Assembly (NCBI RefSeq): GCF_024055715.1 | Contig: NZ_JAMXMV010000002.1 | Span: 558,001-622,000, forward strand | Direction: 5' to 3' | From: Actinoallomurus soli | GTDB lineage: Bacteria > Actinomycetota > Actinomycetes > Streptosporangiales > Streptosporangiaceae | Length of the DNA stretch: 64,000 bases | Shown: one piece after another, positions 1 to 64,000 of the stretch | Position numbering within the stretch: position 1 is the first letter of the stretch | Layout of the letters: each line of letters opens with the position of its first letter | Position numbers and translations under genes: made by a program | Notes under the pieces: model-generated | What the model was told of the DNA's origin: nothing | Database searches by the model: none | The model's input: the letters and a program-made list of their open reading frames with translations, nothing else

Positions 1-586
1 GGTGGTGGCGGGTGCCCGGCTGGCCCGGCCCGTCGAAGGCCAGCACCGTGTATCCGCGCTCGACGGCCGCGGCGGCCCCGAAGAAGTGCATCTCCTCGAC
101 CGTGCCGTCGAACCCGTTGTGCATCACCACGGTCGGCCGGGCGGTTCCGGAGTCGTCGGCCCGGTAGAGGTAGCCGGGCAGGACGGTGTCCTCGTAGGGG
201 ATCGCCACCGGCTCGACGGCCGGGGTGAACAACGCCGCGGCCTGCCGGAAGCAGGAGACCGACGCGTCGTAGGCGTGCCGGATCCGCGGGTCTTCGGGGT
301 CGCCGTGCAGGAAGAACTCGGCGTTGCGGTAGTAGTTCGACGCGCGCAGGAAGGCGTCGCGGGCGCTGACCCGGTGGCCACCGGCCAGGGCCGTCGCGCC
401 CTCGGCGGCCACGCGGTCGGCGGTGGCCAGCCACTCGTCGTGCCACCCGTCGTAGTCGCCGGCGCTGATCCGCCGGACGGTCGTCACGACCTCGCCGAAG
501 TCGGCGCCCCCGTAGGCGATGTGCCCGAGACTCCGCAGGGTCTCGTACCAGAACTGCGGGTTCCCAGGGAAGAACAGTGGTTCCAC
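1..586 (-). CDS. alpha/beta hydrolase, 3' end cut by window edge
   Basis: Reading leftward from a GTG at 586, about 195 residues are open to the window edge. An AGGAG Shine-Dalgarno lies 6-9 bases before this GTG, which fixes the start. The N-terminal 120 residues are helical cap-like sequence; then a strand-loop with HNGFDG (oxyanion-hole region) and, near the cut, AFDGPGQPG, which are typical of large-cap alpha/beta hydrolases of the FrsA/2,6-dihydropseudooxynicotine hydrolase type. The nucleophile elbow and the rest of the triad lie outside the window, so substrate and activity cannot be judged. It is divergent from a TetR gene across a 93-bp gap carrying a palindrome, so it is probably that regulator's target. 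Confidence 0.75.
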   Translation of the reverse strand, partial: MEPLFFPGNPQFWYETLRSLGHIAYGGADFGEVVTTVRRISAGDYDGWHDEWLATADRVAAEGATALAGGHRVSARDAFLRASNYYRNAEFFLHGDPEDPRIRHAYDASVSCFRQAAALFTPAVEPVAIPYEDTVLPGYLYRADDSGTARPTVVMHNGFDGTVEEMHFFGAAAAVERGYTVLAFDGPGQPGTRHH

Positions 587-646
587 GACGGCTCCTAAAG
601 CAGGAATCGGCTGCGTTAGTGCGACCATAGGACTCGGCTCGCCGCA

Positions 647-667
647 AACGCAAGTCCGGACTGCGTT
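647..667. promoter_or_regulatory. inverted repeat, probable TetR operator
   Basis: AACGCA-N9-TGCGTT lies 12 bases before the TetR start and inside the divergent promoter gap; the centre AGTCCGGACT is itself palindromic. A second CTGCGTTA half-site sits 50 bp away (611-618). Placement suggests autoregulation and control of the hydrolase; binding is inferred. Confidence 0.5.
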
Positions 668-679
668 AAGCTGAGGGCC

Positions 680-1267
680 ATGACGGAACGGCAGCGGGCC
701 CGCAGGCCCGGCGGGCGCAGCGCCCGGGTCCGCGCGGCGGTGCACCGGGCGGTCACCGATCTGGTCACCGAACGTGGATACGGCGCCTTCACCGTGGGTG
801 ACGTCGCGGCCCGCGCGGGCGTGGCCGACACGAGCGTCTACCGCCGCTGGGGCACCCTCGAGTCCCTGCTGATCGACGTGGTGATCACCCGGCTCACCGC
901 CGGCTCCCCGATCCCCGACACCGGCACTCTGAAGGGCGACCTGCGCTCTTGGGCCGCCAATGTCGCCCGCGACATCACCGGGGACGAGGGACCCGCGGTG
1001 CTGCGCCTGGTCGTCGCCCTGTCGGGTGCGGGCGAGGCGGGCACGCAGGCCCGGGACCGGTTCCTGGACACACGCGCCCGCCAACTCCAGGAGATGCTCG
1101 ACCGCGCCCGGGAACGCGGCGAGGACCCGCCGGACGTCCTCGACCTGGTCGACCACATCCTGGCCCCGATGTACGTCCGCGTCCTGTTCGGAGCCGGCCC
1201 GCTCTCCCCCGCCTACGTCGACACGCTCGTCGACCGTCTCCTGTCCCCATCGGCCGACCGCGCATGA
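680..1267 (+). CDS. TetR/AcrR-family transcriptional regulator
   Basis: 195 residues, normal for the family. The N-terminal helix-turn-helix spans about residues 37-60 (FTVGDVAARAGVADTSVYRRWG), with the usual Val-Tyr-Arg-Arg-Trp recognition helix; the C-terminal 120 residues resemble the TetR_C_11/C_33-type ligand domain with a helical dimer region. It is divergent from an alpha/beta hydrolase gene and is likely to repress it and itself through the palindrome just upstream. The ligand is unknown. The ATG is the only reasonable start before the HTH. Confidence 0.88.
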   Translation: MTERQRARRPGGRSARVRAAVHRAVTDLVTERGYGAFTVGDVAARAGVADTSVYRRWGTLESLLIDVVITRLTAGSPIPDTGTLKGDLRSWAANVARDITGDEGPAVLRLVVALSGAGEAGTQARDRFLDTRARQLQEMLDRARERGEDPPDVLDLVDHILAPMYVRVLFGAGPLSPAYVDTLVDRLLSPSADRA

Positions 1268-1375
1268 CCGTCGTGGCGGACGTCTCGCGCGACGCCGTGG
1301 GCGACGATGCCGAACGCTCGGTGACCGCAGCCGCGAACCGGGACGAACGACCCAGGACAGCGATCGGTATGGCCG

Positions 1376-1630
1376 TCAGCCGAGCATTCCGCACGCCGGG
1401 CCGTACGGCCGGTCGGCGGGCGCCGGGTAGTCCTTGAGGTCGATGCGCGTGGCGAACCGGTCGGTCATCCACAGCATCGACGTGAGCAGGAACCTGCGCT
1501 TGAACATCTGGTTCCGCATCGCGATCCGGCCCTGGGTCGGTGGGGCGAGGAACGGCCCGGCGTTCCCCTTCCGCGCGATCCTGGCGTAACCGCGGAACTC
1601 CTCCTCGTACCGGCGGAACGCCACCATCCA
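1376..1630 (-). pseudogene. C-terminal remnant of a FAD-dependent monooxygenase
   Basis: About 80 residues, from FRRYEEEFRGYARIARKG to a stop at 1376, resemble the last helices of PHBH-fold FAD oxygenases (the AL.RYE..RP region and the hydrophobic tail). There is no N-terminal FAD-binding part, no start codon of its own, and the reading frame begins inside a regulator fragment in another frame. It is therefore a gene end left by a deletion or recombination. The family assignment rests on the short helix motif and is moderate. Confidence 0.5.
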
Positions 1631-2831
1631 GCGGCGCGAGCGGCACGAGCGTCTCACCGGTGATGCCGAGGGGCTCGCGGCTCGTGGCCAGGATCCGCAG
1701 GCGCGGGCACTCGCCGAGGGCCCGGCGGGCCAGCGCGGCGGCGCCGGTGACGGTGTGCTCGCAGTTGTCGAGCACGAGCAGCAGCTCCCGGTCCGCGACG
1801 GCCGCGGCCAGGCGTCCGACCGGGTCCGGCGTCTCCAGGGACTGCAGTCCCGTCTCGCGCAGGCCGAGCGCGCCGAGGACCGCGTGCGGCACCTGGTCGT
1901 CGTCGTCCAGCGGGGACAGGTCGGCGAACGCGGCCTCGGCCCCGTCGCGGGCCGCCGCCTCGATCGCCAGCCGGGTCTTGCCGGCGCCGCCGGGCCCGAC
2001 GATCGTGACCAGCCGCGCGCCGCGCAGCGCCTCCAGCCGCGCGAGCTCGGGGTCGCGGCCGACGAAGCTCGTCAGCTGCGCCGTCGGCCGCCGGCGCGGC
2101 ACCGGGTCCGGCCGCTGCGCGCGCAGGACGGCGAGCTGGAGCGCCGACAGTTCCGGGGAGGGGTCGACGCCGAGCTGCTCGGCGAACAGGTGCCGGGTCG
2201 CCTCGAACACCGCCAGGGCCTCGGCGGGACGGCCCGCCGCGTGCAGGGCGCGCATGAGCTGCCCGCGGAGCCGTTCCCGCAGCGGGTGCTCGGCGACGAG
2301 CCGCCGCAGCTCGGCGACCGGCGCGCGTTCGGGCAGCGCCAGCTGGGCCTCGATGAGGTCCTCGGCCGTGGCGAGCCGCAGGTCCTCCAGGCGGGCCCGG
2401 TCCGCGTCCGCGTGGGGCAGGTCGGCCAGTGCCGGGCCGCGCCACAGGTCGAGCGCGCGGCGGAGGACCGCGGCGGCGTCCGCGTGCGCGTCCGCGCTCA
2501 GGAGCCGGCGTCCCTCGCGGGCCAGCCGCTCGAAACGGTGCGCGTCCACGTCGTCGGGGTCCACCGCCAGCCGGTAGCCGGTCCCGTCGAACTCCAGCGC
2601 CCCCGGCGGCAGGTGCCGGCGCAGCCGGGACACCTGCGCCTGGACCGCGTTGACGGCGCCGGCCGGCGGCTCGTCGCCGTACTGGCCGTCGACCAGCCGG
2701 TCCACGCCGACCGCCCGTCCCGCGTGCAGGAGGAGCATCACCAGCAGCGCGCGGAGCCGGGGCCCGCCGACGGCGATCGGCGCGCCGTCGGCCGACCGCA
2801 CTTCCAGGGGGCCCAGGATGCCGAACCACAT
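1631..2831 (-). pseudogene. truncated SARP/AfsR-type regulator
   Basis: Starting at ATG 2831, about 400 residues match the N-terminal part of an AfsR/SARP-family activator: an OmpR-type winged helix (1-90), a bacterial transcriptional activation domain (about 95-240), a P-loop GPGGAGKTRL (279-288) and Walker B LLLVLDNCEH (350-359). Homology stops at about residue 402 (GETLVPLAPL) and the frame then runs into unrelated sequence. Full proteins have STAND and TPR regions of several hundred further residues, so this copy is broken. The DNA-binding and BTAD parts are intact and could in principle still act, as short SARPs do. Confidence 0.7.
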
Positions 2832-3097
2832 GCCGCCGATCGTCCCGGTCCGCCGGGCGTGCCGCGTACGCCGTGATCCTGAACCGGGTCGACCCGGAGC
2901 TCACCGGACATTGCCTGATCCACACACCGAACTCACGAATCCGCCTGTATCCGGTAAATGAAAGCGTTCCACGATTTACGCTGACGTGAGCGGGAGGCGC
3001 TGGTCAACGATCACGGGGGCCGTCTTTTGGCACCACGGGAAACGGAGATGTCATGGCTTTACTTTTCTGCCGCCACAAAACGGCACAGTAGGTCGTA
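2832..3097. other. divergent intergenic region
   Basis: 266 bases between the broken SARP gene and the ligase gene. The sequence is less GC-rich than its neighbours and should hold both promoters, but no clear operator, terminator or small gene was recognised. Confidence 0.4.
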
Positions 3098-4189
3098 GTG
3101 GATACGCGAACAGTGGGAGTGGAAGAGGAATTCATCCTCATCGACCCGACCAGCGGGCGGCCTCGCGCCGCCGCCGACGCCGTGCTCCGGTTCGGGCGGC
3201 GCGGCAGTGACGTGCTGCTGCAGAGCGAACTGCAGAGCGAACAACTCGAGACGGGCACCCGCCCGTGCTCGTCCATGACCGAACTCGCCGACCAGATCCG
3301 CACCCAGCGCCACCTCGCGGCGGCGGCGGCCCGGAACCAGGGCGTCGCGATCGCCGCGCTCGGCACCTCGCCCCTGCCGGTACGGCCGACGATCACGCCC
3401 GAGGAGCGCTACGTCCGGATGGCCGGGGAGTACGCCCTCACCGCCGCCGAGCACCTGATCTGCGGGTGCCACGTCCACGTCGCGGTCGAGTCCGCCGAGG
3501 AGGGCGTCGCCGTGCTCGACCGCATCCGCCCCTGGCTGCCGCCTCTGCTGGCGCTCAGCGCGAACTCCCCATTCTGGCAGGGGACGGACAGCGGCTACGC
3601 CAGCTACCGCCGCCAGGTCATGGGCCGCTGGCCGTCATCCGGCCCGACCGAACTGTTCGGCACGGCGGCGTCCTACCGCGCGGCCGTCCAGGAGATGCTC
3701 GACACCGGCGCGATCATCGACGCGGGGATGGTCTACTTCGACGCGCGACTGTCCCGCCGGTACCCCACGGTCGAGATCCGGGTCGCCGACGTCTGCCTGC
3801 TGATGGACGACGCCCTGCTGGTGGCCGCCCTGGTCGGCGCGCTGGTGGAGACCGCCGCGCGCGCCTGGCGGGCCGGTGAGCCGGCGTCGCCGGTGCGGGC
3901 GTCCCAGCTGAGGCTCGCCACCTGGCGGGCGGCCCGGTCCGGGCTCCGGCACGACCTGGTGCACCCGCTCACCGGCCGCCCGGCGCCCGCCGAGACCGTC
4001 GTACGGGCGCTGGTCGAGCACACCGCGCCGGTCCTGGCGGAGACCGGCGACCTGATCACGGTGGAAGGGCTCCTGCTCGGCGTGTTCAAACGGGGCAACG
4101 GCGCCGAGCAGCAGTGGGAGGTCCACCAGCGGACCGGTGACCTGTCCGAGGTGGTGGCCTACGCCGTCGCCCGAACCCTGGAGTCCTGA
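3098..4189 (+). CDS. YbdK-type carboxylate-amine ligase (glutamate-cysteine ligase 2 family)
   Basis: 363 residues, the usual length for YbdK/EgtA-like GCS2 enzymes. The family signature GVEEEF is at 7-12, CHVHV at 124-128 (metal/ATP site) and SANSPFW at 154-160, followed by VEIRVADVC. These ATP-grasp-like cytoplasmic ligases form gamma-glutamyl amide bonds; in actinomycetes paralogues serve ergothioneine or unknown amide synthesis, so the substrate is not assured. GTG start at 3098 is chosen because it lies 6 residues before the conserved motif; the AGG upstream is weak. It stands alone, convergent with the esterase gene. Confidence 0.85.
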   Translation: MDTRTVGVEEEFILIDPTSGRPRAAADAVLRFGRRGSDVLLQSELQSEQLETGTRPCSSMTELADQIRTQRHLAAAAARNQGVAIAALGTSPLPVRPTITPEERYVRMAGEYALTAAEHLICGCHVHVAVESAEEGVAVLDRIRPWLPPLLALSANSPFWQGTDSGYASYRRQVMGRWPSSGPTELFGTAASYRAAVQEMLDTGAIIDAGMVYFDARLSRRYPTVEIRVADVCLLMDDALLVAALVGALVETAARAWRAGEPASPVRASQLRLATWRAARSGLRHDLVHPLTGRPAPAETVVRALVEHTAPVLAETGDLITVEGLLLGVFKRGNGAEQQWEVHQRTGDLSEVVAYAVARTLES

Positions 4190-4200
4190 GGGCCGGCCGG

Positions 4201-5091
4201 TCAGCGGAGGTGGCGGCCGAGGAAGGTGAGCTGGTCCGGCAGCTGCCGCTGCCAGAACGCCCCGTCGTGGCATCCGCCGCTCATCGCCCCCTCGGGCCGC
4301 AGCCGCTTCCGGAGCCGGCGCGTCATCGGCGCGAACGGGTCGCTGGTGCCGCAGTCCACCCGGACCGGCACGCCCTTCAGCCGGTCCAGCCCGGCGAACA
4401 CGTCGTTGCGCGCGAAGTCGGCCGCGTCGTCGAAGGCCCGATGGTTGGTCCGGCGGGCGTTGTCATAGGAGGGGAACAGCGCCGGAGAGGAGGCGACGGC
4501 GGCGGCCACGCGCGGAGCGCCGGCCGTCTCGGCCAGCAGGAGCGCGCCGTACCCGCCCATCGACCAGCCGAACACGCCGAACCGGTCCGTCGCCGCGCCC
4601 TGACGGCGCAGCCGGGGCAGCAACTCCTCGGTGATCATGCCGAGCGGGTCCTCGCCGCTCGCCCGCCGGTGCCAGTACGCGTCGGGGCCGCCGTCCACCG
4701 TGACGACCGCGAACGGCGCGACCCCGCGCGTACGCACCACGTCGGTGAGGTACCGGTCGAACCGGAGGCCGTTCGCGGCCGACACCGCCGAGCCGCCGTT
4801 GCCGTGCAGCGCGACCACGACGGGGAGGTGCCAGAGCGACCGGACGCCGGCGGGGAGGACGACGACGGCCGTGACGTCGGTCCCGCGCCGGCGCGAGGTG
4901 AAGGTCTGCGGCTGGACGACGCCCGGTGTGCGGGGCGCGTCCGGCAGGGAGCCGCAGCGTCCGAGGGCGCGGTCGAACCCCACCTTCCCCGGCAGCACGT
5001 CCTCCTCGACGAGGGCGGCGCCGAGCCCTCCCGCGACGGCGACCGCACCGACCCCCGCCCCGCCGAGCAGGAAGGCACGTCTGGACACCAT
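4201..5091 (-). CDS. Tat-exported esterase (esterase D-like alpha/beta hydrolase)
   Basis: 296 residues from ATG 5091. The N-terminus SRRAFLLGGAGVGAVAVAGG is a twin-arginine signal with a hydrophobic core, so the protein is exported folded. The catalytic domain shows LHGNGG (95-100, oxyanion hole), the nucleophile elbow GWSMGG with Ser177, an Asp in DCGTSDPF and a His near the end (CHDGAFW), as in mycolyltransferase/esterase-D-like enzymes. A longer frame upstream lacks a signal logic and a ribosome site; GAGAGGCGG precedes this ATG. Substrate unknown, probably an ester or polyester outside the cell. Confidence 0.85.
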   Translation of the reverse strand: MVSRRAFLLGGAGVGAVAVAGGLGAALVEEDVLPGKVGFDRALGRCGSLPDAPRTPGVVQPQTFTSRRRGTDVTAVVVLPAGVRSLWHLPVVVALHGNGGSAVSAANGLRFDRYLTDVVRTRGVAPFAVVTVDGGPDAYWHRRASGEDPLGMITEELLPRLRRQGAATDRFGVFGWSMGGYGALLLAETAGAPRVAAAVASSPALFPSYDNARRTNHRAFDDAADFARNDVFAGLDRLKGVPVRVDCGTSDPFAPMTRRLRKRLRPEGAMSGGCHDGAFWQRQLPDQLTFLGRHLR

Positions 5092-5225
5092 CGGACCCGC
5101 CTCTCGCCGACGCCTCTGCGAAAGAGACGTCCGCCGGCGTCCCGAAGTTCGCCCGGAGGGCACTCTGGGATTTCCGTCCGCACCTCGGCCGGAACGGAAA
5201 CCCCAGGGGCTCTCTCTCCGGCGCC

Positions 5226-5309
5226 GGGGGCGGAAGGCGGCTCTCCCGGCGCTTCCGTTCCGGCACCGGGGGCGGAAGGCGGCTCTCCCGGCGCTTCCGT
5301 TCCGGCACC
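5226..5309. repeat. two perfect 42-bp tandem repeats
   Basis: Two identical 42-bp units (5226-5267 and 5268-5309), followed by a degenerate third. Each unit contains imperfect inverted arms (CGGAAG ... CTTCCG). The unit is a multiple of three but lies outside any supported gene, upstream of the esterase and downstream of the small hydrophilic gene. Confidence 0.85.
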
Positions 5310-5367
5310 TGGACCGGGAGGCCGATCCCCCGGGGCTCGCGTTTCGCCGGCGGGGCGGCCGGTCTTC

Positions 5368-5634
5368 TCAGTCCCGCGGGCGCGGGGTGCCGTCGGGGTT
5401 GGTGTCCGGTGCGTGTTCGTCGGTGAGTCCGGCCTCGCGGGAGGCCGTTCCGGGGCGGGTCTCGACGCCGGACAGCGGGTCGCCCTGCCGGGTGCCCTCC
5501 GCCTCGGTCTCGTACCCCTCCCCCGCGCTCATCGTGCCGGGCACCACGCGCTCCTGGGGCCGGCTCTCGTGGCCGGAGTGGGCGCCCACGCCACGGTCGC
5601 GCTCCGGCGGATGGTCCCTGCCGGTGTCGCTCAT
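5368..5634 (-). CDS. small hydrophilic protein of unknown function
   Basis: 88 residues, strongly charged and disordered-looking, with many Asp, Glu, Arg, Gly and Pro and no hydrophobic segment. ATG 5634 (MSDTGRDH) is preferred over the in-frame GTG six bases earlier because AAGGAGG lies nine bases before the ATG and only three before the GTG. Similar small acidic/basic hydrophilic proteins are common in actinomycetes and have no assigned role. Good ribosome site and codon bias make it likely to be a real gene. Confidence 0.6.
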   Translation of the reverse strand: MSDTGRDHPPERDRGVGAHSGHESRPQERVVPGTMSAGEGYETEAEGTRQGDPLSGVETRPGTASREAGLTDEHAPDTNPDGTPRPRD

Positions 5635-5721
5635 GGTCACTCGCCTCCTTGGGTCTTTACCTGCGGCCCTTCGCGGCGCTGCGTGTACCCGCGAGAACCG
5701 GGTGGAAACACCGGGTGACGG

Positions 5722-6618
5722 TCAGGCCGTCCGGGCGGCGTGGGCGTGGGCGTGCACGTCACCGGCGTCGGGCACGGCGGCGCGTACGACGCGCTCCACC
5801 TCGGCGTTGATCCCGTCGGCGTCCAGGAGGCTGAGGCCGTCGTCGAGGCGCGTCTCGACCTCGACGGCGAGGGTGCGGCCCATCCAGCGCGCCCGGACCT
5901 CCGCCGCGCCGACGCCCGGAACCCCGGCGGCGGCCGTCCGCGCGGCCTCCACATGATCGGGGTCGACGCCGTCCATCAGACGGTGCACGAGGTCGCGCGT
6001 GACCTCCACGCCGACGTGACAGATGAACAGCGTGACGGCCAGCCCGGCCACCGGGTCGCCCCAGCGGTACCCGGCGGCCACGAGCGCGAGGCCGATCAGC
6101 GCGCCCAGCGAGGAGATGGCGTCGAGCCACGAGTGCTTGGCGTCGGCGATCATCGTCGCCGACCGGATCCGGCGGCCGACCCGCAGCTTGTAACGGGCGA
6201 CGAGCTGGTTGCCGACGATGCCGAGCGCCGCACCGACCATGCCCACCGCGGCGTCCGTCGTCCGCGCGCCGCCGACGAGCTTGTGGTAGCTCTCGTATCC
6301 GGCGAACAGCGCGCTGGCCCAGATGACCAGCGCCACTCCGAGCCCGGCCAGGTCCTCCGCCCGCTCGTAGCCGTACGGATAGCGGGCCGTCGCGGGCCGC
6401 CGCGAGATCCAGAACCCGAGGAACACCACCGCCGACGTCGACACGTCCGACAGGTTGTGCAGGCCGTCGCCGAGCAGCGCGACCGAGCCGGTGACCAGGG
6501 CCAGGGCGATCTCGATCAGGGCGGTCACCGACAGGCCGGCGGCCGACACGGCCATGGCACGGTTCGCCGCCCTCCGGTCGGCGGTCTCGTCACGCTCGAC
6601 GGCGACGGCGGATGTCAC
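5722..6618 (-). CDS. cation diffusion facilitator metal exporter
   Basis: 298 residues with six predicted membrane segments and a cytoplasmic C-terminal domain (about 215-298). The transport site residues are visible: HNLSD in the second segment (His54, Asp58) and DAKHSWLD in the fifth (His162, Asp166), the Zn/Co/Cd set of CDF antiporters. The His-rich end (DVHAHAHAA) may help capture metal. It is divergent from an ArsR-type gene whose zinc-site residues are intact, with a perfect palindrome between them, so metal-derepressed export of Zn, Co or Cd is the likely job. Confidence 0.9.
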   Translation of the reverse strand: MTSAVAVERDETADRRAANRAMAVSAAGLSVTALIEIALALVTGSVALLGDGLHNLSDVSTSAVVFLGFWISRRPATARYPYGYERAEDLAGLGVALVIWASALFAGYESYHKLVGGARTTDAAVGMVGAALGIVGNQLVARYKLRVGRRIRSATMIADAKHSWLDAISSLGALIGLALVAAGYRWGDPVAGLAVTLFICHVGVEVTRDLVHRLMDGVDPDHVEAARTAAAGVPGVGAAEVRARWMGRTLAVEVETRLDDGLSLLDADGINAEVERVVRAAVPDAGDVHAHAHAARTA

Positions 6619-6677
6619 GGCGGCGCACTCTCCTTCTCACGGGGCGTGGTCGGTGGCGTGCCCTCATGATACGTGAT

Positions 6678-6699
6678 CGCGTGAAGAGGTGTTCACGCG
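6678..6699. promoter_or_regulatory. ArsR/SmtB-type operator between exporter and sensor
   Basis: A perfect inverted repeat CGCGTGAA-N6-TTCACGCG lies in the 104-bp gap between the divergent CDF and ArsR-type genes, 24 bases before the sensor's ATG. Position and symmetry fit the binding site of the adjacent dimeric sensor; binding itself is inferred. Confidence 0.7.
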
Positions 6700-6722
6700 T
6701 TCACCGTGGTTACCATGGCGGC

Positions 6723-7094
6723 ATGGGACACGGCGTTGACGGACGAAGGACCCCGACCGGGCCGATCGACGCCGACCTGGCCAAGAGCGTCGCCGAGACG
6801 ATGCAGGCGCTCGCCACCCCCAGCCGGCTGCGCATCCTCAGCCGGCTCCGGCAGGGCCCGTGCTCCGTCGGCGAGCTCGCCGACTCGATCGCCATGGAGC
6901 GCTCGGCCGTCTCCCACCAGCTGCGCTACCTGCGCCACCTCGGCCTGGTCACCGGCGACCGCCACGGCCGCAGCATCGTGTACCAGCTGTACGACAACCA
7001 CGTCGCCACGCTGCTCGACGAGGCGGTCAGCCACATCGAGCACCGCCGCCTCGGCGTCACCGACCGCCCCCGGCCCGACGCCGCCACCGCCTGA
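6723..7094 (+). CDS. ArsR/SmtB-family zinc/cobalt-type sensor repressor
   Basis: 123 residues. A winged helix spans about 28-88 with the recognition part ERSAVSHQLRYLRHLGLV. The last helix carries Asp91, His93, His104 and His107, i.e. D-x-H-x10-H-x2-H, exactly the alpha-5 ligand spacing of CzrA, so zinc or cobalt sensing at the dimer interface is well supported. The arsenic (alpha-3 Cys) site is absent. It is divergent from a CDF exporter and should repress it and itself. ATG 6723 starts the conserved part; longer upstream frames have no support. Confidence 0.88.
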   Translation: MGHGVDGRRTPTGPIDADLAKSVAETMQALATPSRLRILSRLRQGPCSVGELADSIAMERSAVSHQLRYLRHLGLVTGDRHGRSIVYQLYDNHVATLLDEAVSHIEHRRLGVTDRPRPDAATA

Positions 7095-7226
7095 CCGCAG
7101 CCGCCACCGCCCGGCCGGATCTGCCCGCTCAGCGAGCCGCCCTGCCCGATCTGCCCGCCTGACCGCAGCCGCCACCACCCGGCCGGATCTGCCGGCTCGG
7201 CGGGAGCCGCCCGGCGCGCGGCGGGA
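7091..7226. repeat. two 68-bp direct repeats after the ArsR-type gene
   Basis: The sequence CTGACCGCAGCCGCCACC and following bases recur 68 bp later (7091 and 7159) with few changes. The first copy includes the stop codon of the ArsR-type gene, so the repeat seems to have duplicated the gene's very end and trailer. Confidence 0.7.
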
Positions 7227-7242
7227 GCCGGCCCGAGGCGGC

Positions 7243-7854
7243 TCAGGCGGCCGCTGACAGGCGGGCGGCCAGGAGGGCGCGTCCTTCGACGATCAGCCGG
7301 TCGACCTCCCCGGCGTCGTACCACGCGCCGTACGGGTGCCCGGCGACGGCCAGTTCGTGGAGGTGGATGAGCGAGCCCACGCTCCGGGACAGCCGGTGGC
7401 ACGCCCATTTCACCGACGTCTCCGCGTTCGCCGCCGCCAACATGGCCGGGGCGTCGGCGATCTGCTCCGTGATGGCGGCGCGGTTCGGCGCGAGGCCCGG
7501 GTCGGCGAGGAGCCGCGCGGCCGGCGCCGCGGCCGCCGCATCGTCGCCGGCCAGCCGGTGGATCCGGGCCTCCAGCGCGTTCATCGTGACGACCGGGGAC
7601 CAGATGTTGTAGTTCGGCGACGCGCCCGGCACCGGCACCGTCGAGGTCACCGACCGCAAGATGTCCAGCGCCTCGGCCTCCCGCTCCAGCGCCCAGAGAT
7701 ACCTCGCCAGGTCGGCCTCGTCGTACAGCTCCTTCATCCGGGTGTGCGACCACCGCCGGGCCAGCGACGTCTTGACCTTGGCGAGGTGGCGGTTGGTCTC
7801 TCCGGCGGGAGAGGCCGCGGACGGCGGCGTCACGGACGTAGCGCTCTTGGGCAT
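7243..7854 (-). CDS. hypothetical protein
   Basis: 203 residues from ATG 7854; not recognised. It has a Ser/Pro/Ala-rich first 20 residues, then a mixed helical body with conserved-looking patches (HLAKVKTSLARRWSHTRMKE, ALEREAEALDILRSV, NYNIWSPVVTMNALEARI) that suggest an all-helical soluble fold, perhaps TPR-like. No membrane segment or catalytic motif. It converges with the ArsR-type gene and lies upstream of, and divergent from, the copper operon. An upstream extension to 7944 adds only low-complexity sequence. Confidence 0.55.
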   Translation of the reverse strand: MPKSATSVTPPSAASPAGETNRHLAKVKTSLARRWSHTRMKELYDEADLARYLWALEREAEALDILRSVTSTVPVPGASPNYNIWSPVVTMNALEARIHRLAGDDAAAAAPAARLLADPGLAPNRAAITEQIADAPAMLAAANAETSVKWACHRLSRSVGSLIHLHELAVAGHPYGAWYDAGEVDRLIVEGRALLAARLSAAA

Positions 7855-7984
7855 GACCGAATTCTGACGCCCCCCCGCCCCGCCCCACGCCGCGCCGACA
7901 GGCGGCGGCGTCGTTGTGCCGAGGGTCTTCGTCGTCCCGGCCACCGAAACCCTCGGCGTTCCGCGATCGATCTCCTCTTGAGGC

Positions 7985-7999
7985 TACCCCCCTGGGGTA
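7985..7999. promoter_or_regulatory. CsoR-type operator 1
   Basis: TACCCCCCTGGGGTA is a G/C-tract pseudo-palindrome flanked by TA, the form bound by copper sensor CsoR in actinomycetes. It overlaps the presumed promoter of copZ (TTGAGG at 7978, TATGTT at 7998). Confidence 0.7.
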
Positions 8000-8021
8000 T
8001 GTTATGGTCGCTCGCATGCCC

Positions 8022-8036
8022 TACCGGGGGTGGGTA
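8022..8036. promoter_or_regulatory. CsoR-type operator 2
   Basis: TACCGGGGGTGGGTA, a second G-tract site 37 bp downstream of the first and 61 bases before the copZ ATG. Two sites would allow two CsoR tetramers around the start of transcription. No csoR gene is in the window. Confidence 0.6.
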
Positions 8037-8097
8037 TAGGTTGAGGACCGGCCGGAAATCCGGTCACGAACGACGTACAGCGTGTGAGGAGAACGAG

Positions 8098-8307
8098 ATG
8101 ACGACGACCGAGTACAAGGTCAAGGGCATGACCTGCGGGCACTGCGTGTCGGCCGTGACGGAGGAGGTCAGCGCCATCGAGGGCGTCACCGACGTCAAGG
8201 TGGATCTGGCCTCCGGTGTCGTCACCGTCTCCAGCGCCGCCCCGGTCGAGGAGCAGGCGGTGCGGGACGCGGTCGACGAGGCCGGCTACGAACTCGTGAC
8301 GTCCTGA
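8098..8307 (+). CDS. copZ: copper chaperone CopZ-like (HMA domain)
   Basis: 69 residues forming one heavy-metal-associated domain: MTCGHC at residues 11-16 supplies the two Cys ligands for Cu(I), followed by the beta-alpha-beta-beta-alpha-beta pattern (VTDVKVDLASGVVTV). GAGGAGAACGAG precedes the ATG. It is the first gene of a run of same-strand copper genes behind two CsoR-type operators and probably hands Cu(I) to the CopA pump two genes downstream. Confidence 0.92.
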   Translation: MTTTEYKVKGMTCGHCVSAVTEEVSAIEGVTDVKVDLASGVVTVSSAAPVEEQAVRDAVDEAGYELVTS

Positions 8308-8338
8308 CCCTGAACGACGAGCAACGAAGGAGACCAGC

Positions 8339-9214
8339 ATGAACGCACCGGCCAGGCTCGGGGTCTTCGGGCTCGGGCTGGCGGTGGTGTTCGGCGCGGC
8401 GATGGGGGCCGGTCACCTGACCGGCCCCGTCGGGGCCGAGACGAAGCCGAGCGCCGCACACGGCGGCATGGAGCACCAGGGCGCGCGCCACGGCGGCCAC
8501 GCGAGCATGCTGCCGGGCGGATTGCTGGTGTCCGACCGGGGTTACACCCTCACCACCGTCCCCGCCGCGACGGGCACGTTCGCGTTCCGGATCACCGGGC
8601 CGGACGGGCGGCCGGTGACGGCGTTCGACACGCAGCACGACAAGCGGATGCATTTGATCGTCGTGCGCCGGGACCTGTCGGGGTTCCGGCACGTGCATCC
8701 GACGATGGACGCCGACGGCACCTGGCGGGTCGCCTCGCCGCTGAGCGGGCCGGGCACCTACCGCGCGTTCGCCGACTTCAAGCCCGCGGGCGGTGAGCCC
8801 CTCACCCTCGGGATCGACACCGCCGTCGCGGGCGACGCCGAGCCGCGGGCCCTGCCCGCGCCGGCCACCACCGCGACCGTCGACGGTTACACCGTCACGC
8901 TCACGGGGACACTGGTCGCGGGCCGTTCGAGCCGGCTCGACCTGGCGATCAGCCGGGACGGCAGGCCGGTCACCGACCTGCAGCCCTACCTCGGGGCGTA
9001 CGGGCACCTCGTCGCGCTGCGGCAGGGCGACCTGGCCTACCTCCATGTCCACCCGGACGGCGAGCCGGGCGACGGGACGACCAGGCCGGGGCCGACGGTG
9101 ACCTTCCACGCCGAGGCGCCGTCCGCGGGCGCCTACCGCCTCTACCTCGATTTCCAGCACCACGGCGCGGTGCACACCGCCGAGTTCACGGCCGTGGCGA
9201 AGGAGGGACGATGA
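8339..9214 (+). CDS. exported His-rich protein of the copper operon
   Basis: 291 residues. An N-terminal hydrophobic helix (about 7-27) acts as signal or anchor; next comes a His/Met-rich stretch ([17 protein letters not shown], about 41-57), then two beta-sandwich-like halves each with a His pair (FRHVHP at about 117 and YLHVHPDG at about 237). The layout suggests extracytoplasmic copper binding. Its stop overlaps the CopA start (ATGA), so the two are translationally coupled. No enzymatic motif was recognised; similar proteins accompany copA in other actinomycetes. Confidence 0.7.
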
Positions 9215-11457
9215 CCAGCACCACGAGCGCGGCACCCGAACGCGTCGAGCTGACGATCGGCGGGATGACCTGTGCCTCGTGCGCCAATCGCGTCGAGAAG
9301 CGCCTGAACAAGCTCGACGGCGTGACCGCGACGGTCAACTACGCCACCGAGAAGGCGAGCGTCAGCTTCGAACCCGGGATCAGCACCGACGATCTGATCG
9401 CCCAGGTCGAGAAGGCCGGCTACACCGCGAGCCTCCCCGCCCCGTCCGAGCCGGCCGAAGCCGAGGAGCCCGCGGAGGACGCCCCCGTACGTGCGCTGCG
9501 CGACCGGCTGATCGTCAGCGCCGTGCTGGCCGTTCCGGTGATCCTGCTGGCGATGGTCCCGGCGCTGCAGTTCCGGTACTGGCAGTGGGCCTCGCTGACC
9601 CTCGCCGCGCCGGTCGTGGTGTGGGGCGCGCTGCCGTTCCACCGCGCGGCGTACAAGAACCTGCGGCTCGGCGCGGCGACGATGGACACGCTCGTGTCGC
9701 TGGGCACGATCGCGGCGTTCGGCTGGTCGCTGTACGCGCTGTTCTTCGGCACCGCCGGGGAGCCGGGCATGCGGCACCCGTTCGCCCTCACCATCGAGCG
9801 CGTCTCCGGGACCGGCGAGCTGTACCTGGAGGTGGCCGCCGGGGTGACGGTGTTCATCCTGGCCGGGCGCTACTTCGAGGCGCGGTCCAAGCGACGCGCC
9901 GGGGCCGCGCTGCGGGCCCTGCTGGAGATGGGCGCCAAGGACGTCGCCGTGCTCCGGGACGGCCGCGAGGAGCGGGTCCCGATCGAGCGGCTGACGGCCG
10001 GTGACCGGTTCGTCGTACGGCCCGGCGAGAAGATCGCCACGGACGGTGTCGTCGTCGAGGGCGGTTCGGCGGTGGACATGAGCATGCTCACCGGCGAGTC
10101 CGTGCCCGTCGAGGTCGGGGTCGGCGACACCGTCGTCGGCGCCACCGTGAACGCGGGCGGCCGCCTGGTCGTCGAGGCGACCAAGGTCGGCGCCGACACG
10201 CAGCTGGCGCAGATGGCCCGGCTGGTCGAGGAGGCGCAGAACGGCAAGGCGCAGGTCCAGCGCCTCGCCGACCGGATCGCCGGGATCTTCGTGCCGATCG
10301 TCATCACTCTCGCCGTGGCGACCCTGGGGTTCTGGCTCGGCACCGGCGGCAGCGTCGCGGCCGCCTTCACCGCCGCGGTCGCGGTCCTCATCATCGCCTG
10401 CCCGTGCGCCCTGGGCCTCGCGACGCCGACCGCCCTCCTCGTGGGTACGGGCCGCGGCGCGCAGCTCGGCATCCTCATCAAGGGTCCCGAGGTCCTGGAG
10501 TCGACCCGGCGGATCGACACGATCGTGCTGGACAAGACCGGCACGGTCACGACCGGCCGGATGACGCTCGTCGACGTGGTGACCGCCGAGGGGCAGGACG
10601 CCGCCGAGGTGCTGCGGCTGGCCGGCGCGCTGGAGGACGCCTCCGAGCACCCGATCGCCCAGGCGATCGCCAAGGGCGCCGTACAGCGGGTCGGCGCGCT
10701 CCCCCGCACCGAGGACTTCGCGAACGTCGAGGGCCTCGGCGTGCAGGGCATCGTGGACGGCCACGCGGTCCTGGTCGGCCGTACGCGGCTGCTGGCGGAG
10801 TGGTCCCAGCACCTGCCCGCCGGGCTCGAACGCGCCAAGGAGGCGGCGGAGGCCCAGGGCAGGACGGCCGTCGCGGTCGGCTGGGACGGCGAGGCCCGCG
10901 CGATCCTGGTCGTCGCGGACACGATCAAGGACACCAGTGCCGAGGCCGTCACGCGGTTCCGCGGGCTCGGCCTGACGCCGGTGCTGCTGACCGGCGACAA
11001 CGAGGCGGCGGCCCGCGCGATCGCCGCCGAGGCCGGCATCGACGAGGTCATCGCGGAGGTGCTGCCCGCCGACAAGGTCGACGTCGTCAAGCGGCTGCAG
11101 GGCGAGGGCAAGGTCGTGGCGATGGTCGGCGACGGCGTCAACGACGCCGCCGCCCTGGCCCAGGCGGACCTGGGGCTGGCCATGGGCACCGGTACGGACG
11201 TGGCCATCGAGGCCGCCGACCTCACGCTCGTCCGCGGCGACCTGCGCGCCGCGGCGGACGCCATCCGGCTGTCCCGCCGGACGCTCGGCACGATCAAGGG
11301 CAACCTGTTCTGGGCGTTCGCCTACAACGTGGCCGCCCTGCCGCTGGCCGCCGCCGGCCTGCTCAACCCGATGCTGGCCGGTGCCGCGATGGCGTTCTCC
11401 AGTGTGTTCGTGGTCAGCAACAGCCTGCGGCTGCGCCGCTTCGAGGCGGCGCGCTGA
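9211..11457 (+). CDS. copA: copper-translocating P1B-type ATPase CopA
   Basis: 748 residues. One N-terminal HMA domain with MTCASC (Cys21, Cys24), eight predicted membrane segments, the TGES actuator motif, the membrane CPC copper site in ACPCALG (about 397-399), the phosphorylated Asp in DKTGT (about 441), the SEHP nucleotide-domain motif and GDGVND (about 640-645). It exports Cu(I) from the cytoplasm using ATP. Its ATG overlaps the upstream stop. All catalytic residues are present. Confidence 0.95.
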
Positions 11458-11458
11458 G

Positions 11459-11911
11459 ATGTCGCCGAACGGTCTGGGCAGCGGGCACCACCGGGCGGGC
11501 GCTCCGGCGCCGTCGCCGGGTGGGCTGCTGCTCCTGGCTCTGACGCTGCTCGGCCTGTTCGCGATGCACGGGCTGCAGGCCACGACCGGCCCGACCGACA
11601 CCCACGCGTCCGCCATCGTGGCCATGTCAGGGATGGCGGACACGGACGCCGGAATGCACCACGCGGACGCCGGGGCCGGTCGTCACCGGGTCTCGCCGCC
11701 GTCGCACGTCCCGGCCGGTCACCGGCATCCGGGCGGCCAGATGTGCCTCGGACTGCTCGTGATGGCAACGTTGTTGCTCTTGGCCGCCGCCTTCGCCGGC
11801 CGCCGTGACGTCGCCGACGGAACGATCCGTCCGATCGGGCGAGGACGGGACTCCCTAGGCCGGGCGCCACCCCGGCCGTCCATCTTCCGGCTCTGCGTGC
11901 TCCGACGGTGA
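11459..11911 (+). CDS. DUF6153-like small membrane protein
   Basis: 150 residues, starting 1 base after the CopA stop codon. Two hydrophobic segments (about 22-41 and 96-116) flank an extracytoplasmic loop rich in His and Met (GMADTDAGMHHADAGAGRHR), consistent with metal binding outside the cell. It resembles the DUF6153 family, often next to DUF305 and copper genes in actinomycetes. The C-terminal 35 residues are basic and look disordered. Function unknown; copper tolerance is inferred from position and the His/Met loop. Confidence 0.7.
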   Translation: MSPNGLGSGHHRAGAPAPSPGGLLLLALTLLGLFAMHGLQATTGPTDTHASAIVAMSGMADTDAGMHHADAGAGRHRVSPPSHVPAGHRHPGGQMCLGLLVMATLLLLAAAFAGRRDVADGTIRPIGRGRDSLGRAPPRPSIFRLCVLRR

Positions 11912-11982
11912 CAGGCCCCGGGTCCACCGATGACCCGTCCGCGCCTGATCCCGCACGCCCGAACACGGAAGGTCGAAGAACG

Positions 11983-12582
11983 ATGAAGCGTGCTCTCTCC
12001 CTGGTCGTCGTCCCGGTCGCCGCACTGACCCTCGCCGCCTGCGGCGGTGGGACGGACCACTCGGCTCACCCGATGAACGGTCACTCCATGAGCCCCGGCA
12101 TGAGCATGGGCTCGGCCCCGGCGACCGCCGGTCACAACGCCCAGGACGTGATGTTCGCCCAGATGATGATCCCGCACCACCGGCAGGCGATCACCATGGC
12201 GAGGCAGGCCGCCACGAAGGCGTCCTCACCCGAGGTCAAGAAGCTCGCCGCCCAGATCCAGAACGCCCAGCAGCCGGAGATCGACGAGATGACCGGCTGG
12301 CTGAAGGACTGGGGGGCGTCCACGCCCGCGCCCGGCGGCATGCACATGGGCGAGGGGATGATGTCCGACCAGGACATGAAGAAGCTCGACTCGCTGTCCG
12401 GCAGCGCCTTCGACAAGGCGTTCCTGGAACTGATGATCGAGCATCACCAGGGCGCCGTCGCCATGGCTCGGACCGAGCAGGCCAAGGGCTCGAACTCCGA
12501 CGCGAAGGCCCTCGCCGCCTCGATCATCCGCTCCCAGAGCGCCGAGATCGCCACCATGCGGAACCTGCTGAAGCGGATGTGA
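11983..12582 (+). CDS. DUF305 lipoprotein of the copper operon
   Basis: 199 residues from ATG 11983, preceded by GGAAGG. The lipobox LTLAAC makes Cys20 the likely lipid anchor. A His/Met-rich stretch (HSAHPMNGHSMSPGMSMG) follows, then two DUF305 halves with the family motif MMIPHHRQAI and LMIEHHQGAV, each bearing a His pair (ferritin-like four-helix fold). DUF305 proteins are linked to copper and periplasmic metal handling. The permease that would follow it is now 1.5 kb away because an insertion element separates them. Confidence 0.85.
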   Translation: MKRALSLVVVPVAALTLAACGGGTDHSAHPMNGHSMSPGMSMGSAPATAGHNAQDVMFAQMMIPHHRQAITMARQAATKASSPEVKKLAAQIQNAQQPEIDEMTGWLKDWGASTPAPGGMHMGEGMMSDQDMKKLDSLSGSAFDKAFLELMIEHHQGAVAMARTEQAKGSNSDAKALAASIIRSQSAEIATMRNLLKRM

Positions 12583-12589
12583 CCGCCCG

Positions 12590-12616
12590 GGGTGGCCGAC
12601 GGACGGTCGGCCACCC
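12590..12616 (+). terminator. hairpin after DUF305 gene
   Basis: GGGTGGCCGAC and its perfect complement (11-bp stem, 5-base loop) begin 8 bases after the stop. No T-tract follows, which is usual in very high-GC actinomycetes. Confidence 0.6.
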
Positions 12617-12659
12617 GCTCCGGGTTCCGGGTGTCCTCACGGGGCACCACCGTTCGGTG

Positions 12660-12830
12660 TTGACTTCCTCCCCCTCGTGAACGAGGGGGATTCCTGCGGC
12701 TCACGCCGCAGGGTTTCCTGCTTCAACACCGACAGCCCCGGCCGGGACAAGTCCCGGCCGGGGTCTTACACCGGCTCCACAGGCCGACACCGCCAGCCCG
12801 GCGGCCAAAATATTCTTCGCCGCGTTCACG
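12660..12830 (-). ncRNA. probable TnpB guide RNA (omega-RNA/reRNA)
   Basis: The 3' end of tnpB and the element's right end form three successive perfect hairpins on the minus strand: 13-bp stem at 12736-12763, 7-bp stem at 12694-12711 (its loop holds the tnpB stop) and 8-bp stem at 12670-12689. This is the layout of IS605-type omega-RNAs, whose guide is the flank just past the element; here that would begin CACCGAACGGTGG at 12659 going down. The 5' limit is a guess. Expression is inferred. Confidence 0.6.
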
Positions 12831-13896
12831 TCCCGATCATGGATCGCGCCGCAGCCACACGTCCACGTACGGACGTCAAGAGACATCGCCTCGGCCACGA
12901 CGCCGCAGGCCGAGCACCGTTTGGAGGAGGGGAACCATCTGTCGACCACGATCACCTCGCGGCCGTACCACTTGGCTTTGTATTCCAGCATGCGCCGGAA
13001 CTCACTCCACGCGGCATCAGAGATCGCACGGGCCAACGCGTGGTTCTTCAGCATGTCCCGACGGTCAGGTCCTCGATCACGACCACTTGGTTATCGCGGA
13101 CGAGTCGAGTGGTGAGCTTATGCAGCACATCACGGCGCCGGTCGCTGATCCGCGCGTGGATCCGGGCGACCCGACGCCGGGCCTTGGCCCGGTTGGCCCC
13201 ATCCGGCTTGGCCTTGCGCGCCAACTGTCGTTGCGCGCGGGCCAGGCGGGCCCGGTCCCGGCGCTCGTGCCGGGGGTTGGTGATCTTCTCCCCGGTGGAC
13301 AAAGTCAAAAGGTGCTTCAGCCCGGCATCGATCCCGACCGCGTTACCGTTCGCGGGCAGCGGCTGGATGCCGGGGTCTTCGCACAGCAGGGACACGAACC
13401 AGCGCCCCGCCGCATCCTGAGACACCGTCACCGTCGAGGGCTCGGCGCCCTCGGGCAGTGGCCGCGACCAGACGATGTTCAGCGGTTCGGTCATCTTGGC
13501 CAGCGTCAGCTTCCCGTCCCGGTACCGGAATCCGCTGCGGGTGTATTCGGCGGACGTGCGGGACTTCTTCTTCGCCTTGAACCGCGGATACCCCGCCCGC
13601 TTGGCGAAGAAGTTCGCGAACGCCGTCTGCAGGTGCCGCAGCACCTGCTGCAGTGGAACCGAGGACACCTCGTTGAGGTAGGCAAGTTCATCGGTCTTCT
13701 TCCACGCCGTCAACATCGCCGAAGTAGCGTTGTAACCAACACGCTCGCCCCGCGACCGCCACGCCTCGGTCCGGGCCGCCAGCGCGAGGTTGTAGACCTT
13801 CCGCACGCACCCGAACGTGCGCAACAGCTCCACTGCCTGCGCATCGGTGGGATAGAAGCGGTACTTGAAAGCACGCTTCACACGAGAGGTCGACAC
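12701..13896 (-). pseudogene. tnpB: tnpB (OrfB, RuvC nuclease) split by one frameshift
   Basis: Two abutting frames together give a full TnpB of about 398 residues. The N-terminal frame (13896-13048) has the HTH_OrfB start (YRFYPTDAQ), the first RuvC Asp in VGIDAGLK and the Glu in VVIEDLTV; it then hits TGA. The other frame (13054-12701) carries on with MLKNHALARAISDAAW, the zinc finger CSACG...CGCG and the last Asp in HDRDVNAAKN. One base is missing near 13050 relative to an intact gene. All catalytic residues survive, so the break is recent, a sequencing error, or (less likely) recoded. Confidence 0.85.
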
Positions 13897-13952
13897 AATC
13901 AGTGGACTATAACGACAGTGTGTGACCGTGTGCGGGTTTTTCGCGACTGGAC

Positions 13953-13979
13953 GCCGGATCGCCGTGACGGCGATCCGGC
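13953..13979. repeat. perfect 12-bp stem hairpin in the element's left end
   Basis: GCCGGATCGCCG-TGA-CGGCGATCCGGC, upstream of tnpB and inside the element. It is stronger than the end hairpins and has no T-tract; it could shield tnpB from outside transcription. Confidence 0.7.
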
Positions 13980-14066
13980 TGATCCTCTCCCTGCTCCGCA
14001 GGAGTCCGATTCCTCGCCGCCCTGAAGGACGGGGTCTCCCCGGAGGATTCAGATGAAGGGAACGAG

Positions 14067-15248
14067 ATGGGCGCGATCGGTCACGCGCTGGCGATCACCG
14101 GGTCGATGACCTGGGAGATCCTCTGGGCGCTGATCCTGGGATTCCTGCTGTCCGCGATCGTCCAGGCGGTGGTCCGGCGATCGACGATCGTACGGCTGCT
14201 CGGCGACGGGCGGCCTCGTACACTCGCGACCGCGACCGGCCTGGGCGTCGCGTCATCATCGTGCTCATACGCGGCGGTCGCGCTGGCGCGCTCGCTGTTC
14301 GTCAAGGGCGCGAGCTTCATCGCGGCGATGACGTTCGAGATCGCCTCGACCAACCTGGTGATCGAACTGGGCATCATCCTGGCGCTGCTGATGGGCTGGC
14401 GGTTCACCGCCGCGGAGTTCGTCGGCGGGCCGATCATGATCGTGATCCTGGCGGTGCTGTTCCGGCTGGTCCTGCGGGAGCGGCTGCTGCGCGACGCCCG
14501 TGAGCAGGCCGAGCGCGGCGTCGCGGGCTCGATGGAGGGCCACGCGGCGATGGACATGTCCGTCCGGCGGCAGGGGTCGTTCTGGCGCCGGCTGCTGTCC
14601 GGTGAGGGCTTCACGTCGGTCGCGCACGTGTTCGTCATGGAGTGGGCGGCGATCCTGCGGGACCTGGTCATCGGCCTGCTGATCGCCGGAGGGATCGCGG
14701 CGTGGGTGCCCGACTCCTTCTGGCGGCACTTCTTCCTCGTCGGCCATCCGCTCGCGGCGAAGCTGTGGGGGCCGCTGGTCGGCCCGCTCGTCGCGGTGAT
14801 CAGCTTCGTCTGCTCGATCGGTAATGTCCCGCTTGCCGCGGTGCTGTGGAAGGGCGGGATCAGCTTCGGCGGGGTCGTCGCCTTCATCTTCGCCGACCTG
14901 ATCATCCTGCCGATCATCCTGATCTACCGGAAGTACTACGGCACCCGGATGGCGCTGTTCGTCACCGGGACGTTCTACGCGGCGATGGTCCTCGCGGGCT
15001 ACCTCGTCGAACTGCTCTTCGGGGTCACCGGCCTGATCCCCGGCGAGCGGCGGGCGGTGGTGATGGAGCGCGGGATCTCCTGGAACTACACCACCTGGCT
15101 GAACCTCGGCTTCCTCGCCCTCGCCGCCGTCCTGCTGGTCCGGTTCGTCCGTACGGGCGGAATCCCGATGCTGAAGATGATGGGCGGCTCCCCCGAGACC
15201 GAGCACACCGACCACGCCGGTCACGACGCGCACCAGCACCACCACTAG
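14067..15248 (+). CDS. ArsP/UPF0718-type permease with His-rich tail
   Basis: 393 residues with about eight hydrophobic segments. The first half has the family signature GVASSSCSYAAVALARSLFVKGASF, the second the matching CSIGNVPLAAVLWKGGISFGG, an inverted-repeat permease fold of the DUF318/ArsP group. The C-terminus (TDHAGHDAHQHHH) is a His-rich cytoplasmic or external metal-binding tail. AAGGGAACGAG precedes the ATG and lies just outside the inserted element. Originally it must have followed the DUF305 gene in the copper operon; its present transcription may depend on the element. Substrate unknown, probably copper- or metal-related. Confidence 0.8.
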   Translation: MGAIGHALAITGSMTWEILWALILGFLLSAIVQAVVRRSTIVRLLGDGRPRTLATATGLGVASSSCSYAAVALARSLFVKGASFIAAMTFEIASTNLVIELGIILALLMGWRFTAAEFVGGPIMIVILAVLFRLVLRERLLRDAREQAERGVAGSMEGHAAMDMSVRRQGSFWRRLLSGEGFTSVAHVFVMEWAAILRDLVIGLLIAGGIAAWVPDSFWRHFFLVGHPLAAKLWGPLVGPLVAVISFVCSIGNVPLAAVLWKGGISFGGVVAFIFADLIILPIILIYRKYYGTRMALFVTGTFYAAMVLAGYLVELLFGVTGLIPGERRAVVMERGISWNYTTWLNLGFLALAAVLLVRFVRTGGIPMLKMMGGSPETEHTDHAGHDAHQHHH

Positions 15249-15742
15249 GACGACTCGGCGACGGCGCGTTCGTACGCGGCGCGCAGCAGGTCGGTGGCGC
15301 GGGGGCGTTCCGGGTGCGGGCGGGGGACGCCCAGGTGCGCCTCCCGCAGCTCGTCCATCAGGTCCTCCCAGAGCGGCGGGCCGCCCTCCTCGAGCAGCCG
15401 GGCCCGGACGGCGAGCCGGGGGGTCGTCGGGCGGTGCCGCAGCCCCCAGGAACCGAGCGCTGCCAGCAGCGGGACCGTCTGGATCCCCGCCTCGGTGAGG
15501 CTGTAGGTCGCCCGGCGGCCCGGCCCGGCGTCCTCCTGGGTGAGCAGGCCTCCCGTCACCAGGGACTTCAGGCGGCTGCTCAGGATGTTCGAGGCGATGC
15601 CCTCCTCGGAGCCCGCGAGCAGCTCGCGGAAGTGGCGGCGTCCTCCGAAGATCACGTCTCGCAGGACGATGAGGCTCCAGCGGTCGCCGAGCGCCTCCAC
15701 CGCCGCGTTGATCGGGCACCCCGACCGTGGCCCTTCGCGCAT
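15245..15742 (-). CDS. HxlR-family transcriptional regulator
   Basis: 165 residues from ATG 15742 (ribosome site GGAGGCGG). The winged helix occupies about 9-100: CPINAAVEALGDRWSLIVLRDV starts the family pattern and GIASNILSSRLKSLVTGGLL is the recognition region. One Cys near the start (Cys9) is the conserved position used for thiol or aldehyde sensing in some HxlR proteins. The C-terminal 60 residues are helical. It is divergent from a dihydrofolate-reductase-like gene and its stop overlaps the permease stop (CTAG). Confidence 0.87.
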   Translation of the reverse strand: MREGPRSGCPINAAVEALGDRWSLIVLRDVIFGGRRHFRELLAGSEEGIASNILSSRLKSLVTGGLLTQEDAGPGRRATYSLTEAGIQTVPLLAALGSWGLRHRPTTPRLAVRARLLEEGGPPLWEDLMDELREAHLGVPRPHPERPRATDLLRAAYERAVAESS

Positions 15743-15755
15743 GCCGCCTCCAACC

Positions 15756-15814
15756 GATTGCAAATCACAACCGCCTAGTCTAGGGTCAGACAAGTGATTG
15801 CAGATTGCAATCAC
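15756..15814. promoter_or_regulatory. paired TTGCAA operators for the HxlR regulator
   Basis: GTGATTGCA-N3-TGCAATCAC at 15794-15814 is a perfect palindrome, and GATTGCAAATC at 15756-15766 shares its TTGCAA core. Both are in the 97-bp divergent gap, one near each gene. Binding is inferred. Confidence 0.6.
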
Positions 15815-15839
15815 CCTTCCAGTCGCAGGAGCCCGCCTC

Positions 15840-16484
15840 ATGTCCAAGGTCCGAGTCCACAACTTCTCGATCTCTCTCGACGGCTTCGGAACGGGCGAGG
15901 GACAGAGCCTGGACGCGGCGTTCGGCCACGCCGGCACGCGGCTCCACGGCTGGTTCGTCCAGACCAGGTCGTTCCGCGCGATGCACGGCGAATCCGGCGG
16001 CGACACGGGCGTCGACGACGCCCTCGCCCGTACGTGGGAGCCGGAGATCGGCGCGGAGATCATGGGCCGGAACAAGTTCGGCCCGCAGCGCGGGCCGTGG
16101 GAGGACCACGACTGGACCGGCTGGTGGGGACCGAACCCGCCGTTCCACACGCCGGTGTTCGTCCTGACCCATCACCCTCGTCCGTCGATCGAGATGGAGG
16201 GCGGCACGACGTTCCACTTCATCGACGCGAGCCCCGAGGAGGCGCTGCAGGAGGCGCGAAAGGCGGCCGGCGGGCTCGACGTGCGCATCGGCGGCGGGCC
16301 GCGCACGGTACGGGACTTCCTGGCCGCCGACCTGATCGACCACCTGCACGTCGCGATCGTCCCGATCGTGCTGGGCCGGGGCGAGCGGCTGTGGGACGGA
16401 CTCGAAGGACTGGAGGAGCGGTTCCAGGTCGAGTCGGTCACCACGCCGAGCGGGGTGACGCACGTGACCTTCACCCGCTCCTGA
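15840..16484 (+). CDS. dihydrofolate reductase-like (RibD C-terminal family) reductase
   Basis: 214 residues from ATG 15840 (CAGGAG nine bases before). The fold signature of the RibD_C/DHFR-like family is present: SLDGFGTG near residue 10, EIMGRNKFG, PVFVLTHHPR, IGGGPRTVRDFLAADLIDHLHV and VPIVLGRGERLW. These NADPH-dependent reductases have unknown natural substrates; actinomycetes carry many. Divergence from an HxlR regulator with paired operators suggests induction by a small reactive compound. Confidence 0.85.
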   Translation: MSKVRVHNFSISLDGFGTGEGQSLDAAFGHAGTRLHGWFVQTRSFRAMHGESGGDTGVDDALARTWEPEIGAEIMGRNKFGPQRGPWEDHDWTGWWGPNPPFHTPVFVLTHHPRPSIEMEGGTTFHFIDASPEEALQEARKAAGGLDVRIGGGPRTVRDFLAADLIDHLHVAIVPIVLGRGERLWDGLEGLEERFQVESVTTPSGVTHVTFTRS

Positions 16485-16679
16485 AGCCGTTACCCCGGCA
16501 CACCAATTCCGGAATCAGGCCCTTTATGGGGGAATGCCGACCAGCCGATCGGGACTTTGCCGGGAACACGGGCTGAGCGACCCGCGGTTGGCCCGACCGC
16601 GCATCGGGGACGGCATTCATGGGCCACTGCATTCGCCCGCATAACCATCGACGACCGCATCGGCGGACAGATTCCACGT

Positions 16680-17885
16680 GTGACGTCGACGAGGAGAACA
16701 GACACCCGGGCCACGGGCGGTTCGCCGGACGCGCCGGGGAGGCGCCCGCTCCCGCCCTGGGGCTGGGGCGCCGTCGTCCTCGCCGCCTTCCTCGCCGGGG
16801 CGGCGGCGCACGCGACCGGCGTGCCGGCGCCGTACCTGCTCGCCGGGCTGGTCGTCGGCGTCGCGCTCGCGCTGTCGGGCCTGGTCGCCACCGCCCTCCC
16901 GCGCCCGGCGTACCGCGTGTCGCAGGCCCTGGCCGGGGTGCTGATGGGCGGCTACATCCACCCGGCGGCGCTGCGGGCGGCCGCGCCGTCGATGGTCCCG
17001 CTGTTCGTCGTGACCGTCGCGACGGTCCTGCTCAGCGTCGGGGTGGCCCGGCTGCTGGAGCGGTCCCGCCTCTTCGACCGGCCGACGGCGACGCTGACCA
17101 CGGTGCCGGGTGGGGCCGCGGCGATGCTCGCGGCCTCGGACGAGTTGGGGGCGGACACCCGTCTCGTGGCCCTCGCGCAGTACTCCCGGGTCGGCATCAT
17201 TGCGGTGACCGCCCCGCTGGTCGTTCCGCTGCTCGGGCCCACGGCGCCCGCCGGGGCCGGAGCCGGCGAGCCGCACTCGCCGCTCAGCCCGCGGATGCTG
17301 CACCTTGTCGACGGGGCCGCCCAGCCGGCCGGTCTCCTGGTCCTGTGCGCCGTCGCGGTGCTCGGCGTGCGGGTGGGGCGGCGCCTGCGGCTGCCGGCGC
17401 CGGTCGTGCTCGGCCCGATGCTGGTGACGGTGGTGGCGACGTTCTCCGGGGCGGCCCACGGGTTCCGGCCGGTCGGCCTGCTGCAGACGCTGGTGTTCGC
17501 CTGCATCGGGCTGGAGATCGGGCTGCGGTTCACCCGAGACTCTCTCCGGCACGCGCGCCGGGCCCTGCCGTGGATCGTGGCGAGCACGGTCGTGGTCAGC
17601 GTCGCCTCGGCGCTGCTCGCGTGGCTGCTCGCCGCGCTGACCCGGCTGTCGTTCGCCGACGCCTATCTCGCGACGACGCCCGGCGGCATCAACGCGGTCC
17701 TCGCGACCTCGGTCGCGACCAATGCCGACGTCGGGCTGATCTCGAGCGTGCAGAGCCTGCGGCTGTTCGCCGTCGTCTCCCTCGCGCCCGTGCTGGTCCG
17801 TCTGACGTTCGTACGGAGCGGGCGCCGGTCCGGTCCCCCCGCGTCGGGGGCGTCGGAGACCTGCCCTGCGGCGGGCCGAAGGTGA
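16680..17885 (+). CDS. AbrB-family membrane protein (AmbB/AmoP-type transporter fold)
   Basis: About 401 residues with ten or so hydrophobic segments arranged as two similar halves. Each half has the family motif: TTVPGGAAAMLAASDELGAD in the first and TTPGGINAVLATSVATNADVG in the second, ending in QSLRLFAVVSLAPVLV. The Pfam AbrB family was once annotated as regulators of ammonia oxidation but is a membrane transporter-like family. The start is uncertain: GTG 16680 is used, since frames upstream are GC-poor leader and no good ribosome site was found. Confidence 0.75.
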   Translation: MTSTRRTDTRATGGSPDAPGRRPLPPWGWGAVVLAAFLAGAAAHATGVPAPYLLAGLVVGVALALSGLVATALPRPAYRVSQALAGVLMGGYIHPAALRAAAPSMVPLFVVTVATVLLSVGVARLLERSRLFDRPTATLTTVPGGAAAMLAASDELGADTRLVALAQYSRVGIIAVTAPLVVPLLGPTAPAGAGAGEPHSPLSPRMLHLVDGAAQPAGLLVLCAVAVLGVRVGRRLRLPAPVVLGPMLVTVVATFSGAAHGFRPVGLLQTLVFACIGLEIGLRFTRDSLRHARRALPWIVASTVVVSVASALLAWLLAALTRLSFADAYLATTPGGINAVLATSVATNADVGLISSVQSLRLFAVVSLAPVLVRLTFVRSGRRSGPPASGASETCPAAGRR

Positions 17886-18049
17886 GCAGTTCCTGCGCTG
17901 ATATGTCCGTTTTGTGATGCACGGCGGCGCAACGCGGAAAGTAAGACCCGACGCCGCAAAAGGTTAACGAAACGTTGATTGGCAGACCAGGCCTGAACAC
18001 CCCTAAACTACGGAAAGCCCCGGCTGCCCCCGCCTTCACAGGAAGCACA

Positions 18050-18169
18050 GCCGTCCGCCGAATCCCCCTGGGACCCGGGAATCATCAGTTGTCGAGGCGC
18101 GTCCGGAGCCGTTGAGGCTCCGACCGGGCGACTCCGGCCCGAGCCCGACCCCTGCCCCCGGTAGGCGGC
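18050..18169 (+). promoter_or_regulatory. probable ydaO-type c-di-AMP riboswitch
   Basis: The 304-bp leader of the NlpC/P60 gene has the order of conserved blocks of ydaO RNAs: GCCGTCCGCCGAATCC at the 5' side, ACCCGGGAATCA, then GGGCGACTCCGGCCCGAGCC and a closing GGTAGGCGGC that can pair with the start (P1). Actinomycete cell-wall hydrolase genes are standard targets of this switch. Some core positions differ from the consensus, so a covariance-model scan is needed. Confidence 0.55.
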
Positions 18170-18189
18170 GAGGAGAGGAGTAGGACTCT

Positions 18190-19212
18190 GTGGCGCCCTC
18201 CAACCCGATGACTCCCACGCGCGCCACCGGCCGCTCGCGGTTCCGGCGCTCGCTCCGGATCTGCGCCGCGGCCTCGCTCGCGGTCACCGTCTCGCTGACG
18301 ACGGCCGGCATCGCCGACGCCGCTCCGAAGCCGTCGGCGGCCGCCGCGAAGAAGAAGCTGGCCACGCTCAGCCCCCAGCTCGACAAAAAGGTCGATCAGT
18401 ACAACAAGACCAAGACCGAGCTCGACGCGGCCAAGAAGCGCCTCAAGGTCCTGCAGGCGCAGAAGAAGAGCGAACAGGCCACGTACGACCAGCTGCACGC
18501 GCGAGTCGTGCAGCTCGTCGCGAACGAGTACAAGACCGGCCAGTCCGACCCGGCCACCGCCGTGCTGGCCTCGCACAACCCCGACCAGGCCCTCGACCAG
18601 ATGTCCACGTTCATGCACCTAGCGAGCAACCGTGGTCAGGAGCTGACCGCGTTCCTCGCCTCGACGCAGCGGCTCCAGCGTGACCTGGCCGCGGTCCAGA
18701 GCACGGTGCAGGACGTCTCGCAGAAGGCCGCGTCGCTCAAGTCGCAGAAGGCGTCGCTCGAGAAGCAGATCGCCGAGCAGCGGAAGCTGGAGCGCGAGGC
18801 CGGGGAGAAGACCTCCTCGAGCGGCGGAAAGATCGGCGGCACGTACAACGGCCCGGCCTCCGGCTCGGCGCGCGCCGCGCTGAGCTACGCCTACGCCCAG
18901 CTCGGCAAGCCGTACGTCTACGGCGGCACCGGCCCGAACGGCTATGACTGCTCCGGGTTGACGATGATGTCCTGGCGGGCGGCCGGGGTCAGCCTCCCGC
19001 GCGTCGTCCCCGACCAGTACAACGCGACCCGCCGCGTCGCGCAGAGCGACGTCCAGCCCGGCGACCTGGTCTTCTTCAGCGGCCTGGGCCACGTCGGGAT
19101 GATGGTCGACAGCGGCCACTTCATCCACGCGCCCCGCACCGGTGAGAACGTGATGGTCAGCCCGATCGCCGGCTACTGGCAGGGGCAGATCGTCGGCTTC
19201 GGCCGTCCCTGA
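18190..19212 (+). CDS. secreted NlpC/P60 peptidoglycan hydrolase (RipA/RpfA-like coiled coil)
   Basis: 340 residues from GTG 18190 (GAGGAGAGGAG before it). Signal peptide about 1-45 ending ADAA; a long Lys/Gln-rich coiled coil (55-215) as in RipC/CwlO; a short Ser/Gly linker; NlpC/P60 domain 225-340 with catalytic Cys254 (YDCSG), His301 (GLGHVGMM) and the third polar residue in HFIHAP. It should cleave D-Glu-mDAP bonds in cell-wall peptides outside the cell. The leader looks like a c-di-AMP riboswitch, fitting control by turgor/wall signalling. Confidence 0.92.
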   Translation: MAPSNPMTPTRATGRSRFRRSLRICAAASLAVTVSLTTAGIADAAPKPSAAAAKKKLATLSPQLDKKVDQYNKTKTELDAAKKRLKVLQAQKKSEQATYDQLHARVVQLVANEYKTGQSDPATAVLASHNPDQALDQMSTFMHLASNRGQELTAFLASTQRLQRDLAAVQSTVQDVSQKAASLKSQKASLEKQIAEQRKLEREAGEKTSSSGGKIGGTYNGPASGSARAALSYAYAQLGKPYVYGGTGPNGYDCSGLTMMSWRAAGVSLPRVVPDQYNATRRVAQSDVQPGDLVFFSGLGHVGMMVDSGHFIHAPRTGENVMVSPIAGYWQGQIVGFGRP

Positions 19213-19223
19213 CGGCGTTCCCT

Positions 19224-19279
19224 GAGATGTCACCGCGCGGTGGGCCCCTGGGGGCGGCTCACCGCGCGGTCCGCATCTC
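19224..19279. terminator. bidirectional hairpin between convergent genes
   Basis: Arms GAGATG-N2-ACCGCGCGGTG and CACCGCGCGGT-N2-GCATCTC pair over nearly their whole length between the NlpC/P60 gene and the LamG gene. Confidence 0.7.
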
Positions 19280-19286
19280 GGAGTGA

Positions 19287-20306
19287 TCAGTGCCGGCCGG
19301 ACACGGCCCGGTGGTACTGCTGCCAGACCTCCTTGTCGGTCACGGCGCGGTTCAGGAACATCAGGCCGTCGAGCCGGCAGTCACACGCGTTCTTCTCTGC
19401 GGTGTTCTGGGGAAAACTCCCACCGATCTTGATGCCGCGCGGGTCGGTCGCCGAGGTGACGTGCGTCCCCGGCGTCCCGACCTGCCACGGGTCGCCGGCC
19501 GTCGTGTAGAAGCCGTCCAGCGGCCTGCCGTCCTTGTACAGCCGCATCGTGCCGTGGTCGTAGTCGAACGACGCGGCGAGGAACACCCATTTCCCGATCG
19601 GCAGGATGCTCTGCCAGTCCTCGTTCGCGGCGAACGTCTGCGACTTTCCCCCGTCGATACGGCGGCCGAGGGCGACGACGCGCAGCGTCCCCGACACGTC
19701 GATCACCTCGAGCAGTGCGCGCACGTCGTGGCCGTTCGAGTCGCCGCTGAGCAGGCCCGCCAGCCCGACCGCGTTGTAGACGTCCGACGGGTCGGCCGTC
19801 TCGGAGTTGGGGGCCGGGTTCGGGCCGGTCATCTTGAACCAGCCCATGATCGAGGCCTCCTTCGCACCGCTGAAGGCGCGCAGGGTCGGCACGCCGGTGG
19901 TCGAGTAGACCCCGGCCTTCCAGTCGTCGTTGCCCTTGGTGTCCGGGTTCACCTGCCGCGTCTGGATCGCGTGGCCGCCGCCCGGGAACGCGCTGTCCCG
20001 TACGCGCATGGCGGCCCCGCCGTTGATCAGGTTGATGGTCGTGCCGGAGAGCCCGCGGTCGCGTTCCCGCGCGGGGTCGCCCGGGACGGGGTGCTCGAAG
20101 TCGTAGTACGAGACGAGGTTCGGCCGCAGGCTCGGCAGCACCGCCGACAGGGCGTGGCCGTGCCCCCGGGCCCCGCCGGTGCCCGCCTGGGCCGCGCTCA
20201 CGCCCGCGAGCGGCCCGCACATCAGGGCGGCCACCGCGACCGCCGCGAGGCGCCGGGATCGTGCGGACCGGCGGCGGCCCGCACCCTTGGCGCTGGTTTC
20301 CGTCAT
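19287..20306 (-). CDS. secreted LamG-type jelly-roll protein
   Basis: 339 residues from ATG 20306; GGAGGGAAG lies directly before. Signal peptide about 1-40 (SRRLAAVAVAALMCGPLAGVSAAQA). The rest is a concanavalin-like fold: YYDFEHPVPGD (strand 1), IMGWFKMTGP, KWVFLAASFDYDHGTMRLYKDG (the LamG WxhvA...g...lYvDG motif) and a Cys pair (CDCRLDGLMFLNRAVTDKEV) near the end. Such domains bind carbohydrate or cap catalytic proteins. It follows the sugar dehydrogenase gene by 119 bp on the same strand and probably belongs to its transcript. Confidence 0.8.
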   Translation of the reverse strand: MTETSAKGAGRRRSARSRRLAAVAVAALMCGPLAGVSAAQAGTGGARGHGHALSAVLPSLRPNLVSYYDFEHPVPGDPARERDRGLSGTTINLINGGAAMRVRDSAFPGGGHAIQTRQVNPDTKGNDDWKAGVYSTTGVPTLRAFSGAKEASIMGWFKMTGPNPAPNSETADPSDVYNAVGLAGLLSGDSNGHDVRALLEVIDVSGTLRVVALGRRIDGGKSQTFAANEDWQSILPIGKWVFLAASFDYDHGTMRLYKDGRPLDGFYTTAGDPWQVGTPGTHVTSATDPRGIKIGGSFPQNTAEKNACDCRLDGLMFLNRAVTDKEVWQQYHRAVSGRH

Positions 20307-20425
20307 CTTCCCTCCACGTGCGTCTGGGATCCCGGCGGTCACCGTCGAGGACGGTGACCGCCGGGGTCGAGGGGCACGGGCCGCGTCCGCCGCCGGACCG
20401 GCCGGGTCACGGCCCGGGCCCACGA

Positions 20426-22492
20426 TCAGTCGCCGACCGCCGTGCCGGTGACCTTGAAGTTGCGGACCCGGCCGGTGTTGTCGAACGACCCGAACCCGAC
20501 CCGGCCGGACGTGAAGGTCTTGTCGACCGCCGTCATGCGCGGGTCCTTGGAGTGGTCGAGGTAGACCGCTATCTCACCGGTGTCGGCGTGCCGGATCACC
20601 GTGACGTGATGCCACTTCATGTCCGTGATCGACGGTGGCGCGCCGCGCGACCGCAGGGCGTCCCACTGGTCCTCGATCCGCAGCCGGTCGGCGTTGTTCA
20701 CCAGGAAGATCCCGTTGTGGGGGTAGATCGAATTGTCCTGCGACAGATGCGCGTAGTAGAACTGCGTGTCCGACTGATAGCCGAACACGATGATCACATC
20801 GCGGTTGGTGACGTCCGTCGGGGTGTCGATCCGTACGTCCGCGTCGATCCGCTCGGTGCCGAACTTCGGGCCCTTGGTGAGCACCGCGTACTCGAACGGG
20901 CGGCGCGGGCCGGGCCGCTCGGTGCCGGCCTCGGCCAGGATCACCTGGTCGCCCTTGAACTCCCACTTCGACGGGGTGACCGGCGCCCAGTTCTTCGCGC
21001 CCGCCGTGCCGTCCACGTGGGTGTGCCCGACCGGCCCGCCCGCGAAGTGGCGGGTGCCGACGACCTTCCAGATCTTGCCGTTGGCCTTGGACAGCATGTA
21101 CAGCTCGCCGTGGCTGTCGCGGCCGAATCGCAGGTCGACGCGCTTGTCCCCGGCGAACTGCTGCATCGTCAGCCGGTTGCCGTTCGTGTCGAACGTCTGC
21201 AGCTGGTGGATCGGCGCCCGCGGTCCGCCGCGGCGCATCTGGCTCTCCTCGGTGTAGTAGACGGAGCCGTCGACGAGGTCGCCGAAGATGTACTTGCCGT
21301 ACAGCTCGGGCAGCTTGTGGCCGCGGTAGACGTAGCCGCCGGAGATCGCCTTGCCGATGTCGCTGGTGCAGTTCCAGCCGGCCGGCGGGTCGTGGTCGTA
21401 GGCGGCCACCGGGTAGTCGTAGCCGTACTTCGCGTCGTCCGCGGGCAGCGGGTACAGGTCGCAGCGGTCGTTCTTGACGAAGGTGAACGGGCCCTCGCGG
21501 TTCGGCCAGCCGGCGTTGTCGCCCGCGCGGATGTCCCAGACGCCCTCGATGGCGTGCTCGCCGATGTGGCCGAGGAACAGCCGGTGGCTTCCGCCGGTGT
21601 CCCAGCTGAAGCGGTGCGGGTCGCGGAAGCCGAGGGCGTAGATCTCGCCGAGGGCGCCGGGCCTGCCGACGAACGGGTTGTCGGCGGGGATGCCGTACTT
21701 GCCGTTGGCGCTGTTGTTCCCGTGCGGGTCGATGCGCAGGAGCTTGCCCTGCGGGACCCCGAGGTTCTGCGGGTCGGTGTTGCCGGCGGCCTGGCCCTGC
21801 CCGCCGTCACCGGCGGCGATGTAGAGCTTGTCGTAGTCCCTGTCGCCCCGCTTGGCGTTCGGGTTGAACCCGATCTCCTGGATGCCGTGGATCTGCCCGC
21901 CGAAGCCGAGCCGGAGGATCTCACGGTGCGTGCCGTGGAAGGTGTCCGCCTTCGGATCGTCGGCGGTCCACTCGTCGATGACGCCGTGGTAGATGGTGCC
22001 GGCCTGCGGCGTCAGGTCCGGGACCTTCGTGGTGCTGGAGGCCAGCTCGGTGTGGACGGTGTAGAACTTCCCGTTCGTCCGGAAGTCGGGGTCGAAGGCG
22101 ACGATGCCGAAGCCCTGGCCGAGGCCACGCCCGGAGAAGAAGTACGGGTCGAACTGCGCCTTGACGTCCAGGTAGACGTGCGGCTGCCCGTTCCGGACGA
22201 TGTACATGTTGCCGTTCAGGTCCGGCACGTACATCCGGCCGGAGCCGTCCGGCACCTCACCGATGAAGTTGATGCGCGCCCAGCGCATGAGGCGGGGGTC
22301 GACGGGCGCGGGAGTGGGCTCCGACTGGGGGAACTGCGCGTACTCCTGGAGGACGAGCCCCAGGTCGGAGGTGATCGGTCGTTCGGGGATCGGGTCCTTG
22401 ACGGGCTGGTCGTCGGCCAGCGCGGCCGTCTGCGGCAAGAGGGCCGCCAGGAGAGCGACGGTTGTCAGAAGACACCATCTGAGCTTCGTCAT
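20426..22492 (-). CDS. secreted PQQ-type sugar dehydrogenase with C-terminal jelly-roll-like domain
   Basis: 688 residues from ATG 22492. Signal peptide about 1-26 (ends ALADD). Residues about 60-460 form a beta-propeller like glucose/sorbosone dehydrogenases (GGQIHGIQEIGFNP, LYIAAGDGGQG, GKLLRIDPHGNN, ALGFRDPHRFSWD, GDNAGWPNREG, AISGGYVYRG). The last 220 residues are a DUF1080/LamG-like sandwich (FGYQSDTQFYYAHLSQ, MKWHHVTVIRH, VYLDHSKDPRM, GRVGFGSFDNTGRVRNFKV). The pair suggests oxidation of a bound saccharide outside the cell. The upstream composite LacI operator ties it to the regulator at 29 kb. Confidence 0.85.
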   Translation of the reverse strand: MTKLRWCLLTTVALLAALLPQTAALADDQPVKDPIPERPITSDLGLVLQEYAQFPQSEPTPAPVDPRLMRWARINFIGEVPDGSGRMYVPDLNGNMYIVRNGQPHVYLDVKAQFDPYFFSGRGLGQGFGIVAFDPDFRTNGKFYTVHTELASSTTKVPDLTPQAGTIYHGVIDEWTADDPKADTFHGTHREILRLGFGGQIHGIQEIGFNPNAKRGDRDYDKLYIAAGDGGQGQAAGNTDPQNLGVPQGKLLRIDPHGNNSANGKYGIPADNPFVGRPGALGEIYALGFRDPHRFSWDTGGSHRLFLGHIGEHAIEGVWDIRAGDNAGWPNREGPFTFVKNDRCDLYPLPADDAKYGYDYPVAAYDHDPPAGWNCTSDIGKAISGGYVYRGHKLPELYGKYIFGDLVDGSVYYTEESQMRRGGPRAPIHQLQTFDTNGNRLTMQQFAGDKRVDLRFGRDSHGELYMLSKANGKIWKVVGTRHFAGGPVGHTHVDGTAGAKNWAPVTPSKWEFKGDQVILAEAGTERPGPRRPFEYAVLTKGPKFGTERIDADVRIDTPTDVTNRDVIIVFGYQSDTQFYYAHLSQDNSIYPHNGIFLVNNADRLRIEDQWDALRSRGAPPSITDMKWHHVTVIRHADTGEIAVYLDHSKDPRMTAVDKTFTSGRVGFGSFDNTGRVRNFKVTGTAVGD

Positions 22493-22518
22493 TCTGCCAC
22501 CCATGGGGTCGATAGGCG

Positions 22519-22543
22519 GAAAGCGCTTTCTGCAAACGCTTTC
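22519..22543. promoter_or_regulatory. composite LacI-family operator before the sugar dehydrogenase
   Basis: A perfect 12-bp palindrome GAAAGCGCTTTC (22519-22530) and a degenerate copy GCAAACGCTTTC (22532-22543), one base apart, lie 27 bases before the ATG. The same pair in the same order and spacing is found at 28949-28973 beside the LacI-family gene. Confidence 0.8.
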
Positions 22544-22635
22544 CCGAACGTAGGTGAGGGGGATCACAGCGTCAAGAGAGAGATTCGGCGGCCTCCCGGT
22601 CGGTCCAGGTCGAGTCGGATCGGTGCAGGTCGGGG

Positions 22636-22725
22636 CGGTCCGGGTCGGGCCGGATCGGGCCTGATCCGGCCAGGTCGGGTCGGTCCGGGTCGGGCCGGAT
22701 CGGGCCTGATCCGGCCAGGTCGGGT
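22636..22725. repeat. two 45-bp GC-rich tandem repeats
   Basis: Two identical 45-bp units (22636-22680, 22681-22725), each holding the hairpin GGATC-GGGCCT-GATCC, between the isomerase gene's stop and the sugar dehydrogenase promoter; a terminator role is possible for the isomerase transcript. Confidence 0.8.
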
Positions 22726-22739
22726 CGGGTGCGGTCGGG

Positions 22740-23543
22740 TCAGGTGACGTGCTCGGCGAACCGGGCCAGGCACAACGACAGCGCCTCGGCGCCCGGCATC
22801 GCCCACAGGTCGTCGTTGAAGATTTCGACTTCGATCGGTCCCGTGTAGCCCGCCTCGTCCACGGCCGTACGGAACCGGCGCAGCTCCACGCAGCCGTCGC
22901 CGAGCATGCCGCGCCCGGTCAGGACGCCCTCGGGCAGCGGAGTCGTCCAGTCGGCCACCTGGAACAGCGCGATCCGCTCCTCCGCCCCGGCGCGCGCGAT
23001 GGCGGCGTACGCGTTCGGGTCCCACCACAGGTGGTAGGTGTCGACCATGACGCCGACCAGCTCGGCGGGATGCGGCGCGGCCAGGTCGAGGGCCTGGTCG
23101 AGCGTCGAGACCACGCAGCGGTCGGAGCAGTACATCGGGTGCAGCGGTTCGAGGGCGAGGCGCACGCCGCACTCCCCCGCGTACGGGGCCAGCTCGCCGA
23201 GCGCGTCGGCGACCCGCCGCCGCGCGCCGTCGAGGTCGCGGGAGCCCTCGGGCAGCCCGCCGCTGACCAGCGCCAGGGCCGGCGCGCCCAGCTCGGCGGC
23301 CTCCTCGATGGCCCGCCGGTTCTCCGCGATCGCGTCGGGGAGCTGGAAGAACCCGCCCCGGCACAGCGACGTGACGGTCAGCCCGGCGTCGCGGACCAGC
23401 TTGGCCGTACGGGCCAGGCCGTGCTCGGCGACCGGTTCGCGCCAGAGCCCGACCCCGGCGACCCCGGCCGCGACGCACCCCGCGACCAGGTCCGGGAGCG
23501 GCCAGTACCGCGTCGTCCACTGGTTCAGGCTGAAGCGTTCCAT
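22740..23543 (-). CDS. TIM-barrel sugar phosphate isomerase/epimerase family protein
   Basis: 267 residues, the normal size of AP-endonuclease-2-fold isomerases. Metal-ligand regions are visible: ALEPLHP (Glu and His, about 130-136), VMVDTYHLWW (Asp, His, about 163-170), VADW and PIEVEIFND (last Glu). These enzymes epimerise or isomerise free sugars, inositols or 3-keto sugars. Its ATG is 2 bases from the DUF993 stop, so it is the last gene of the operon Gfo/Idh-DUF993-isomerase. The role in the pathway is inferred. Confidence 0.82.
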   Translation of the reverse strand: MERFSLNQWTTRYWPLPDLVAGCVAAGVAGVGLWREPVAEHGLARTAKLVRDAGLTVTSLCRGGFFQLPDAIAENRRAIEEAAELGAPALALVSGGLPEGSRDLDGARRRVADALGELAPYAGECGVRLALEPLHPMYCSDRCVVSTLDQALDLAAPHPAELVGVMVDTYHLWWDPNAYAAIARAGAEERIALFQVADWTTPLPEGVLTGRGMLGDGCVELRRFRTAVDEAGYTGPIEVEIFNDDLWAMPGAEALSLCLARFAEHVT

Positions 23544-23545
23544 GG

Positions 23546-24727
23546 TCAGGAGCCCCCCTTCACCGGGGAGGCCGCGCTCCCGGTGCGCTCGCTCACGCCC
23601 TGGACCGTGAGCCAGGCGCGCATGCGGGCCACCGCGAGCTCCGGATCGGGCAGCAGCCCGGCCCGGTCGGCCAGCTCGAACAGCCGGACCAGGTGCGGGA
23701 CGGACCGGGCGCTCTCCAGGCCGCCGACCATGCGGAAGTGCGCCTGGTGCCCGGCCAGCCAGGCGAGGAACACCACGCCCGTCTTGTAGTAGTACGTCGG
23801 GGAGGCGAAGATGTGCCGCGCCAGCGGCACGGTCGGCGCGAGGATCCGCTCGTACGCCTCCGCGTCCCCGGCGTCGAGCGCGCCGAGGGCCGCCGCCGCG
23901 GCGGGCGCGATCGGGTCGAAGACGCCCAGCAGCGCGTCGCTGTGGCCGTGCTCGTCGCCGCGGATCAGCTCCGGGTAGTTGAAGTCGTCGCCCGTGTAGA
24001 GCCGTACGCCCGCGGGCAGGCGGCGGCGCAGCGCGACCTCCCGTCCGGCGTCCAGCAGCGACACCTTGATCCCGTCCACGTTCGCGGCGTTCTCCGCGAT
24101 GATCGCCAGGACGCTCTCGGCGGCCGCGTCCAGGTCGGCCGACCCCCAGTAGCCCTCCAGGGCCGGGTCGAACATCGGGCCCAGCCAGTGCAGCACGGCG
24201 GGCCGCGCGACCTGGCCGAGCAGCCGCCCGTACACCTCGGCGTAGTCGCCGGGGCCGGTCGCCGAGGCGGCGAGCTGGCGGCTCGCCATGATGACGGGCG
24301 TCCCCCCGGCCGGCTCGATCACGGCGAGCTGCTCCTCGTACGCCGCGGCGATCCGCTTCAGGGGCGCGGGCCCGGGCGGGAGCTGGTCGGTGCCCGCGCC
24401 GCAGACGATGCGACCGCCGCAGGCCCGCGCCTCCGCGCCGCTGCGCCGGATGAGCTCGCGCGTCAACGGCCAGTCCAGGCCCATGCCGCGCTGCGCGGTG
24501 TCCATCGCCTCCGCAACGCCCAGCCCGTACGACCACAGGTAACGGCGGAAGGCCAGGGTCGTCTCCCAGTCGACGGCCTCCGGGTCGGCGAACGGGTCGA
24601 CGACGACGTGCGCGGCGGCGTACGCGACGCGTGACGTGGCGGGTGCCGCCGGCGGCGGGTAGGCGCGCGGCTCGCCGAGCGTGTACGGGACGATCGAGCC
24701 GTCCGCCCTCGGCAGGCCGATCTTCAC
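23546..24727 (-). CDS. DUF993 family protein (aldolase-like TIM barrel)
   Basis: 393 residues from GTG 24727, which overlaps the stop of the dehydrogenase gene (GTGA), so the two are coupled. The sequence has DUF993 hallmarks: WETTLAFRRYLWSYGLGVAEAMDTAQRGMG near residue 60, HWLGPMFDPALEGYWG, NVDGIKVSLLD, YTGDDFNYPELI and SPTYYYKTGVVFLAWLAGHQ. The Lys in GIKVS resembles the Schiff-base Lys region of dihydrodipicolinate-synthase-like aldolases. Function unproven; in this operon it may cleave a keto-sugar acid or related intermediate (inference). Confidence 0.8.
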   Translation of the reverse strand: MKIGLPRADGSIVPYTLGEPRAYPPPAAPATSRVAYAAAHVVVDPFADPEAVDWETTLAFRRYLWSYGLGVAEAMDTAQRGMGLDWPLTRELIRRSGAEARACGGRIVCGAGTDQLPPGPAPLKRIAAAYEEQLAVIEPAGGTPVIMASRQLAASATGPGDYAEVYGRLLGQVARPAVLHWLGPMFDPALEGYWGSADLDAAAESVLAIIAENAANVDGIKVSLLDAGREVALRRRLPAGVRLYTGDDFNYPELIRGDEHGHSDALLGVFDPIAPAAAAALGALDAGDAEAYERILAPTVPLARHIFASPTYYYKTGVVFLAWLAGHQAHFRMVGGLESARSVPHLVRLFELADRAGLLPDPELAVARMRAWLTVQGVSERTGSAASPVKGGS

Positions 24728-25875
24728 TTGGTGATCTCCGGGACCTCGATGCGGCGGCCCTCCTTCCAGGAGCGCAGGCCCAGCTCGGCGAGCTGGACGC
24801 CCCGCGCGCCCGCGTAGAAGTCCCACGGGAACTCGCCCTCGTCGGCGACGTGCCGCAGGAACAGCTCCCACTGCGTCTTGAACCCGTTGTCGAACTCGGC
24901 GTTGTCCGGCACCTCCTGCCACTGGGCGCGGAAGTCCTCGGTGGCGGGCAGGTCGGGGTTCCAGACGGGCTTCGGCGTCATCGACCGGTGCTGGACCCGG
25001 CAGCGGCGCAGACCGGCGACCGCGCTGCCCTCCGTGCCGTCCACCTGGAACTCCACCAGCTCGTCACGGAACACCCGCGTCGCCCAGGAGGAGTTGATCT
25101 GCGCGATCACGCCGCCCTCGAGCTCGAAGATCCCGTACGCGGCGTCGTCCGCCGTCGCGGCGTACGGCTTGCCGGCCTCGTCGACCCGTTCGGGGATGTG
25201 GGTCGCGCCGAGCGCCTGCACCGAACGGACCGGCGCGATGACGTTGTCGAGGACGTACCGCCAGTGGCAGAACATGTCGGCGATGATCCCGCCGCCGTCC
25301 TCCACCCGGTAGTTCCAGCTCGGCCGCTGTGCCTCCTGCCAGTCGCCCTCGAACACCCAGTAGCCGAACTCCCCGCGCACCGACAGGATGCGCCCGAAGA
25401 AGCCGCCGTCCACGAGGCGCTTGAGCTTCAGCAGGCCCGGCAGGAACAGCTTGTCCTGCACGACGCCGTGCCGTACGCCCGCCTCGTCGGCGAGCCGGGC
25501 GAGTTCGAGCGCCTCCTCGACGTCCTCGGCGAGCGGCTTCTCGGTGTAGACGTGCCGGCCCGCCTCGATCGCCGTCCGTACCGCCGGCGCACGGGCACCG
25601 GTGATCTGGGTGTCGAAGTAGATCTCGACGCCGGGCCGGGCGAGGGCCTCGCCGAGGTCGGTCGACCACTCCGTGAGCCCGTGCCGCTCGGCGATGGCGC
25701 GCAGCTTGGCCTCGCTGCGGCCGAGCAGGATCGGCTCCGGCCACAGCACGGTGCCGTCGGCGGTGGTGAGCCCACCCTGGTCGCGGATCGCCAGAATGGA
25801 GCGGACGAGGTGCTGGCGGTACCCCATCCGGCCGGTCACGCCGTTCATGACGATCCCGATGGACCTGCGTGCCAT
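24724..25875 (-). CDS. Gfo/Idh/MocA-family NAD(P)-dependent oxidoreductase
   Basis: 383 residues. An N-terminal Rossmann fold (GIVMNGVTGRMGYRQH, slightly longer than the classic GxGxxG loop), the catalytic Lys in EKPLA (about 112-116), and a C-terminal alpha/beta sheet domain with GGGIIADMFCHWRYVLDNV as the metal/substrate region (His in place of the usual catalytic DxGxH motif). Substrates in the family are sugars, inositols and their derivatives. First gene of the coupled three-gene run with DUF993 and the isomerase. Confidence 0.88.
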   Translation of the reverse strand: MARRSIGIVMNGVTGRMGYRQHLVRSILAIRDQGGLTTADGTVLWPEPILLGRSEAKLRAIAERHGLTEWSTDLGEALARPGVEIYFDTQITGARAPAVRTAIEAGRHVYTEKPLAEDVEEALELARLADEAGVRHGVVQDKLFLPGLLKLKRLVDGGFFGRILSVRGEFGYWVFEGDWQEAQRPSWNYRVEDGGGIIADMFCHWRYVLDNVIAPVRSVQALGATHIPERVDEAGKPYAATADDAAYGIFELEGGVIAQINSSWATRVFRDELVEFQVDGTEGSAVAGLRRCRVQHRSMTPKPVWNPDLPATEDFRAQWQEVPDNAEFDNGFKTQWELFLRHVADEGEFPWDFYAGARGVQLAELGLRSWKEGRRIEVPEITK

Positions 25876-25940
25876 CCCTGTGTGTTCCTCTCTGCGGATT
25901 CCGGTCGGCGGCTCGACGGGTGGGCGTCGGCTGTTCGGAA

Positions 25941-26037
25941 GGAGTTCGGTCGGCGGTGTTCGGTCGTGGGGTTCAGCCGGCGGAGTTCGGTCGGCGGTGT
26001 TCGGTCGGCGGTGTTCGGTCGGCCCGGGTTCAGTCGG
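25941..26037. repeat. 14-bp minisatellite, about seven units
   Basis: GGTGTTCGGTCGGC and variants (GGAGTTCGGTCGGC, GGGTTCAGCCGGC) repeat head to tail between the ATPase and dehydrogenase genes. The last unit contains the ATPase stop codon (26030-26032). Unit count is by eye. Confidence 0.8.
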
Positions 26038-26923
26038 CGGCCGAGGCCGCGCCGAGCAGGTCGCGGATCCGGCCGGTGGCGTCGGCGAACTCCGGGCGGG
26101 CCATGGTCGTGGCGTAGTCCCGCTCGTCCGGCAGCCCCACGTCGATGACCTCGGCGATCGTGCCGGGCCGGTCGGTCATCACGATGATCCGGTTGGCGAG
26201 GTAGGCCGCCTCCGCGATCGAGTGCGTGACCAGCAGGACGGTCGTGCGGGTCTCCCGCCAGATGCGGTTCAGCTCGACGTTCAGCTGCTCGCGGGTGAGC
26301 GCGTCGAGCGCGCCGAACGGCTCGTCCATCAGCAGGACCGGCGGCTCGTGCAGCAGCGCCCGGCACAGCGCCACCCGCTGCTGCATGCCGCCGGACAGCT
26401 CGTGCGGGTACGCGTCCTCGAACCCGGTCAGCCCGGTCATCGCGATCAGCTCCGCGGTGCGCTCCCGGGCCCGGTCGGCGGGCATCCGGCGCATCTCCGC
26501 CTGCAGCAGAATGTTGCGCCGGGCGCTGCGCCACTCCAGCAGCGCGGCCCGCTGGAAGACGTACCCGATGTCGTGGCGCGGCCCCGTGACCGGCTCGCCG
26601 CGGAGCCGTACGGTGCCGGAGGACGGCTTGAGCAGCCCGGCGACCAGCTTGAGCAGCGTCGACTTGCCGCAGCCCGACGGGCCGACGATCGCGACGAACT
26701 CCCCCTCCGCCACGTCGAGCGACACGTCCCGCAGCGCCGTGACGTCCTTCTTCCGCGTACGGAACCGTACGGCCACGTCCTCCAGCCGAACACTCCCGCC
26801 GTGGCTCGCGTCCTGTTCTGCCACGGGACCTCCTTCGTCGGCCCCGTGATCAACTGCGCTGTGCTCATCGGCTCCCTCGCTTCGCTCGGTCACCTGTCCT
26901 CGTTCCCGTGTGCTGCCGGGCAT
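26030..26923 (-). CDS. ABC importer ATPase (nitrate/sulfonate/taurine type)
   Basis: 297 residues from ATG 26923 (GAGGAG eight bases before). Walker A GPSGCGKST, Q-loop VFQRAALLEWRS, signature LSGGMQQR, Walker B VLLMDEPFGALD and switch His in VTHSIAEA are all present. It groups by sequence with SsuB/TauB. The first 45 residues are a low-complexity acidic extension. It partners the adjacent lipoprotein and permease. Confidence 0.92.
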   Translation of the reverse strand: MPGSTRERGQVTERSEGADEHSAVDHGADEGGPVAEQDASHGGSVRLEDVAVRFRTRKKDVTALRDVSLDVAEGEFVAIVGPSGCGKSTLLKLVAGLLKPSSGTVRLRGEPVTGPRHDIGYVFQRAALLEWRSARRNILLQAEMRRMPADRARERTAELIAMTGLTGFEDAYPHELSGGMQQRVALCRALLHEPPVLLMDEPFGALDALTREQLNVELNRIWRETRTTVLLVTHSIAEAAYLANRIIVMTDRPGTIAEVIDVGLPDERDYATTMARPEFADATGRIRDLLGAASAAD

Positions 26924-26945
26924 CGTCGGCGCTCCTCTCGGTCGG

Positions 26946-27962
26946 TCAGCCCTGCGGCGCGGCGGAGGGGTCCCAGTACGCCGATGGTGCCTGTGCCTTG
27001 CTGATCAGGCCGCTCTGTGTGAAGACGGCGATGGTCTGCCGCCAGTCGGCGTCCGTGTTGACGCCGGGGGCCCTGCCCTGTGTGGCCGCGGTGTGCAGGA
27101 GACTCAGCGTGGTCTTGAACTGGTCGGCCAGCACCGTCTCCGACGGGAGCTGCTGGGATGCGCCGCGCATGGCGGTGACGGCGTTCGCGGGGTCCTTCTC
27201 GGCCGCCGCCCACGCCTCGCTCGTGGCCGCGGACATGCGCTTGACCAGGTCCGTGTCGCTCTTCAGCCTGCGGTCGCCGACGAGCAGGCCGTTGGAGTAG
27301 AAGTTCAGCCCGAAGTCGGCGAACTTCAGGTACGCGACCTGCCTGCCGGCCTTGGCGGCCATCGTCGGGCCCTGGTCGTTCGCGTAGCCGATGAGGCCGT
27401 CGGTCCGGCCGGAGATGACCGCGGCCATCTTGCCCGCCGGGTCGGTGTTCTGCAGGTGGACGTCGGACTCGCTGAGGCCGTTCTTCTTGAGGAACGCCGG
27501 GAACGTACGGGACGGCGCGTCGCCCGCGGTGGCGGCGATGCGCTTGCCCTTCAGGTCGGCCGGCGTCTTGATCGCCTTGTCGGAGAAGAACTGCACGGCC
27601 GCCGGCGTCGTCTGCAGGTAGACGCCGATGCTCTTGACCGGCAGGCCCTGGCTCACGCCGGCGAGCAGCGCCGGTGTGTCCGCCCAGCCGAAGTCGGTCT
27701 GGCCCGCGCCGGTCGCCTGGACCGTCTTCTGTGAGCCCTGCCCCGCCTTGATCTGCAGGTCGATGCCGTGCTTTTCGAAGATGCCCTGCTTCTTGCCGTA
27801 GTAGAACGGCGCATGCTCGCCGTAGGGGTACCAGTTGAGGGTCAGCGTGACCTTGTCCAGCTTCTTGCCCGAGGCGCCGGTGGTCTTGTCGCCTCCTCCC
27901 CCGCACGCGGCGGCGACCACCACGATGGGGACCAGGGCCAGGACGAGGCTGCGCAGTTTCAT
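26946..27962 (-). CDS. ABC importer substrate-binding lipoprotein (NMT1/ThiY-like)
   Basis: 338 residues. Lipoprotein signal ends VAAAC with Cys20. The NMT1/THI5-like fold starts LTLNWYPYGEHAPFYYGKKQGIFEKHGID, the usual ThiY/SsuA opening, followed by VQATGAGQTDFGWADTPALLAG and LKGKRIAATAGDAPSRTFPAFL. Family ligands are pyrimidines, nitrate, sulfonates and aromatic acids; the catabolic neighbours here point to something sugar- or polyol-like, which would be unusual. Anchored outside the membrane. Confidence 0.9.
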   Translation of the reverse strand: MKLRSLVLALVPIVVVAAACGGGGDKTTGASGKKLDKVTLTLNWYPYGEHAPFYYGKKQGIFEKHGIDLQIKAGQGSQKTVQATGAGQTDFGWADTPALLAGVSQGLPVKSIGVYLQTTPAAVQFFSDKAIKTPADLKGKRIAATAGDAPSRTFPAFLKKNGLSESDVHLQNTDPAGKMAAVISGRTDGLIGYANDQGPTMAAKAGRQVAYLKFADFGLNFYSNGLLVGDRRLKSDTDLVKRMSAATSEAWAAAEKDPANAVTAMRGASQQLPSETVLADQFKTTLSLLHTAATQGRAPGVNTDADWRQTIAVFTQSGLISKAQAPSAYWDPSAAPQG

Positions 27963-28046
27963 GTCGTCTCCGTCGGTAGGTCAGGGGGGAGGCGTCAGGT
28001 CGGCGGGACGGGGAGCGGCGTACGGCCGGAGAGCGGGGGCCGTGCG

Positions 28047-28907
28047 TCAGTAGGTGGTGGTCACGGCGGTGCCGCGACGGCTCGCGTGCCAGGGCAGCAG
28101 CAGCTTCTCGGCGAACTCCACGAGCACGAACAGGACGACGCCGATCAGGGACATCACGAGGAGACCGGCGAAGAGCATCGGGGTGTCGAGGTTCCCGTTG
28201 GCCTGCTGGATGACGTATCCGAGGCCCTCGTTGGCCCCGACGAACTCGCCGACGACGGCGCCCGTGACGGCGAGCGTCACGGCGACCTTCAGGCCGGAGA
28301 ACAGGTGCGGCAGCGAGGCCGGGAATCGGATCTTGGCGAAGGTCTGCAGCGGTCCGGCGCCCATCGTCGCCGACAGCTGGATCATCTCGGGGTCCACCGC
28401 CTTCAGGCCGGTGACCATCGAGATGACGACGGGGAAGAACGCGATGAGCACGGCCACGACGACCTTGGGCGCGAGGCCGAAACCGAGCCAGACGACGAGC
28501 AGCGGCGCGATCGCGACCTTGGGGATGACCTGGGCGAACAGCAGCACCGGGTAGAGGGTCCGCTCGACCGCCGAGGAGTACACCATGACGACGGCGGCGA
28601 GGACGCCGACGACCGTCGCGATGACGAAGCCCAGCAGCGTCTCGTACGTCGTGACCCAGGTGTGGTGCCAGAGGTAACCCGTCTTGTCGCCCATGACCTG
28701 CAGGGTCTTGGCCGGCGACGGCACCAGGTACGCCTTGATCAGCTTCGCCGCGGTGATCGCCCACCAGGCGAGGAGGCAGGCGACGAGTAGCGCGACGGGC
28801 CGCCAGGATCGCACGACCGCCTCGCGCACCCGCTCGCCCGCCCCGGGTCTGTCGCGCTCGGCGACTCCGGCCACCGGAACACTGGGCGTGGTGCTCTGAC
28901 TCACCAT
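28047..28907 (-). CDS. ABC importer permease (TauC/SsuC type)
   Basis: 286 residues from ATG 28907 (GGAGGAGCTC before). Six hydrophobic segments and the EAA loop in the binding-protein-dependent permease pattern (GAGPLQTFAKIRFPASLPHLFSGLKVAV). First gene of the leftward transcript permease, lipoprotein, ATPase, and perhaps dehydrogenase-DUF993-isomerase. The LacI-type operator pair lies 42-66 bases upstream. Confidence 0.92.
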   Translation of the reverse strand: MVSQSTTPSVPVAGVAERDRPGAGERVREAVVRSWRPVALLVACLLAWWAITAAKLIKAYLVPSPAKTLQVMGDKTGYLWHHTWVTTYETLLGFVIATVVGVLAAVVMVYSSAVERTLYPVLLFAQVIPKVAIAPLLVVWLGFGLAPKVVVAVLIAFFPVVISMVTGLKAVDPEMIQLSATMGAGPLQTFAKIRFPASLPHLFSGLKVAVTLAVTGAVVGEFVGANEGLGYVIQQANGNLDTPMLFAGLLVMSLIGVVLFVLVEFAEKLLLPWHASRRGTAVTTTY

Positions 28908-28948
28908 GAGCTCCTCCGTGCTCGGACCCCGAGGTCGTACGGCTCTCA

Positions 28949-28973
28949 GAAAGCGTTCTCTGAAAGCGCTTTC
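28949..28973. promoter_or_regulatory. composite LacI-family operator between importer and regulator
   Basis: GAAAGCGTTCTC (28949-28960) and the perfect palindrome GAAAGCGCTTTC (28962-28973) are one base apart, the same composite as at 22519-22543. It would control the importer operon and the regulator itself. Confidence 0.8.
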
Positions 28974-29068
28974 TGCTACCGTAGGGACGGCGTACGGTGC
29001 GGTCAAGAGGCGTTTTCCACCCACCTGGATCGCATGGACGCGGCATGCTGGAGCCAGGAGGGCGCAAA

Positions 29069-30133
29069 ATGGGGGAAAAGCAGACCGGCGGGAGCGGCAC
29101 GACCGGCGGGCACGTCACGCTGCAGGATGTCGCCCGGCGGGCCGAGGTCTCCCTCGCGACCGCCTCCCGTGTCCTCAACGGCACCACCCAGGTCCGCGCC
29201 GACCTGAAGGAGCGCGTGCTGGCCGCCGCGTCCGAGCTGGCCTACGCGCCGAACGCGCACGCCCAGGCGCTCGCCCGCGCCTCCAGCCAGTCCATCGGCC
29301 TGATCTGCCACGACGTCAGCGACCCGTACTTCGCGGCCATCGCCCGCGGCGTGACCCGCGCGGCCGCCGAGCACGGGCTGCTCGTCATGCTGGCCAGCAC
29401 GTTCCGCGATCCGGCGCGGGAGGTCGACTACGTCGCGATGCTCCGCGCCCAGCGGGCCCGCGCCATCCTGCTGATCGGATCCGGGTTCGAGGACCGCGCG
29501 TGGGAGCGCTCGATGGGCGCCGAACTCGACCCCTACGTACGGGCCGGGGGCCGGGTCGCCGTCCTCAGCCGCCACCGCAGCCTGCGCGTCGACACCGTGC
29601 AGCCGGAGAACCGCGAGGGCGCGGCCGCGCTCGCCCGTACGCTCCTCGCCCTCGGCCACCGCGACTTCGCGGTGCTCACCGGGCCGCGCACGCTCACCAC
29701 GGTCGTCGACCGGCTCGGCGGCTTCCGCGACGCCCTCGCCGAGGCCGGCGTGCCGCTGCCCGACGACCAGATCGTCGAGGAGTCGTTCACCCGCGACGGC
29801 GGATACGCCGCCGCGACCGAGCTGATCCGCCGGGGCCTGCGCGCGACCTGCGTGTTCGCCCTCACCGACGTCATGGCGATCGGCGCGCTGTCCGCCTTCC
29901 GCTACCACGGCGTGGACGTTCCGGGCCGCGTGTCCCTGGCCGGCTTCGACGACATCCCGATCGTCCGCGACCTCGTCCCGCCCCTGACGACGGTCGCCCT
30001 CCCCCTGGAGGAGATGGGCGAGCGCGTCATGAACCTCGCGCTCCGCGACCCTGCCCGCCGCAGCCGCGTCGAGCGCATCCCCGGTGAGGTCGTCCTCCGC
30101 GCCAGCACGGCCGCCCCGCGCAAGCCGTCCTGA
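29069..30133 (+). CDS. LacI-family transcriptional regulator
   Basis: 354 residues from ATG 29069 (CAGGAGGG eight bases before). HTH at about 16-38 (VTLQDVARRAEVSLATASRVLNG) with the hinge helix, then a periplasmic-binding-protein-like effector domain (SIGLICHDVSDPYFAAIARGVTRAA..., AGFDDIPIVRDLVPPLTTV). Normal length. Divergent from the importer; its likely operators GAAAGCGCTTTC also stand before the sugar dehydrogenase 6.5 kb away. The inducer is unknown but should be a sugar or polyol. Confidence 0.92.
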   Translation: MGEKQTGGSGTTGGHVTLQDVARRAEVSLATASRVLNGTTQVRADLKERVLAAASELAYAPNAHAQALARASSQSIGLICHDVSDPYFAAIARGVTRAAAEHGLLVMLASTFRDPAREVDYVAMLRAQRARAILLIGSGFEDRAWERSMGAELDPYVRAGGRVAVLSRHRSLRVDTVQPENREGAAALARTLLALGHRDFAVLTGPRTLTTVVDRLGGFRDALAEAGVPLPDDQIVEESFTRDGGYAAATELIRRGLRATCVFALTDVMAIGALSAFRYHGVDVPGRVSLAGFDDIPIVRDLVPPLTTVALPLEEMGERVMNLALRDPARRSRVERIPGEVVLRASTAAPRKPS

Positions 30134-30287
30134 GCACCGGCCCGTGCCGGACGTCCGGAGCGGGCGTCAGGATCACCGAACGCGGATGAATTGCCCGGCA
30201 ACCCGCAGGGAGCCGAGCAGGACGATTCGGGGAACTCCCCGCCACTCCTCTGGAGACGCGGGTCACGCGGTGTTCGAATTCCTCCGC

Positions 30288-30301
30288 GATCTTCGAAGAT
30301 C
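30288..30301. repeat. 14-bp palindrome upstream of secreted protein gene
   Basis: GATCTTCGAAGATC lies 33 bases before the ATG of the secreted protein gene, where an operator or a start-proximal hairpin could act. No further support. Confidence 0.35.
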
Positions 30302-30333
30302 CCCGTCAACCCCCCGCGTCTTCAGGAGTCATC

Positions 30334-31140
30334 ATGCGTCGTCTCGGGCTGCCCTCATCCGTCCGCCGGCTCACTCGCACCCGCAGGTTCGTCGTCCCGG
30401 TCGCGGCGTTCGCCGCGGGAGCGGTGCTCACGCCGGTGGCCGCGTACGCCGCGACCGGGTCCTTCTCCAGCAGCACGACCACGTCCGCGGTGACGGCCAC
30501 GAACACCGGCGGCGGTTACGCGCTCGACGCGACGTCCTCCAAGACGACCGCGATCCGCTCCACGTCCCAGGGCACCGGCAACGGGTCCGCGATGTTCCTC
30601 CGCCAGTACTCGACCGGCGAGGACTCCAACGCGCTGTACGCCAAGGCGTACCCGACGGACGGCGTGCACTTCGGCGTCCAGGGCGTGACCTCCTCCCAGG
30701 GCGCGGGCGTGTACGGGCAGTCGGCGCAGGACACCGGCGTGGCCGGGCAGGGCGTGGCCGGCGTCGTCGGCCAGGGGACCGCGTACGGCGTCGTCTCCGC
30801 GGGGGACGGCCTGCTCACCGGCGGCAACCTCTACGACGACGGCGGCCTGAGCGGGATCTGCACCGTCGCCTCCGGCGCGACGTCCGCCGACTGCGCGTTC
30901 ACCATCCCCTTCGTCGACACGGCGGCCAGGCCCGTCGTCGTGGTGACCCCGCAGGGCAACCCCGGCGGCGCCTACTGGGTGCAGAACGCCTCGGCCTCCG
31001 GCTTCACGCTGAGCCTCTCCGCGCCCGCCCCGGCGTCGGTGGACTTCGGCTACCACGTGGTCGGCCTGTACCCGCAGGCGGCCGCCGCGAAGCACCTGCC
31101 GTCGTCCGCCCGCCCCAAGGTCCGGCGGGCCCAGCCCTGA
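30334..31140 (+). CDS. secreted Gly/Ser/Thr-rich protein of unknown function
   Basis: 268 residues. The N-terminus has a basic stretch and hydrophobic core ending AAYAATG, a Sec signal peptide of about 38 residues. The mature part is rich in short beta repeats (GVQGVTSSQGAGVYGQSAQDTGVAGQGVAGVVGQG), like phage-tail or collar beta-helices, followed by a C-terminal domain with a Cys pair (CTVASGATSADCAF). No enzyme motif. Probably a surface or extracellular structural protein; the repeats suggest trimeric beta-helix folding (inference). Confidence 0.65.
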   Translation: MRRLGLPSSVRRLTRTRRFVVPVAAFAAGAVLTPVAAYAATGSFSSSTTTSAVTATNTGGGYALDATSSKTTAIRSTSQGTGNGSAMFLRQYSTGEDSNALYAKAYPTDGVHFGVQGVTSSQGAGVYGQSAQDTGVAGQGVAGVVGQGTAYGVVSAGDGLLTGGNLYDDGGLSGICTVASGATSADCAFTIPFVDTAARPVVVVTPQGNPGGAYWVQNASASGFTLSLSAPAPASVDFGYHVVGLYPQAAAAKHLPSSARPKVRRAQP

Positions 31141-31307
31141 CCTCCCCGGCCGGGCGGTGGGGATCCCCCCGACGACCACCGGAACGGATCTCCGGCGGCG
31201 GGCGGCGCGATAATGCCACTCTGCCGCCGGCCGTTCCCGGCGGACGCCGGAAGAGCCGCACACCGGCTCGACCGCGCGATCGGGGTTCCGTACACGAGGG
31301 AGACGAC

Positions 31308-31790
31308 GTGAGCTACCCACCGGCGCGTTACGAGGGCGAGAACGGCGAGATCAGCGCCACCTACCGCCCGGCCGGCCACGAGCCGGAGCTGACCTACTCC
31401 TCCGGCAACACGGTGCACTACCTGGCGACCGGCGAGGCGACGGGCGGGCTGTTCGGCCTGTACCGCTGGGTGATGGGCCCGAAGCCCAGCGGCCCGGACA
31501 AACACTTCCACCGGTCGATCGCCGAGTCGTTCTACATCCTCAGTGGAACGGTCCGCATCTTCAACGGCGAACGCTGGATCGACACGGTCCCCGGCGACTT
31601 CGTCCACGTCCCGGCCGGCGGCATCCACGCCTTCCGCAACGAGTCCGGAGAGCCCGCCTCGATGCTGCTGCACTTCTCCCCGGGCGCCCCGCGCGAGGGC
31701 TACTTCGAGGGCCTCGCGGAGGGCCTGGACAAGCTGACCGACGAGGAGCGCGTCGAGTTCTTCCTCCGCCACGACAACCACTGGCTCTGA
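31308..31790 (+). CDS. cupin-domain protein
   Basis: 160 residues from GTG 31308 (GAGGGAG seven bases before). Cupin motif 1 (HFHRSIAESFYILSGTVRIF: His66, His68, Glu73) and motif 2 (PGDFVHVPAGGIHAFRN: His107) give a complete metal site. Single-domain cupins of this type include quercetinase-like dioxygenases and isomerases; no closer assignment is possible. Stands alone between a secreted protein and an esterase gene on the opposite strand. Confidence 0.82.
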   Translation: MSYPPARYEGENGEISATYRPAGHEPELTYSSGNTVHYLATGEATGGLFGLYRWVMGPKPSGPDKHFHRSIAESFYILSGTVRIFNGERWIDTVPGDFVHVPAGGIHAFRNESGEPASMLLHFSPGAPREGYFEGLAEGLDKLTDEERVEFFLRHDNHWL

Positions 31791-31897
31791 CCCGGAGCCG
31801 AGGGGATCGAGCCCGCCGTTCCGGCCCGACGGCCTTGGGAGTCCCGAGTCCCCGGGCGGCGCACGTGGTGTCGCAACGGCATCGGGCCGTGGCGCGG

Positions 31898-33352
31898 CTA
31901 CGCCCGCCGCAGCTCCCCGGGCGTACGGCTCAGAGCGTCGGGCACCTCGCGCATCTCGTCGTCGAACACCATGACCTGACGGGTCTCGGTGCCGTAGGCG
32001 GTCCAGCCGGGATCGCCGTCCCGCGCGAAGCGCACGAGTGCGCCGTGCAGGGCGGTCGCCAGATGCCGTGGCGCGTCGGGGCCCAGCAGGTCGGCTGCGC
32101 CGGGGGCGTCGAGGTGATCGAAGACGAAGGGGAGGTCCGTGCAGTGAGCGGCGCCGAAGAGAGGCGTCGGCCATGCGAACTGGTAGGCGTAGGTGGGGAT
32201 GCCCGCCGCCGCGGCACCGTCGGCGATACCGCGTGCGGGCGTGCGGAAGGTGCGGTCCGATAGGGCTTGCGCGAGCGCGTGACCGGGATTGTCCGTCTCC
32301 AGGGCGCGCAGATAGTCCTTCAGGTCCTCGCCGGTGAGGCCGAGGTTGGCGAATCCCTGCCTGGACGCCTGCACCGACGGGGCGGGTTCCACCGCGCCGA
32401 GGATGAAGTTCCACTCCTCGACGGTGGTGCCGATCATGAGCGAGTCGATGGCCCCCGGCTCGGCGAGAGCGTCATAGGGCGAAGTGGTGACGACATCGCC
32501 GTCCAGGGTGGGCTGCCAGCGCAGGGAATCGTGCCTGACGCGCCGGGCCCGCTCGTCCACCTCGGCCGCAGGCGGCAGCACCTCCCTGGGCAGCCAGGCG
32601 GTCTCCAGCTCCAGGCGCTTTCGCACGGGCACGCCGGTGAGGGCGACGCGCGTGCGCGGGGTGCCGAGCAACGCGGCGAAATCCTCCGAGAGCGTCTCCG
32701 TACGGGTGAGGGAGGCGAGCAGTGGCGTTCCCGCGCTCATCACGGCCAGACGGCGGAACAGTCCCCGCGCGGCCGGACAGCCGGAGAGGGCGAGGGTGGC
32801 CGTGGCTCCTGCGGACTGCCCGGCCACCGTGACGTTGGAGGGGTCACCGCCGAAGGCTTCGATGTCGTCCCGGACCCACCGCAGCGCCATGGTGATGTCG
32901 AGCAGGGCACGGTTCGCGACGCCATCGTCGAGGATCATGAAGCCCTCCGCGGCGAGGCGGTAGTTGGGAACGACGAGCACGATGCCGTCCCGTGCGAAGG
33001 ACTCGCCGGTGTACCAGGGGCCGGCGTTGCCTCCGCTGAAGAATCCGCCGCCGTGCAGCCACACCACGACGGGGTGGTGACCGCCGGTGTCCGCGGGCGC
33101 GTACACGTTGAGGTTCAGCGGGTTCGGGCCCTCGACGACAGGGTCCGGGAAGAGGTTCTGGGCAACGTGCGGGTGTGCCGCCGTGGCTCCGGAGGCCACG
33201 GCCTGGAACACACCGTCGAACGGCTGGAGGGGGCGTGGCGGAGCGAACGCGTGGTCGGGGTAGGGGGCGGCCGCATACGGGATCCCGAGGAACTCCGCGC
33301 ATCCGTCACGGACCCGTCCTTCGATCCGACCGCACCGTGCGTGCACCATCAT
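31898..33352 (-). CDS. type-B carboxylesterase
   Basis: 484 residues. The COesterase pattern is clear: GIPYA near the start, the oxyanion loop HGGGF (100-104), FGGDPSNVTVAGQSAGA with nucleophile Ser180, and a late His region (AAHCTDLPFVFDH). No signal peptide, so it should be cytoplasmic. Start is one of two adjacent ATGs (33352 or 33349) behind GGAAGCAG. Hydrolyses carboxylic esters; natural substrate unknown. It is 74 bp downstream of the MFS gene on the same strand. Confidence 0.9.
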   Translation of the reverse strand: MMVHARCGRIEGRVRDGCAEFLGIPYAAAPYPDHAFAPPRPLQPFDGVFQAVASGATAAHPHVAQNLFPDPVVEGPNPLNLNVYAPADTGGHHPVVVWLHGGGFFSGGNAGPWYTGESFARDGIVLVVPNYRLAAEGFMILDDGVANRALLDITMALRWVRDDIEAFGGDPSNVTVAGQSAGATATLALSGCPAARGLFRRLAVMSAGTPLLASLTRTETLSEDFAALLGTPRTRVALTGVPVRKRLELETAWLPREVLPPAAEVDERARRVRHDSLRWQPTLDGDVVTTSPYDALAEPGAIDSLMIGTTVEEWNFILGAVEPAPSVQASRQGFANLGLTGEDLKDYLRALETDNPGHALAQALSDRTFRTPARGIADGAAAAGIPTYAYQFAWPTPLFGAAHCTDLPFVFDHLDAPGAADLLGPDAPRHLATALHGALVRFARDGDPGWTAYGTETRQVMVFDDEMREVPDALSRTPGELRRA

Positions 33353-33426
33353 GGTCTGCTTCCTTCGCGTCGAGCCGGGCGGCGTCGAGCGCCGTCGCTG
33401 GATTTCAGGCGGCGTGGGCGGCTTCC

Positions 33427-34902
33427 TCATCGTGCTGCCGGGGGGCGGGAGGCCGTCGCGGCGCCCTTCAGCAGGAGCGAGAGGAACGCGCTGACGACGC
33501 TGATCGCGGCGATGACGTAGAAGGCGACGCGATAGCCGTCGACGACGGCCGCGGAGCCCGTCGCCCGGCTGCCATGGGTGACGCTGGAGGCGATCGTGAC
33601 CAGTGCGGCCAGCCCGAGCGCCGCGCCGAGCTGGCGGCACATGTTGAGCAGACCGGACGCGACTCCCGCGTTGCGCGGGGCCACGCCGGTGGTGGCCGCG
33701 ACGATCGCCGGCATCATCATCACGCTCGTCCCCGCGCCCACGACCAGCGTGGGAAGCAGGACGTGACCGACGTACGCGGCGTGGGCGGGCAGCTGCGCCA
33801 GCCACGCCAGCCCCACGGCGGTGATCAAGCCGCCGCTCACCACCAGCCGGCGCGGGCCGAACCTGGGGATCAGCCGCTGGGAGACGAGGACGCCGACGCT
33901 GATCACCGAGACCATCGGCAGCAGTGACAGCCCGGTGCGCAGCGCGCTCTCACCGAGCACCTGCTGCAGGTACAGCGAGAGGAAGAACAGCGGTGCCGTG
34001 AGCACCCCGCCCATGCACAGGGTCAGGAGGTTGCCGACGCGTACGTTGTGGACCGCGAACACCGCCGACGGGATCAGTGGCTCGTCGGCACGACGCTCGA
34101 TCGCCGCGAACGCGGTGAGCAGAACGACTCCGCCGATCAGCACCGCGAGGACCTCGCCCGAGCCCCAGCCGTGGTCGGGGGCGATCGAGACGCCATAGAC
34201 GATCGCGGCGGCGGCCAGGGTGATGGTGACGGCGCCGGGAACATCCATGCGGGAACGCCCGTCGGAGGGCGTGGAGGGCCGCAGGCAGATCAGGCTCGCG
34301 GCGAGCAGGCCGATGCCGATCGGCACGTTGACGAGCATCACCCAGCGCCAGCTCAGCGAGGCGGTCAGCAGACCGCCGAGCACGATTCCGGCCGCACCGG
34401 CGCTGGAGGCGGCGACGCCCCACCATGTCATCGCGAGTGTGCGCCGGCGGGGCTCGGTGTGGCTCGCGGTGATCAGGCTCAGGCTCGATGGGGCGAGCGC
34501 GGCCGCGCCGGCGCCTTGGGCGAGGCGTGCCGCCAGCAGCATCCAGCCGTCCTGGGCGAGTCCGCCGACGAGGCTGGCCGCAGTGAAGACGACCAGCCCG
34601 ATCTGGAAGACGCGGCGGCGGCCGAACAGGTCGCTCGCACGCGAGGCGAGCAGCAGCAGGCCGCCGAAAGTGATCAGGTAGCCGTTGACCACCCACTGCT
34701 GTGCGGTGGCCGACAGGCCGAGCCCGGTCTTCATCGAGGGCAGGGCGACGTTCACGATGCTGGAGTCGAGCACCACCATGAACTGCGCGAGGCAGGCGAT
34801 GACGGCGACGGCGGCCAAGCCCACGCCCGGCTTGGCGACCTCCTGCGCGGTGTGTTCGGCGGACAGCGTGGCCGTCGCCCCGCTGGGACGTTCGTGAGGC
34901 AT
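33427..34902 (-). CDS. DHA2-family (14-TMS) drug efflux transporter
   Basis: 491 residues from ATG 34902 (GAGGAG before it). Fourteen hydrophobic segments; motif A (ASRASDLFGRRRVFQIGL) and motif C region (GVAASSAGAAGIVLGGLL) of drug:H+ antiporters; MVVLDSSIVNVALP is the DHA2 signature in helix 1. It is divergent from a TetR gene with three 13-bp operators between them, so efflux is probably induced by its substrate. Confidence 0.92.
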   Translation of the reverse strand: MPHERPSGATATLSAEHTAQEVAKPGVGLAAVAVIACLAQFMVVLDSSIVNVALPSMKTGLGLSATAQQWVVNGYLITFGGLLLLASRASDLFGRRRVFQIGLVVFTAASLVGGLAQDGWMLLAARLAQGAGAAALAPSSLSLITASHTEPRRRTLAMTWWGVAASSAGAAGIVLGGLLTASLSWRWVMLVNVPIGIGLLAASLICLRPSTPSDGRSRMDVPGAVTITLAAAAIVYGVSIAPDHGWGSGEVLAVLIGGVVLLTAFAAIERRADEPLIPSAVFAVHNVRVGNLLTLCMGGVLTAPLFFLSLYLQQVLGESALRTGLSLLPMVSVISVGVLVSQRLIPRFGPRRLVVSGGLITAVGLAWLAQLPAHAAYVGHVLLPTLVVGAGTSVMMMPAIVAATTGVAPRNAGVASGLLNMCRQLGAALGLAALVTIASSVTHGSRATGSAAVVDGYRVAFYVIAAISVVSAFLSLLLKGAATASRPPAAR

Positions 34903-34926
34903 CGGGAAGCTCCTCTGCAAGTTACC

Positions 34927-35007
34927 GGATAGCCTGTCCGACAAGTGCGCGGCCCGATGCCGGAGAGGCTGTCCGGCAACGATAGGTCAATGTCGGATAG
35001 GCTGTCC
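34927..35007. promoter_or_regulatory. three TetR operators between efflux gene and regulator
   Basis: GGATAGCCTGTCC (34927-34939), GGAGAGGCTGTCC (34962-34974) and GGATAGGCTGTCC (34995-35007) are near-palindromic copies at 35 and 33 bp spacing in the divergent gap. Confidence 0.8.
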
Positions 35008-35095
35008 ACTTGTGGGCCGGGACGCCTCACGGACGGTCGAGCGCCGGTCGGCCGGGGAGGCCGTGTTCGAGGCGATACGGGATGGGAGGAGATGA

Positions 35096-35674
35096 ATGAC
35101 CACGGGCAAGACGTCGTTCCCCACCAGGCGGGCAGCCGCCGAACGGAACCGCGAGAAGATCCTGGCGGCCGCCCGAGCCGCCTTCGCGGACGGCGACACC
35201 GGCATCTCGATGGCCGAGGTCGCTCGGCGCGCCGGCGTCGGCATGGCCACCCTCTACCGCAACTTCCCCGGACGCCGGGAGCTCCTCGAAGCCCTCTACG
35301 CCGACGAGGTCGACGCCATCTGCGAGGCCGCGGTCATCGAGGACGGTCAGACGCCGGGCGAGGCGCTCACCGCCTGGCTGCGGCTGCAGTTCGACTTCAT
35401 CCCCAACAAGCGCCTCATCGTCTCCGAACTGCTGGAGCACGCCGACCAGGACGGCCTCCCGAGCCGGCGCGGGCAGGCACTCGATGCCGGGCGGCCGCTG
35501 CTGACCGCGGCGCAGGACGCCCACGAGATCCGCGACGACCTCACGCTCGAGCAGATCTTCGACCTGATCGTCGCCATCGCCAAGATCCCCGGCTCCCCGG
35601 ACTACCTCGAACCGATGATCCAGACCATGCTCGACGGCCTCCGCCTCCCGGCCGACAAGGCCGCCCGCCGATAG
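35096..35674 (+). CDS. TetR-family repressor of the divergent efflux pump
   Basis: 192 residues. HTH at about 30-58 (ISMAEVARRAGVGMATLYRNFPGRREL); the C-terminal region fits the TetR_C_SACE_7481/C_33-like ligand domain. GGGAGGAG precedes ATG 35096. The three operators in the gap make autoregulation and pump control the natural reading. Confidence 0.9.
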   Translation: MTTGKTSFPTRRAAAERNREKILAAARAAFADGDTGISMAEVARRAGVGMATLYRNFPGRRELLEALYADEVDAICEAAVIEDGQTPGEALTAWLRLQFDFIPNKRLIVSELLEHADQDGLPSRRGQALDAGRPLLTAAQDAHEIRDDLTLEQIFDLIVAIAKIPGSPDYLEPMIQTMLDGLRLPADKAARR

Positions 35675-35786
35675 CCGTCCGTCAACGCACGGTTCTCGCC
35701 TGAACGCCGCTCGGCTTCACGTCAGACGTGTGCGGCTGAGGAGAGGCGGGACGTCGCCCCCTCGCGCAGACGGGACGGATGGATCG

Positions 35787-35900
35787 TACGCGGACGCCAG
35801 CGGCTTCCTGCTCAAGGACGTACGCCGTGACGACCTCGCCTACGCCGTACGCGTGGTGGCGGCGGGCGAGTCACTCCTGGCGCCAACGGTGAAACGACGG
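35787..35900 (+). pseudogene. fragment of a NarL-type response regulator
   Basis: About 38 residues (YADASGFLLKDVRRDDLAYAVRVVAAGESLLAPTVKRR) match the end of a receiver domain and linker of NarL/FixJ regulators. Neither the phospho-acceptor part nor the LuxR-type HTH is present on either side, so this is a relic. Confidence 0.75.
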
Positions 35901-35987
35901 CCGTCGTCACCAGCCGCCGGTGAAGTCCGGCCGCCCCCGGCGGCCGGTTGGCGGCTGCTGGTCGGCGACGGTCGGCGTGTGACGTAT

Positions 35988-36028
35988 GCCGAGGATTTCC
36001 GTGGGCGCTGACCTACGAAATCCTCGGC
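35988..36028. repeat. dispersed hairpin repeat, copy 1
   Basis: GCCGAGGATTTC and its exact complement GAAATCCTCGGC are separated by 17 bases whose ends also pair; the shared tail GCTCATCCACGCCTG follows. It lies between a rightward regulator region and the leftward SDR gene. The 471-bp stretch 35675-36145 holds only this repeat and the response-regulator relic. Confidence 0.85.
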
Positions 36029-36145
36029 GCTCATCCACGCCTGAGACCGACCGGCGAATGGATCACTTGAGGCGGCGGCTGGTGGGTCGGCTATCGAGCC
36101 GGCGCGCAGGGCGGCGGGTCGACCGACGCTGGGCTCAGGACAGGT

Positions 36146-36838
36146 TCACCACGGGAGGTTCCCGGATCGGTCGATGAACTGTCCCGTCGGCCCGTCCGGG
36201 CCGATCGTCGCGAGGGTCACGATGGACTCTGCGCCGTCGGCGACGCTGTGTCCGAGACCGCCGGTGAAGTCGGTCGCGGTCTGCCCGGGATCTGCGGCGT
36301 TGACCTTCACGTCCTTCAGCTCCTTGGCGTACTGCGTCGTGAGCATCGTGACCGCGGCCTTCGAGGCGCTGTAGAGGGGCAGGGCGTACTGCGACTCGAC
36401 CCGCGCAGGGTCCTGGGTCATACCGAAGGAGCCCATCCCGCTGGACACGTTGACGATGACGGGGTTCGGCGATGTGCGCAGCAACGGGAGGAAGGCGTGC
36501 GTGACACGCACGATCCCGACGACGTTCACGTCGAGCACGGCACTCATGTCGGCCGCGGTGTACTCCTCGACGGGGCCGACCTTGCCGAGGACGCCGGCGT
36601 TGTTGATCAGGACGTCGATCGTTCCCTCATGCGCGGCGACATCCGCGGCCGCGGCCTGGACCGAGGCGTCGTCGGTCACGTCGATCTGAACGAACCGGGC
36701 GCCGAGCGACTCGGCCGCGGCCCGACCGCGCTCACGGTCGCGGGCACCGAGGATGACGGTGTGCCCCGCCGCGACGAGGCGACGAGCGGTCTCAAAACCG
36801 AGGGACTTGTTGGCCCCGGTGATGAATGTGGTGGTCAT
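36146..36838 (-). CDS. short-chain dehydrogenase/reductase
   Basis: 230 residues from ATG 36838 (AGGAGGAG before). Cofactor loop TGANKSLGFETA (7-18), NNAG (79-82), catalytic Ser132 region (VSSG), Tyr156 and Lys160 (YSASK). A classical NAD(P)-dependent SDR; Arg/Asp near residue 33 (GARDRERG) suggests NADPH preference. Its promoter region is an inverted copy of the promoter of the ABM gene 1.1 kb away, with the regulator gene between. Confidence 0.9.
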   Translation of the reverse strand: MTTTFITGANKSLGFETARRLVAAGHTVILGARDRERGRAAAESLGARFVQIDVTDDASVQAAAADVAAHEGTIDVLINNAGVLGKVGPVEEYTAADMSAVLDVNVVGIVRVTHAFLPLLRTSPNPVIVNVSSGMGSFGMTQDPARVESQYALPLYSASKAAVTMLTTQYAKELKDVKVNAADPGQTATDFTGGLGHSVADGAESIVTLATIGPDGPTGQFIDRSGNLPW

Positions 36839-36930
36839 GCCGGCTCCTCCTGGTCCGAACAGCACGGTCGTGGCTGTTCACGCACTCCATGCTGGGCCTG
36901 CGGGAGGGTCGGCGGGAGCTACGGGACTTC

Positions 36931-36949
36931 GTGGTATCGCGCGTACCAC
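36931..36949. promoter_or_regulatory. operator before the SDR gene
   Basis: GTGGTATCGCGCGTACCAC, a 19-bp near-palindrome within about 100 bp that is repeated, inverted, before the ABM gene. Likely site of the MmyB-like regulator between them. Confidence 0.65.
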
Positions 36950-36989
36950 CCAGCAGCCCGGTCCACCGGACGGGGCATAACGCGGGCCT

Positions 36990-37823
36990 TCATCCCTGCG
37001 GGGACATCCTCTGGACCCCAATGGCCGCAAGCAGGTCGAGTTTGCTGCGGGCGTCGGTGCCTGGCTGCGGCGTGTACACCACAAGGCGGAGGTTCGTGTC
37101 CTGGGTGTTGAGGATGTCGGAGTTCAGGGCGATGTCTCCGACATCCGGGTGCTGGGCGATCTTGTGCGCACTCTGGTGACCGCCCACCGCTCGGCGGCTC
37201 CACAACTCGCAGAACCGTGGGCTGAGGTTCAGCCTCGATACCAACGCCGCGAGGTCGGGATCGTCGGGGTACCGGCTCGTCGTCGCGCGCAGGTCGGCGA
37301 CGAGGGACTCCTCGAACGCCGCCCGCTCGGCCGCCGTCTGCCGGACCCGGGGCAGTTCACCCAGGAACTGCCAGACCAGGACGTTGCGGTCTCCCACACC
37401 CTGGAGTGTGGGATCGCCGAACGTGGCCGCGAACAGCGGATTCCAGTGCAGCAGCTGCCAGGTGGCGTCGTAGATCGCCAGCGGGTTGCCGTCGAGCTGG
37501 TCCACGATCCGGTACAGGCTCCCTGGGATCATTCGTGGAACCCGACGCAGGTCCGATGCGTGACCGGCCATGCGCAAGAGGTGAGCGTGCTCGTCGTCGG
37601 ACAGCTGCAGGGCGCGAGCCAGAGCCGAGCAGACCTGCGCCGAGGGTGTCGCCACCCGTCCCTGCTCCAGCCGGACCACGTACTCGACCGAGATGCCGGC
37701 CAGCGTCGCCAGCTCCGCGCGTCGCAGACCGGGGACCCGACGGGGTGAGCCGTGTGCGAAGCCCACCGTCGCGGGGTCCAGCCGGTCCCGCCACGCCCGC
37801 AGCGCGGCACCGAGTTGATCCAT
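36990..37823 (-). CDS. XRE-family regulator with MmyB-like ligand domain
   Basis: 277 residues from ATG 37823; GGGAGG is nine bases upstream, which rules out the ATG at 37832. HTH_31/XRE domain at about 8-75 (VPGLRRAELATLAGISVEYVVRLEQGR), then the MmyB-like PAS-type domain (AIYDATWQLLHWNPLFAATFGDP). In this family such regulators usually control an adjacent SDR or reductase gene. Here both flanking genes share a duplicated operator, so it likely represses both and senses their substrate. Confidence 0.9.
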   Translation of the reverse strand: MDQLGAALRAWRDRLDPATVGFAHGSPRRVPGLRRAELATLAGISVEYVVRLEQGRVATPSAQVCSALARALQLSDDEHAHLLRMAGHASDLRRVPRMIPGSLYRIVDQLDGNPLAIYDATWQLLHWNPLFAATFGDPTLQGVGDRNVLVWQFLGELPRVRQTAAERAAFEESLVADLRATTSRYPDDPDLAALVSRLNLSPRFCELWSRRAVGGHQSAHKIAQHPDVGDIALNSDILNTQDTNLRLVVYTPQPGTDARSKLDLLAAIGVQRMSPQG

Positions 37824-37857
37824 GAACACCATCCTCCCGCACACCCCGCCCCGCTGG

Positions 37858-37876
37858 GTGGTACGCGCCGTACCAC
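37858..37876. promoter_or_regulatory. operator before regulator and ABM gene
   Basis: GTGGTACGCGCCGTACCAC, perfect 8-3-8 palindrome in the 146-bp gap between the regulator and the ABM gene; inverted counterpart at 36931-36949. Confidence 0.7.
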
Positions 37877-37969
37877 GAAGTCCCGTAGCTCCCGCCGACG
37901 CTCCCCAGGGCTCAGTGTCGAGTCGTGAACGGCGCACAACGATGCTGTTCGGAGTCAGGAGGAGCGAGC

Positions 37970-38293
37970 ATGACCACCACGTCGAACCAGTACGTCACCG
38001 TGCTGTGGGAAGCCCGGGCCAAGCCGGGGAAGGAAGCCGCGATGAAGGCGTTCATGACAGCCGCCGTCACCGCATCGCGCTACGACGCGGGCAACATCGA
38101 CTACGAGGCTCACCAGGTCGAGGGAGAACCGGGCGTGTTCGTCATCTTCGAGCGCTGGGAGAGCCGCGAGGCCCTCGAAGGCCACCTGCAGGCACCCCGC
38201 ATGCAGGACCTGGTGCCCCAACTGCTGGAACTGATGGACGGCAGCATCGAGGACGGGATCCGCATCCTGCAGCCGTTCCGCCCGGCACGGTAG
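37970..38293 (+). CDS. antibiotic-biosynthesis-monooxygenase (ABM) domain protein
   Basis: 107 residues from ATG 37970 (AGGAGGAGCGAG before). Ferredoxin-like dimeric alpha/beta-barrel fold: YVTVLWEARAKPGKEAAMKAFM, SRYDAGNIDYEAHQVEGEPGVFVIFERWES, EALEGHLQAPRM. Family members include quinol monooxygenases such as YgiN and haem-degrading enzymes. With the SDR under the same operator it may detoxify a quinone or aldehyde (inference). Confidence 0.85.
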   Translation: MTTTSNQYVTVLWEARAKPGKEAAMKAFMTAAVTASRYDAGNIDYEAHQVEGEPGVFVIFERWESREALEGHLQAPRMQDLVPQLLELMDGSIEDGIRILQPFRPAR

Positions 38294-38306
38294 GCCGACC
38301 TGGAGC

Positions 38307-38480
38307 ATGACGCTCGGACACGAGGAGCACCTCGGCGATGTCGTCGCCGGCTATGGCACCGACGTCGACCTCGACGCGATCCGCGCGTGGTGGTCATTGC
38401 GGAGCCTGCTGGGGGTTCGCTGGCTGGTCGAGCATGGCTTTGACCCGTTGTGAAGTCGATGTGCTGAAAGCCCGGATGTG
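38307..38480 (+). pseudogene. C-terminal relic of an APH-type phosphotransferase
   Basis: Reading 38307 onward gives HLGDVVAGYGTDVDLDAIRAWW and RSLLGVRWLVEHGFDPL, the last helices of aminoglycoside/macrolide phosphotransferase-family enzymes; a TGA follows, and shifting the frame restores the usual ending EVDVLKARM with its own stop at 38478-38480. Both the catalytic N-terminus and the frame are lost, so this is dead. The parent family is confident, its substrate is not. Confidence 0.7.
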
Positions 38481-38530
38481 AGGCTGCGTGGGCACGACTG
38501 CTGCGAGTGGGCGGCCGACCTGCGACTTCT

Positions 38531-38572
38531 GCCGAGGATTTCGATGGCTCTCTGACCCACGAAATCCTCGGC
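38531..38572. repeat. dispersed hairpin repeat, copy 2
   Basis: Perfect 12-bp arms GCCGAGGATTTC/GAAATCCTCGGC around an 18-base loop, then the shared tail GCTCATCCACGCCTG. It lies between the APH relic and the leftward ATPase gene; the 341-bp gap 38294-38634 holds nothing else. Confidence 0.85.
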
Positions 38573-38634
38573 GCTCATCCACGCCTGGATGCGACACGGA
38601 CCCGCTCGCGCGGAGCGGCCCGGCTTGAGGACGG

Positions 38635-39090
38635 TCACGGCCACCTTGGCAGGAGTTCGAACCAGACCGCCTTTCCGTGGGCGGTGGGATGCCAGCCGGC
38701 GTCGGTGGAGAGCGCGCCGACGATGAGGAGGCCGCGCCCGGTGGTGGCGTCGAGCCCGGGATCCCTGGTGGCCGGCGGCTCGCCGGACGGGTCGTGGACC
38801 TCGACCCGCAGCCGTTCTTCGTCCCGGATCAGGACGAGCCGCAGCGTCGAGCCCGGCATCGCCGTGGCGTAGCGGACCGCGTTGGTGACGAGTTCGCAGC
38901 CGAGCAGCTCGGCCGTCTCGGCGGCGTCCGGGATCCCCCACGCGAGAGAGACCGCCGTCAGAAAACGGCGCGCCGGCGTCGCCGACTCAGGTCGTATTGG
39001 AAGCCGCATCTCCCCGAGCAGCACGCCGTGAATCTCCCCGCGTTCCCAAGCGATACGACGTTCTTCTGCTATGCGATGCATGACCGGCAC
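38635..39090 (-). CDS. ATP-binding protein (RsbW-like HATPase, anti-sigma/serine kinase type)
   Basis: 151 residues. The GHKL fold is shown by ELVTNAVRYAT (N-box), VEVHDPSGEPP (G1, DPSG) and GRGLLIVGALSTDAGWHPT (G2). These small Streptomyces-type HATPases act as anti-sigma switch kinases. GTG 39090 or ATG 39081 may start it; GAGAGGGG precedes both. It is divergent from the XRE/DUF397 pair, a very common actinomycete arrangement. Confidence 0.88.
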   Translation of the reverse strand: MPVMHRIAEERRIAWERGEIHGVLLGEMRLPIRPESATPARRFLTAVSLAWGIPDAAETAELLGCELVTNAVRYATAMPGSTLRLVLIRDEERLRVEVHDPSGEPPATRDPGLDATTGRGLLIVGALSTDAGWHPTAHGKAVWFELLPRWP

Positions 39091-39262
39091 CGCCCCTCTC
39101 GGTCATTTGATTCCGCCGATTCGCCACCATCCTGGCCATGAACAACTACGCTGGGTACAGGCGTGGATACCCAGCACGGAATGCCTTTCACTTCGTGAAT
39201 TCACCCCGCACTGAAGTGAGGGCCCGTGAACCCCCCGGAAAGCAGCACAGAAAGGGACATAG

Positions 39263-40066
39263 ATGCGCAGTCCAACGCTGATCGCACTCGGTTCCGAACT
39301 ACGCCGTTACCGCCTCGCCGCCGACAACATGACCCAGGGCCACCTCGCCAAGCTGATCAACTACTCGGAAGGGATGATCAGCAACGTCGAGACCGCCCAG
39401 AAGGTCCCGCGCCGCGACTTCGTCGAGCGCTGCGACAAGGCCCTCAAGACCGGCGGCGCCCTCCTGGTCCTCCACGGCCTCCTCAAACACGAGACCCACC
39501 CGGTCCAATCGTTCGCCCGCTACATCGAAGCCGAGCGCGAAGCCTCCGGGATCCACATGTGGGACGTCGTCGTGATCCCGGGCATCTTCCAGACCCCTGA
39601 GTACGCCCGCGCACTGCTCACCGCCGGACGCCCCGCCGCCCGACCAGAGGTCATCGACGAGCTGGTCACCGCCCGGATGGAACGCCAGGAAATCCTGACC
39701 AGAGACAAGCCGCCCGTGGTGTGGGCGATCATCGACGAGTCCGTTCTCCATCGCGAGATCGGAGACAAGGAAACGCAGGGCGCACAGTTCGACAGACTGA
39801 TCGAGCTGGCGCAGCGACCTGGAATCAACGTCCAGGTCATCCCCCACTCCGCAGGCGCGCACGCGGGGCTGACCTCTAGCTTCAAAATACTGAGCTTCGA
39901 CGAAGCTCCCGACATCGCTTACAGTGAAGATCCAGCAACCGGACATCTCCACGAAAAACCGGAGCTAGTCAAAGCCCTCTCGCAGACGTACGAAGCACTC
40001 CGCGTCGTCGCTTTGCCTGTCTCCGCTTCCTTGGAGCTCATCCGGCGGATTCGGGAGGAATCATGA
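39263..40066 (+). CDS. XRE-family regulator with DUF5753 domain
   Basis: 267 residues. HTH about 9-62 (LGSELRRYRLAADNMTQGHLAKLINYSEGMISNVETAQKVP), then DUF5753 (about 85-260), beginning ARYIEAEREASGIHMWDVVVIPGIFQTPEYARALL. Such regulators pair with a small DUF397 protein encoded next to them; here the DUF397 start overlaps the stop. Targets are often morphological or secondary-metabolism genes. Confidence 0.92.
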   Translation: MRSPTLIALGSELRRYRLAADNMTQGHLAKLINYSEGMISNVETAQKVPRRDFVERCDKALKTGGALLVLHGLLKHETHPVQSFARYIEAEREASGIHMWDVVVIPGIFQTPEYARALLTAGRPAARPEVIDELVTARMERQEILTRDKPPVVWAIIDESVLHREIGDKETQGAQFDRLIELAQRPGINVQVIPHSAGAHAGLTSSFKILSFDEAPDIAYSEDPATGHLHEKPELVKALSQTYEALRVVALPVSASLELIRRIREES

Positions 40067-40158
40067 ACCTCGACGCCGCAAACTGGCGGAAGTCCAGCCT
40101 CTCCGGAGCCAACGGCGGCGATTGCGTCGAAGTCGCCGTCGTCACCTCCCGAGCCTGA
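40063..40158 (+). pseudogene. truncated DUF397 partner gene
   Basis: ATG 40063 overlaps the XRE stop (ATGA). MNLDAANWRKSSLSGANGGD and CVEVAVV are the typical DUF397 N-terminus, but the frame ends after 31 residues (VVTSRA-stop) where intact members run to about 60 with a second strand pair (RDSKDP...FTPGEW). The end overlaps the 3' end of the convergent membrane-protein gene, so a junction near 40140 probably removed the rest. Whether the stub works is unknown. Confidence 0.7.
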
Positions 40159-40849
40159 CCGCGAGGCCGCGCGTTCGCCTGGCCTTGAAGCGTGCCGTGA
40201 GGTGGGCCGTTACGGAGGCCGCCAGGAGCGCGGTGAGGGTGGCCAGGAGCGGGTTGACGAAGGCGGGGACCGTGTCGGTGCCGCAGGAGGTGTCGTGCAG
40301 GGGCAGCAGGCTCCGTCCGCCGCCGTGTCTCATCGCCTCACCTGACGGCTCGAAGCGGCACACTCGGTCCTTGACGTCGGCCATCCCGTCGTCCAAGTGG
40401 CTCAGCCCGTACCCGTAGGTCGCCACCACGGCCAGGAGCACGGCCCACGACGACCGGCCCCACGTCAGCGCCGCCCTCGGTCCCGATGACAGGCCCGATC
40501 TGACGGCCGCGACCGCCATCAGGCAGGCGGCGGAGGTGGCCAGAGGCCATCCGATGGCCAGGGAGAGCGCGGCGATGAGGGCCGGTAGCAGCACGAACTT
40601 CGGCGCGGTCACGGCCAGGAGCAGCAGCCCGCCACCCAGTACGGCGGCCCCCCACCATCCGGCCCGGCGCAGCGCACCGGCGCGGGCCGTCGACCGCACC
40701 TGCACGGCGAACAGCGTGACCAGCAGGCTCGGCGCACCGACCAGGAGCAGCGTGTTGAACGCGCCCTCACCGTACGCGGCGAAGGCCAGCGCCGTCCCGA
40801 CGGCGGCGGTGACCGCGGCGGCCACCGCCTGCTTGGTCGCGATTCCCAT
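40142..40849 (-). CDS. hypothetical integral membrane protein
   Basis: 235 residues from ATG 40849 with about six hydrophobic segments (for example AVAAAVTAAVGTALAFAAYG, LLLVGAPSLLVTLFAVQV, GWWGAAVLGGGLLLLAVTAP) and a Cys/Gly loop (CRFEPSGEAMRHGGGRSLLPLHDTSC) before the last segment. No family recognised. Earlier in-frame sequence has no start codon. Its tail reads through the truncated DUF397 gene. Confidence 0.65.
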   Translation of the reverse strand: MGIATKQAVAAAVTAAVGTALAFAAYGEGAFNTLLLVGAPSLLVTLFAVQVRSTARAGALRRAGWWGAAVLGGGLLLLAVTAPKFVLLPALIAALSLAIGWPLATSAACLMAVAAVRSGLSSGPRAALTWGRSSWAVLLAVVATYGYGLSHLDDGMADVKDRVCRFEPSGEAMRHGGGRSLLPLHDTSCGTDTVPAFVNPLLATLTALLAASVTAHLTARFKARRTRGLAVRLGR

Positions 40850-40893
40850 GAGTGGATCATCGCACCGTGCCTCCGTTGTGGACGGCCGCCCGG

Positions 40894-41766
40894 TCAGCGG
40901 GCCGCGGCGAGGAGGTGGCGTCGCGTTGCCGTGAGCTTGCGGGGATCGGTCACCGTGTGGAGGGTGCGGACGCGGGTCTGGTCGATGTCCAGGACGGTGA
41001 CGCCGAGCAGCGCGTCGGCCCGTACGAAGAGCAGGGCGGGGGCGGCGTTGGCCTCGGTGACGAGTGTCCGTGGCGCGAAGCGGGCGAGTGCCGTTCCGGC
41101 CAGCCGGCCGACCTCGTCCCGGCCGCGTACCCGCCGCCGGACGGACGGGCCGGCGTCCACCCACGCGGTGACGTCGGCGGTCAGGAGGTCCTCCAGCGCC
41201 ACCAGGTCACCGGACCGGGCCGCGGCGATGAACCGCTCGGCGAGGCGGCGGGCCTGGTCGTCCGGGGCGGCGAAGCGGGGGCGCCCGTCGCCGATCCGGC
41301 GGCGGGCACGGCTGTGGACCTGGCGGCAGTTGCCCGCGGACGTCGAAACGAGGGCGGCGATGTCCTCGTACGGGTAACCGAACGCCTCGCGCAGGACGAA
41401 GACGGCGCGTTCGACCGCGGTCAGGCGTTCGAGGAGGACGAGCAGCGCGAGGGATACGGATTCGCGCTGTTCGGCGGTTTCCAGGGGGCCGAGGGCGCCG
41501 TGTCCGGTGAGCACGGGTTCCGGCAGCCATGCTCCGGTTCGTTCGTGCCGGACGCGGGCCGAGGCCAGGTGATTCAGGCAGAGGTTGGTGACGACCTTGG
41601 TCAGCCAGGTGCCGGGAGTTTCGATCGCCTGCTGGTCGGCGGCGTGCCAGCGCAGGAACGTCTCCTGGACGATGTCCTCCGCGTCGGCCGCCGATCCCAG
41701 GAGCCGGTACGCGAGCCCGAACAGCCGGCCCCGCTCGCCGCCGAAGAAATCCCCGATCGTTGTCAC
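40894..41766 (-). CDS. ECF41/SigJ-type sigma factor with SnoaL-like C-terminal domain
   Basis: 290 residues from GTG 41766 (GAGGGGCG before it). Sigma-70 region 2 about 1-75 (FGLAYRLLGSAADAEDIVQETFLRW), region 4 about 115-165 (VFVLREAFGYPYEDIAALV), and a C-terminal 110-residue NTF2/SnoaL domain (ARRLAERFIAAARSGDLVALEDLLTADV) that in ECF41 factors modulates activity in place of an anti-sigma factor. It is divergent from a SnoaL-family gene, the usual kind of target for this group. Confidence 0.92.
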   Translation of the reverse strand: MTTIGDFFGGERGRLFGLAYRLLGSAADAEDIVQETFLRWHAADQQAIETPGTWLTKVVTNLCLNHLASARVRHERTGAWLPEPVLTGHGALGPLETAEQRESVSLALLVLLERLTAVERAVFVLREAFGYPYEDIAALVSTSAGNCRQVHSRARRRIGDGRPRFAAPDDQARRLAERFIAAARSGDLVALEDLLTADVTAWVDAGPSVRRRVRGRDEVGRLAGTALARFAPRTLVTEANAAPALLFVRADALLGVTVLDIDQTRVRTLHTVTDPRKLTATRRHLLAAAR

Positions 41767-41831
41767 AGAACGCCCCTCTGTCTTGTCTCCACTGGCGTCC
41801 ACGGCCCAGCGGACCGACCAGAGGGAGCGCG

Positions 41832-42239
41832 ATGACATCGAAGGCAGAGATCGTTCACCGATTCTACGAGGACATGCTCAACCAGCAGCGGCCGGAACTG
41901 GCCGAGGAGCTCATCACGCCGGACATGACCACTCACGATCCGGACGCGCCTCGCGGGCCTGCGGCCGTACGGCGGGTGGATGAGTTCATGCGCGCGGGGT
42001 TCTCGGACCTGCACTACCAGGTCGAGGAGGTGATCAGCGAAGGGAGCAAGGCGGCCGTGCGCTGGACGATGACCGGCACGCACGACGGCGACTTCTTCGG
42101 CATCCCGCCGACCGGCCGGGAGATCGAGATCAGCGGCAACGTGATCTTCGGCTTCGAGGGTGACCGGGTCGGCGAGATCTGGGCCGTGGTCGACGTGAAC
42201 CGCCTGAAGCGGCAGATCGGGGCGGCCCCGTCCTCCTGA
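41832..42239 (+). CDS. SnoaL-like ester cyclase/NTF2-fold protein
   Basis: 135 residues from ATG 41832 (GAGGGAG six bases before). NTF2-like cone: IVHRFYEDMLNQQRPELAEELITPDMTTHDPDAPRGPA, then YQVEEVISEGSKAAVRWTMTGTHDGDFFGIPPTGREIEISG, the SnoaL polyketide-cyclase/ester-cyclase pattern. Divergent from the ECF41-type factor and probably in its regulon. Substrate unknown. Confidence 0.85.
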   Translation: MTSKAEIVHRFYEDMLNQQRPELAEELITPDMTTHDPDAPRGPAAVRRVDEFMRAGFSDLHYQVEEVISEGSKAAVRWTMTGTHDGDFFGIPPTGREIEISGNVIFGFEGDRVGEIWAVVDVNRLKRQIGAAPSS

Positions 42240-42281
42240 GCTCGGCCCCGGGGGCCGACGCCGTACGGAAGGCTCCGTGAA

Positions 42282-42315
42282 GGACCGCGATCCGCCGGGT
42301 GCGGCGGATCGGTCC
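42282..42315. terminator. strong hairpin after SnoaL gene
   Basis: GGACCG-CG-GATCCGCC pairs with GGCGGATC-GGTCC across GGGTGC, a 13-bp stem with one small bulge, 43 bases after the stop. No T-tract. Confidence 0.6.
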
Positions 42316-42500
42316 TGCGGTCGTCGAGCGTTCCGTACGCGCCCGCTCCGCCCCTCCCGGAGCGGCCTTCGGGTGGTCGGCGGCTCCGCGCGGCGCGCCT
42401 GTCGATTCCCTGCGGAACCCGGTTCACGGGTTCGGGGAAAAGCGGGTGACAGCGCACTCCGCGCACGGCCGGAACACCGGCCACAAGAGACAGGAGCCGT

Positions 42501-43097
42501 ATGACTGTGACGACCCGACAGGGCGTGAACGACGCCGCTGTGATCGAGCAGTCCTGGCAAGAGCCCGGGGTGTTCGCCGCGCTCTACGAGCGGCACGCCC
42601 CTCACATCAGCCGGTACGTCGCCCGCAGGCTGGGGGACGGCATGGCGGACGACGTCACCGCCGAGACGTTCTACCGGGCGTTCGAGAAACGCCGACATTA
42701 CGACCTCGGACGGCCGGACGCCAGACCCTGGCTGTACGGGATCGCCGCGAACGTGATGGCGCAGTACCACCGCAAGGAGACGCGGATGCTGCGGGCGTTC
42801 GCGCGCAGCGGCGCGGATCCCGTGGCGCAGACCTACGGCGGCCAACTGGACGGCGCCGACGACCGGGTCATGGCGACCGGGATGCACCAGTCGCTCGCGG
42901 CGGCCCTGGCCGGTCTCAGCCGGGCCCACCGGGAGGTCCTGCTGCTGATCGCCTGGGCCGACCTGTCCTACGAGGAGACCGCCCAGGCGCTGGGCGTCTC
43001 CGTGGGGACGGTGCGGTCGCGGCTGCATCGGGCTCGAAAGAAGATCCGCGCCGCTCTCGGCGACGGGAACCCCATGTTCGTCTCGGATGAAGGCTGA
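42501..43097 (+). CDS. ECF-family RNA polymerase sigma factor
   Basis: 198 residues. Region 2 (EPGVFAALYERHAPHISRYVARRLGDGMADDVTAETFYRAF, about 20-62) and region 4 (LAGLSRAHREVLLLIAWADLSYEETAQALGVSVGTVRSRLHRARKKI, about 140-187). CAGGAG precedes the ATG. The adjacent membrane protein with a short cytoplasmic N-terminus is its likely anti-sigma partner. A paralogous pair occurs at 50.6-52.5 kb. Confidence 0.92.
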   Translation: MTVTTRQGVNDAAVIEQSWQEPGVFAALYERHAPHISRYVARRLGDGMADDVTAETFYRAFEKRRHYDLGRPDARPWLYGIAANVMAQYHRKETRMLRAFARSGADPVAQTYGGQLDGADDRVMATGMHQSLAAALAGLSRAHREVLLLIAWADLSYEETAQALGVSVGTVRSRLHRARKKIRAALGDGNPMFVSDEG

Positions 43098-43107
43098 GGT
43101 ACCGACC

Positions 43108-44226
43108 GTGAACGAGCTCGACCTGATGCGCACGATGCGCACCGACGCTCCGATCCCCTCCCAGCAGCGACTGGACGCCGGCCGGGAGCGGCTCCTCCAG
43201 GCCATCGACGGCTCGCCCGGAGCCCGGCGTCCCGTACGGGCGGGCCGGCGTTCCAGGGGTGTACGGACCATGGTCCTCGCCGCCGGTGGAGTGGCCGCCG
43301 TCGCCGCCGGGGTGACGGTGGTCTCGCAGACGGGCGGCTCCCCCGTGACGGTGCACGGCTCCCCCGCCGCCGTGTCGGCCAGGTACGACAACCCGCTGGT
43401 GGAACGCGCGGCCTTCGGCTGGCTGCCCTCCGGCATGCGCGCCAACGGTTACGTCGCCGACCATCAGACGGACGACTTCTTCCAGGTCGTCGCGCAGAAG
43501 ACCGGGAGGAGCGGGGGCATCGTGACCCTCACCGCGTACGCGGGCGGCAAGGAGCCCTTCCTGGGGTACCTCCCGGGAGGAATCCCGGCCAAACGGATCC
43601 CCGCCCCGTCCGTCAACGGCCACTCCGCCTACTGGATCTTCAAGCCGGACCCGTCCGGGCAGTCGCAGTTCTCGCTGCGCTGGCAGCCGGCCCCGAACCG
43701 CTGGGCCCAGCTGGAGGGCGACGCCCTGCCCGGGAACGCCGCCGAGCTGGCCAGGACGGCCCACCGGATCGCCGCGTCCGCGAAGTTCGGCGGCACCCGG
43801 CCGATCGCGATGCCCCTGCACGTCGGCGGCGTGCCCGCCGGGCTGACGCCGAAGCGCACGGTGCTGAACAACGGCGCGTTCGATGAGGTCGGCGCGAGCC
43901 TGGGCTTCATCGTGGACGGGCCGTCATCGGATCTGGAGATCGGCGTCCACAAGTCGGACGGCACGGTCGGTACCGGCGTCCCCGGCGGGCCCGGCAAGCC
44001 CGGGCGCGGACTGCCTCGTCCCAACACGAAGCTGGACGGGTACCCCGCGTACGTGGCACCGACGGTCCTGTACGCCTACGGCGTCAACGGCTTCAACGTC
44101 CAGATTCACGCGTCCGGGTCGATCCTGGCGAAGCTCAACAAGACCGGCGGAGTCACCGGCCTGTTCCACCGGCTGAAGGTTCTCGGCGCCGACCCGTCGA
44201 ACTGGACCCCGACCCCCGTCAACTGA
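43108..44226 (+). CDS. CU044_5270-family membrane protein, probable ECF partner
   Basis: 372 residues if GTG 43108 is used; AAGG/GAGG lies 8-9 bases before it, while ATG 43087 inside the sigma gene has none. A cytoplasmic stretch of about 50 residues (VNELDLMRTMRTDAPIPSQQRL), one membrane helix (TMVLAAGGVAAVAAGVTVVSQTGG), then a 290-residue extracytoplasmic domain. It matches the protein type always encoded after such ECF genes in Streptosporangiales; an anti-sigma role is inferred from topology and coupling. Confidence 0.75.
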   Translation: MNELDLMRTMRTDAPIPSQQRLDAGRERLLQAIDGSPGARRPVRAGRRSRGVRTMVLAAGGVAAVAAGVTVVSQTGGSPVTVHGSPAAVSARYDNPLVERAAFGWLPSGMRANGYVADHQTDDFFQVVAQKTGRSGGIVTLTAYAGGKEPFLGYLPGGIPAKRIPAPSVNGHSAYWIFKPDPSGQSQFSLRWQPAPNRWAQLEGDALPGNAAELARTAHRIAASAKFGGTRPIAMPLHVGGVPAGLTPKRTVLNNGAFDEVGASLGFIVDGPSSDLEIGVHKSDGTVGTGVPGGPGKPGRGLPRPNTKLDGYPAYVAPTVLYAYGVNGFNVQIHASGSILAKLNKTGGVTGLFHRLKVLGADPSNWTPTPVN

Positions 44227-44231
44227 CTCCC

Positions 44232-44268
44232 GGCGCCGGTACCCCCCCGTACGGGCGGTACCGGCGCC
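44232..44268. terminator. bidirectional hairpin between convergent genes
   Basis: GGCGCCGGTACC and GGTACCGGCGCC, a perfect 12-bp stem with 13-base loop, between the CU044_5270-type gene and the leftward hydrolase. Confidence 0.75.
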
Positions 44269-44288
44269 GTCCCCCGATGGGGCCCGTC

Positions 44289-45260
44289 TCATCGCGTGTG
44301 CCGCGCGATCCAGTCCAGGATCCGGTCCGGTTCGCGCTGGAAGTGCAGGTAGCCGTCCCATCGCCGGGTGGTCCCGTGGATCCAGAACAGCTCCTTCGGC
44401 AGGTCGTCCCGGTCGGGGAGGGCGTCGAAGATCGCTTGCACGTCGGCCGGCCGGGTCCTCGGGTCGTCGTGGACCTGGTAGACGAGCGTCGGCGTCCGGA
44501 CGCTGCGCGCGGCGTTCGCGGGGGACATGGCGTCGATGGCGAAGCCGGTGCGCAGCCTGATCCGCCGGTCGAGCTCGTCGATCCACTCGACGGGGACGCC
44601 CTGCCGCTCCAGTCCGCGTTCGAGGACCGCGCGGGCGGACAGCGGCTGGCAGGCGACGAGGCACCGCACGTCCTCGAACTCCCGTGGCGCCCGCTCCATC
44701 GCGAACAGGGTGGCGTTGGCCCCGAGGCACCGGCTGAACAGCGCGATCCTCGCGTCCCGCAGCTCCGGGCGGGAGCGCACGTACCGCAGGGAGCCGATGA
44801 CGTCACGGGACTCGAAGATGCCGCCCGTCGTCAGTCCGCCGTCGGCGGCGCCGCTGCGGCCGAAGTTGCGCAGGTCGTAGGCGAGGACGTGGTGGCCGGC
44901 GGCGTGCAGGAGCGCGATGTCCGGGACAAGGTCGACCTCGATGTCGTTGCCGGTGTCGGCGAACATCGAGCGCCAGGGTTCGCGGTGGGACGGAAGCCCG
45001 GAGCGGCTGAACCACCGGGGATGGTTGACGATCACGACGGTGTCCGAGCCCTCGGCCGGGACGAACCATCCCTCCAGCGGCGTGCCGTCCTCGGAGGGGA
45101 AGGTGACGTCCTCGAACCGCAGCCCGTGCTCGGCCGGGCTGCCCAGGACGGGCGACCGCTGTGACGTGCTGAAGCCGGCGGCGATTCGGGTGAACAACGC
45201 GTCGAGCCGTTCGTCGGGACGATCGGCGACGGCGTGCGCGGTCTCGGGCCGTTCGGTCAT
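44289..45260 (-). CDS. alpha/beta hydrolase with Cys at the nucleophile elbow
   Basis: 323 residues from ATG 45260 (GGAGGTGTTCCGC before; a GTG nine bases upstream is too close to the site). Alpha/beta fold: VIVNHPRWFSRSG, YDLRNFGRSG, then the elbow LFSRCLGANA where the usual GxSxG reads S-R-C-L-G, so Cys would be the nucleophile as in dienelactone hydrolases (GYCLGG). A late Asp (QVHDDPR) and His (WIHGTTRRW) fit a triad. Substrate unknown; it lies after, and is co-directional with, the NmrA-type gene. Confidence 0.8.
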   Translation of the reverse strand: MTERPETAHAVADRPDERLDALFTRIAAGFSTSQRSPVLGSPAEHGLRFEDVTFPSEDGTPLEGWFVPAEGSDTVVIVNHPRWFSRSGLPSHREPWRSMFADTGNDIEVDLVPDIALLHAAGHHVLAYDLRNFGRSGAADGGLTTGGIFESRDVIGSLRYVRSRPELRDARIALFSRCLGANATLFAMERAPREFEDVRCLVACQPLSARAVLERGLERQGVPVEWIDELDRRIRLRTGFAIDAMSPANAARSVRTPTLVYQVHDDPRTRPADVQAIFDALPDRDDLPKELFWIHGTTRRWDGYLHFQREPDRILDWIARHTR

Positions 45261-45315
45261 GCGGAACACCTCCGGTGACGGGCCGGACGCGCCGGCCCGT
45301 CGCGTCGTCTCGGGG

Positions 45316-46209
45316 TCAGGCGGCCTGCACGGCGGGCTTGAGGACGTCCTCGCACCACTGCCGGAACGTCGTCGGGGTGTCGATCGCGTGCCGCGGCGTG
45401 CGGGTGACCCCGTTCGCCAGGCCGTCGTCCATGGCGATCGCCATGTCCATGGCGCTCTGGGCCATCGCGTCGGACATGCCGAAGCCGATGAGCTGGTCCT
45501 TGAACGACTGGGCGGGGACCTGCTGGTACTTCACCGAGGTTCCGAGCACCTCGGAGATGACGGCGGTCATGTCGTCGTACGACAGGTCCTCGGGACCGAG
45601 CAGCGGGACCTCCTCGCTGCCGGTCCACGAGGTGTCGAGCAGCAGCCGGGCGGCGACGGCGGCGATGTCGCGGGTGGCGACGGTCGGCATCCTGCGGCCG
45701 GGCGAGACGGCGTCGAAGAGCATGCCCTGCCCCTTGATCACCCGGACCTGCCGGAGCACGTTGTCCATGAACGGAGCCGCGGCCAGGGCACGGAACGCCA
45801 CGCCGGTGCCGGCGATCAGGTCGTCCATGGCCAGGGACGCGGTCACGTGCCCGGCCCGGCCGGCGTACGGGGTGCCGCGGCCCACGGAGCTGACGTCGAC
45901 GACGCGCTTGACGCCCCGGTCGCGCATGGCCTCGGCCGCGGGGCGGGTGAAGCCGACGTAGGCGTCCTCGGGGCTCGCGGCACGGGGGTCGGTCGGCAGC
46001 AGCCAGAACACCGCGTCGGCGCCGTCGAACCCGCGGGCGAGGACCTCCGGATCGCCGTGCGAACCCTGGACGACCTCGGCCCGGTCACGGACGTCGGCGG
46101 ACAGCTTGGCGGGGTCCCGCACGATGACGCGGACCGGCTGGTCACCGCCGAGGACGTTCGCGAGGACCTGGCCGCCGATCTGCCCGGTGGGGGCGGTAAT
46201 GACGATCAT
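45316..46209 (-). CDS. NmrA-like NAD(P)H-binding oxidoreductase
   Basis: 297 residues from ATG 46209 (GGAGAG six bases before). Rossmann start MIVITAPTGQIGGQVLANVL with the GxxGxxG of atypical SDRs, LADAVFWLLP-type core (GADAVFWLLP), VDVSSVGRG; the Tyr-x3-Lys of classical SDRs is absent, as in NmrA/QOR2 proteins, which act as NADP sensors or quinone reductases. Divergent from a TetR gene with a clear operator, so probably induced by a toxic compound. Confidence 0.88.
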   Translation of the reverse strand: MIVITAPTGQIGGQVLANVLGGDQPVRVIVRDPAKLSADVRDRAEVVQGSHGDPEVLARGFDGADAVFWLLPTDPRAASPEDAYVGFTRPAAEAMRDRGVKRVVDVSSVGRGTPYAGRAGHVTASLAMDDLIAGTGVAFRALAAAPFMDNVLRQVRVIKGQGMLFDAVSPGRRMPTVATRDIAAVAARLLLDTSWTGSEEVPLLGPEDLSYDDMTAVISEVLGTSVKYQQVPAQSFKDQLIGFGMSDAMAQSAMDMAIAMDDGLANGVTRTPRHAIDTPTTFRQWCEDVLKPAVQAA

Positions 46210-46249
46210 TGCTTCTCTCCAGCACACTGGGGTGAGTGACGAGCTAAAT

Positions 46250-46268
46250 AAACTGTACCGTACCGTTT
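46250..46268. promoter_or_regulatory. TetR operator between NmrA gene and regulator
   Basis: AAACTGTACCGTACCGTTT is a 19-bp near-palindrome of the AAACxGTACxGTACxGTTT type found with this TetR group; it lies 16 bases before the regulator ATG. Confidence 0.8.
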
Positions 46269-46283
46269 ACTTTTTGAGGGCGG

Positions 46284-46913
46284 ATGAGCCGAGCAAATGA
46301 ACCGCAGCGGCGCGGCGAGGCCCTGCGCCGCCACATCCTGCTGGTGGCCAAGGACGTGTTCCTCGAGACCGGCTACGAACGGGCGTCGATGGACGCCGTC
46401 GCGGCGCGCGCCGGCACGTCGAAGCGGTCGCTGTACGCGCACTTCGAGAGCAAGGACAAGCTGTTCCTCGCGGTCCTGGACCTGATCCGTGAGCTGTACC
46501 TGGGCAGGGTGAAGACCCCGGACGCGTACGCCGAGGACCCCGCCGAGGCGGTGGCGCTGTTCTGCGGCCGGTTCCTGCAGCTGATGGTCTGGGAGGCGCA
46601 GGTACGGACCTGCCGGCTGAGCATCACCGAGGCCGAGCGGCTGCCGGGCACTTCGAACGCCTACTTCGACGCCATCTTCGCCAGCACCCACGAGCGGCTG
46701 ACCGCGTACCTGGTCCAGCGGTTCGGAATGGGGGACGCGGACGGCTCCGCACTCGCGGAGGAGCTGATCGGCCGCACCGTGCTACCGCGGCTGTTCCGCA
46801 CCCTGCTCAACGTCGACGACGTGATCAAGGACATGCCCGACGAGGCGAACCTCGCCGACGACGTCGACCTGACCGCCATCCGCCGCCTGGTCGCCACCGC
46901 GCTGCCCGCCTGA
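46284..46913 (+). CDS. TetR-family regulator
   Basis: 209 residues. HTH about 32-58 (ASMDAVAARAGTSKRSLYAHFESKDKL) and a C-terminal TetR_C_7-like (AefR-type) domain. Divergent from the NmrA-like gene; the operator overlaps the region just before its own start, so it is likely autoregulated. Convergent with the WYL-regulator gene; the third copy of the hairpin repeat lies between them. Confidence 0.9.
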   Translation: MSRANEPQRRGEALRRHILLVAKDVFLETGYERASMDAVAARAGTSKRSLYAHFESKDKLFLAVLDLIRELYLGRVKTPDAYAEDPAEAVALFCGRFLQLMVWEAQVRTCRLSITEAERLPGTSNAYFDAIFASTHERLTAYLVQRFGMGDADGSALAEELIGRTVLPRLFRTLLNVDDVIKDMPDEANLADDVDLTAIRRLVATALPA

Positions 46914-46918
46914 ACAGC

Positions 46919-46952
46919 GCCGAGGACCTCGGTGTCGTACGAGATCCTCGGC
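46919..46952. repeat. dispersed hairpin repeat, copy 3 (bidirectional terminator)
   Basis: GCCGAGGACCTC/GAGATCCTCGGC arms (11 of 12 pair) around ten bases, then GCTCATC, whose TCA is the stop codon of the leftward WYL gene. It fills the 41-bp gap between two convergent genes. Confidence 0.85.
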
Positions 46953-46954
46953 GC

Positions 46955-47917
46955 TCATCGCCGGTCGTCGACGACGCGGAGGAAGCGCGTGCCCCACTCG
47001 CGGACGAACGCGGTCAGCTCGGGCGGGCCGACGATCTCGAAGTCGGCGCCGATCGCGCCGAGCAGCATCGTCGGCCACTCCAGGCCGTCGACGGTCATCA
47101 GCAGCCGGCACCGCTCGTCGTCGACCTCCTCGACCGTCCCCCAGCGCGAGACGACAGGGCGGACGCTCGCCGCCGGGGCGTGGACGAGCACCTCCACGTC
47201 GTACGCCGCGGGCATGCTGCTGATGCCCGCCCGTACGAAGTCGGCGGCGTCCTCGGCGGGCAGGTCGCGGGGGCGGAAGCGCTCGCCCGTGCTGCCCGGG
47301 TCGGCCAGGCGGTCGAGCCGGAAGCTGCGCCAGTCGTGGCGGGTCAGGTCGTACGCGACGAGGTACCAGCGGCGGCCGAGGGAGACGAGCCGGTGCGGCT
47401 CGACGTGGCGGGCGGTCAGCTCGCCGTCCCGCGCCCGGTAGGAGAACCGCAGCCGCTCCTCGTCGCGGCAGGCCTGGGCGACGGCGGTCAGCACGTCCGC
47501 GTCGATCGTCGGGCCGGCGCCCCAGGCGGCGGGGACCGTGACCGTGCGGAGCGCGTCGATGCGGCGGCGCAGGCGGGGCGGCATCACCTGGATCACCTTG
47601 GTCAGCGCCCGTACGGCCGACTCCTCGATCCCGGCGACGGCGCCCTGCGCGGCCATCCGCAGGCCGATGGCGAGGGCGACGGCCTCCTCGTCGTCGACCA
47701 CGAGCGGGGGCAGCGCGGCGCCGGGCGCCAGCTGGTAGCCGCCGTCCACGCCGCGGTGCGCGACGACCGGATAGCCCAGCTCCCTCAGCCGGTCGACGTC
47801 GCGGCGGAGCGTCCGGGGCGAGACGCCGAGGCGATCGGAGAGCTCGCGGCCGGGCCAGTAGCGGTGGGTCTGCAGGAGGGACAGCAGCCGGAGGATGCGT
47901 GAGCTGGTGTTCGCCAT
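46955..47917 (-). CDS. WYL-domain transcriptional regulator (DeoR/HTH_11 type)
   Basis: 320 residues. Winged helix at 1-60 (ILRLLSLLQTHRYWPGRELSDRLGVSPRTLRRDVDRLRELGYPV), WYL domain at about 140-215 (RLRFSYRARDGELTARHVEPHRLVSLGRRWYLVAYD, containing the W-Y-L core) and the WCX C-terminal extension. It is 41 bp from a divergent MFS gene and probably controls it. WYL proteins bind nucleotides or nucleic acid as effectors. Confidence 0.92.
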   Translation of the reverse strand: MANTSSRILRLLSLLQTHRYWPGRELSDRLGVSPRTLRRDVDRLRELGYPVVAHRGVDGGYQLAPGAALPPLVVDDEEAVALAIGLRMAAQGAVAGIEESAVRALTKVIQVMPPRLRRRIDALRTVTVPAAWGAGPTIDADVLTAVAQACRDEERLRFSYRARDGELTARHVEPHRLVSLGRRWYLVAYDLTRHDWRSFRLDRLADPGSTGERFRPRDLPAEDAADFVRAGISSMPAAYDVEVLVHAPAASVRPVVSRWGTVEEVDDERCRLLMTVDGLEWPTMLLGAIGADFEIVGPPELTAFVREWGTRFLRVVDDRR

Positions 47918-47958
47918 GTCTCCAGGGTCCCGGTCATTGAGGTCAGGAAGTGGCCGTT

Positions 47959-49695
47959 ATGGAGCCTAACGTCGGTTCCAACGACCTCGTTCCACGGGAG
48001 ATGGTGTTGACCGAAATCCTCGAATCCCCCATCGCGGCCGGTGAGCGGACCGCCGCGCCGTACCGCCTGCGGTGGCTCGCCTTCTCCGCCGTCCTGGCCT
48101 CGAGCGTGATGGACCTGCTGGACAGCACGGTGATCAACACGGCCGCGCCGGCGATCCGTGCGAGCCTCGGCGGCTCGTACGCGACGCTGCAGTGGATGGC
48201 GGCCGGGTACACCATGGCGCTCGCGGTGGTCCTGCTCATCGGCGGGCGGCTCGGCGACATGTTCGGTCGGAAGCGGATGCTGCTGGTCGGCGTCGCCGGC
48301 TTCACGGTCGCGTCGGTGGCCTGCGCCGCCGCGATCACGCCGACCATGCTGATCGTCTCGCGGGTGCTGCAGGGCGCGTTCGGGGCGGTGATGCTGCCGC
48401 AGGGGTTCGGGCTGATCCGGGACCTGTTCCCGCCCGCGGAGATGAAGAAGGCGTGGACCGCGTTCGGCCCGGTGATGGGGCTGTCGGCGGTGCTCGGCCC
48501 GATCATCGGCGGCACGCTCATCCACGCCGACCTGTTCGGCACCGGCTGGCGGATGATCTTCCTGGTCAACGTGCCGATCGGCGCGTTCGCGCTGACCGTC
48601 GCGGCGCGGTTCCTCCCGGCGACGCCGCCCGCCGTGCGCTCGGCCCGCCTCGACCTGCCCGGTGTCGCGCTCGCCGCGTCCGGCATCTTCATGCTCATCT
48701 TCCCGCTGGTCCAGGGGCGTGAGCTGGGCTGGCCGTCCTGGGCGATCGCGCTCCTGGTCGCCTCCGTTCCCGTGCTCGCGCTGTTCGCGGCCTCCCAGGT
48801 CCGCCGCAAGCGGGCCGGGGCGACGCCGCTGGTCGAGACCGGCGTGTTCGCCCGGCGCTCGTACGCCTCCGGCGTCCTGTTCGCGATCGCCTTCACCTGC
48901 GCCATGGGCGGCACGCTGCTCACGCTGGGCGTCTTCATGCAGGTCGGCCTCGGGTACAGCCCGCTGCGCGCCGGGCTCACGACGGCGCCCTGGGCGTTCG
49001 GCGCGATGATCGGGTCGGCGGTCAGCGGCATGCTCATGATCAAGCTCGGCCGCCGGCTCCTGCACCTCGGGCTGGCCGGCATGGGCGCGGGCCTGGCCGT
49101 CCTCTACGCCGTGTTCGAGTACGCCGGGCCCGGTCTCACCAGCCTCGACTTCGTCGCCCCGCTGCTCATCGGCGGGACCGGGATGGGCATGATCTTCGTG
49201 CCGATGTTCGACATCATCCTCGGCGAGGTCGCCGACCACGAGGTCGGCTCGGCGTCCAGCACCCTCCAGGCGATCCAGCAGCTCGGCATGTCGCTCGGCG
49301 TCGCGGTGATCGGCACGGTGTTCTTCGGGCTCCTCGGCGCGCAGGCGCACCACAACTTCGACGCGACGGCCGCGCCCCGGCTGCGCGCGGAGCTCACCCG
49401 GGCCGGAGTGCCCGCCCCGGCCCGGGCCGGGATCCTCGCCGGTGTCCGGACGTGCGTGCACGACCGGGAGAGCGAGAAGGACCCGGACGTCGTGCCCGCC
49501 AGCTGCCGCGCCACCGGCTCCGCCTCGGCCGCGGTCGTCAGGGCCGTCACGACGGCCGGCCTGGACACCCACCGGCGGGACTCGCTCGACGCCGCGAAGA
49601 CCACGGCACTCGTCACGATCGGGCTGATCGTGCTGGCGTTCGGGCTCGGCTTCCTGCTTCCGAGGACGGCCCGCCCGGAGACCGCCCCGGCCTGA
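47959..49695 (+). CDS. DHA2-family (14-TMS) MFS efflux transporter
   Basis: 578 residues from ATG 47959 (AGGAAG eight bases before; a GTG at 47950 overlaps that site). Fourteen hydrophobic segments with ASSVMDLLDSTVINTAAPAI, motif A GGRLGDMFGRKRMLLVG and motif C LSAVLGPIIGGTLI. A polar insert of about 60 residues with two Cys (VRTCVHDRESEKDPDVVPASC) lies before the last helix and is typical of the EmrB/QacA-like subset in actinomycetes. Exports drugs or cations; controlled by the WYL regulator (inference). Confidence 0.9.
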   Translation: MEPNVGSNDLVPREMVLTEILESPIAAGERTAAPYRLRWLAFSAVLASSVMDLLDSTVINTAAPAIRASLGGSYATLQWMAAGYTMALAVVLLIGGRLGDMFGRKRMLLVGVAGFTVASVACAAAITPTMLIVSRVLQGAFGAVMLPQGFGLIRDLFPPAEMKKAWTAFGPVMGLSAVLGPIIGGTLIHADLFGTGWRMIFLVNVPIGAFALTVAARFLPATPPAVRSARLDLPGVALAASGIFMLIFPLVQGRELGWPSWAIALLVASVPVLALFAASQVRRKRAGATPLVETGVFARRSYASGVLFAIAFTCAMGGTLLTLGVFMQVGLGYSPLRAGLTTAPWAFGAMIGSAVSGMLMIKLGRRLLHLGLAGMGAGLAVLYAVFEYAGPGLTSLDFVAPLLIGGTGMGMIFVPMFDIILGEVADHEVGSASSTLQAIQQLGMSLGVAVIGTVFFGLLGAQAHHNFDATAAPRLRAELTRAGVPAPARAGILAGVRTCVHDRESEKDPDVVPASCRATGSASAAVVRAVTTAGLDTHRRDSLDAAKTTALVTIGLIVLAFGLGFLLPRTARPETAPA

Positions 49696-49708
49696 TCCCG
49701 TGATGTTC

Positions 49709-49738
49709 CGTGCCCCCGGCCGACCGGCCGGGGGCACG
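49709..49738. terminator. bidirectional hairpin after MFS gene
   Basis: CGTGCCCCCGGCC-GACC-GGCCGGGGGCACG, a perfect 13-bp stem between convergent genes. Confidence 0.8.
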
Positions 49739-49779
49739 GGCGTCTCAGGCGAGTCGACGTCTCAGACGAACCGGGTCTC

Positions 49780-50475
49780 TCAGGCGAGCCAGCCGTCGCC
49801 GAAGTCCTCGCAGGCGTTCACCAGGGCCTCCTCCGTACGGGCGCGGATCGTGATCCAGGATCGCGCGTCCTCCCGCAGGAGCACGTCCGGGCCCGCGAAC
49901 CAGCGCGTGCCGGGCAGCTGTCCCGACGGGTACTCCGGCAACGGGAGGCGGGTGTAGCGCTCCAGCACCTCGAGGTCGTCCTCGTCGGCCTCGCGGTAGT
50001 CGGCGAGCTCCTCGGCGGCGTGCAGCGACTCCGACAGCACGATCTCGGCGCAGGCCAGCGAGAACGAGTCGAGCCACGGCTCCCAGCGCTCGGTGTCCTC
50101 GTCCTCCAGGTCGGGCCGGATGCACACGGCGGGGTCCGGGCCGTCGAGCCGGACGCCCCAGCGCGCCGCGCCCTGGTCCTCCTCGCGGAACACCAGCAGG
50201 CCGTCGTGGGCGTACAGCTGCTTCGGCTCGAGCAGTTCGTCCTGGTTGGCGGTCAGGTCCGTGCGCCGGCCGAACAGCGCGTACGCCTCGCGCACCGCGA
50301 CCGGCAGCGTGATCCCGAGCCGGGTCTCGACCGCGTCCAGGGCGGCGTCGTCCCAGCCGTCCGCGTCCGTGAGCGGGGTCGCCCACGCCGCCGCGAACCC
50401 CCGGATGAACCGCCAGGCGCCCGCCCGGTCCACGGCTCCGGCCAGCTCCGTACGTACCTCGAACGCATCGACCAT
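49780..50475 (-). CDS. SMI1/KNR4-like protein
   Basis: 231 residues from ATG 50475. The SMI1/KNR4 (SUKH-type) pattern is seen in LDAVETRLGITLPVAVREAYALFGRRTDLTANQDELLEPKQLY, followed by LLVFREEDQGAARWGVRLDGPDP, the standard cytoplasmic SUKH layout. Family members are immunity proteins or general scaffolds; with no toxin gene nearby a housekeeping or orphan-immunity role cannot be distinguished. Confidence 0.75.
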   Translation of the reverse strand: MVDAFEVRTELAGAVDRAGAWRFIRGFAAAWATPLTDADGWDDAALDAVETRLGITLPVAVREAYALFGRRTDLTANQDELLEPKQLYAHDGLLVFREEDQGAARWGVRLDGPDPAVCIRPDLEDEDTERWEPWLDSFSLACAEIVLSESLHAAEELADYREADEDDLEVLERYTRLPLPEYPSGQLPGTRWFAGPDVLLREDARSWITIRARTEEALVNACEDFGDGWLA

Positions 50476-50653
50476 GCCGCGCACCGTACCCGAGCGGTAC
50501 GGCACCGGCGGGGCGAAGAGATGACGATCCGGTCGCGATGGCGGAGATCATGATCCGGCGCTTCCGGACGCAACCCGGGCCCGCCCTTCGGGAGAGAGGG
50601 GACGTCAGCGGAATCGAAGACGGGAAGTGACGAATGAAGGGACACGGCGGCCC

Positions 50654-51238
50654 ATGGCCACGCCGAGACCGGTGAGCCGGCCGCAGGAGGCGGCCGGCGA
50701 TCCGGCGCTCGTCGCGGCCTCCCTGGAGGACCCCGAGTCGTTCGGCGAGCTGTTCCGCCGGCACGCGCCACGACTCCACGCCTACGTCAAACGGCGTCTC
50801 GGGCCCACCCTGGCCGACGACGTCGTGTCGGAGACGTTCGCCGTCGCGTTCCGGCGCCGGGAGAGATTCGACGGGCGCGCGGAGGTCGGCGCGTGGCTGT
50901 GGGGCATCGCCAGCAAGCTCATCGCCCGCCACCATCGGCAGGAGACCCGCATGTACCGGGCGTTCGCCCGGACCGGGGTGGACCCCGCCGAGGACGGCGT
51001 GGCCGAGTCGGCCGACGACCGCATGGCGGCCGCGGCGCTCGGTCCGCACCTGGCCAAGGCGCTCGCCACGCTGAGCGCCCAGGACCGTAACGCCCTCCTG
51101 CTGCTCGCCTGGGGCGAGCTGTCGTACGCCGAGATCGCGGCGACGCTGGACCTGCCCCTCGGCACCGTCAAGGCCAAGATCCACCGAGCTCGGAAGAAGC
51201 TGCGCAAGGCCCTCCCGGAGGCGAAGAACGATGGATGA
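50654..51238 (+). CDS. ECF-family RNA polymerase sigma factor (paralogue)
   Basis: About 194 residues from ATG 50654; a GTG at 50627 is possible too. Region 2 (DPESFGELFRRHAPRLHAYVKRRLGPTLADDVVSETFAVAF) and region 4 (LSAQDRNALLLLAWGELSYAEIAATLDLPLGTVKAKIHRARKKL). Very like the factor at 42.5 kb in layout and partner. Its stop overlaps the next start (51231). Confidence 0.9.
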   Translation: MATPRPVSRPQEAAGDPALVAASLEDPESFGELFRRHAPRLHAYVKRRLGPTLADDVVSETFAVAFRRRERFDGRAEVGAWLWGIASKLIARHHRQETRMYRAFARTGVDPAEDGVAESADDRMAAAALGPHLAKALATLSAQDRNALLLLAWGELSYAEIAATLDLPLGTVKAKIHRARKKLRKALPEAKNDG

Positions 51239-52460
51239 ACTCGACGCACTGCGGCAGATGCGGACGACGCTGGCCCGGGAGGAGAACCCCGACCGGCTCG
51301 CCCTGCGCACCAACTGGCGCTCCGCGCCCGCGCCCCGCCCGCGCGCCCGCCGCCGGCTCGCGGTGCCGCTGATGGGCGTGGTCGCGGCCGGGACGGTCGC
51401 CGCGGGATCCGTGGCCGTCCTGTCCGGCCACTCGGATCCGCGCCCTCCGGGCCGTTCGGTCCCGCTCCGTACGGGCGGCGACGGGAACGTCCTGCTCGCC
51501 GCCGCGACCAGCGCGGAGAAGACGGCGCAGACCGGCGCGTACTGGCACACCAGGCGCATCGACGGAACGATCTACGGGGTCGGCAAGACCAGGGCGGACC
51601 ACTACATGGTCGAGTCGCGGCAGCAGTACGACAGCTGGGTCGGACGCGACGGCAGGGAGACCAGGAAATACACCGACCTGCCCGCCCGCCCGTGGACCGC
51701 CCAGGACACGGCGAAATGGCGGAAGGCGGGCTCCCCGATGACGGTCGACGTTCCGAGCGGCGATCCCGGAGTGGTGGGGACGCTGTTCCTGAACCCGAAG
51801 TCCCCCGTGGGGGCGCCGCATCCGCGACCCGTGAAGGGCCAGGTCCGGCGGTTCTACGGCATGACGTCCGCGCAGATCGCCGAGCTGCCCACCGAGCCGA
51901 AGGCGCTGGAGAAGAGGCTGCTCGCCCTGCGCGACAACTGGCACGCGTACTCCTCGACCGCGGTCACGGAACGGCTCGGCGCCCTGCGGGGCGAGGAGCG
52001 CGTCCGTGCGCTGAGCGACGTGGCCGGAGACCTGCTGGCCGACGCCCCCACCCCGCCGAAGGTACGGGCGGCGGCGTTCCGGATGCTCGCCACGCTGCCC
52101 GGTGTACGGGCCGGCGGCACCGCGGCCGATCCCCTGGGCCGCACGGGAACGGTGATCTCCCTGCCGCTGGAGACGACGGTCCCCCTCGGCATCTACACCG
52201 CGCCCAAACAGCTCGGCACGTACCGGCGTCAGTGGATCATCGATCCCGGCACCGGCACCCTCCTGGCCGTACGCGATCTCGTGGCGACGCCGCCGCACGG
52301 CAGCCGGAGACTTCCGCCGGGCGACGACGGCAGGCCCCGCACCCTGCGCGTCCAGGACATGCCCGACCGTTTCCACCGGCCCGGTGAGGTCTCCTCGTAC
52401 GAGGTGTACGCGGTCGCCGAGTGGACGAACGCGAAGCCGGGCACGCCGGCTCCCCGATGA
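51231..52460 (+). CDS. CU044_5270-family membrane protein, probable ECF partner (paralogue)
   Basis: 409 residues. It opens with the family's MDELDALRQMRTTLAREENP, a basic linker, one membrane helix (VPLMGVVAAGTVAAGSVAVL) and a long outer domain with LLALRD, YRRQWIIDPGTGTLLAVRDLV and AEWTNAKPG, the features of CU044_5270 proteins. ATG lies within the sigma gene (8-bp overlap), so translation is coupled. An anti-sigma or co-sensor role is inferred. Confidence 0.8.
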   Translation: MDELDALRQMRTTLAREENPDRLALRTNWRSAPAPRPRARRRLAVPLMGVVAAGTVAAGSVAVLSGHSDPRPPGRSVPLRTGGDGNVLLAAATSAEKTAQTGAYWHTRRIDGTIYGVGKTRADHYMVESRQQYDSWVGRDGRETRKYTDLPARPWTAQDTAKWRKAGSPMTVDVPSGDPGVVGTLFLNPKSPVGAPHPRPVKGQVRRFYGMTSAQIAELPTEPKALEKRLLALRDNWHAYSSTAVTERLGALRGEERVRALSDVAGDLLADAPTPPKVRAAAFRMLATLPGVRAGGTAADPLGRTGTVISLPLETTVPLGIYTAPKQLGTYRRQWIIDPGTGTLLAVRDLVATPPHGSRRLPPGDDGRPRTLRVQDMPDRFHRPGEVSSYEVYAVAEWTNAKPGTPAPR

Positions 52461-52611
52461 GTCCTCCGGAGGGGGCCCGTCGGAGGCCACAAACGGCCTC
52501 CCTCTTGCGTCAGGGGATCACAGCCGGGTGATCATCGCATTCTGATCGCCGCGCTTGCCTCCGCCGGCGACATCGTCCGTCCTGACGGTTCCGTTGGAAG
52601 GGAGTCCGCCG

Positions 52612-53892
52612 ATGACGAGAGGTCGCAGGATCAGGATGCGTCACGTGGCCGCTGCGGCAACCCTCACCGTCGCGGCGGCCGGTGCCGCCGGTTCCGCGTC
52701 CGCCGCCGGGCGGCCGGCCGCATCACCGTGGTTCACGTCCTGGGCTCAGTCCCAGCAGGACCTCGCCGCGAAGACGCTGGCCGACCAGTCCGTACGGATG
52801 ATCACTCACGTGAGTCAGGGCGGGGGCGCCCTGCGCATTCGCGTACAGAACACCTTCGGCAAGGACCCTCTCACGATCGACGCCACGACCGTGGGGCGGA
52901 GCGGGAACGGGGCGGCGATCACCGGTGCCACCGTGCCGGTCACCTTCCAGGGGCGACGAAGGGTCACCATCCCGGCGGGCGGGGAGGTGTGGAGCGACGC
53001 CGCCGGTCTGAGGACCGGGCCGCAGGACGACGTCGCCGTCAGCATGTTCGTCGCCGGCACGGCCGTGCCCGGGGAGCATGTCACCGGGATGCGCGAGAAC
53101 TACCTGACCCCCGCGGGCGCGGCCGACCATACCGCCGACCTTTCCGGCGACGCGTACACGCAGACCGTGACCTCCACGTACCTCGTCAGCGCGGTCGACG
53201 TCCGTAACCCGGCGGTGAAGGGGACGATCGTGCCGTTCGGGAGTTCGGTCGTCGATGGCGTCGGCAGCGACAACTGCGGGCCGGGCTGCAGCCAACCGGG
53301 CAACAACCGCCGTTGGACGGACGACCTGGCGCGGCGCATCACCCACGAGCTTCCGTCGAATCGGCAGCTCGCGGTCGCGAACGCGGGCATCAGCGGCACC
53401 ACGAGTTCGGCGGCGTGCCCGAACATCCCCGCAGCGGACGTCGGCCTGGACGCACTCGCCCGCCTGGACCGCGACGTGCTCGCCCTGCACGGGGTGACCG
53501 GCGTCATCTACTACTACGGGACGAACGACCTCGCCGACGGGTGCGCATCCGCACCGATCCTGGACAGCTACCGCAAGGTCTTCGAGCGCCTGCGCGCCGC
53601 CGGGATCAAGGTGTACGTCACTCCGATCACCCCGCGTCCGGGGTACGGCGACCAGAACAACCGCGATCGTTACACCGTCGGCACGTTCGTCAAGCAATGG
53701 GGGAACTGCGCGGGCACGTGCGACGGAGTGGTCGACTTCGACCAGGTGCTCAAGGATCCGCTGAAGCCCAACAGCATCAACCTCGCGTACGACAACGGTG
53801 ACGGCATCCACGCGAACATGGCCGGGCAGCAGGCCCTCGCCGACTACATCTCGCTGCCGATGCTCGCCGCCTCGATCCCGAAACGCCGCTGA
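52612..53892 (+). CDS. secreted SGNH/GDSL hydrolase
   Basis: 426 residues from ATG 52612 (GGAAGGGAG before). Signal peptide about 1-32 (VAAAATLTVAAAGAAGSASA). The esterase blocks are FGSSVVDGVGSD (block I, with GSS in place of GDS), GISGTTS (block II Gly), YGTNDL (block III Asn) and DGIHANMAG (block V Asp-x2-His). It should hydrolyse esters outside the cell; similar enzymes act on acyl chains or polysaccharide esters. The altered block I leaves the nucleophile Ser but drops the preceding Asp. Confidence 0.88.
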   Translation: MTRGRRIRMRHVAAAATLTVAAAGAAGSASAAGRPAASPWFTSWAQSQQDLAAKTLADQSVRMITHVSQGGGALRIRVQNTFGKDPLTIDATTVGRSGNGAAITGATVPVTFQGRRRVTIPAGGEVWSDAAGLRTGPQDDVAVSMFVAGTAVPGEHVTGMRENYLTPAGAADHTADLSGDAYTQTVTSTYLVSAVDVRNPAVKGTIVPFGSSVVDGVGSDNCGPGCSQPGNNRRWTDDLARRITHELPSNRQLAVANAGISGTTSSAACPNIPAADVGLDALARLDRDVLALHGVTGVIYYYGTNDLADGCASAPILDSYRKVFERLRAAGIKVYVTPITPRPGYGDQNNRDRYTVGTFVKQWGNCAGTCDGVVDFDQVLKDPLKPNSINLAYDNGDGIHANMAGQQALADYISLPMLAASIPKRR

Positions 53893-53932
53893 AGCCCTGT
53901 CCCTGGAAGGGCCCCTCACCTGGAGAGATCCC

Positions 53933-55441
53933 GTGTTTCCGGCCGTCCGCAGCGGGAAGCCCGGCGTCATGAACCATGCTGAGGCCCCCGTACTCGACGC
54001 CCTCGCCGCCTATCACCGAAACGGATACGTCCCCTTCACCCCGCCCGGCCACAAACAGGGAAGGGGGACCGACCCGAGGGTGAGCGCGGTCGTCGGCGAC
54101 GCGGTCTTCCGCTCGGACGTGCTGGCGACCGCCGGGCTCGACGACCGGATGTCCTCCAACGGCGTGATCCAGCGGGCCCAGGAGCTCATGGCGGACGCGG
54201 TCGGGGCCGAGCACGCGTTCTTCTCCACCTGCGGCAGCTCCCTGTCGGTCAAGAGCGCCATGCTGTCGGTGGCCGGGCCGCACGAGAAGCTCCTCGTCGG
54301 CCGGGACGCGCACAAGGCCGTGGTCTCCGGCCTGATCCTGGCCGGGATCCGGCCGATCTGGGTCTGGCCGCAGTGGGACCCGGAGCTGCACCTGGCCCAT
54401 CCGCCGTCGGCGGAGGGCTTCGACCGGCGCTTCGCCGAGCATCCGGACGCGCGCGGCGCCATCGTGACCAGCCCGACCCCGTACGGCACGTCGAGCGACC
54501 TGCGGGCCATCACGGAGGTGTGCCACCGGCACGGCCGGCCGCTCGTCGTCGACGAGGCGTGGGGCGCGCACCTGCCCTTCCATCCCGACCTGCCGACCTG
54601 GGCGATGAACGCGGGCGCCGACGTCTGCGTGGTCAGCGTGCACAAGATGGGCAGCGGCCTGGAGCAGAGCTCGGTGTTCCATCACCAGGGCGACCTGGTC
54701 GACCCGAACGTCCTGTCGGCCCGCGAGGACCTGCTCGGCACCACCAGCCCCAACGTCCTCATCTACGCCGCCCTCGACGGCTGGCGGCGGCAGATGGTCG
54801 AGCAGGGCCACGAGCTGCTGCAGGGCGCCATCGACCTGGTCACGGGCGTCCGGGCGGAGCTCGAGGAGATCGACGGCCTGCACGTGCACGCCGACGAGTT
54901 CCTCGGCCCGAACCGCGCCGCCGAGCGCGACCCGCTGCAGGTGATCATCGACATCGCCGGGCTCGGCACGACCGGGTACCGCGCGGCCGACTGGCTGCGG
55001 GAGCACCACCGCGTCAACCTGCACCTGTCCGACCACCGGCGGATCAGCGCCCAGTTCACCTACTCCGACGATCAGGAGACCGCGCGGACGCTCGTCACGG
55101 CGATCCGCGATCTCGTCGCCCACCTCGAACGCGGGGACGAGGCGCTGCTCACCTCGGCGACCGTGGCGGTCCCCGACCCGGAGGACCTCGAGCTCGACCA
55201 GGTGATCCTGCCCCGCGACGCGTTCTTCGGCCGCGTCGAGCAGGTCCCGATCGACCGGGCCGCGGGCCGGATCGCCGCCGAGATGATGACGCCGTACCCG
55301 CCGGGCATCCCGGCCATCCTGCCCGGCGAGCGCATGAACGAGGCCGTCATCGACTACCTGCGGACGGGGGTCGCCGCCGGCATGGTCGTGCCCGACGTCG
55401 CCGACAGCGAGCTGAAGAGCCTCCGGGTCGTGGCCGAGTGA
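53933..55441 (+). CDS. Orn/Lys/Arg decarboxylase-family PLP enzyme
   Basis: 502 residues from GTG 53933 (GGAGAG seven bases before). Fold-type I PLP site: FSTCGSSLSVKSAM (phosphate binding), VVDEAWGAH (Asp207, His210) and SVHKMGSG with Lys238 forming the Schiff base. The C-terminal domain ends with the family YPPGIPAILPGE motif. It lacks the N-terminal wing of inducible E. coli enzymes, like the biosynthetic/Gram-positive SpeA type. Substrate is lysine, ornithine or arginine. Confidence 0.9.
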   Translation: MFPAVRSGKPGVMNHAEAPVLDALAAYHRNGYVPFTPPGHKQGRGTDPRVSAVVGDAVFRSDVLATAGLDDRMSSNGVIQRAQELMADAVGAEHAFFSTCGSSLSVKSAMLSVAGPHEKLLVGRDAHKAVVSGLILAGIRPIWVWPQWDPELHLAHPPSAEGFDRRFAEHPDARGAIVTSPTPYGTSSDLRAITEVCHRHGRPLVVDEAWGAHLPFHPDLPTWAMNAGADVCVVSVHKMGSGLEQSSVFHHQGDLVDPNVLSAREDLLGTTSPNVLIYAALDGWRRQMVEQGHELLQGAIDLVTGVRAELEEIDGLHVHADEFLGPNRAAERDPLQVIIDIAGLGTTGYRAADWLREHHRVNLHLSDHRRISAQFTYSDDQETARTLVTAIRDLVAHLERGDEALLTSATVAVPDPEDLELDQVILPRDAFFGRVEQVPIDRAAGRIAAEMMTPYPPGIPAILPGERMNEAVIDYLRTGVAAGMVVPDVADSELKSLRVVAE

Positions 55442-55563
55442 CCGGCCGGGAGGGGTCGGACGGCCCACAACGGGTATGGGATCGCTTCACAGGACGAAGA
55501 CGGCGAACCTCGACGAGGAGACGCCGAGTCGATCCCCAGCGAACCGAACGGAGGTGAGCTGAC

Positions 55564-56061
55564 ATGTCGGCCACTCTGCACGGCCCCGGCACCCGGCGGA
55601 CCACCGGGAACTCCTCGTTGGGCCGGCTCGTCAGCGACACGACCGCCGACCTGCAGAAGTTGATGCGTCAGGAGGTCGCGCTGGCGAAGGCGGAGATCCG
55701 CCAGGAGGCGAAGAAGGCCGGGGAGGCCGCCGGGCTGTTCGGCGGGGCCGGATTCGCGGGTTACATGACGGTGGTGATCGGATCGCTGGCCGCGATGTTC
55801 GGCCTCGCCCACGTGGTGGACATCGCCTGGGCCGCTCTGATCATCGCGGGCATCTGGGCGATCCTGGGCGCCATCATGGCCGCCCTGGGCCGCCAGCGGA
55901 TGCGGCGGGTGTCGCCGCCGCACCGGACCGTCGAGACGCTCAAGGAGGACGCCCAGCTGATGCGGCGCAGCGCGAGTCACGCCAAGGCGATCGCCGCCGA
56001 GCCGATCTCCTCCGAGCCCGCCGAACTACTCGTACCGCACACCGAGCACAGCCGCCGGTAG
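55564..56061 (+). CDS. phage-holin-like (DUF1469/Act_Hol) membrane protein
   Basis: 165 residues. A soluble start LVSDTTADLQKLMRQEVALAKAEIRQEAKK (the DUF1469 motif), two hydrophobic helices (GFAGYMTVVIGSLAAMFGLA and WAALIIAGIWAILGAIMAAL) and a charged tail. Holin-X/DUF1469 proteins are chromosomal in actinomycetes and often sit near stress and envelope genes; there is no lysis cassette here. GGAGGTGAGCTGAC precedes the ATG. Confidence 0.85.
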   Translation: MSATLHGPGTRRTTGNSSLGRLVSDTTADLQKLMRQEVALAKAEIRQEAKKAGEAAGLFGGAGFAGYMTVVIGSLAAMFGLAHVVDIAWAALIIAGIWAILGAIMAALGRQRMRRVSPPHRTVETLKEDAQLMRRSASHAKAIAAEPISSEPAELLVPHTEHSRR

Positions 56062-56076
56062 GCCGCCGCGCCCCGG

Positions 56077-56099
56077 CGTGCCCCGCCACGGCGGGCACG
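56077..56099. terminator. hairpin between convergent genes
   Basis: CGTGCCCCGCC pairs with GGCGGGCACG with one bulged C, between the holin-like gene and the 62-codon leftward gene. Confidence 0.5.
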
Positions 56100-56164
56100 G
56101 GGCATCGGCCGGTTCCGGCGGGCACGACGTCAGCGCCGTGTCCGCCGGGTCCGGGACGGTCTGG

Positions 56165-56353
56165 TCATGACGGGTGCGGGGGGCGCTGCTCGGGCGGACG
56201 GGGATCGCCCTTACCGGACCCGCGTCCTCCGCCCTTGCCGCCCTTGTCGGTGCCGTGCGGCTGCCCGGAGACGTTGCGTTCCTTCTCCGGATTCGTGTCC
56301 GTCGGGGATGTGCGCTCCGAGCGGCGCAGTTCGGGCTCCTGTGGTTTCGACAT
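56165..56353 (-). CDS. small hydrophilic Gly/Lys-rich protein
   Basis: 62 residues, disordered-looking, with TDKGGKGGGRGSGKG in the middle. AGGAGGGAG lies about ten bases before ATG 56353, a strong ribosome site, so it is likely expressed. Not recognised. Confidence 0.55.
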   Translation of the reverse strand: MSKPQEPELRRSERTSPTDTNPEKERNVSGQPHGTDKGGKGGGRGSGKGDPRPPEQRPPHPS

Positions 56354-56529
56354 CGCCGATCTCCCTCCTGAGGCTGCTTCGGCGAAAAGCCGTACCCGCC
56401 CTTCCTCCCCCTGACGTGCCGGTTATTCGCTGTGGCGGCCGAATTTCGGGTTTCGGCTGTTTTCGCCGCCGACAGCGGGTACCAAGCCGGGAACGAATCG
56501 TACGGACGCGCGTCGAGAGGAGACCCGGC

Positions 56530-56685
56530 ATGCCGGCACCCGAGCGGGGAGCGGCGGACGAGCGGGACGACCACCGGTTCGCCCCGATCCTGCGGGACGA
56601 AGACGAGAACCTCGCCACCGACGAGGACCGGGCCGACCGCGCGGCCGGGCCGTCCGAGGTGAGACACCGTCCGACGTGGAACTAG
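56530..56685 (+). CDS. small acidic protein
   Basis: 51 residues, rich in Asp, Glu and Arg, with no hydrophobic core (HRFAPILRDEDENLATDEDR). GAGAGGAG lies about ten bases before ATG 56530. Its stop overlaps the stop of the leftward STAS gene by three bases. Not recognised. Confidence 0.5.
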   Translation: MPAPERGAADERDDHRFAPILRDEDENLATDEDRADRAAGPSEVRHRPTWN

Positions 56686-57068
56686 GACAGCTCCCAGCTC
56701 TCGATCTCGTCGTCGCTGAGCGGGATGACGCACCAGATGGCGTCCTGAAGGGTCGGGCAGATCAGCGCGACCTTGTCCACGCCGGTGATGCGGAACGGAC
56801 GCTCGACGCAGGGCATGAGGTCGAAGTACGCGACCGGGACACCCCGCTCGCGGGAGAGCTTCTCGGCCGCGACAACAGCGTTCAGGCCGGCCGCGGAGAA
56901 GAACGGCACCCCGCTCATGTCCACCAGCAGTGGCCGGTCGGCCGACGCGACGAGCTCCATCAGACGCCCCCGGAACGTACGCCCGGTGAAGGCGTCGACC
57001 TCGCCACGCGGCATGGCGAGGGTGTAGTCCTCGCACTCCATCGCGAACATGTCCAGGGCAACGTCCAT
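56682..57068 (-). CDS. STAS-domain anti-sigma factor antagonist-like protein
   Basis: 128 residues from ATG 57068 (GGAGG five bases before). The SpoIIAA-like fold is shown by PRGEVDAFTGRTFRGRLMELV, LLVDMSGVPFFSAAGLNAVV (phospho-acceptor Ser58 and neighbour Ser52) and VPVAYFDLMPCVERPFRITGVD. Such proteins release sigma factors when dephosphorylated; the RsbW-like protein at 38.6 kb is a possible but unproven partner. Confidence 0.85.
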   Translation of the reverse strand: MDVALDMFAMECEDYTLAMPRGEVDAFTGRTFRGRLMELVASADRPLLVDMSGVPFFSAAGLNAVVAAEKLSRERGVPVAYFDLMPCVERPFRITGVDKVALICPTLQDAIWCVIPLSDDEIESWELS

Positions 57069-57423
57069 GGGACCTCCAGTCCGGAACACCGTGGGGCACC
57101 CGTGACCATCACAGCATCGCGCGATTACTGATCGTTTCCAAGAGGGTGACGGATACCAGGCACGGCGCGGCGCGTTAATGGAGCACCATGCCCGTTTTGC
57201 GGATACGCAAACACCTCACGAGGCGAGACATCACGATGTCACCGCCTGGCAACTCTGCGGAAGCCGTTCAACTCTCTGCGCTCTCTCAACAATGCCGCTC
57301 ACCGGGTTATTCCACTCTCGACTGACATTCCGAAAAGCCGTCGTCAAGCCGCCTTTCCGGGAGATCATCGGGACGGCATGCTCCCCCGCATCGCCGCCAT
57401 CCCCCACGAATCTGGAGTCTCGG
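57069..57423. other. divergent intergenic region, 355 bp
   Basis: Less GC-rich DNA between the STAS and peptidase genes. A 14-bp palindrome GACATCACGATGTC (57227-57240) is the only structured site noted; no small gene with a ribosome site was found. Promoters for both genes are expected here. Confidence 0.4.
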
Positions 57424-58890
57424 TTGAAGCGTTCGTCCGTCACGACGGTGGTCATGGCCGCGACGGCCCTGCTGGCCTCCGGCTCCGCCGCGGCCGCGGC
57501 CACGAGCGGGCCGGCCTCGGCGCCGGCCTGGCACGACTGCCATACGGAGAGCACCCCGCAGCAGCTCGAATGCGCGACGATCAGCGTTCCGCTGGACTGG
57601 TCCCGGCCGGACGGGCGGCGGATCACCCTGGCGCTGAACCGGCTGCCCGCCACCGACCCGCAGCACCGCATCGGCTCGCTGCTGCTCAACCCCGGCGGAC
57701 CGGGCGGCTCGGGCACCGCGGTGGTCGCGCAGGGCGGCATGCTGCTCGGCACACCGGACCTCAAGCCGCTGCGCGAGCGGTTCGACCTGGTCGGGTTCGA
57801 CCCGCGCGGGGTCGGGGACAGCACGCCCGTACGCTGCTCGACGCCGGTGTACGACCCGGCGGCCCCCACTCTTCCCGCCACTCCGGCGGAGTACCGGCGG
57901 CTGGCGGAGAGCGACCGCCGCCACGGGCTGGACTGTCTCCGGGCGACCGGTCCGCTGCTCGGGCACGTCGACACGGTGAGCGCCGCCCGCGACGTCGACG
58001 CGATCCGGGCCGCGCTGGGCGAGCGGCGGATCTCCTGGCTCGGCGTCTCGTACGGCACGGAGCTCGGGGCGGCGTACGCCCGGTTGTTCCCCGGGCACGT
58101 ACGGGCGATGGTGCTGGACGGCGCCGTCGACCACACGCGGTCGGTCGCCCGTGACGCCGTGGACGAGTCCGCGGCGATGGAGCGGGAGTTCCACCGGTTC
58201 GCGCAGTGGTGCCAGGACCAGGCCGACTGCCCGCTGCGCGGCCGAGACATCGCCGCCGACTTCGACGCGCTGACGGCGCGGGCGGACAAGGGCGAGATCG
58301 TCGACCGGGACCTCGGACGTCCCCTCACCGCCGCCGAGGTGACCGGCGGCGCCTACACGTACCTGACCCTGACCTTCCTGTGGCCGCAGCTCGCCCAGGC
58401 CCTGGCCGACGCGGAGAAGACGCCCTCGGACCCCACCGCGCTGGGCCAGGCGGTGCCCGGCGTCGACCCGGCCTACACGGCGTACCGCGCCGTCGGATGC
58501 CAGGACTTCCCGCCGGAGCTGCGGGGCTTCGCCGACCTGCGGACCCGGCTGGCGAAGGTCAAGAAGGCGGCACCGCACCTGTGGCGGTACTCCGAGATGT
58601 GGGACATGACGTCCGGATGCAGCGGCTGGCCGGTCCCGGCGGCGAACCCGCCCCGGCCCGAGCGGATCAGCGGAGCGCCGGCGATCCTCGTGGTCGGCAA
58701 CACGTACGACCCGGCGACCCCGTACGCCTGGGCGCGGTCGCTGGCCCGGCGGATCGACGGGAGCCGGCTGCTGACCTATGACGGGGACGGGCACACCGCC
58801 CTCTACAACTCCTCCTGCGCCCGCGGCCGGGAAGTCGACTACCTGATCACCGGGCAGGTGCCCCCGGCGGGCACCATCTGCCGGCCCTGA
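57424..58890 (+). CDS. secreted TAP-type (tripeptidyl aminopeptidase-like) alpha/beta hydrolase
   Basis: 488 residues from a TTG at 57424, chosen because GGAG lies about eight bases before it and the signal peptide (KRSSVTTVVMAATALLASGSAAAAA) starts immediately; upstream frame is leader-like sequence. NPGGPGGSG (89-97, oxyanion/peptidase S33 motif), GVSYGTELG with Ser209, Asp in NTYDPATP and His in GDGHTAL. TAP C-terminal domain present. It releases N-terminal tripeptides or hydrolyses similar amides outside the cell. Confidence 0.88.
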   Translation: MKRSSVTTVVMAATALLASGSAAAAATSGPASAPAWHDCHTESTPQQLECATISVPLDWSRPDGRRITLALNRLPATDPQHRIGSLLLNPGGPGGSGTAVVAQGGMLLGTPDLKPLRERFDLVGFDPRGVGDSTPVRCSTPVYDPAAPTLPATPAEYRRLAESDRRHGLDCLRATGPLLGHVDTVSAARDVDAIRAALGERRISWLGVSYGTELGAAYARLFPGHVRAMVLDGAVDHTRSVARDAVDESAAMEREFHRFAQWCQDQADCPLRGRDIAADFDALTARADKGEIVDRDLGRPLTAAEVTGGAYTYLTLTFLWPQLAQALADAEKTPSDPTALGQAVPGVDPAYTAYRAVGCQDFPPELRGFADLRTRLAKVKKAAPHLWRYSEMWDMTSGCSGWPVPAANPPRPERISGAPAILVVGNTYDPATPYAWARSLARRIDGSRLLTYDGDGHTALYNSSCARGREVDYLITGQVPPAGTICRP

Positions 58891-58908
58891 CCGTCCGCGG
58901 CCTTCGGT

Positions 58909-59114
58909 CGTCCTTCCGGCAGGAGATCCATCACATTTACCCCTTCCAGGTCCTGCTCGACGCCGCGGACTGCGGGCTGAAGACCGACTCGAAGGCCCAG
59001 GCCGAACAGGTGCGTTCGATAATCCCCCGCCGACTGCGGCAACGCATGGGCACTGTCCCCGGGCCGACGCTGCACCTGATCGACGCGGCACTCCGTCGTC
59101 ACCTGAATCTCTGA
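58909..59114 (+). pseudogene. C-terminal relic of a MazF/PemK-family toxin
   Basis: In the frame ending at TGA 59112-59114 the text reads YPFQVLLDAADCGLKTDSKA then QAEQVRSIIP and TLHLIDAALRRHLNL, the second half of a MazF toxin (the PFQVLL...CGL.TDSKA.AEQVR pattern). The N-terminal half with the catalytic Arg and the start are gone, and no MazE is present. Not expressed as a toxin. Confidence 0.8.
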
Positions 59115-59160
59115 TGTGCGCGGATGCGGCGACGGCACCACGCCCGCTGCTGACTATCGG

Positions 59161-59206
59161 TCCCCTCGCCTCCGGCTGATCCGGAAGAGGGGATCGTTTG
59201 TTTTCT
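59161..59206 (+). terminator. intrinsic terminator with T-rich tail
   Basis: TCCCCTC...CCGG and CCGG...GAGGGGA form a stem with an internal bulge, followed by TCGTTTGTTTTCTC, one of the few terminators in the window with a T-tract. Confidence 0.7.
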
Positions 59207-59360
59207 CTCGCCTGGGGGTCGTGAGGGGTCTCTGCCGCCATCGTCGCCGGGACCTTACCTGGGGCGCGCAGGCTTTACCGGTGGTTGTCCGGCAGAGGGT
59301 GTTGCCCCAGAACGACATGGACATAGCGTGACGGGACAGATCCGGGGAGGGAGCGTCCAC

Positions 59361-59978
59361 ATGACGGTGACACCACCCATCGAACGGGTCGGTCAGGCGT
59401 TCGCGAGGCGGGAGACGGCCGGCCGGATGCTCGCCGAGGACTCCGGGCGAGTGGCGCTCGCCTGCCGGGACATGGCGATCCGGTTCCATCGCGGCGGGAA
59501 GCTCATCGCCTTCGGCAACGGCGGGGCGGGTACGGACGCGGCGCACGTCGCCGTCGAGTTCATGCACCCCGTGATCGTGGGCAAGCGGGCACTGCCCGCC
59601 ATCGCGGTCAGCAACGACGCGGCGGCCATCACGGCGGTGGCCCGCCGGCAGGGCCTGTGCCAGGTCTTCGCCCACCAGGTGCGCCACTGGGGCGCGCCGG
59701 CGGACATCGCCCTGGGGATCTCGGCGGACGGTCAGTGCGTGGACGTGCTCCGCGGCCTGCAGGCAGGCCATGAGCTGGGGCTCCTCACGGTGGCGCTGAC
59801 CGGCGGGGACGGCGGCATGCTGGGCGACAGCCCGGCGATCGACCACCTGCTCACCGCGCAGAGCGACGACCCGGCGGTCGTCAAGGAGGTCCACGTGACG
59901 ATGTACCACATCCTGTGGGAGCTGGTGCACGTGTTCCTGGAGCAGCCCGGCCTGCTCGGCCCGGAGGTGATCGGGTGA
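59361..59978 (+). CDS. SIS-domain protein, degenerate phosphosugar-isomerase type
   Basis: 205 residues from ATG 59361 (GGAGGGAGC before). A GmhA-like SIS fold, with FGNGGAGTDAAH (51-62) but ISADGQ where the canonical STSG phosphate loop should be, so the sugar-phosphate site is altered. The end (MYHILWELVHVFLEQPG) keeps the family helix. First gene of the SIS-HypC-SIS-HypA run; its stop overlaps the next start. Perhaps a partner or regulator of the second, intact SIS protein. Confidence 0.75.
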   Translation: MTVTPPIERVGQAFARRETAGRMLAEDSGRVALACRDMAIRFHRGGKLIAFGNGGAGTDAAHVAVEFMHPVIVGKRALPAIAVSNDAAAITAVARRQGLCQVFAHQVRHWGAPADIALGISADGQCVDVLRGLQAGHELGLLTVALTGGDGGMLGDSPAIDHLLTAQSDDPAVVKEVHVTMYHILWELVHVFLEQPGLLGPEVIG

Positions 59979-60235
59979 CTGAGCGCGGCCGGTGTTCGGA
60001 GGAGGTGTGCGTCACCTGCTCCGACGAGGCCGTGCCCGTCACGGTGCTGCGGTTGCTCGACGGGGACCTCGCGATCGCCGACGTCGGCGGCGGCGCGCGG
60101 GAGGAGATCAGCGTCGCGCTGGTCGACGCGGCCGTCGGCGACACGGTCCTGGTCCACGCGAAAGAGGCCATCGCGGTGGTCACGCGGGGTGACCCCGGCA
60201 GAGTCGCAGGGGGGAACGGCAATGACCGGGAGTGA
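59975..60235 (+). CDS. hypC: HypC/HupF-like hydrogenase maturation chaperone
   Basis: 86 residues from GTG 59975, coupled to the SIS stop. The OB-like fold of HypC is seen in EAVPVTVLRLLDGDLAIADVGGGAREEISVALVDAAVGDTVLVHAKEAIAVV. Canonical HypC has Cys2 (MCxxxP) that carries the Fe(CN)2CO unit; here Cys is at 7, 12 and 15 (RCSEEVCVTCSD), a known CxTC variant of the family. Overlaps the next gene by 14 bases. Confidence 0.75.
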   Translation: MTERGRCSEEVCVTCSDEAVPVTVLRLLDGDLAIADVGGGAREEISVALVDAAVGDTVLVHAKEAIAVVTRGDPGRVAGGNGNDRE

Positions 60236-60905
60236 GCCACCGGAGGGGATGCGGGAGCTCTATCCCTTCCTGTACTCGGGCGAGTCCGAGATAGAGGCGG
60301 TGCTGGCGGAGGTCGGCCGGTCGACGGCGGAGAAGGCGAACGAGATCGTCGCCCTGCGACAAGAGGTCGCGGAGCGGTCGGGGGTCCTGCTCGCCGAGTG
60401 CGCCGAGGCGATGGCCAAGCGGTTCGCGATGGGCGGCCGGCTGTTCACGTTCGGCAACGGGGGCAGCAGCACCGATGCGCAGGAGGTCGCCGAGGCGTTC
60501 TCGTATCCGCCGCGCGGGCGGTCCCTGCCCGCGCTGTGCCTGACCAACGACGTCGCGGTGCTGACCGCTTTGTCCAACGACGTGAGCTTCGAGGTGACGT
60601 TCGCACGGCAGCTGGCGGCGCTGGGCGGTACGGGCGACATCGCGCTCGGCCTTTCGACGAGCGGCGGGTCGCCCAACGTCGTCCGGGCGATCGAGGAGGC
60701 CGCCCGGCGCGGCATGCTCACGATCGCGCTGGCCGGCTACCAGGGCGGTGAGCTGGCCGAGCTGGCGGCCCTCGACTACCTGTTCGTGATCCCGTCGTCG
60801 TCCGTGCACCGCATCCAGGAGGCGCAGACGACCGTCTACCACGTCCTGGGCGAACTGACTCAGATCGCCCTCGGCGCTCTCTCGTCGCAGGAGACGACGA
60901 CGTGA
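60222..60905 (+). CDS. gmhA: D-sedoheptulose-7-phosphate isomerase-like SIS protein (GmhA type)
   Basis: 227 residues from ATG 60222 (AGGGGGGAACGGCA before). Both phosphosugar motifs are intact: FGNGGSSTDAQEVAEAF (77-93) and STSGGSPNVVRA (145-156); the catalytic Glu/Gln helix IQEAQTTVYHVLGELTQ closes it. GmhA homologues are regularly found in actinomycete hydrogenase-maturation clusters, where their role is unknown. Confidence 0.88.
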   Translation: MTGSEPPEGMRELYPFLYSGESEIEAVLAEVGRSTAEKANEIVALRQEVAERSGVLLAECAEAMAKRFAMGGRLFTFGNGGSSTDAQEVAEAFSYPPRGRSLPALCLTNDVAVLTALSNDVSFEVTFARQLAALGGTGDIALGLSTSGGSPNVVRAIEEAARRGMLTIALAGYQGGELAELAALDYLFVIPSSSVHRIQEAQTTVYHVLGELTQIALGALSSQETTT

Positions 60906-60965
60906 CGGCCCCGGCGGATCGCCGAGGTTCCGGACGGGGGCTCTCCCGGGCGACGGGGGCCGCGC

Positions 60966-61352
60966 ATGCATGAGTTCGGGATGGCGGAGGCGATCCTGGC
61001 GGCCGTGGAGCAGTGCGCGGACGGCCGCTCCGTGCGGCGGGCGCGCGTACGGGCGGGGGTCCTGCTGCGGATCGGCGAGGCCGCCCTCGGCCGGGCGTTC
61101 GAGCTGGCCGCCGACGGGACGGTGGCGGAGGGCGCCCGCCTGGAGGTGGTCGTGGACCCCGTGCGGCTGACCTGCGGCCGGTGCGACCGGACCACGACGT
61201 CCGACGGCCTGATGGCGGTGTGCCCCGTGTGCGGCGGGACCGACCTGGCGATCGAGGGCGGCGACGAGCTCGTCCTCGAGTCGATCGAGGTGGTGGAGAC
61301 GGCAGAGGTGCCGGGAGACTCCCGGCGAGATCCTGCGGATCCTCCCGGATAG
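60966..61352 (+). CDS. hypA: HypA-like nickel/zinc hydrogenase maturation protein
   Basis: 128 residues. The N-terminal MHE motif gives the Ni ligand His2; the zinc ribbon has Cys70, Cys73, Cys86 and Cys89 (TCGRC...CPVC). The middle (GVLLRIGEAALGRAFELAADGT) fits HypA. It delivers Ni to [NiFe]-hydrogenase with HypB. Neither HypB nor a hydrogenase is in the window. Last gene of the run, 60 bp after GmhA. Confidence 0.88.
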   Translation: MHEFGMAEAILAAVEQCADGRSVRRARVRAGVLLRIGEAALGRAFELAADGTVAEGARLEVVVDPVRLTCGRCDRTTTSDGLMAVCPVCGGTDLAIEGGDELVLESIEVVETAEVPGDSRRDPADPPG

Positions 61353-61376
61353 TCCTGACGACGGGCCGGGCTCTCA

Positions 61377-61398
61377 CCTGCCGGAAACCCGGCAGGTC
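61377..61398. terminator. hairpin closing the hyp mini-operon
   Basis: ACCTGCCGG-AAAC-CCGGCAGGT, a perfect 9-bp stem, 25 bases after the hypA stop. Confidence 0.65.
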
Positions 61399-61435
61399 CT
61401 CTCGCGAACCGAAACGTAGGGTTGTCGCGAGAGGA
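61399..61435. promoter_or_regulatory. inverted repeat enclosing the thiolase Shine-Dalgarno
   Basis: CCTCTCGCGA-N17-TCGCGAGAGG, perfect 10-bp arms with further pairing inside (ACC/GGT). The right arm runs into GAGAGGAG, the ribosome site of the thiolase gene 8-9 bases before its ATG. It may be a TetR-type operator or an RNA hairpin that masks translation. Confidence 0.6.
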
Positions 61436-61443
61436 GTGGTGAT

Positions 61444-62649
61444 ATGCGCGAGGTTGTGGTCTGTTCACCGGTTCGTACGCCGGTGGGGCGGTTCGGCGGC
61501 GCGTTGAAAGACGTCAGCGCGCAGGAGCTGGCGGCGACGGTGATCCGCGCGCTCGTGGAGCGCACCGGGGTCGACCCCCAGGAGATCGGCGACGTCATCC
61601 TCGGCAACTGCAACCCGAACGGCGACGCGCCCGCCATCGGCCGGGTCGCCGCCCTGGACGCGGGCCTGCCGGTGGAGGTCGCCGGCGTACAGGTGGACCG
61701 GCGGTGCGGCTCGGGGCTGCAGGCGGTCGTGAACGCGGTGATGCAGGTCGCCACCGGCGTGAACGACATGGTCATCGCCGGTGGCACCGAGAGCATGAGC
61801 GGCGTCGAGTACTACGCCACCGACCTGCGCTGGGGCCGCCCCGGCCCGCAGATCAACCTGATGGACCGCCTGGCCCGCGCCCGCGTCACGGCGGGCGGGG
61901 AGCGCCACCCGGTGCCGGGCGGCATGCTGGAGACCGCCGAGAACGTCCGCGAGCGCTACGGCATCGGCCGTACGGAGCAGGACGAGCTGGCCCTGCGCTC
62001 CCACGAGCGGGCGGTGCGCGCGCAGGACAAGGGCCTGTTCGACGACGAGATCGTGCCGGTCGAGGTCCGCGACCGCAAGGGCGTCCAGGTCGTCGGCCGG
62101 GACGAGCACCCGCGCGCGGACACGACCCTGGAACGGCTCGCCACCCTCAAGCCGGTGATGCGCGTCGACGGCGCGACGGTCACGGCGGGCAACTCCAGCG
62201 GCCAGAACGACGGCGCGGCCGTCTGCCTGGTGACGACGCGGGAGCGGGCGACCGCGCTCGGCCTGACTCCTCAGGCCCGGCTGGTGTCCTGGGCCGTGGC
62301 GGGCGTGCCTCCGCACCTGATGGGGCTCGGCCCCGTACCCGCGACCGAGAAGGCCCTCAGCCGGGCGCGGCTCAGCCTCGACGACATGGACCTGATCGAG
62401 CTGAACGAGGCGTTCGCCGCGCAGGTGCTCGGGGTGCTGCGCGAGTGGGAGCTGGACGAGGCCGACCTGGAGAAGCTGAACGTCAACGGCTCGGGGATCT
62501 CCCTGGGTCACCCGGTCGGGGCGACCGGCGCGCGCATCCTCGCGACGCTGCTGTACGAACTGCGCCGTCGCGACGCCCGCTACGGCCTGGAGACCATGTG
62601 CATCGGCGGCGGCCAGGGCCTCGCCGCGATCTTCGAACGCGTCGCCTGA
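61444..62649 (+). CDS. acetyl-CoA acetyltransferase (thiolase)
   Basis: 401 residues. Thiolase nucleophile Cys88 (VDRRCGSGLQ), the AGGTESMSG motif, NVNGSGISLGHPVGATGAR with the catalytic His, and MCIGGGQG with the second Cys. Condenses two acetyl-CoA or thiolyses 3-ketoacyl-CoA; probably a biosynthetic or degradative KAT2 type in the cytoplasm. Monocistronic, with a hairpin at its ribosome site. Confidence 0.93.
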   Translation: MREVVVCSPVRTPVGRFGGALKDVSAQELAATVIRALVERTGVDPQEIGDVILGNCNPNGDAPAIGRVAALDAGLPVEVAGVQVDRRCGSGLQAVVNAVMQVATGVNDMVIAGGTESMSGVEYYATDLRWGRPGPQINLMDRLARARVTAGGERHPVPGGMLETAENVRERYGIGRTEQDELALRSHERAVRAQDKGLFDDEIVPVEVRDRKGVQVVGRDEHPRADTTLERLATLKPVMRVDGATVTAGNSSGQNDGAAVCLVTTRERATALGLTPQARLVSWAVAGVPPHLMGLGPVPATEKALSRARLSLDDMDLIELNEAFAAQVLGVLREWELDEADLEKLNVNGSGISLGHPVGATGARILATLLYELRRRDARYGLETMCIGGGQGLAAIFERVA

Positions 62650-62662
62650 CGCGTTCCCGTCA

Positions 62663-62700
62663 CGGTCGTGGACCATCCCACGAGGACAGGTCCACGACCG
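62663..62700. terminator. bidirectional hairpin between thiolase and methyltransferase
   Basis: CGGTCGTGGACC and GGTCCACGACCG, perfect 12-bp stem with 14-base loop, between convergent genes. Confidence 0.8.
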
Positions 62701-62716
62701 GACGTTCAGCAGCCCG

Positions 62717-63889
62717 CTACGGTCCGACCGGATTGGCCGGGTCGTCGAGCCACACGCGTTCGCCTTCCGAAGAGACCGTCAGCCCGAACCGATCACGGCC
62801 CGGACGCCCGAGGGACAGCCACCGGAGATACGGCTCGGAGACTTCATCCCACAGGCGGCGCGGCCCATGCTGTTGGACGAGGAACTCGGCCTCTCCGGGC
62901 ACGTAGTCCACCGACACCCAGGACCCGTGGTTCCCGGCATTGTCGAGCACCCAGAACGTCGCCTCGCCGGAATCCGTCTCCTCGTCGTAGTAGAGGCGTT
63001 TGTGCACGCCGGGCACGCCGGCGCAGATGAACAGGTCCGCGTCGGTGTCGTCGTGCAGGTGCCGCGGGTCGAGGCGGGTCGTCGACTCGGCCGGATCATC
63101 CGACTCGTGCACCCAGTCGAACGCGGACCCTCGTGCCGGGCGCTGCGAGCGCATCAGCATGTATCCGGCCGGGCTCGGAAACCGCCCCACGGCCGTTCCG
63201 TCGCCGACGACGGCCAAACGGGCCAGCCGGCCGTACCCGTAGCCGGGGCTGTAGGGGGTGAGGATCAGCCCACCCGGACGGGTCTGCTCCACCCAGGCGT
63301 ACGGGATCGTCGCGACCGCGCACGTTGAATGGACGCGATCGAACGGTGCACCGTCCGGCCATCCCTCGGCACCGTCCCCGACGACCAAACGAGGCGCGTA
63401 TCCGGCCGCCTTGAGGTTCGCCGCCGCCCGCTCCGCCAGCACCGGGTCGATTTCGATGGTGGTGACGTTCCGGTCGCCGATGCGGTGCGACAACAGCGCG
63501 GCCGTCCAACCGGTTCCCGTACCGATCTCCAGGACGCGATCGTGATCCTTGACCATGAGCGATTCCAGGAATGCGAAAACCGCCCCCGGAGCCGAGCAGG
63601 AAGAGCTGGCCAGCCCGTCGCCTAGCACGTCAGAGCCGCCGTCGTCGCGTTGGGTGACCAACGACGCATCGGAGTACACGGCCTCCCACCAGGCCGCTTC
63701 GTCACCGGCCCGGTCGACCGGGTATCCAGGGGCAGGACCGTCCGGGTTCGCCCAGGCGACGTCTGGCACGAAAAGGTGCCGCGGCACCTCGACCAGCGCT
63801 TGCCGCCACCGCTCATCGGCGAGGTCCCCCTGACCCGCGAGCAGGTCGGCGAGGGCTTCTGCGCGTGCACGCGGGTCAGAGGACGTCAT
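62717..63889 (-). CDS. protein-L-isoaspartate methyltransferase-like enzyme, RiPP-type
   Basis: 390 residues, against about 210 for housekeeping PIMT: the first 230 form the SAM fold (PRHLFVPD at 36-43, VLEIGTGTGW at 119-128, VTTIEIDP) and about 160 extra residues follow, as in the PIMT homologues of graspetide, lanthipeptide and imiditide clusters, which methylate Asp and form aspartimide. The region 95-104 (SSSCSAPGAV) replaces the usual TSSQP substrate loop. The ATG is 3 bases after the stop of a small basic peptide gene, so it likely modifies that peptide. Confidence 0.8.
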   Translation of the reverse strand: MTSSDPRARAEALADLLAGQGDLADERWRQALVEVPRHLFVPDVAWANPDGPAPGYPVDRAGDEAAWWEAVYSDASLVTQRDDGGSDVLGDGLASSSCSAPGAVFAFLESLMVKDHDRVLEIGTGTGWTAALLSHRIGDRNVTTIEIDPVLAERAAANLKAAGYAPRLVVGDGAEGWPDGAPFDRVHSTCAVATIPYAWVEQTRPGGLILTPYSPGYGYGRLARLAVVGDGTAVGRFPSPAGYMLMRSQRPARGSAFDWVHESDDPAESTTRLDPRHLHDDTDADLFICAGVPGVHKRLYYDEETDSGEATFWVLDNAGNHGSWVSVDYVPGEAEFLVQQHGPRRLWDEVSEPYLRWLSLGRPGRDRFGLTVSSEGERVWLDDPANPVGP

Positions 63890-63892
63890 CCC

Positions 63893-64000
63893 TCACTTAC
63901 CTCTCTTGCCGTCGCTCGGGTTGTCGTTGGTGTTGCCGCCGGTACCGCGCTTGCCGCCCTGCGGGTCTCTGCCGTCCGTCGGCGTGTTGCCGTCGCTGTT
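63893..64000 (-). CDS. putative RiPP precursor peptide, C-terminal part, cut by window edge
   Basis: The last 35 codons of a leftward frame are visible, with stop TGA at 63893. The residues are almost only Asp, Asn, Gly, Thr, Ser, Pro, Lys and Arg: SDGNTPTDG, then DPQGGKRGTGG, then PSDGKRGK at the end, with three Asp-Gly steps, the sequence most prone to aspartimide. There are six basic against five acidic residues. Only GGG separates its stop from the methyltransferase start. Start and leader lie outside the window. A linker or disordered tail of another protein is the alternative. Confidence 0.5.
   Translation of the reverse strand, partial: NSDGNTPTDGRDPQGGKRGTGGNTNDNPSDGKRGK

Follow-up and report, generated by a model that had tools for sequence, protein, structure and literature searches.

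At the right edge of the window, by which we mean the whole 64,000-nucleotide stretch analyzed here (G000:C22:558001-622000 of a 9.4-Mb Actinoallomurus soli genome in 60 contigs), a small gene that runs past the edge is followed by a gene for a long PIMT homologue. An earlier note, made from the window's letters alone, read the two as an imiditide-like pair. The locus poses the question of whether the small gene encodes a precursor peptide that its neighbor modifies, as in the imiditide (type I pamtide) class described in 2023, or whether the enzyme acts on something else.

The gene pair and its surroundings

The contig continues beyond the window edge, and extension into the region 615001-635000 (L003; window position = L003 position + 57000), a step that the earlier note had called for, made the small gene readable in full. 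It encodes a 42-residue peptide, MGRHGGGNSDGNTPTDGRDPQGGKRGTGGNTNDNPSDGKRGK, of which 35 residues lie within the window, and its ATG is immediately preceded by a ribosome-binding site, GGGAGGTGAGC. The gene is a complete ORF with its own start, which rules out the tail of a long housekeeping gene. Several features first noticed in the truncated gene were upheld: the enzyme ATG lies 3 bp past the TGA of the peptide gene, the part of the peptide within the window (residues 8 to 42) holds exactly three DG sites (D10, D16, and D37), and the order is precursor then methyltransferase, with no ATP-grasp gene between or beside the two. The description of the precursor as basic held in sign, but the peptide is only mildly so (net charge, +2). 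Coordinates are collected in Table 1.

Table 1. Features of the locus (window positions unless marked L003; residue numbers refer to the encoded product)
Feature	Position	Strand	Basis
PIMT homologue, long form (aspartyl O-methyltransferase, PAMT type), 390 aa	62717..63889	(-)	ORF, PCMT, TIGR04188
SAM-dependent PCMT catalytic domain, residues 96-215	63245..63604	(-)	Pfam PF01135, 97.7 bits
C-terminal part past the PCMT match, residues 216-390	62720..63244	(-)	TIGR04188 coverage to residue 378
WLSLGRP, residues 357-363, the WxxxGxP motif of RiPP PIMTs	62801..62821	(-)	motif scan
Putative precursor peptide gene, in-window part (residues 8-42 and stop); whole 42-aa gene reaches 64021	63893..64000 (whole gene, L003 7021-6893)	(-)	
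Asp37 codon (S-D-G-K), second candidate site	63911..63913	(-)	invariant 18/18
Asp16 codon (T-D-G-R-D-P-Q-G-G), first-choice candidate site	63974..63976	(-)	invariant in 18/18 distinct peptides
Asp10 codon (S-D-G), third candidate site; following residue varies	63992..63994	(-)	invariant 18/18
Perfect 11-bp inverted repeat (62664-62674 / 62689-62699)	62664..62699	(.)	read by eye
90-aa gene	L003 7296-7024	(-)	
102-aa gene	L003 7601-7293	(-)	
DprA/SLOG-like gene	L003 7650-8138	divergent	PF02481, E 1.4e-6, 28.1 bits (cut-off, 29.6)
NsdA-family TPR regulator gene	L003 8146-9504	divergent	NF053720, 138.4 bits (cut-off, 75)

Two further small genes lie upstream on the same strand, one for a 90-residue product that ends 2 bp before the peptide gene and one for a 102-residue product that overlaps the 90-aa gene by ATGA, and these short distances make a tightly packed set of four genes with the peptide and the enzyme. 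Neither small product matched a family above cut-off, the single match being to DUF6907 at an E value of 0.037. A DprA/SLOG-like gene and a gene for an NsdA-family TPR regulator diverge from the four, and no RiPP enzyme was found among nine neighboring ORFs scanned in Pfam. On its downstream side the enzyme gene faces a convergent thiolase gene, the end of which is at 62649; the inverted repeat between the two is a possible terminator. Beyond the regulator gene, a serine recombinase gene and a RepSA (pSAM2-type) replication gene directly follow a C-terminal acyl-CoA dehydrogenase gene fragment (L003 9653-13698); this region adjoining the peptide locus is probably an integrative element, perhaps inserted in the acyl-CoA dehydrogenase gene.

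In gene order and peptide size the pair agrees with published type I pamtides (PMC10787088). In SpaA-SpaM of Streptomyces sparsogenes and NmaA-NmaM of Nonomuraea maritima, a peptide gene of about 45 codons likewise precedes a long-form PIMT homologue with a WxxxGxP motif, no primary RiPP enzyme is adjacent, and the peptide has a conserved Asp near Gly/Pro and a basic C-terminus. The window locus differs from both in the two extra small genes packed tightly upstream. Type II pamtides (cysimiditides) have the same two-gene layout with a PIMT homologue, but that assignment was rejected because the 42 residues include no Cys and no CxxCxGxG motif, as against two such zinc motifs in type II peptides.

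The PQGG peptide family

A profile built from 11 peptides matched 19 places in 18 of 341 genomes of the family (3 of 68 genera); 11 of the matches carry the peptides used for building the profile, and 8 were new. An order-wide search returned the same 18 genomes, and beyond the family, among the 394 genomes of a class-wide draw, the window's own genome was the sole match. An enzyme relative lay directly downstream at 19 of the 19 places (tblastn), with the enzyme gene apparently interrupted in L138 and L146. Eighteen of the peptides were picked by the motif P[QH]GG, so the invariance of PQGG is partly a matter of selection; the nineteenth, L152, has a PGGG form and also three S-D-G sites. Invariant in the 18 aligned peptides were D10, D16, P20 to G23, G28, N34, D37, and G38, and position 17 was Gly in 94%. 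The 18 PQGG peptides consist of 27.7% Gly, 14.6% Asp, and 5.7% Pro, compared with averages of 17.3% Gly, 10.2% Asp, and 16.8% Pro for published type I precursors (PMC10787088); the peptides thus depart from the Pro-rich average of the class, which is descriptive rather than defining. Going by published descriptions, the window peptide is set apart from SpaA and NmaA as Pro poor, Gly/Asn rich, and endowed with three invariant Asp residues and the sequence D-[G/S]-x-x-P-Q-G-G. We conclude that the peptides form a Pro-poor subgroup marked by D-[G/S]-x-x-P-Q-G-G.

The closest comparison is with the corresponding locus of A. purpureus KCTC 19541 (G115:C17), the enzyme of which is the best named relative of the window enzyme (94% identical). 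Between the two peptide genes 10 codons are changed, 4 silently and 6 with a change of residue, such that silent changes do not dominate; D19 is Asn in A. purpureus, and D10, D16, D33, and D37 are kept. The suggestion in the earlier note that the product could be new may hold for the peptide sequence and the subgroup but not for the class, of which 1,414 type I pamtides are already catalogued (PMC13001092), and novelty is confined accordingly. A search of the literature on imiditides, pamtides, aspartimidylated RiPPs, and helix-turn-helix links, supplementary precursor lists lying outside its scope, recognized no publication on this locus.

One way in which the peptide could be conserved without being modified is if the true substrate were another protein of the locus, for example the divergent regulator or a product of the two small upstream genes, with the 42-residue peptide acting on the enzyme as its adaptor or regulator. 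The tight packing of the small genes with the pair would fit such an arrangement, as would their relatives elsewhere: the A. purpureus pair is preceded by relatives of both, and L145 by a relative of the 90-aa gene as well. At most PQGG loci searched, however, the small genes were not found (tblastn), and every one of those loci has the peptide, in its case by selection. Moreover, the invariant residues of the peptide include Asp followed by Gly or Ser, and two relatives in the class have been demonstrated to modify their own peptides (PMC13001092). We consider a different substrate improbable.

The enzyme and its relatives

The catalytic part of the enzyme matches PCMT in Pfam, and the solved structures matched by sequence cover that part only. 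Past the PCMT match, which ends at residue 215, the enzyme extends for about 175 residues; the earlier note was right that an extra C-terminal part exists and somewhat short in giving its length as 160. The extension is covered by TIGR04188 and not by repair PIMTs, and it exceeds the 100 residues expected of an imiditide-type PIMT homologue. Its WxxxGxP motif, known from lasso, graspetide, and imiditide PIMTs (PMC13001092), is well kept in a 44-row enzyme alignment, with W357 and P363 invariant and G361 present in at least 90% of rows. The best NCBIfam model was TIGR04188 (ATP-grasp peptide maturase system methyltransferase), at 333.5 bits over residues 13 to 378 against a cut-off of 380, and four precursor-paired relatives (L034, L036, L053, and L109) scored 315 to 336 bits. 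An ATP-grasp-paired relative, L063, reached only 276 bits, under the score of the window enzyme, and the model is therefore by itself a weak discriminator of imiditide and graspetide enzymes. The genome's best PCMT match, G000:C15:3595-4221 (L128), scores 505.7 bits to TIGR04364 (cut-off, 320) and belongs to the FxLD-system methyltransferases, another group of RiPP-type PIMT relatives.

A genome scan for enzyme relatives gave 163 places, and the best 80 of the 163 were analyzed with an ad hoc score for precursor-like neighbors that took into account composition, start codon, and ribosome-binding site. A precursor-like peptide of 26 to 52 residues lay directly upstream in 56 of these 80 homologues (9 PQGG, 39 Pro rich and many of these beginning MGKH, and 8 Streptomyces QDDSDS peptides), an ORF with an ATP-grasp motif in 4, and neither in 20. 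As a control, 800 anchors were drawn at random from these loci; the score accepted 2, and the adjacency of peptide and enzyme is thus above chance. Even these 2 were precursor-like peptides of the MGKH type (L079 near 2129 and L088 near 7065), each at a distance from the enzyme that anchored its locus, and they may be additional copies within the region.

A quick tree was built from 83 enzymes, with the fragment L046 dropped and SpaM and NmaM absent. The window enzyme paired with that of A. purpureus (support, 99) inside a set of seven PQGG rows (support 85, not starred), and three PQGG rows fell outside that set. The PQGG label required 3 changes on the tree, compared to a mean of 9.6 when shuffled; PQGG enzymes are clustered, though 3 changes do not establish a single clade. 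Rows from contigs C33, C15, and C10 of the window's genome sat on long branches. One supported clade held Streptomyces enzymes (L081, L084, L098, L100, L105, L109, L112, and L113) that are less acidic and have an acidic partner peptide of strongly conserved sequence (QDDSDS...NDGQGPADG; mean net charge, -5.25). Some related enzymes adjoin radical-SAM genes (L080, L096, L110, and L153 to L182), and rSAM-PAMT pairs with no known precursor are recorded in PMC10787088. The readable rSAM C-terminal tails are Cys/Pro rich (e.g., CEPxCxPGCDP), often with DG before a Cys, and may serve either as fused substrates or as ligands of the cluster. The latter are equally likely, because L154 has Asn in place of the CDP Asp and the Cys-Pro pattern is common to tails with no adjacent PAMT.

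Because ATP-grasp-paired enzymes are close kin of the window enzyme and lie beside the PQGG enzymes in the tree, the peptide might be a graspetide assembled in trans, cross-linked first by an ATP-grasp enzyme encoded on contig C33 and then given an aspartimide by the window enzyme. The genome does hold one ATP-grasp over the TIGR04187 cut-off (C33:504967-505905; two weaker matches fall below), but on a contig other than that of the window pair and directly before a PIMT of its own, which scores 424.8 bits to TIGR04188. The window locus also differs from group 13 graspetides or graspimiditides (fuscimiditide and amycolimiditide), the PIMT of which is related (TIGR04188) and some of which have XRE-type genes nearby (PMC13097080), in having no ATP-grasp gene and an enzyme under the TIGR04188 cut-off. 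We regard cross-linking in trans as slightly less probable again than a different substrate. Least probable of all is ordinary protein repair, in which the enzyme would mend isoAsp in damaged proteins beside an incidental Asp-rich ORF: the SAM-binding PCMT domain is common to repair PIMTs (Pcm/PCMT1), in Pfam and in solved structures alike, but the window enzyme falls below both repair models (TIGR00080, 80.6 of 159.05 bits; NF001453, 101.9 of 188 bits), carries the long C-terminal part, and has a fixed partner peptide adjacent at 19 of 19 profile matches.

The gene architecture, the conserved pairing, the three invariant Asp residues, the enzyme family, and the lack of an adjacent ATP-grasp gene all point to an imiditide, and in the tree that omits SpaM and NmaM the window enzyme sits among those with imiditide-like partner peptides. 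We conclude that an imiditide (type I pamtide) system is very probably what the pair represents, as the earlier note proposed and as the complete 42-residue gene and the placement of the enzyme now support at the level of sequence.

Proposed chemistry and regulator neighborhood

SpaM and NmaM convert Asp to a methyl ester, which loses methanol to give an aspartimide that can hydrolyze (PMC10787088, PMC13001092); by the authors' own account in PMC10787088, the isoAsp product of SpaM was not directly confirmed. By analogy with SpaA/SpaM and NmaA/NmaM, the window pair may carry out methylation, aspartimide formation, and isoAsp formation as follows. A linear 42-residue peptide would be produced together with a dedicated methyltransferase, the acidic enzyme would recognize the mildly basic peptide, and an Asp side chain would be methylated, most likely D16 in T-D-G-x-x-P-Q-G-G and possibly D37 and D10 too. 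The next backbone amide would expel methanol, and the resulting aspartimide would slowly hydrolyze, mostly to isoaspartate. D16 is the first choice because it is invariant, precedes Gly/Ser, and lies near the invariant Pro-Gly motif. D37 is a candidate because it is near the C-terminus, which SpaA requires for modification (PMC13001092). The choice of Asp, the guidance of recognition by charge, and the link to neighboring regulators are proposals specific to this analysis.

Consistent with recognition guided by charge, mean whole-enzyme charge was -19.3 for 10 PQGG, -17.7 for 38 Pro-rich, and -9.8 for 8 QDDSDS enzymes, and mean peptide charge was +1.2, +1.6, and -5.25, respectively. The Spearman correlation of enzyme and peptide charge was -0.49, and -0.28 (P = 0.054) when the QDDSDS group was left out. 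Matching was absent from the enzyme C-terminal part (0.04), the part implicated in NmaM. Charge matching would thus be one natural contrast that rests mainly on the QDDSDS group, not proof; this sister group, in which the peptides are acidic and the enzymes less so, is a natural setting in which to test whether charge guides recognition.

DUF5753-type XRE genes were counted with a profile of our own (E < 1e-20) within 3.2 kb upstream, loci with short flanks being left out. Such a gene was present at 7 of 9 PQGG loci, 6 of 37 Pro-rich, 1 of 7 QDDSDS, 2 of 4 ATP-grasp-paired, and 2 of 20 other loci; at loci with no recognized precursor it was instead downstream in 4 of 19. As L043, L045, and L047 are near copies of one another, the positive PQGG loci amount to five independent cases. 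The two negative loci are L037 and L034, the latter with a different HTH_31 gene upstream that points the same way, and the window locus has its NsdA-family regulator. At E < 1e-20 the upstream link is strong for the PQGG group, weaker for the Pro-rich group, and unclear for the QDDSDS group, and at a loose cut of E < 1e-5 XRE genes seemed to be general. In seven PQGG genomes, 331 PF19054 matches in 62.5 Mb give an expectation of 1.7% per locus, an approximate comparison because the count used our profile and the density used Pfam. We conclude that XRE regulators accompany PQGG loci at a rate above that expected from their density.

Graspetides of groups 11 and 13 have already been recorded as having DUF397/DUF5753 genes nearby (PMC13097080). 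Likewise, matches to DUF397 and to DUF5753 lie no farther than 2 kb from the graspetide-type cluster of the window's genome (G000:C33:502986-506602, ATP-grasp and PIMT). In Streptomyces endocoffeicus, SLOG-like and XRE-TPR genes (L038 600-2427) lie beside an ATP-grasp-paired enzyme and encode products 53% and 47% identical to their window locus counterparts. NsdA is a repressor of differentiation. XRE-DUF397 pairs of Streptomyces are regulators of differentiation and of antibiotic production (PMC10364602, PMC6262351).

The biological role of aspartimide-only peptides is named as the main challenge in PMC13001092. The PQGG subgroup is a compact test case, with three invariant Asp residues on 42 residues, natural variants, and fixed enzyme partners, and its recurring regulator neighborhood suggests a role. 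Published descriptions of the class give one modified site. A bolder reading, which we think unlikely, is that PQGG imiditides have aspartimide/isoAsp at two or three positions (D16, D37, and D10) of one linear peptide and are the output or ligand of neighboring XRE-type regulators, namely, the NsdA-family XRE-TPR protein at the window locus and the DUF5753-type XRE proteins at sister loci. We infer from this neighborhood that the 42-residue peptide might act as a signal. If so, the modified peptide would provide a first biological role for the class, as a signal that acts in the development of actinomycetes or in the control of their antibiotics.
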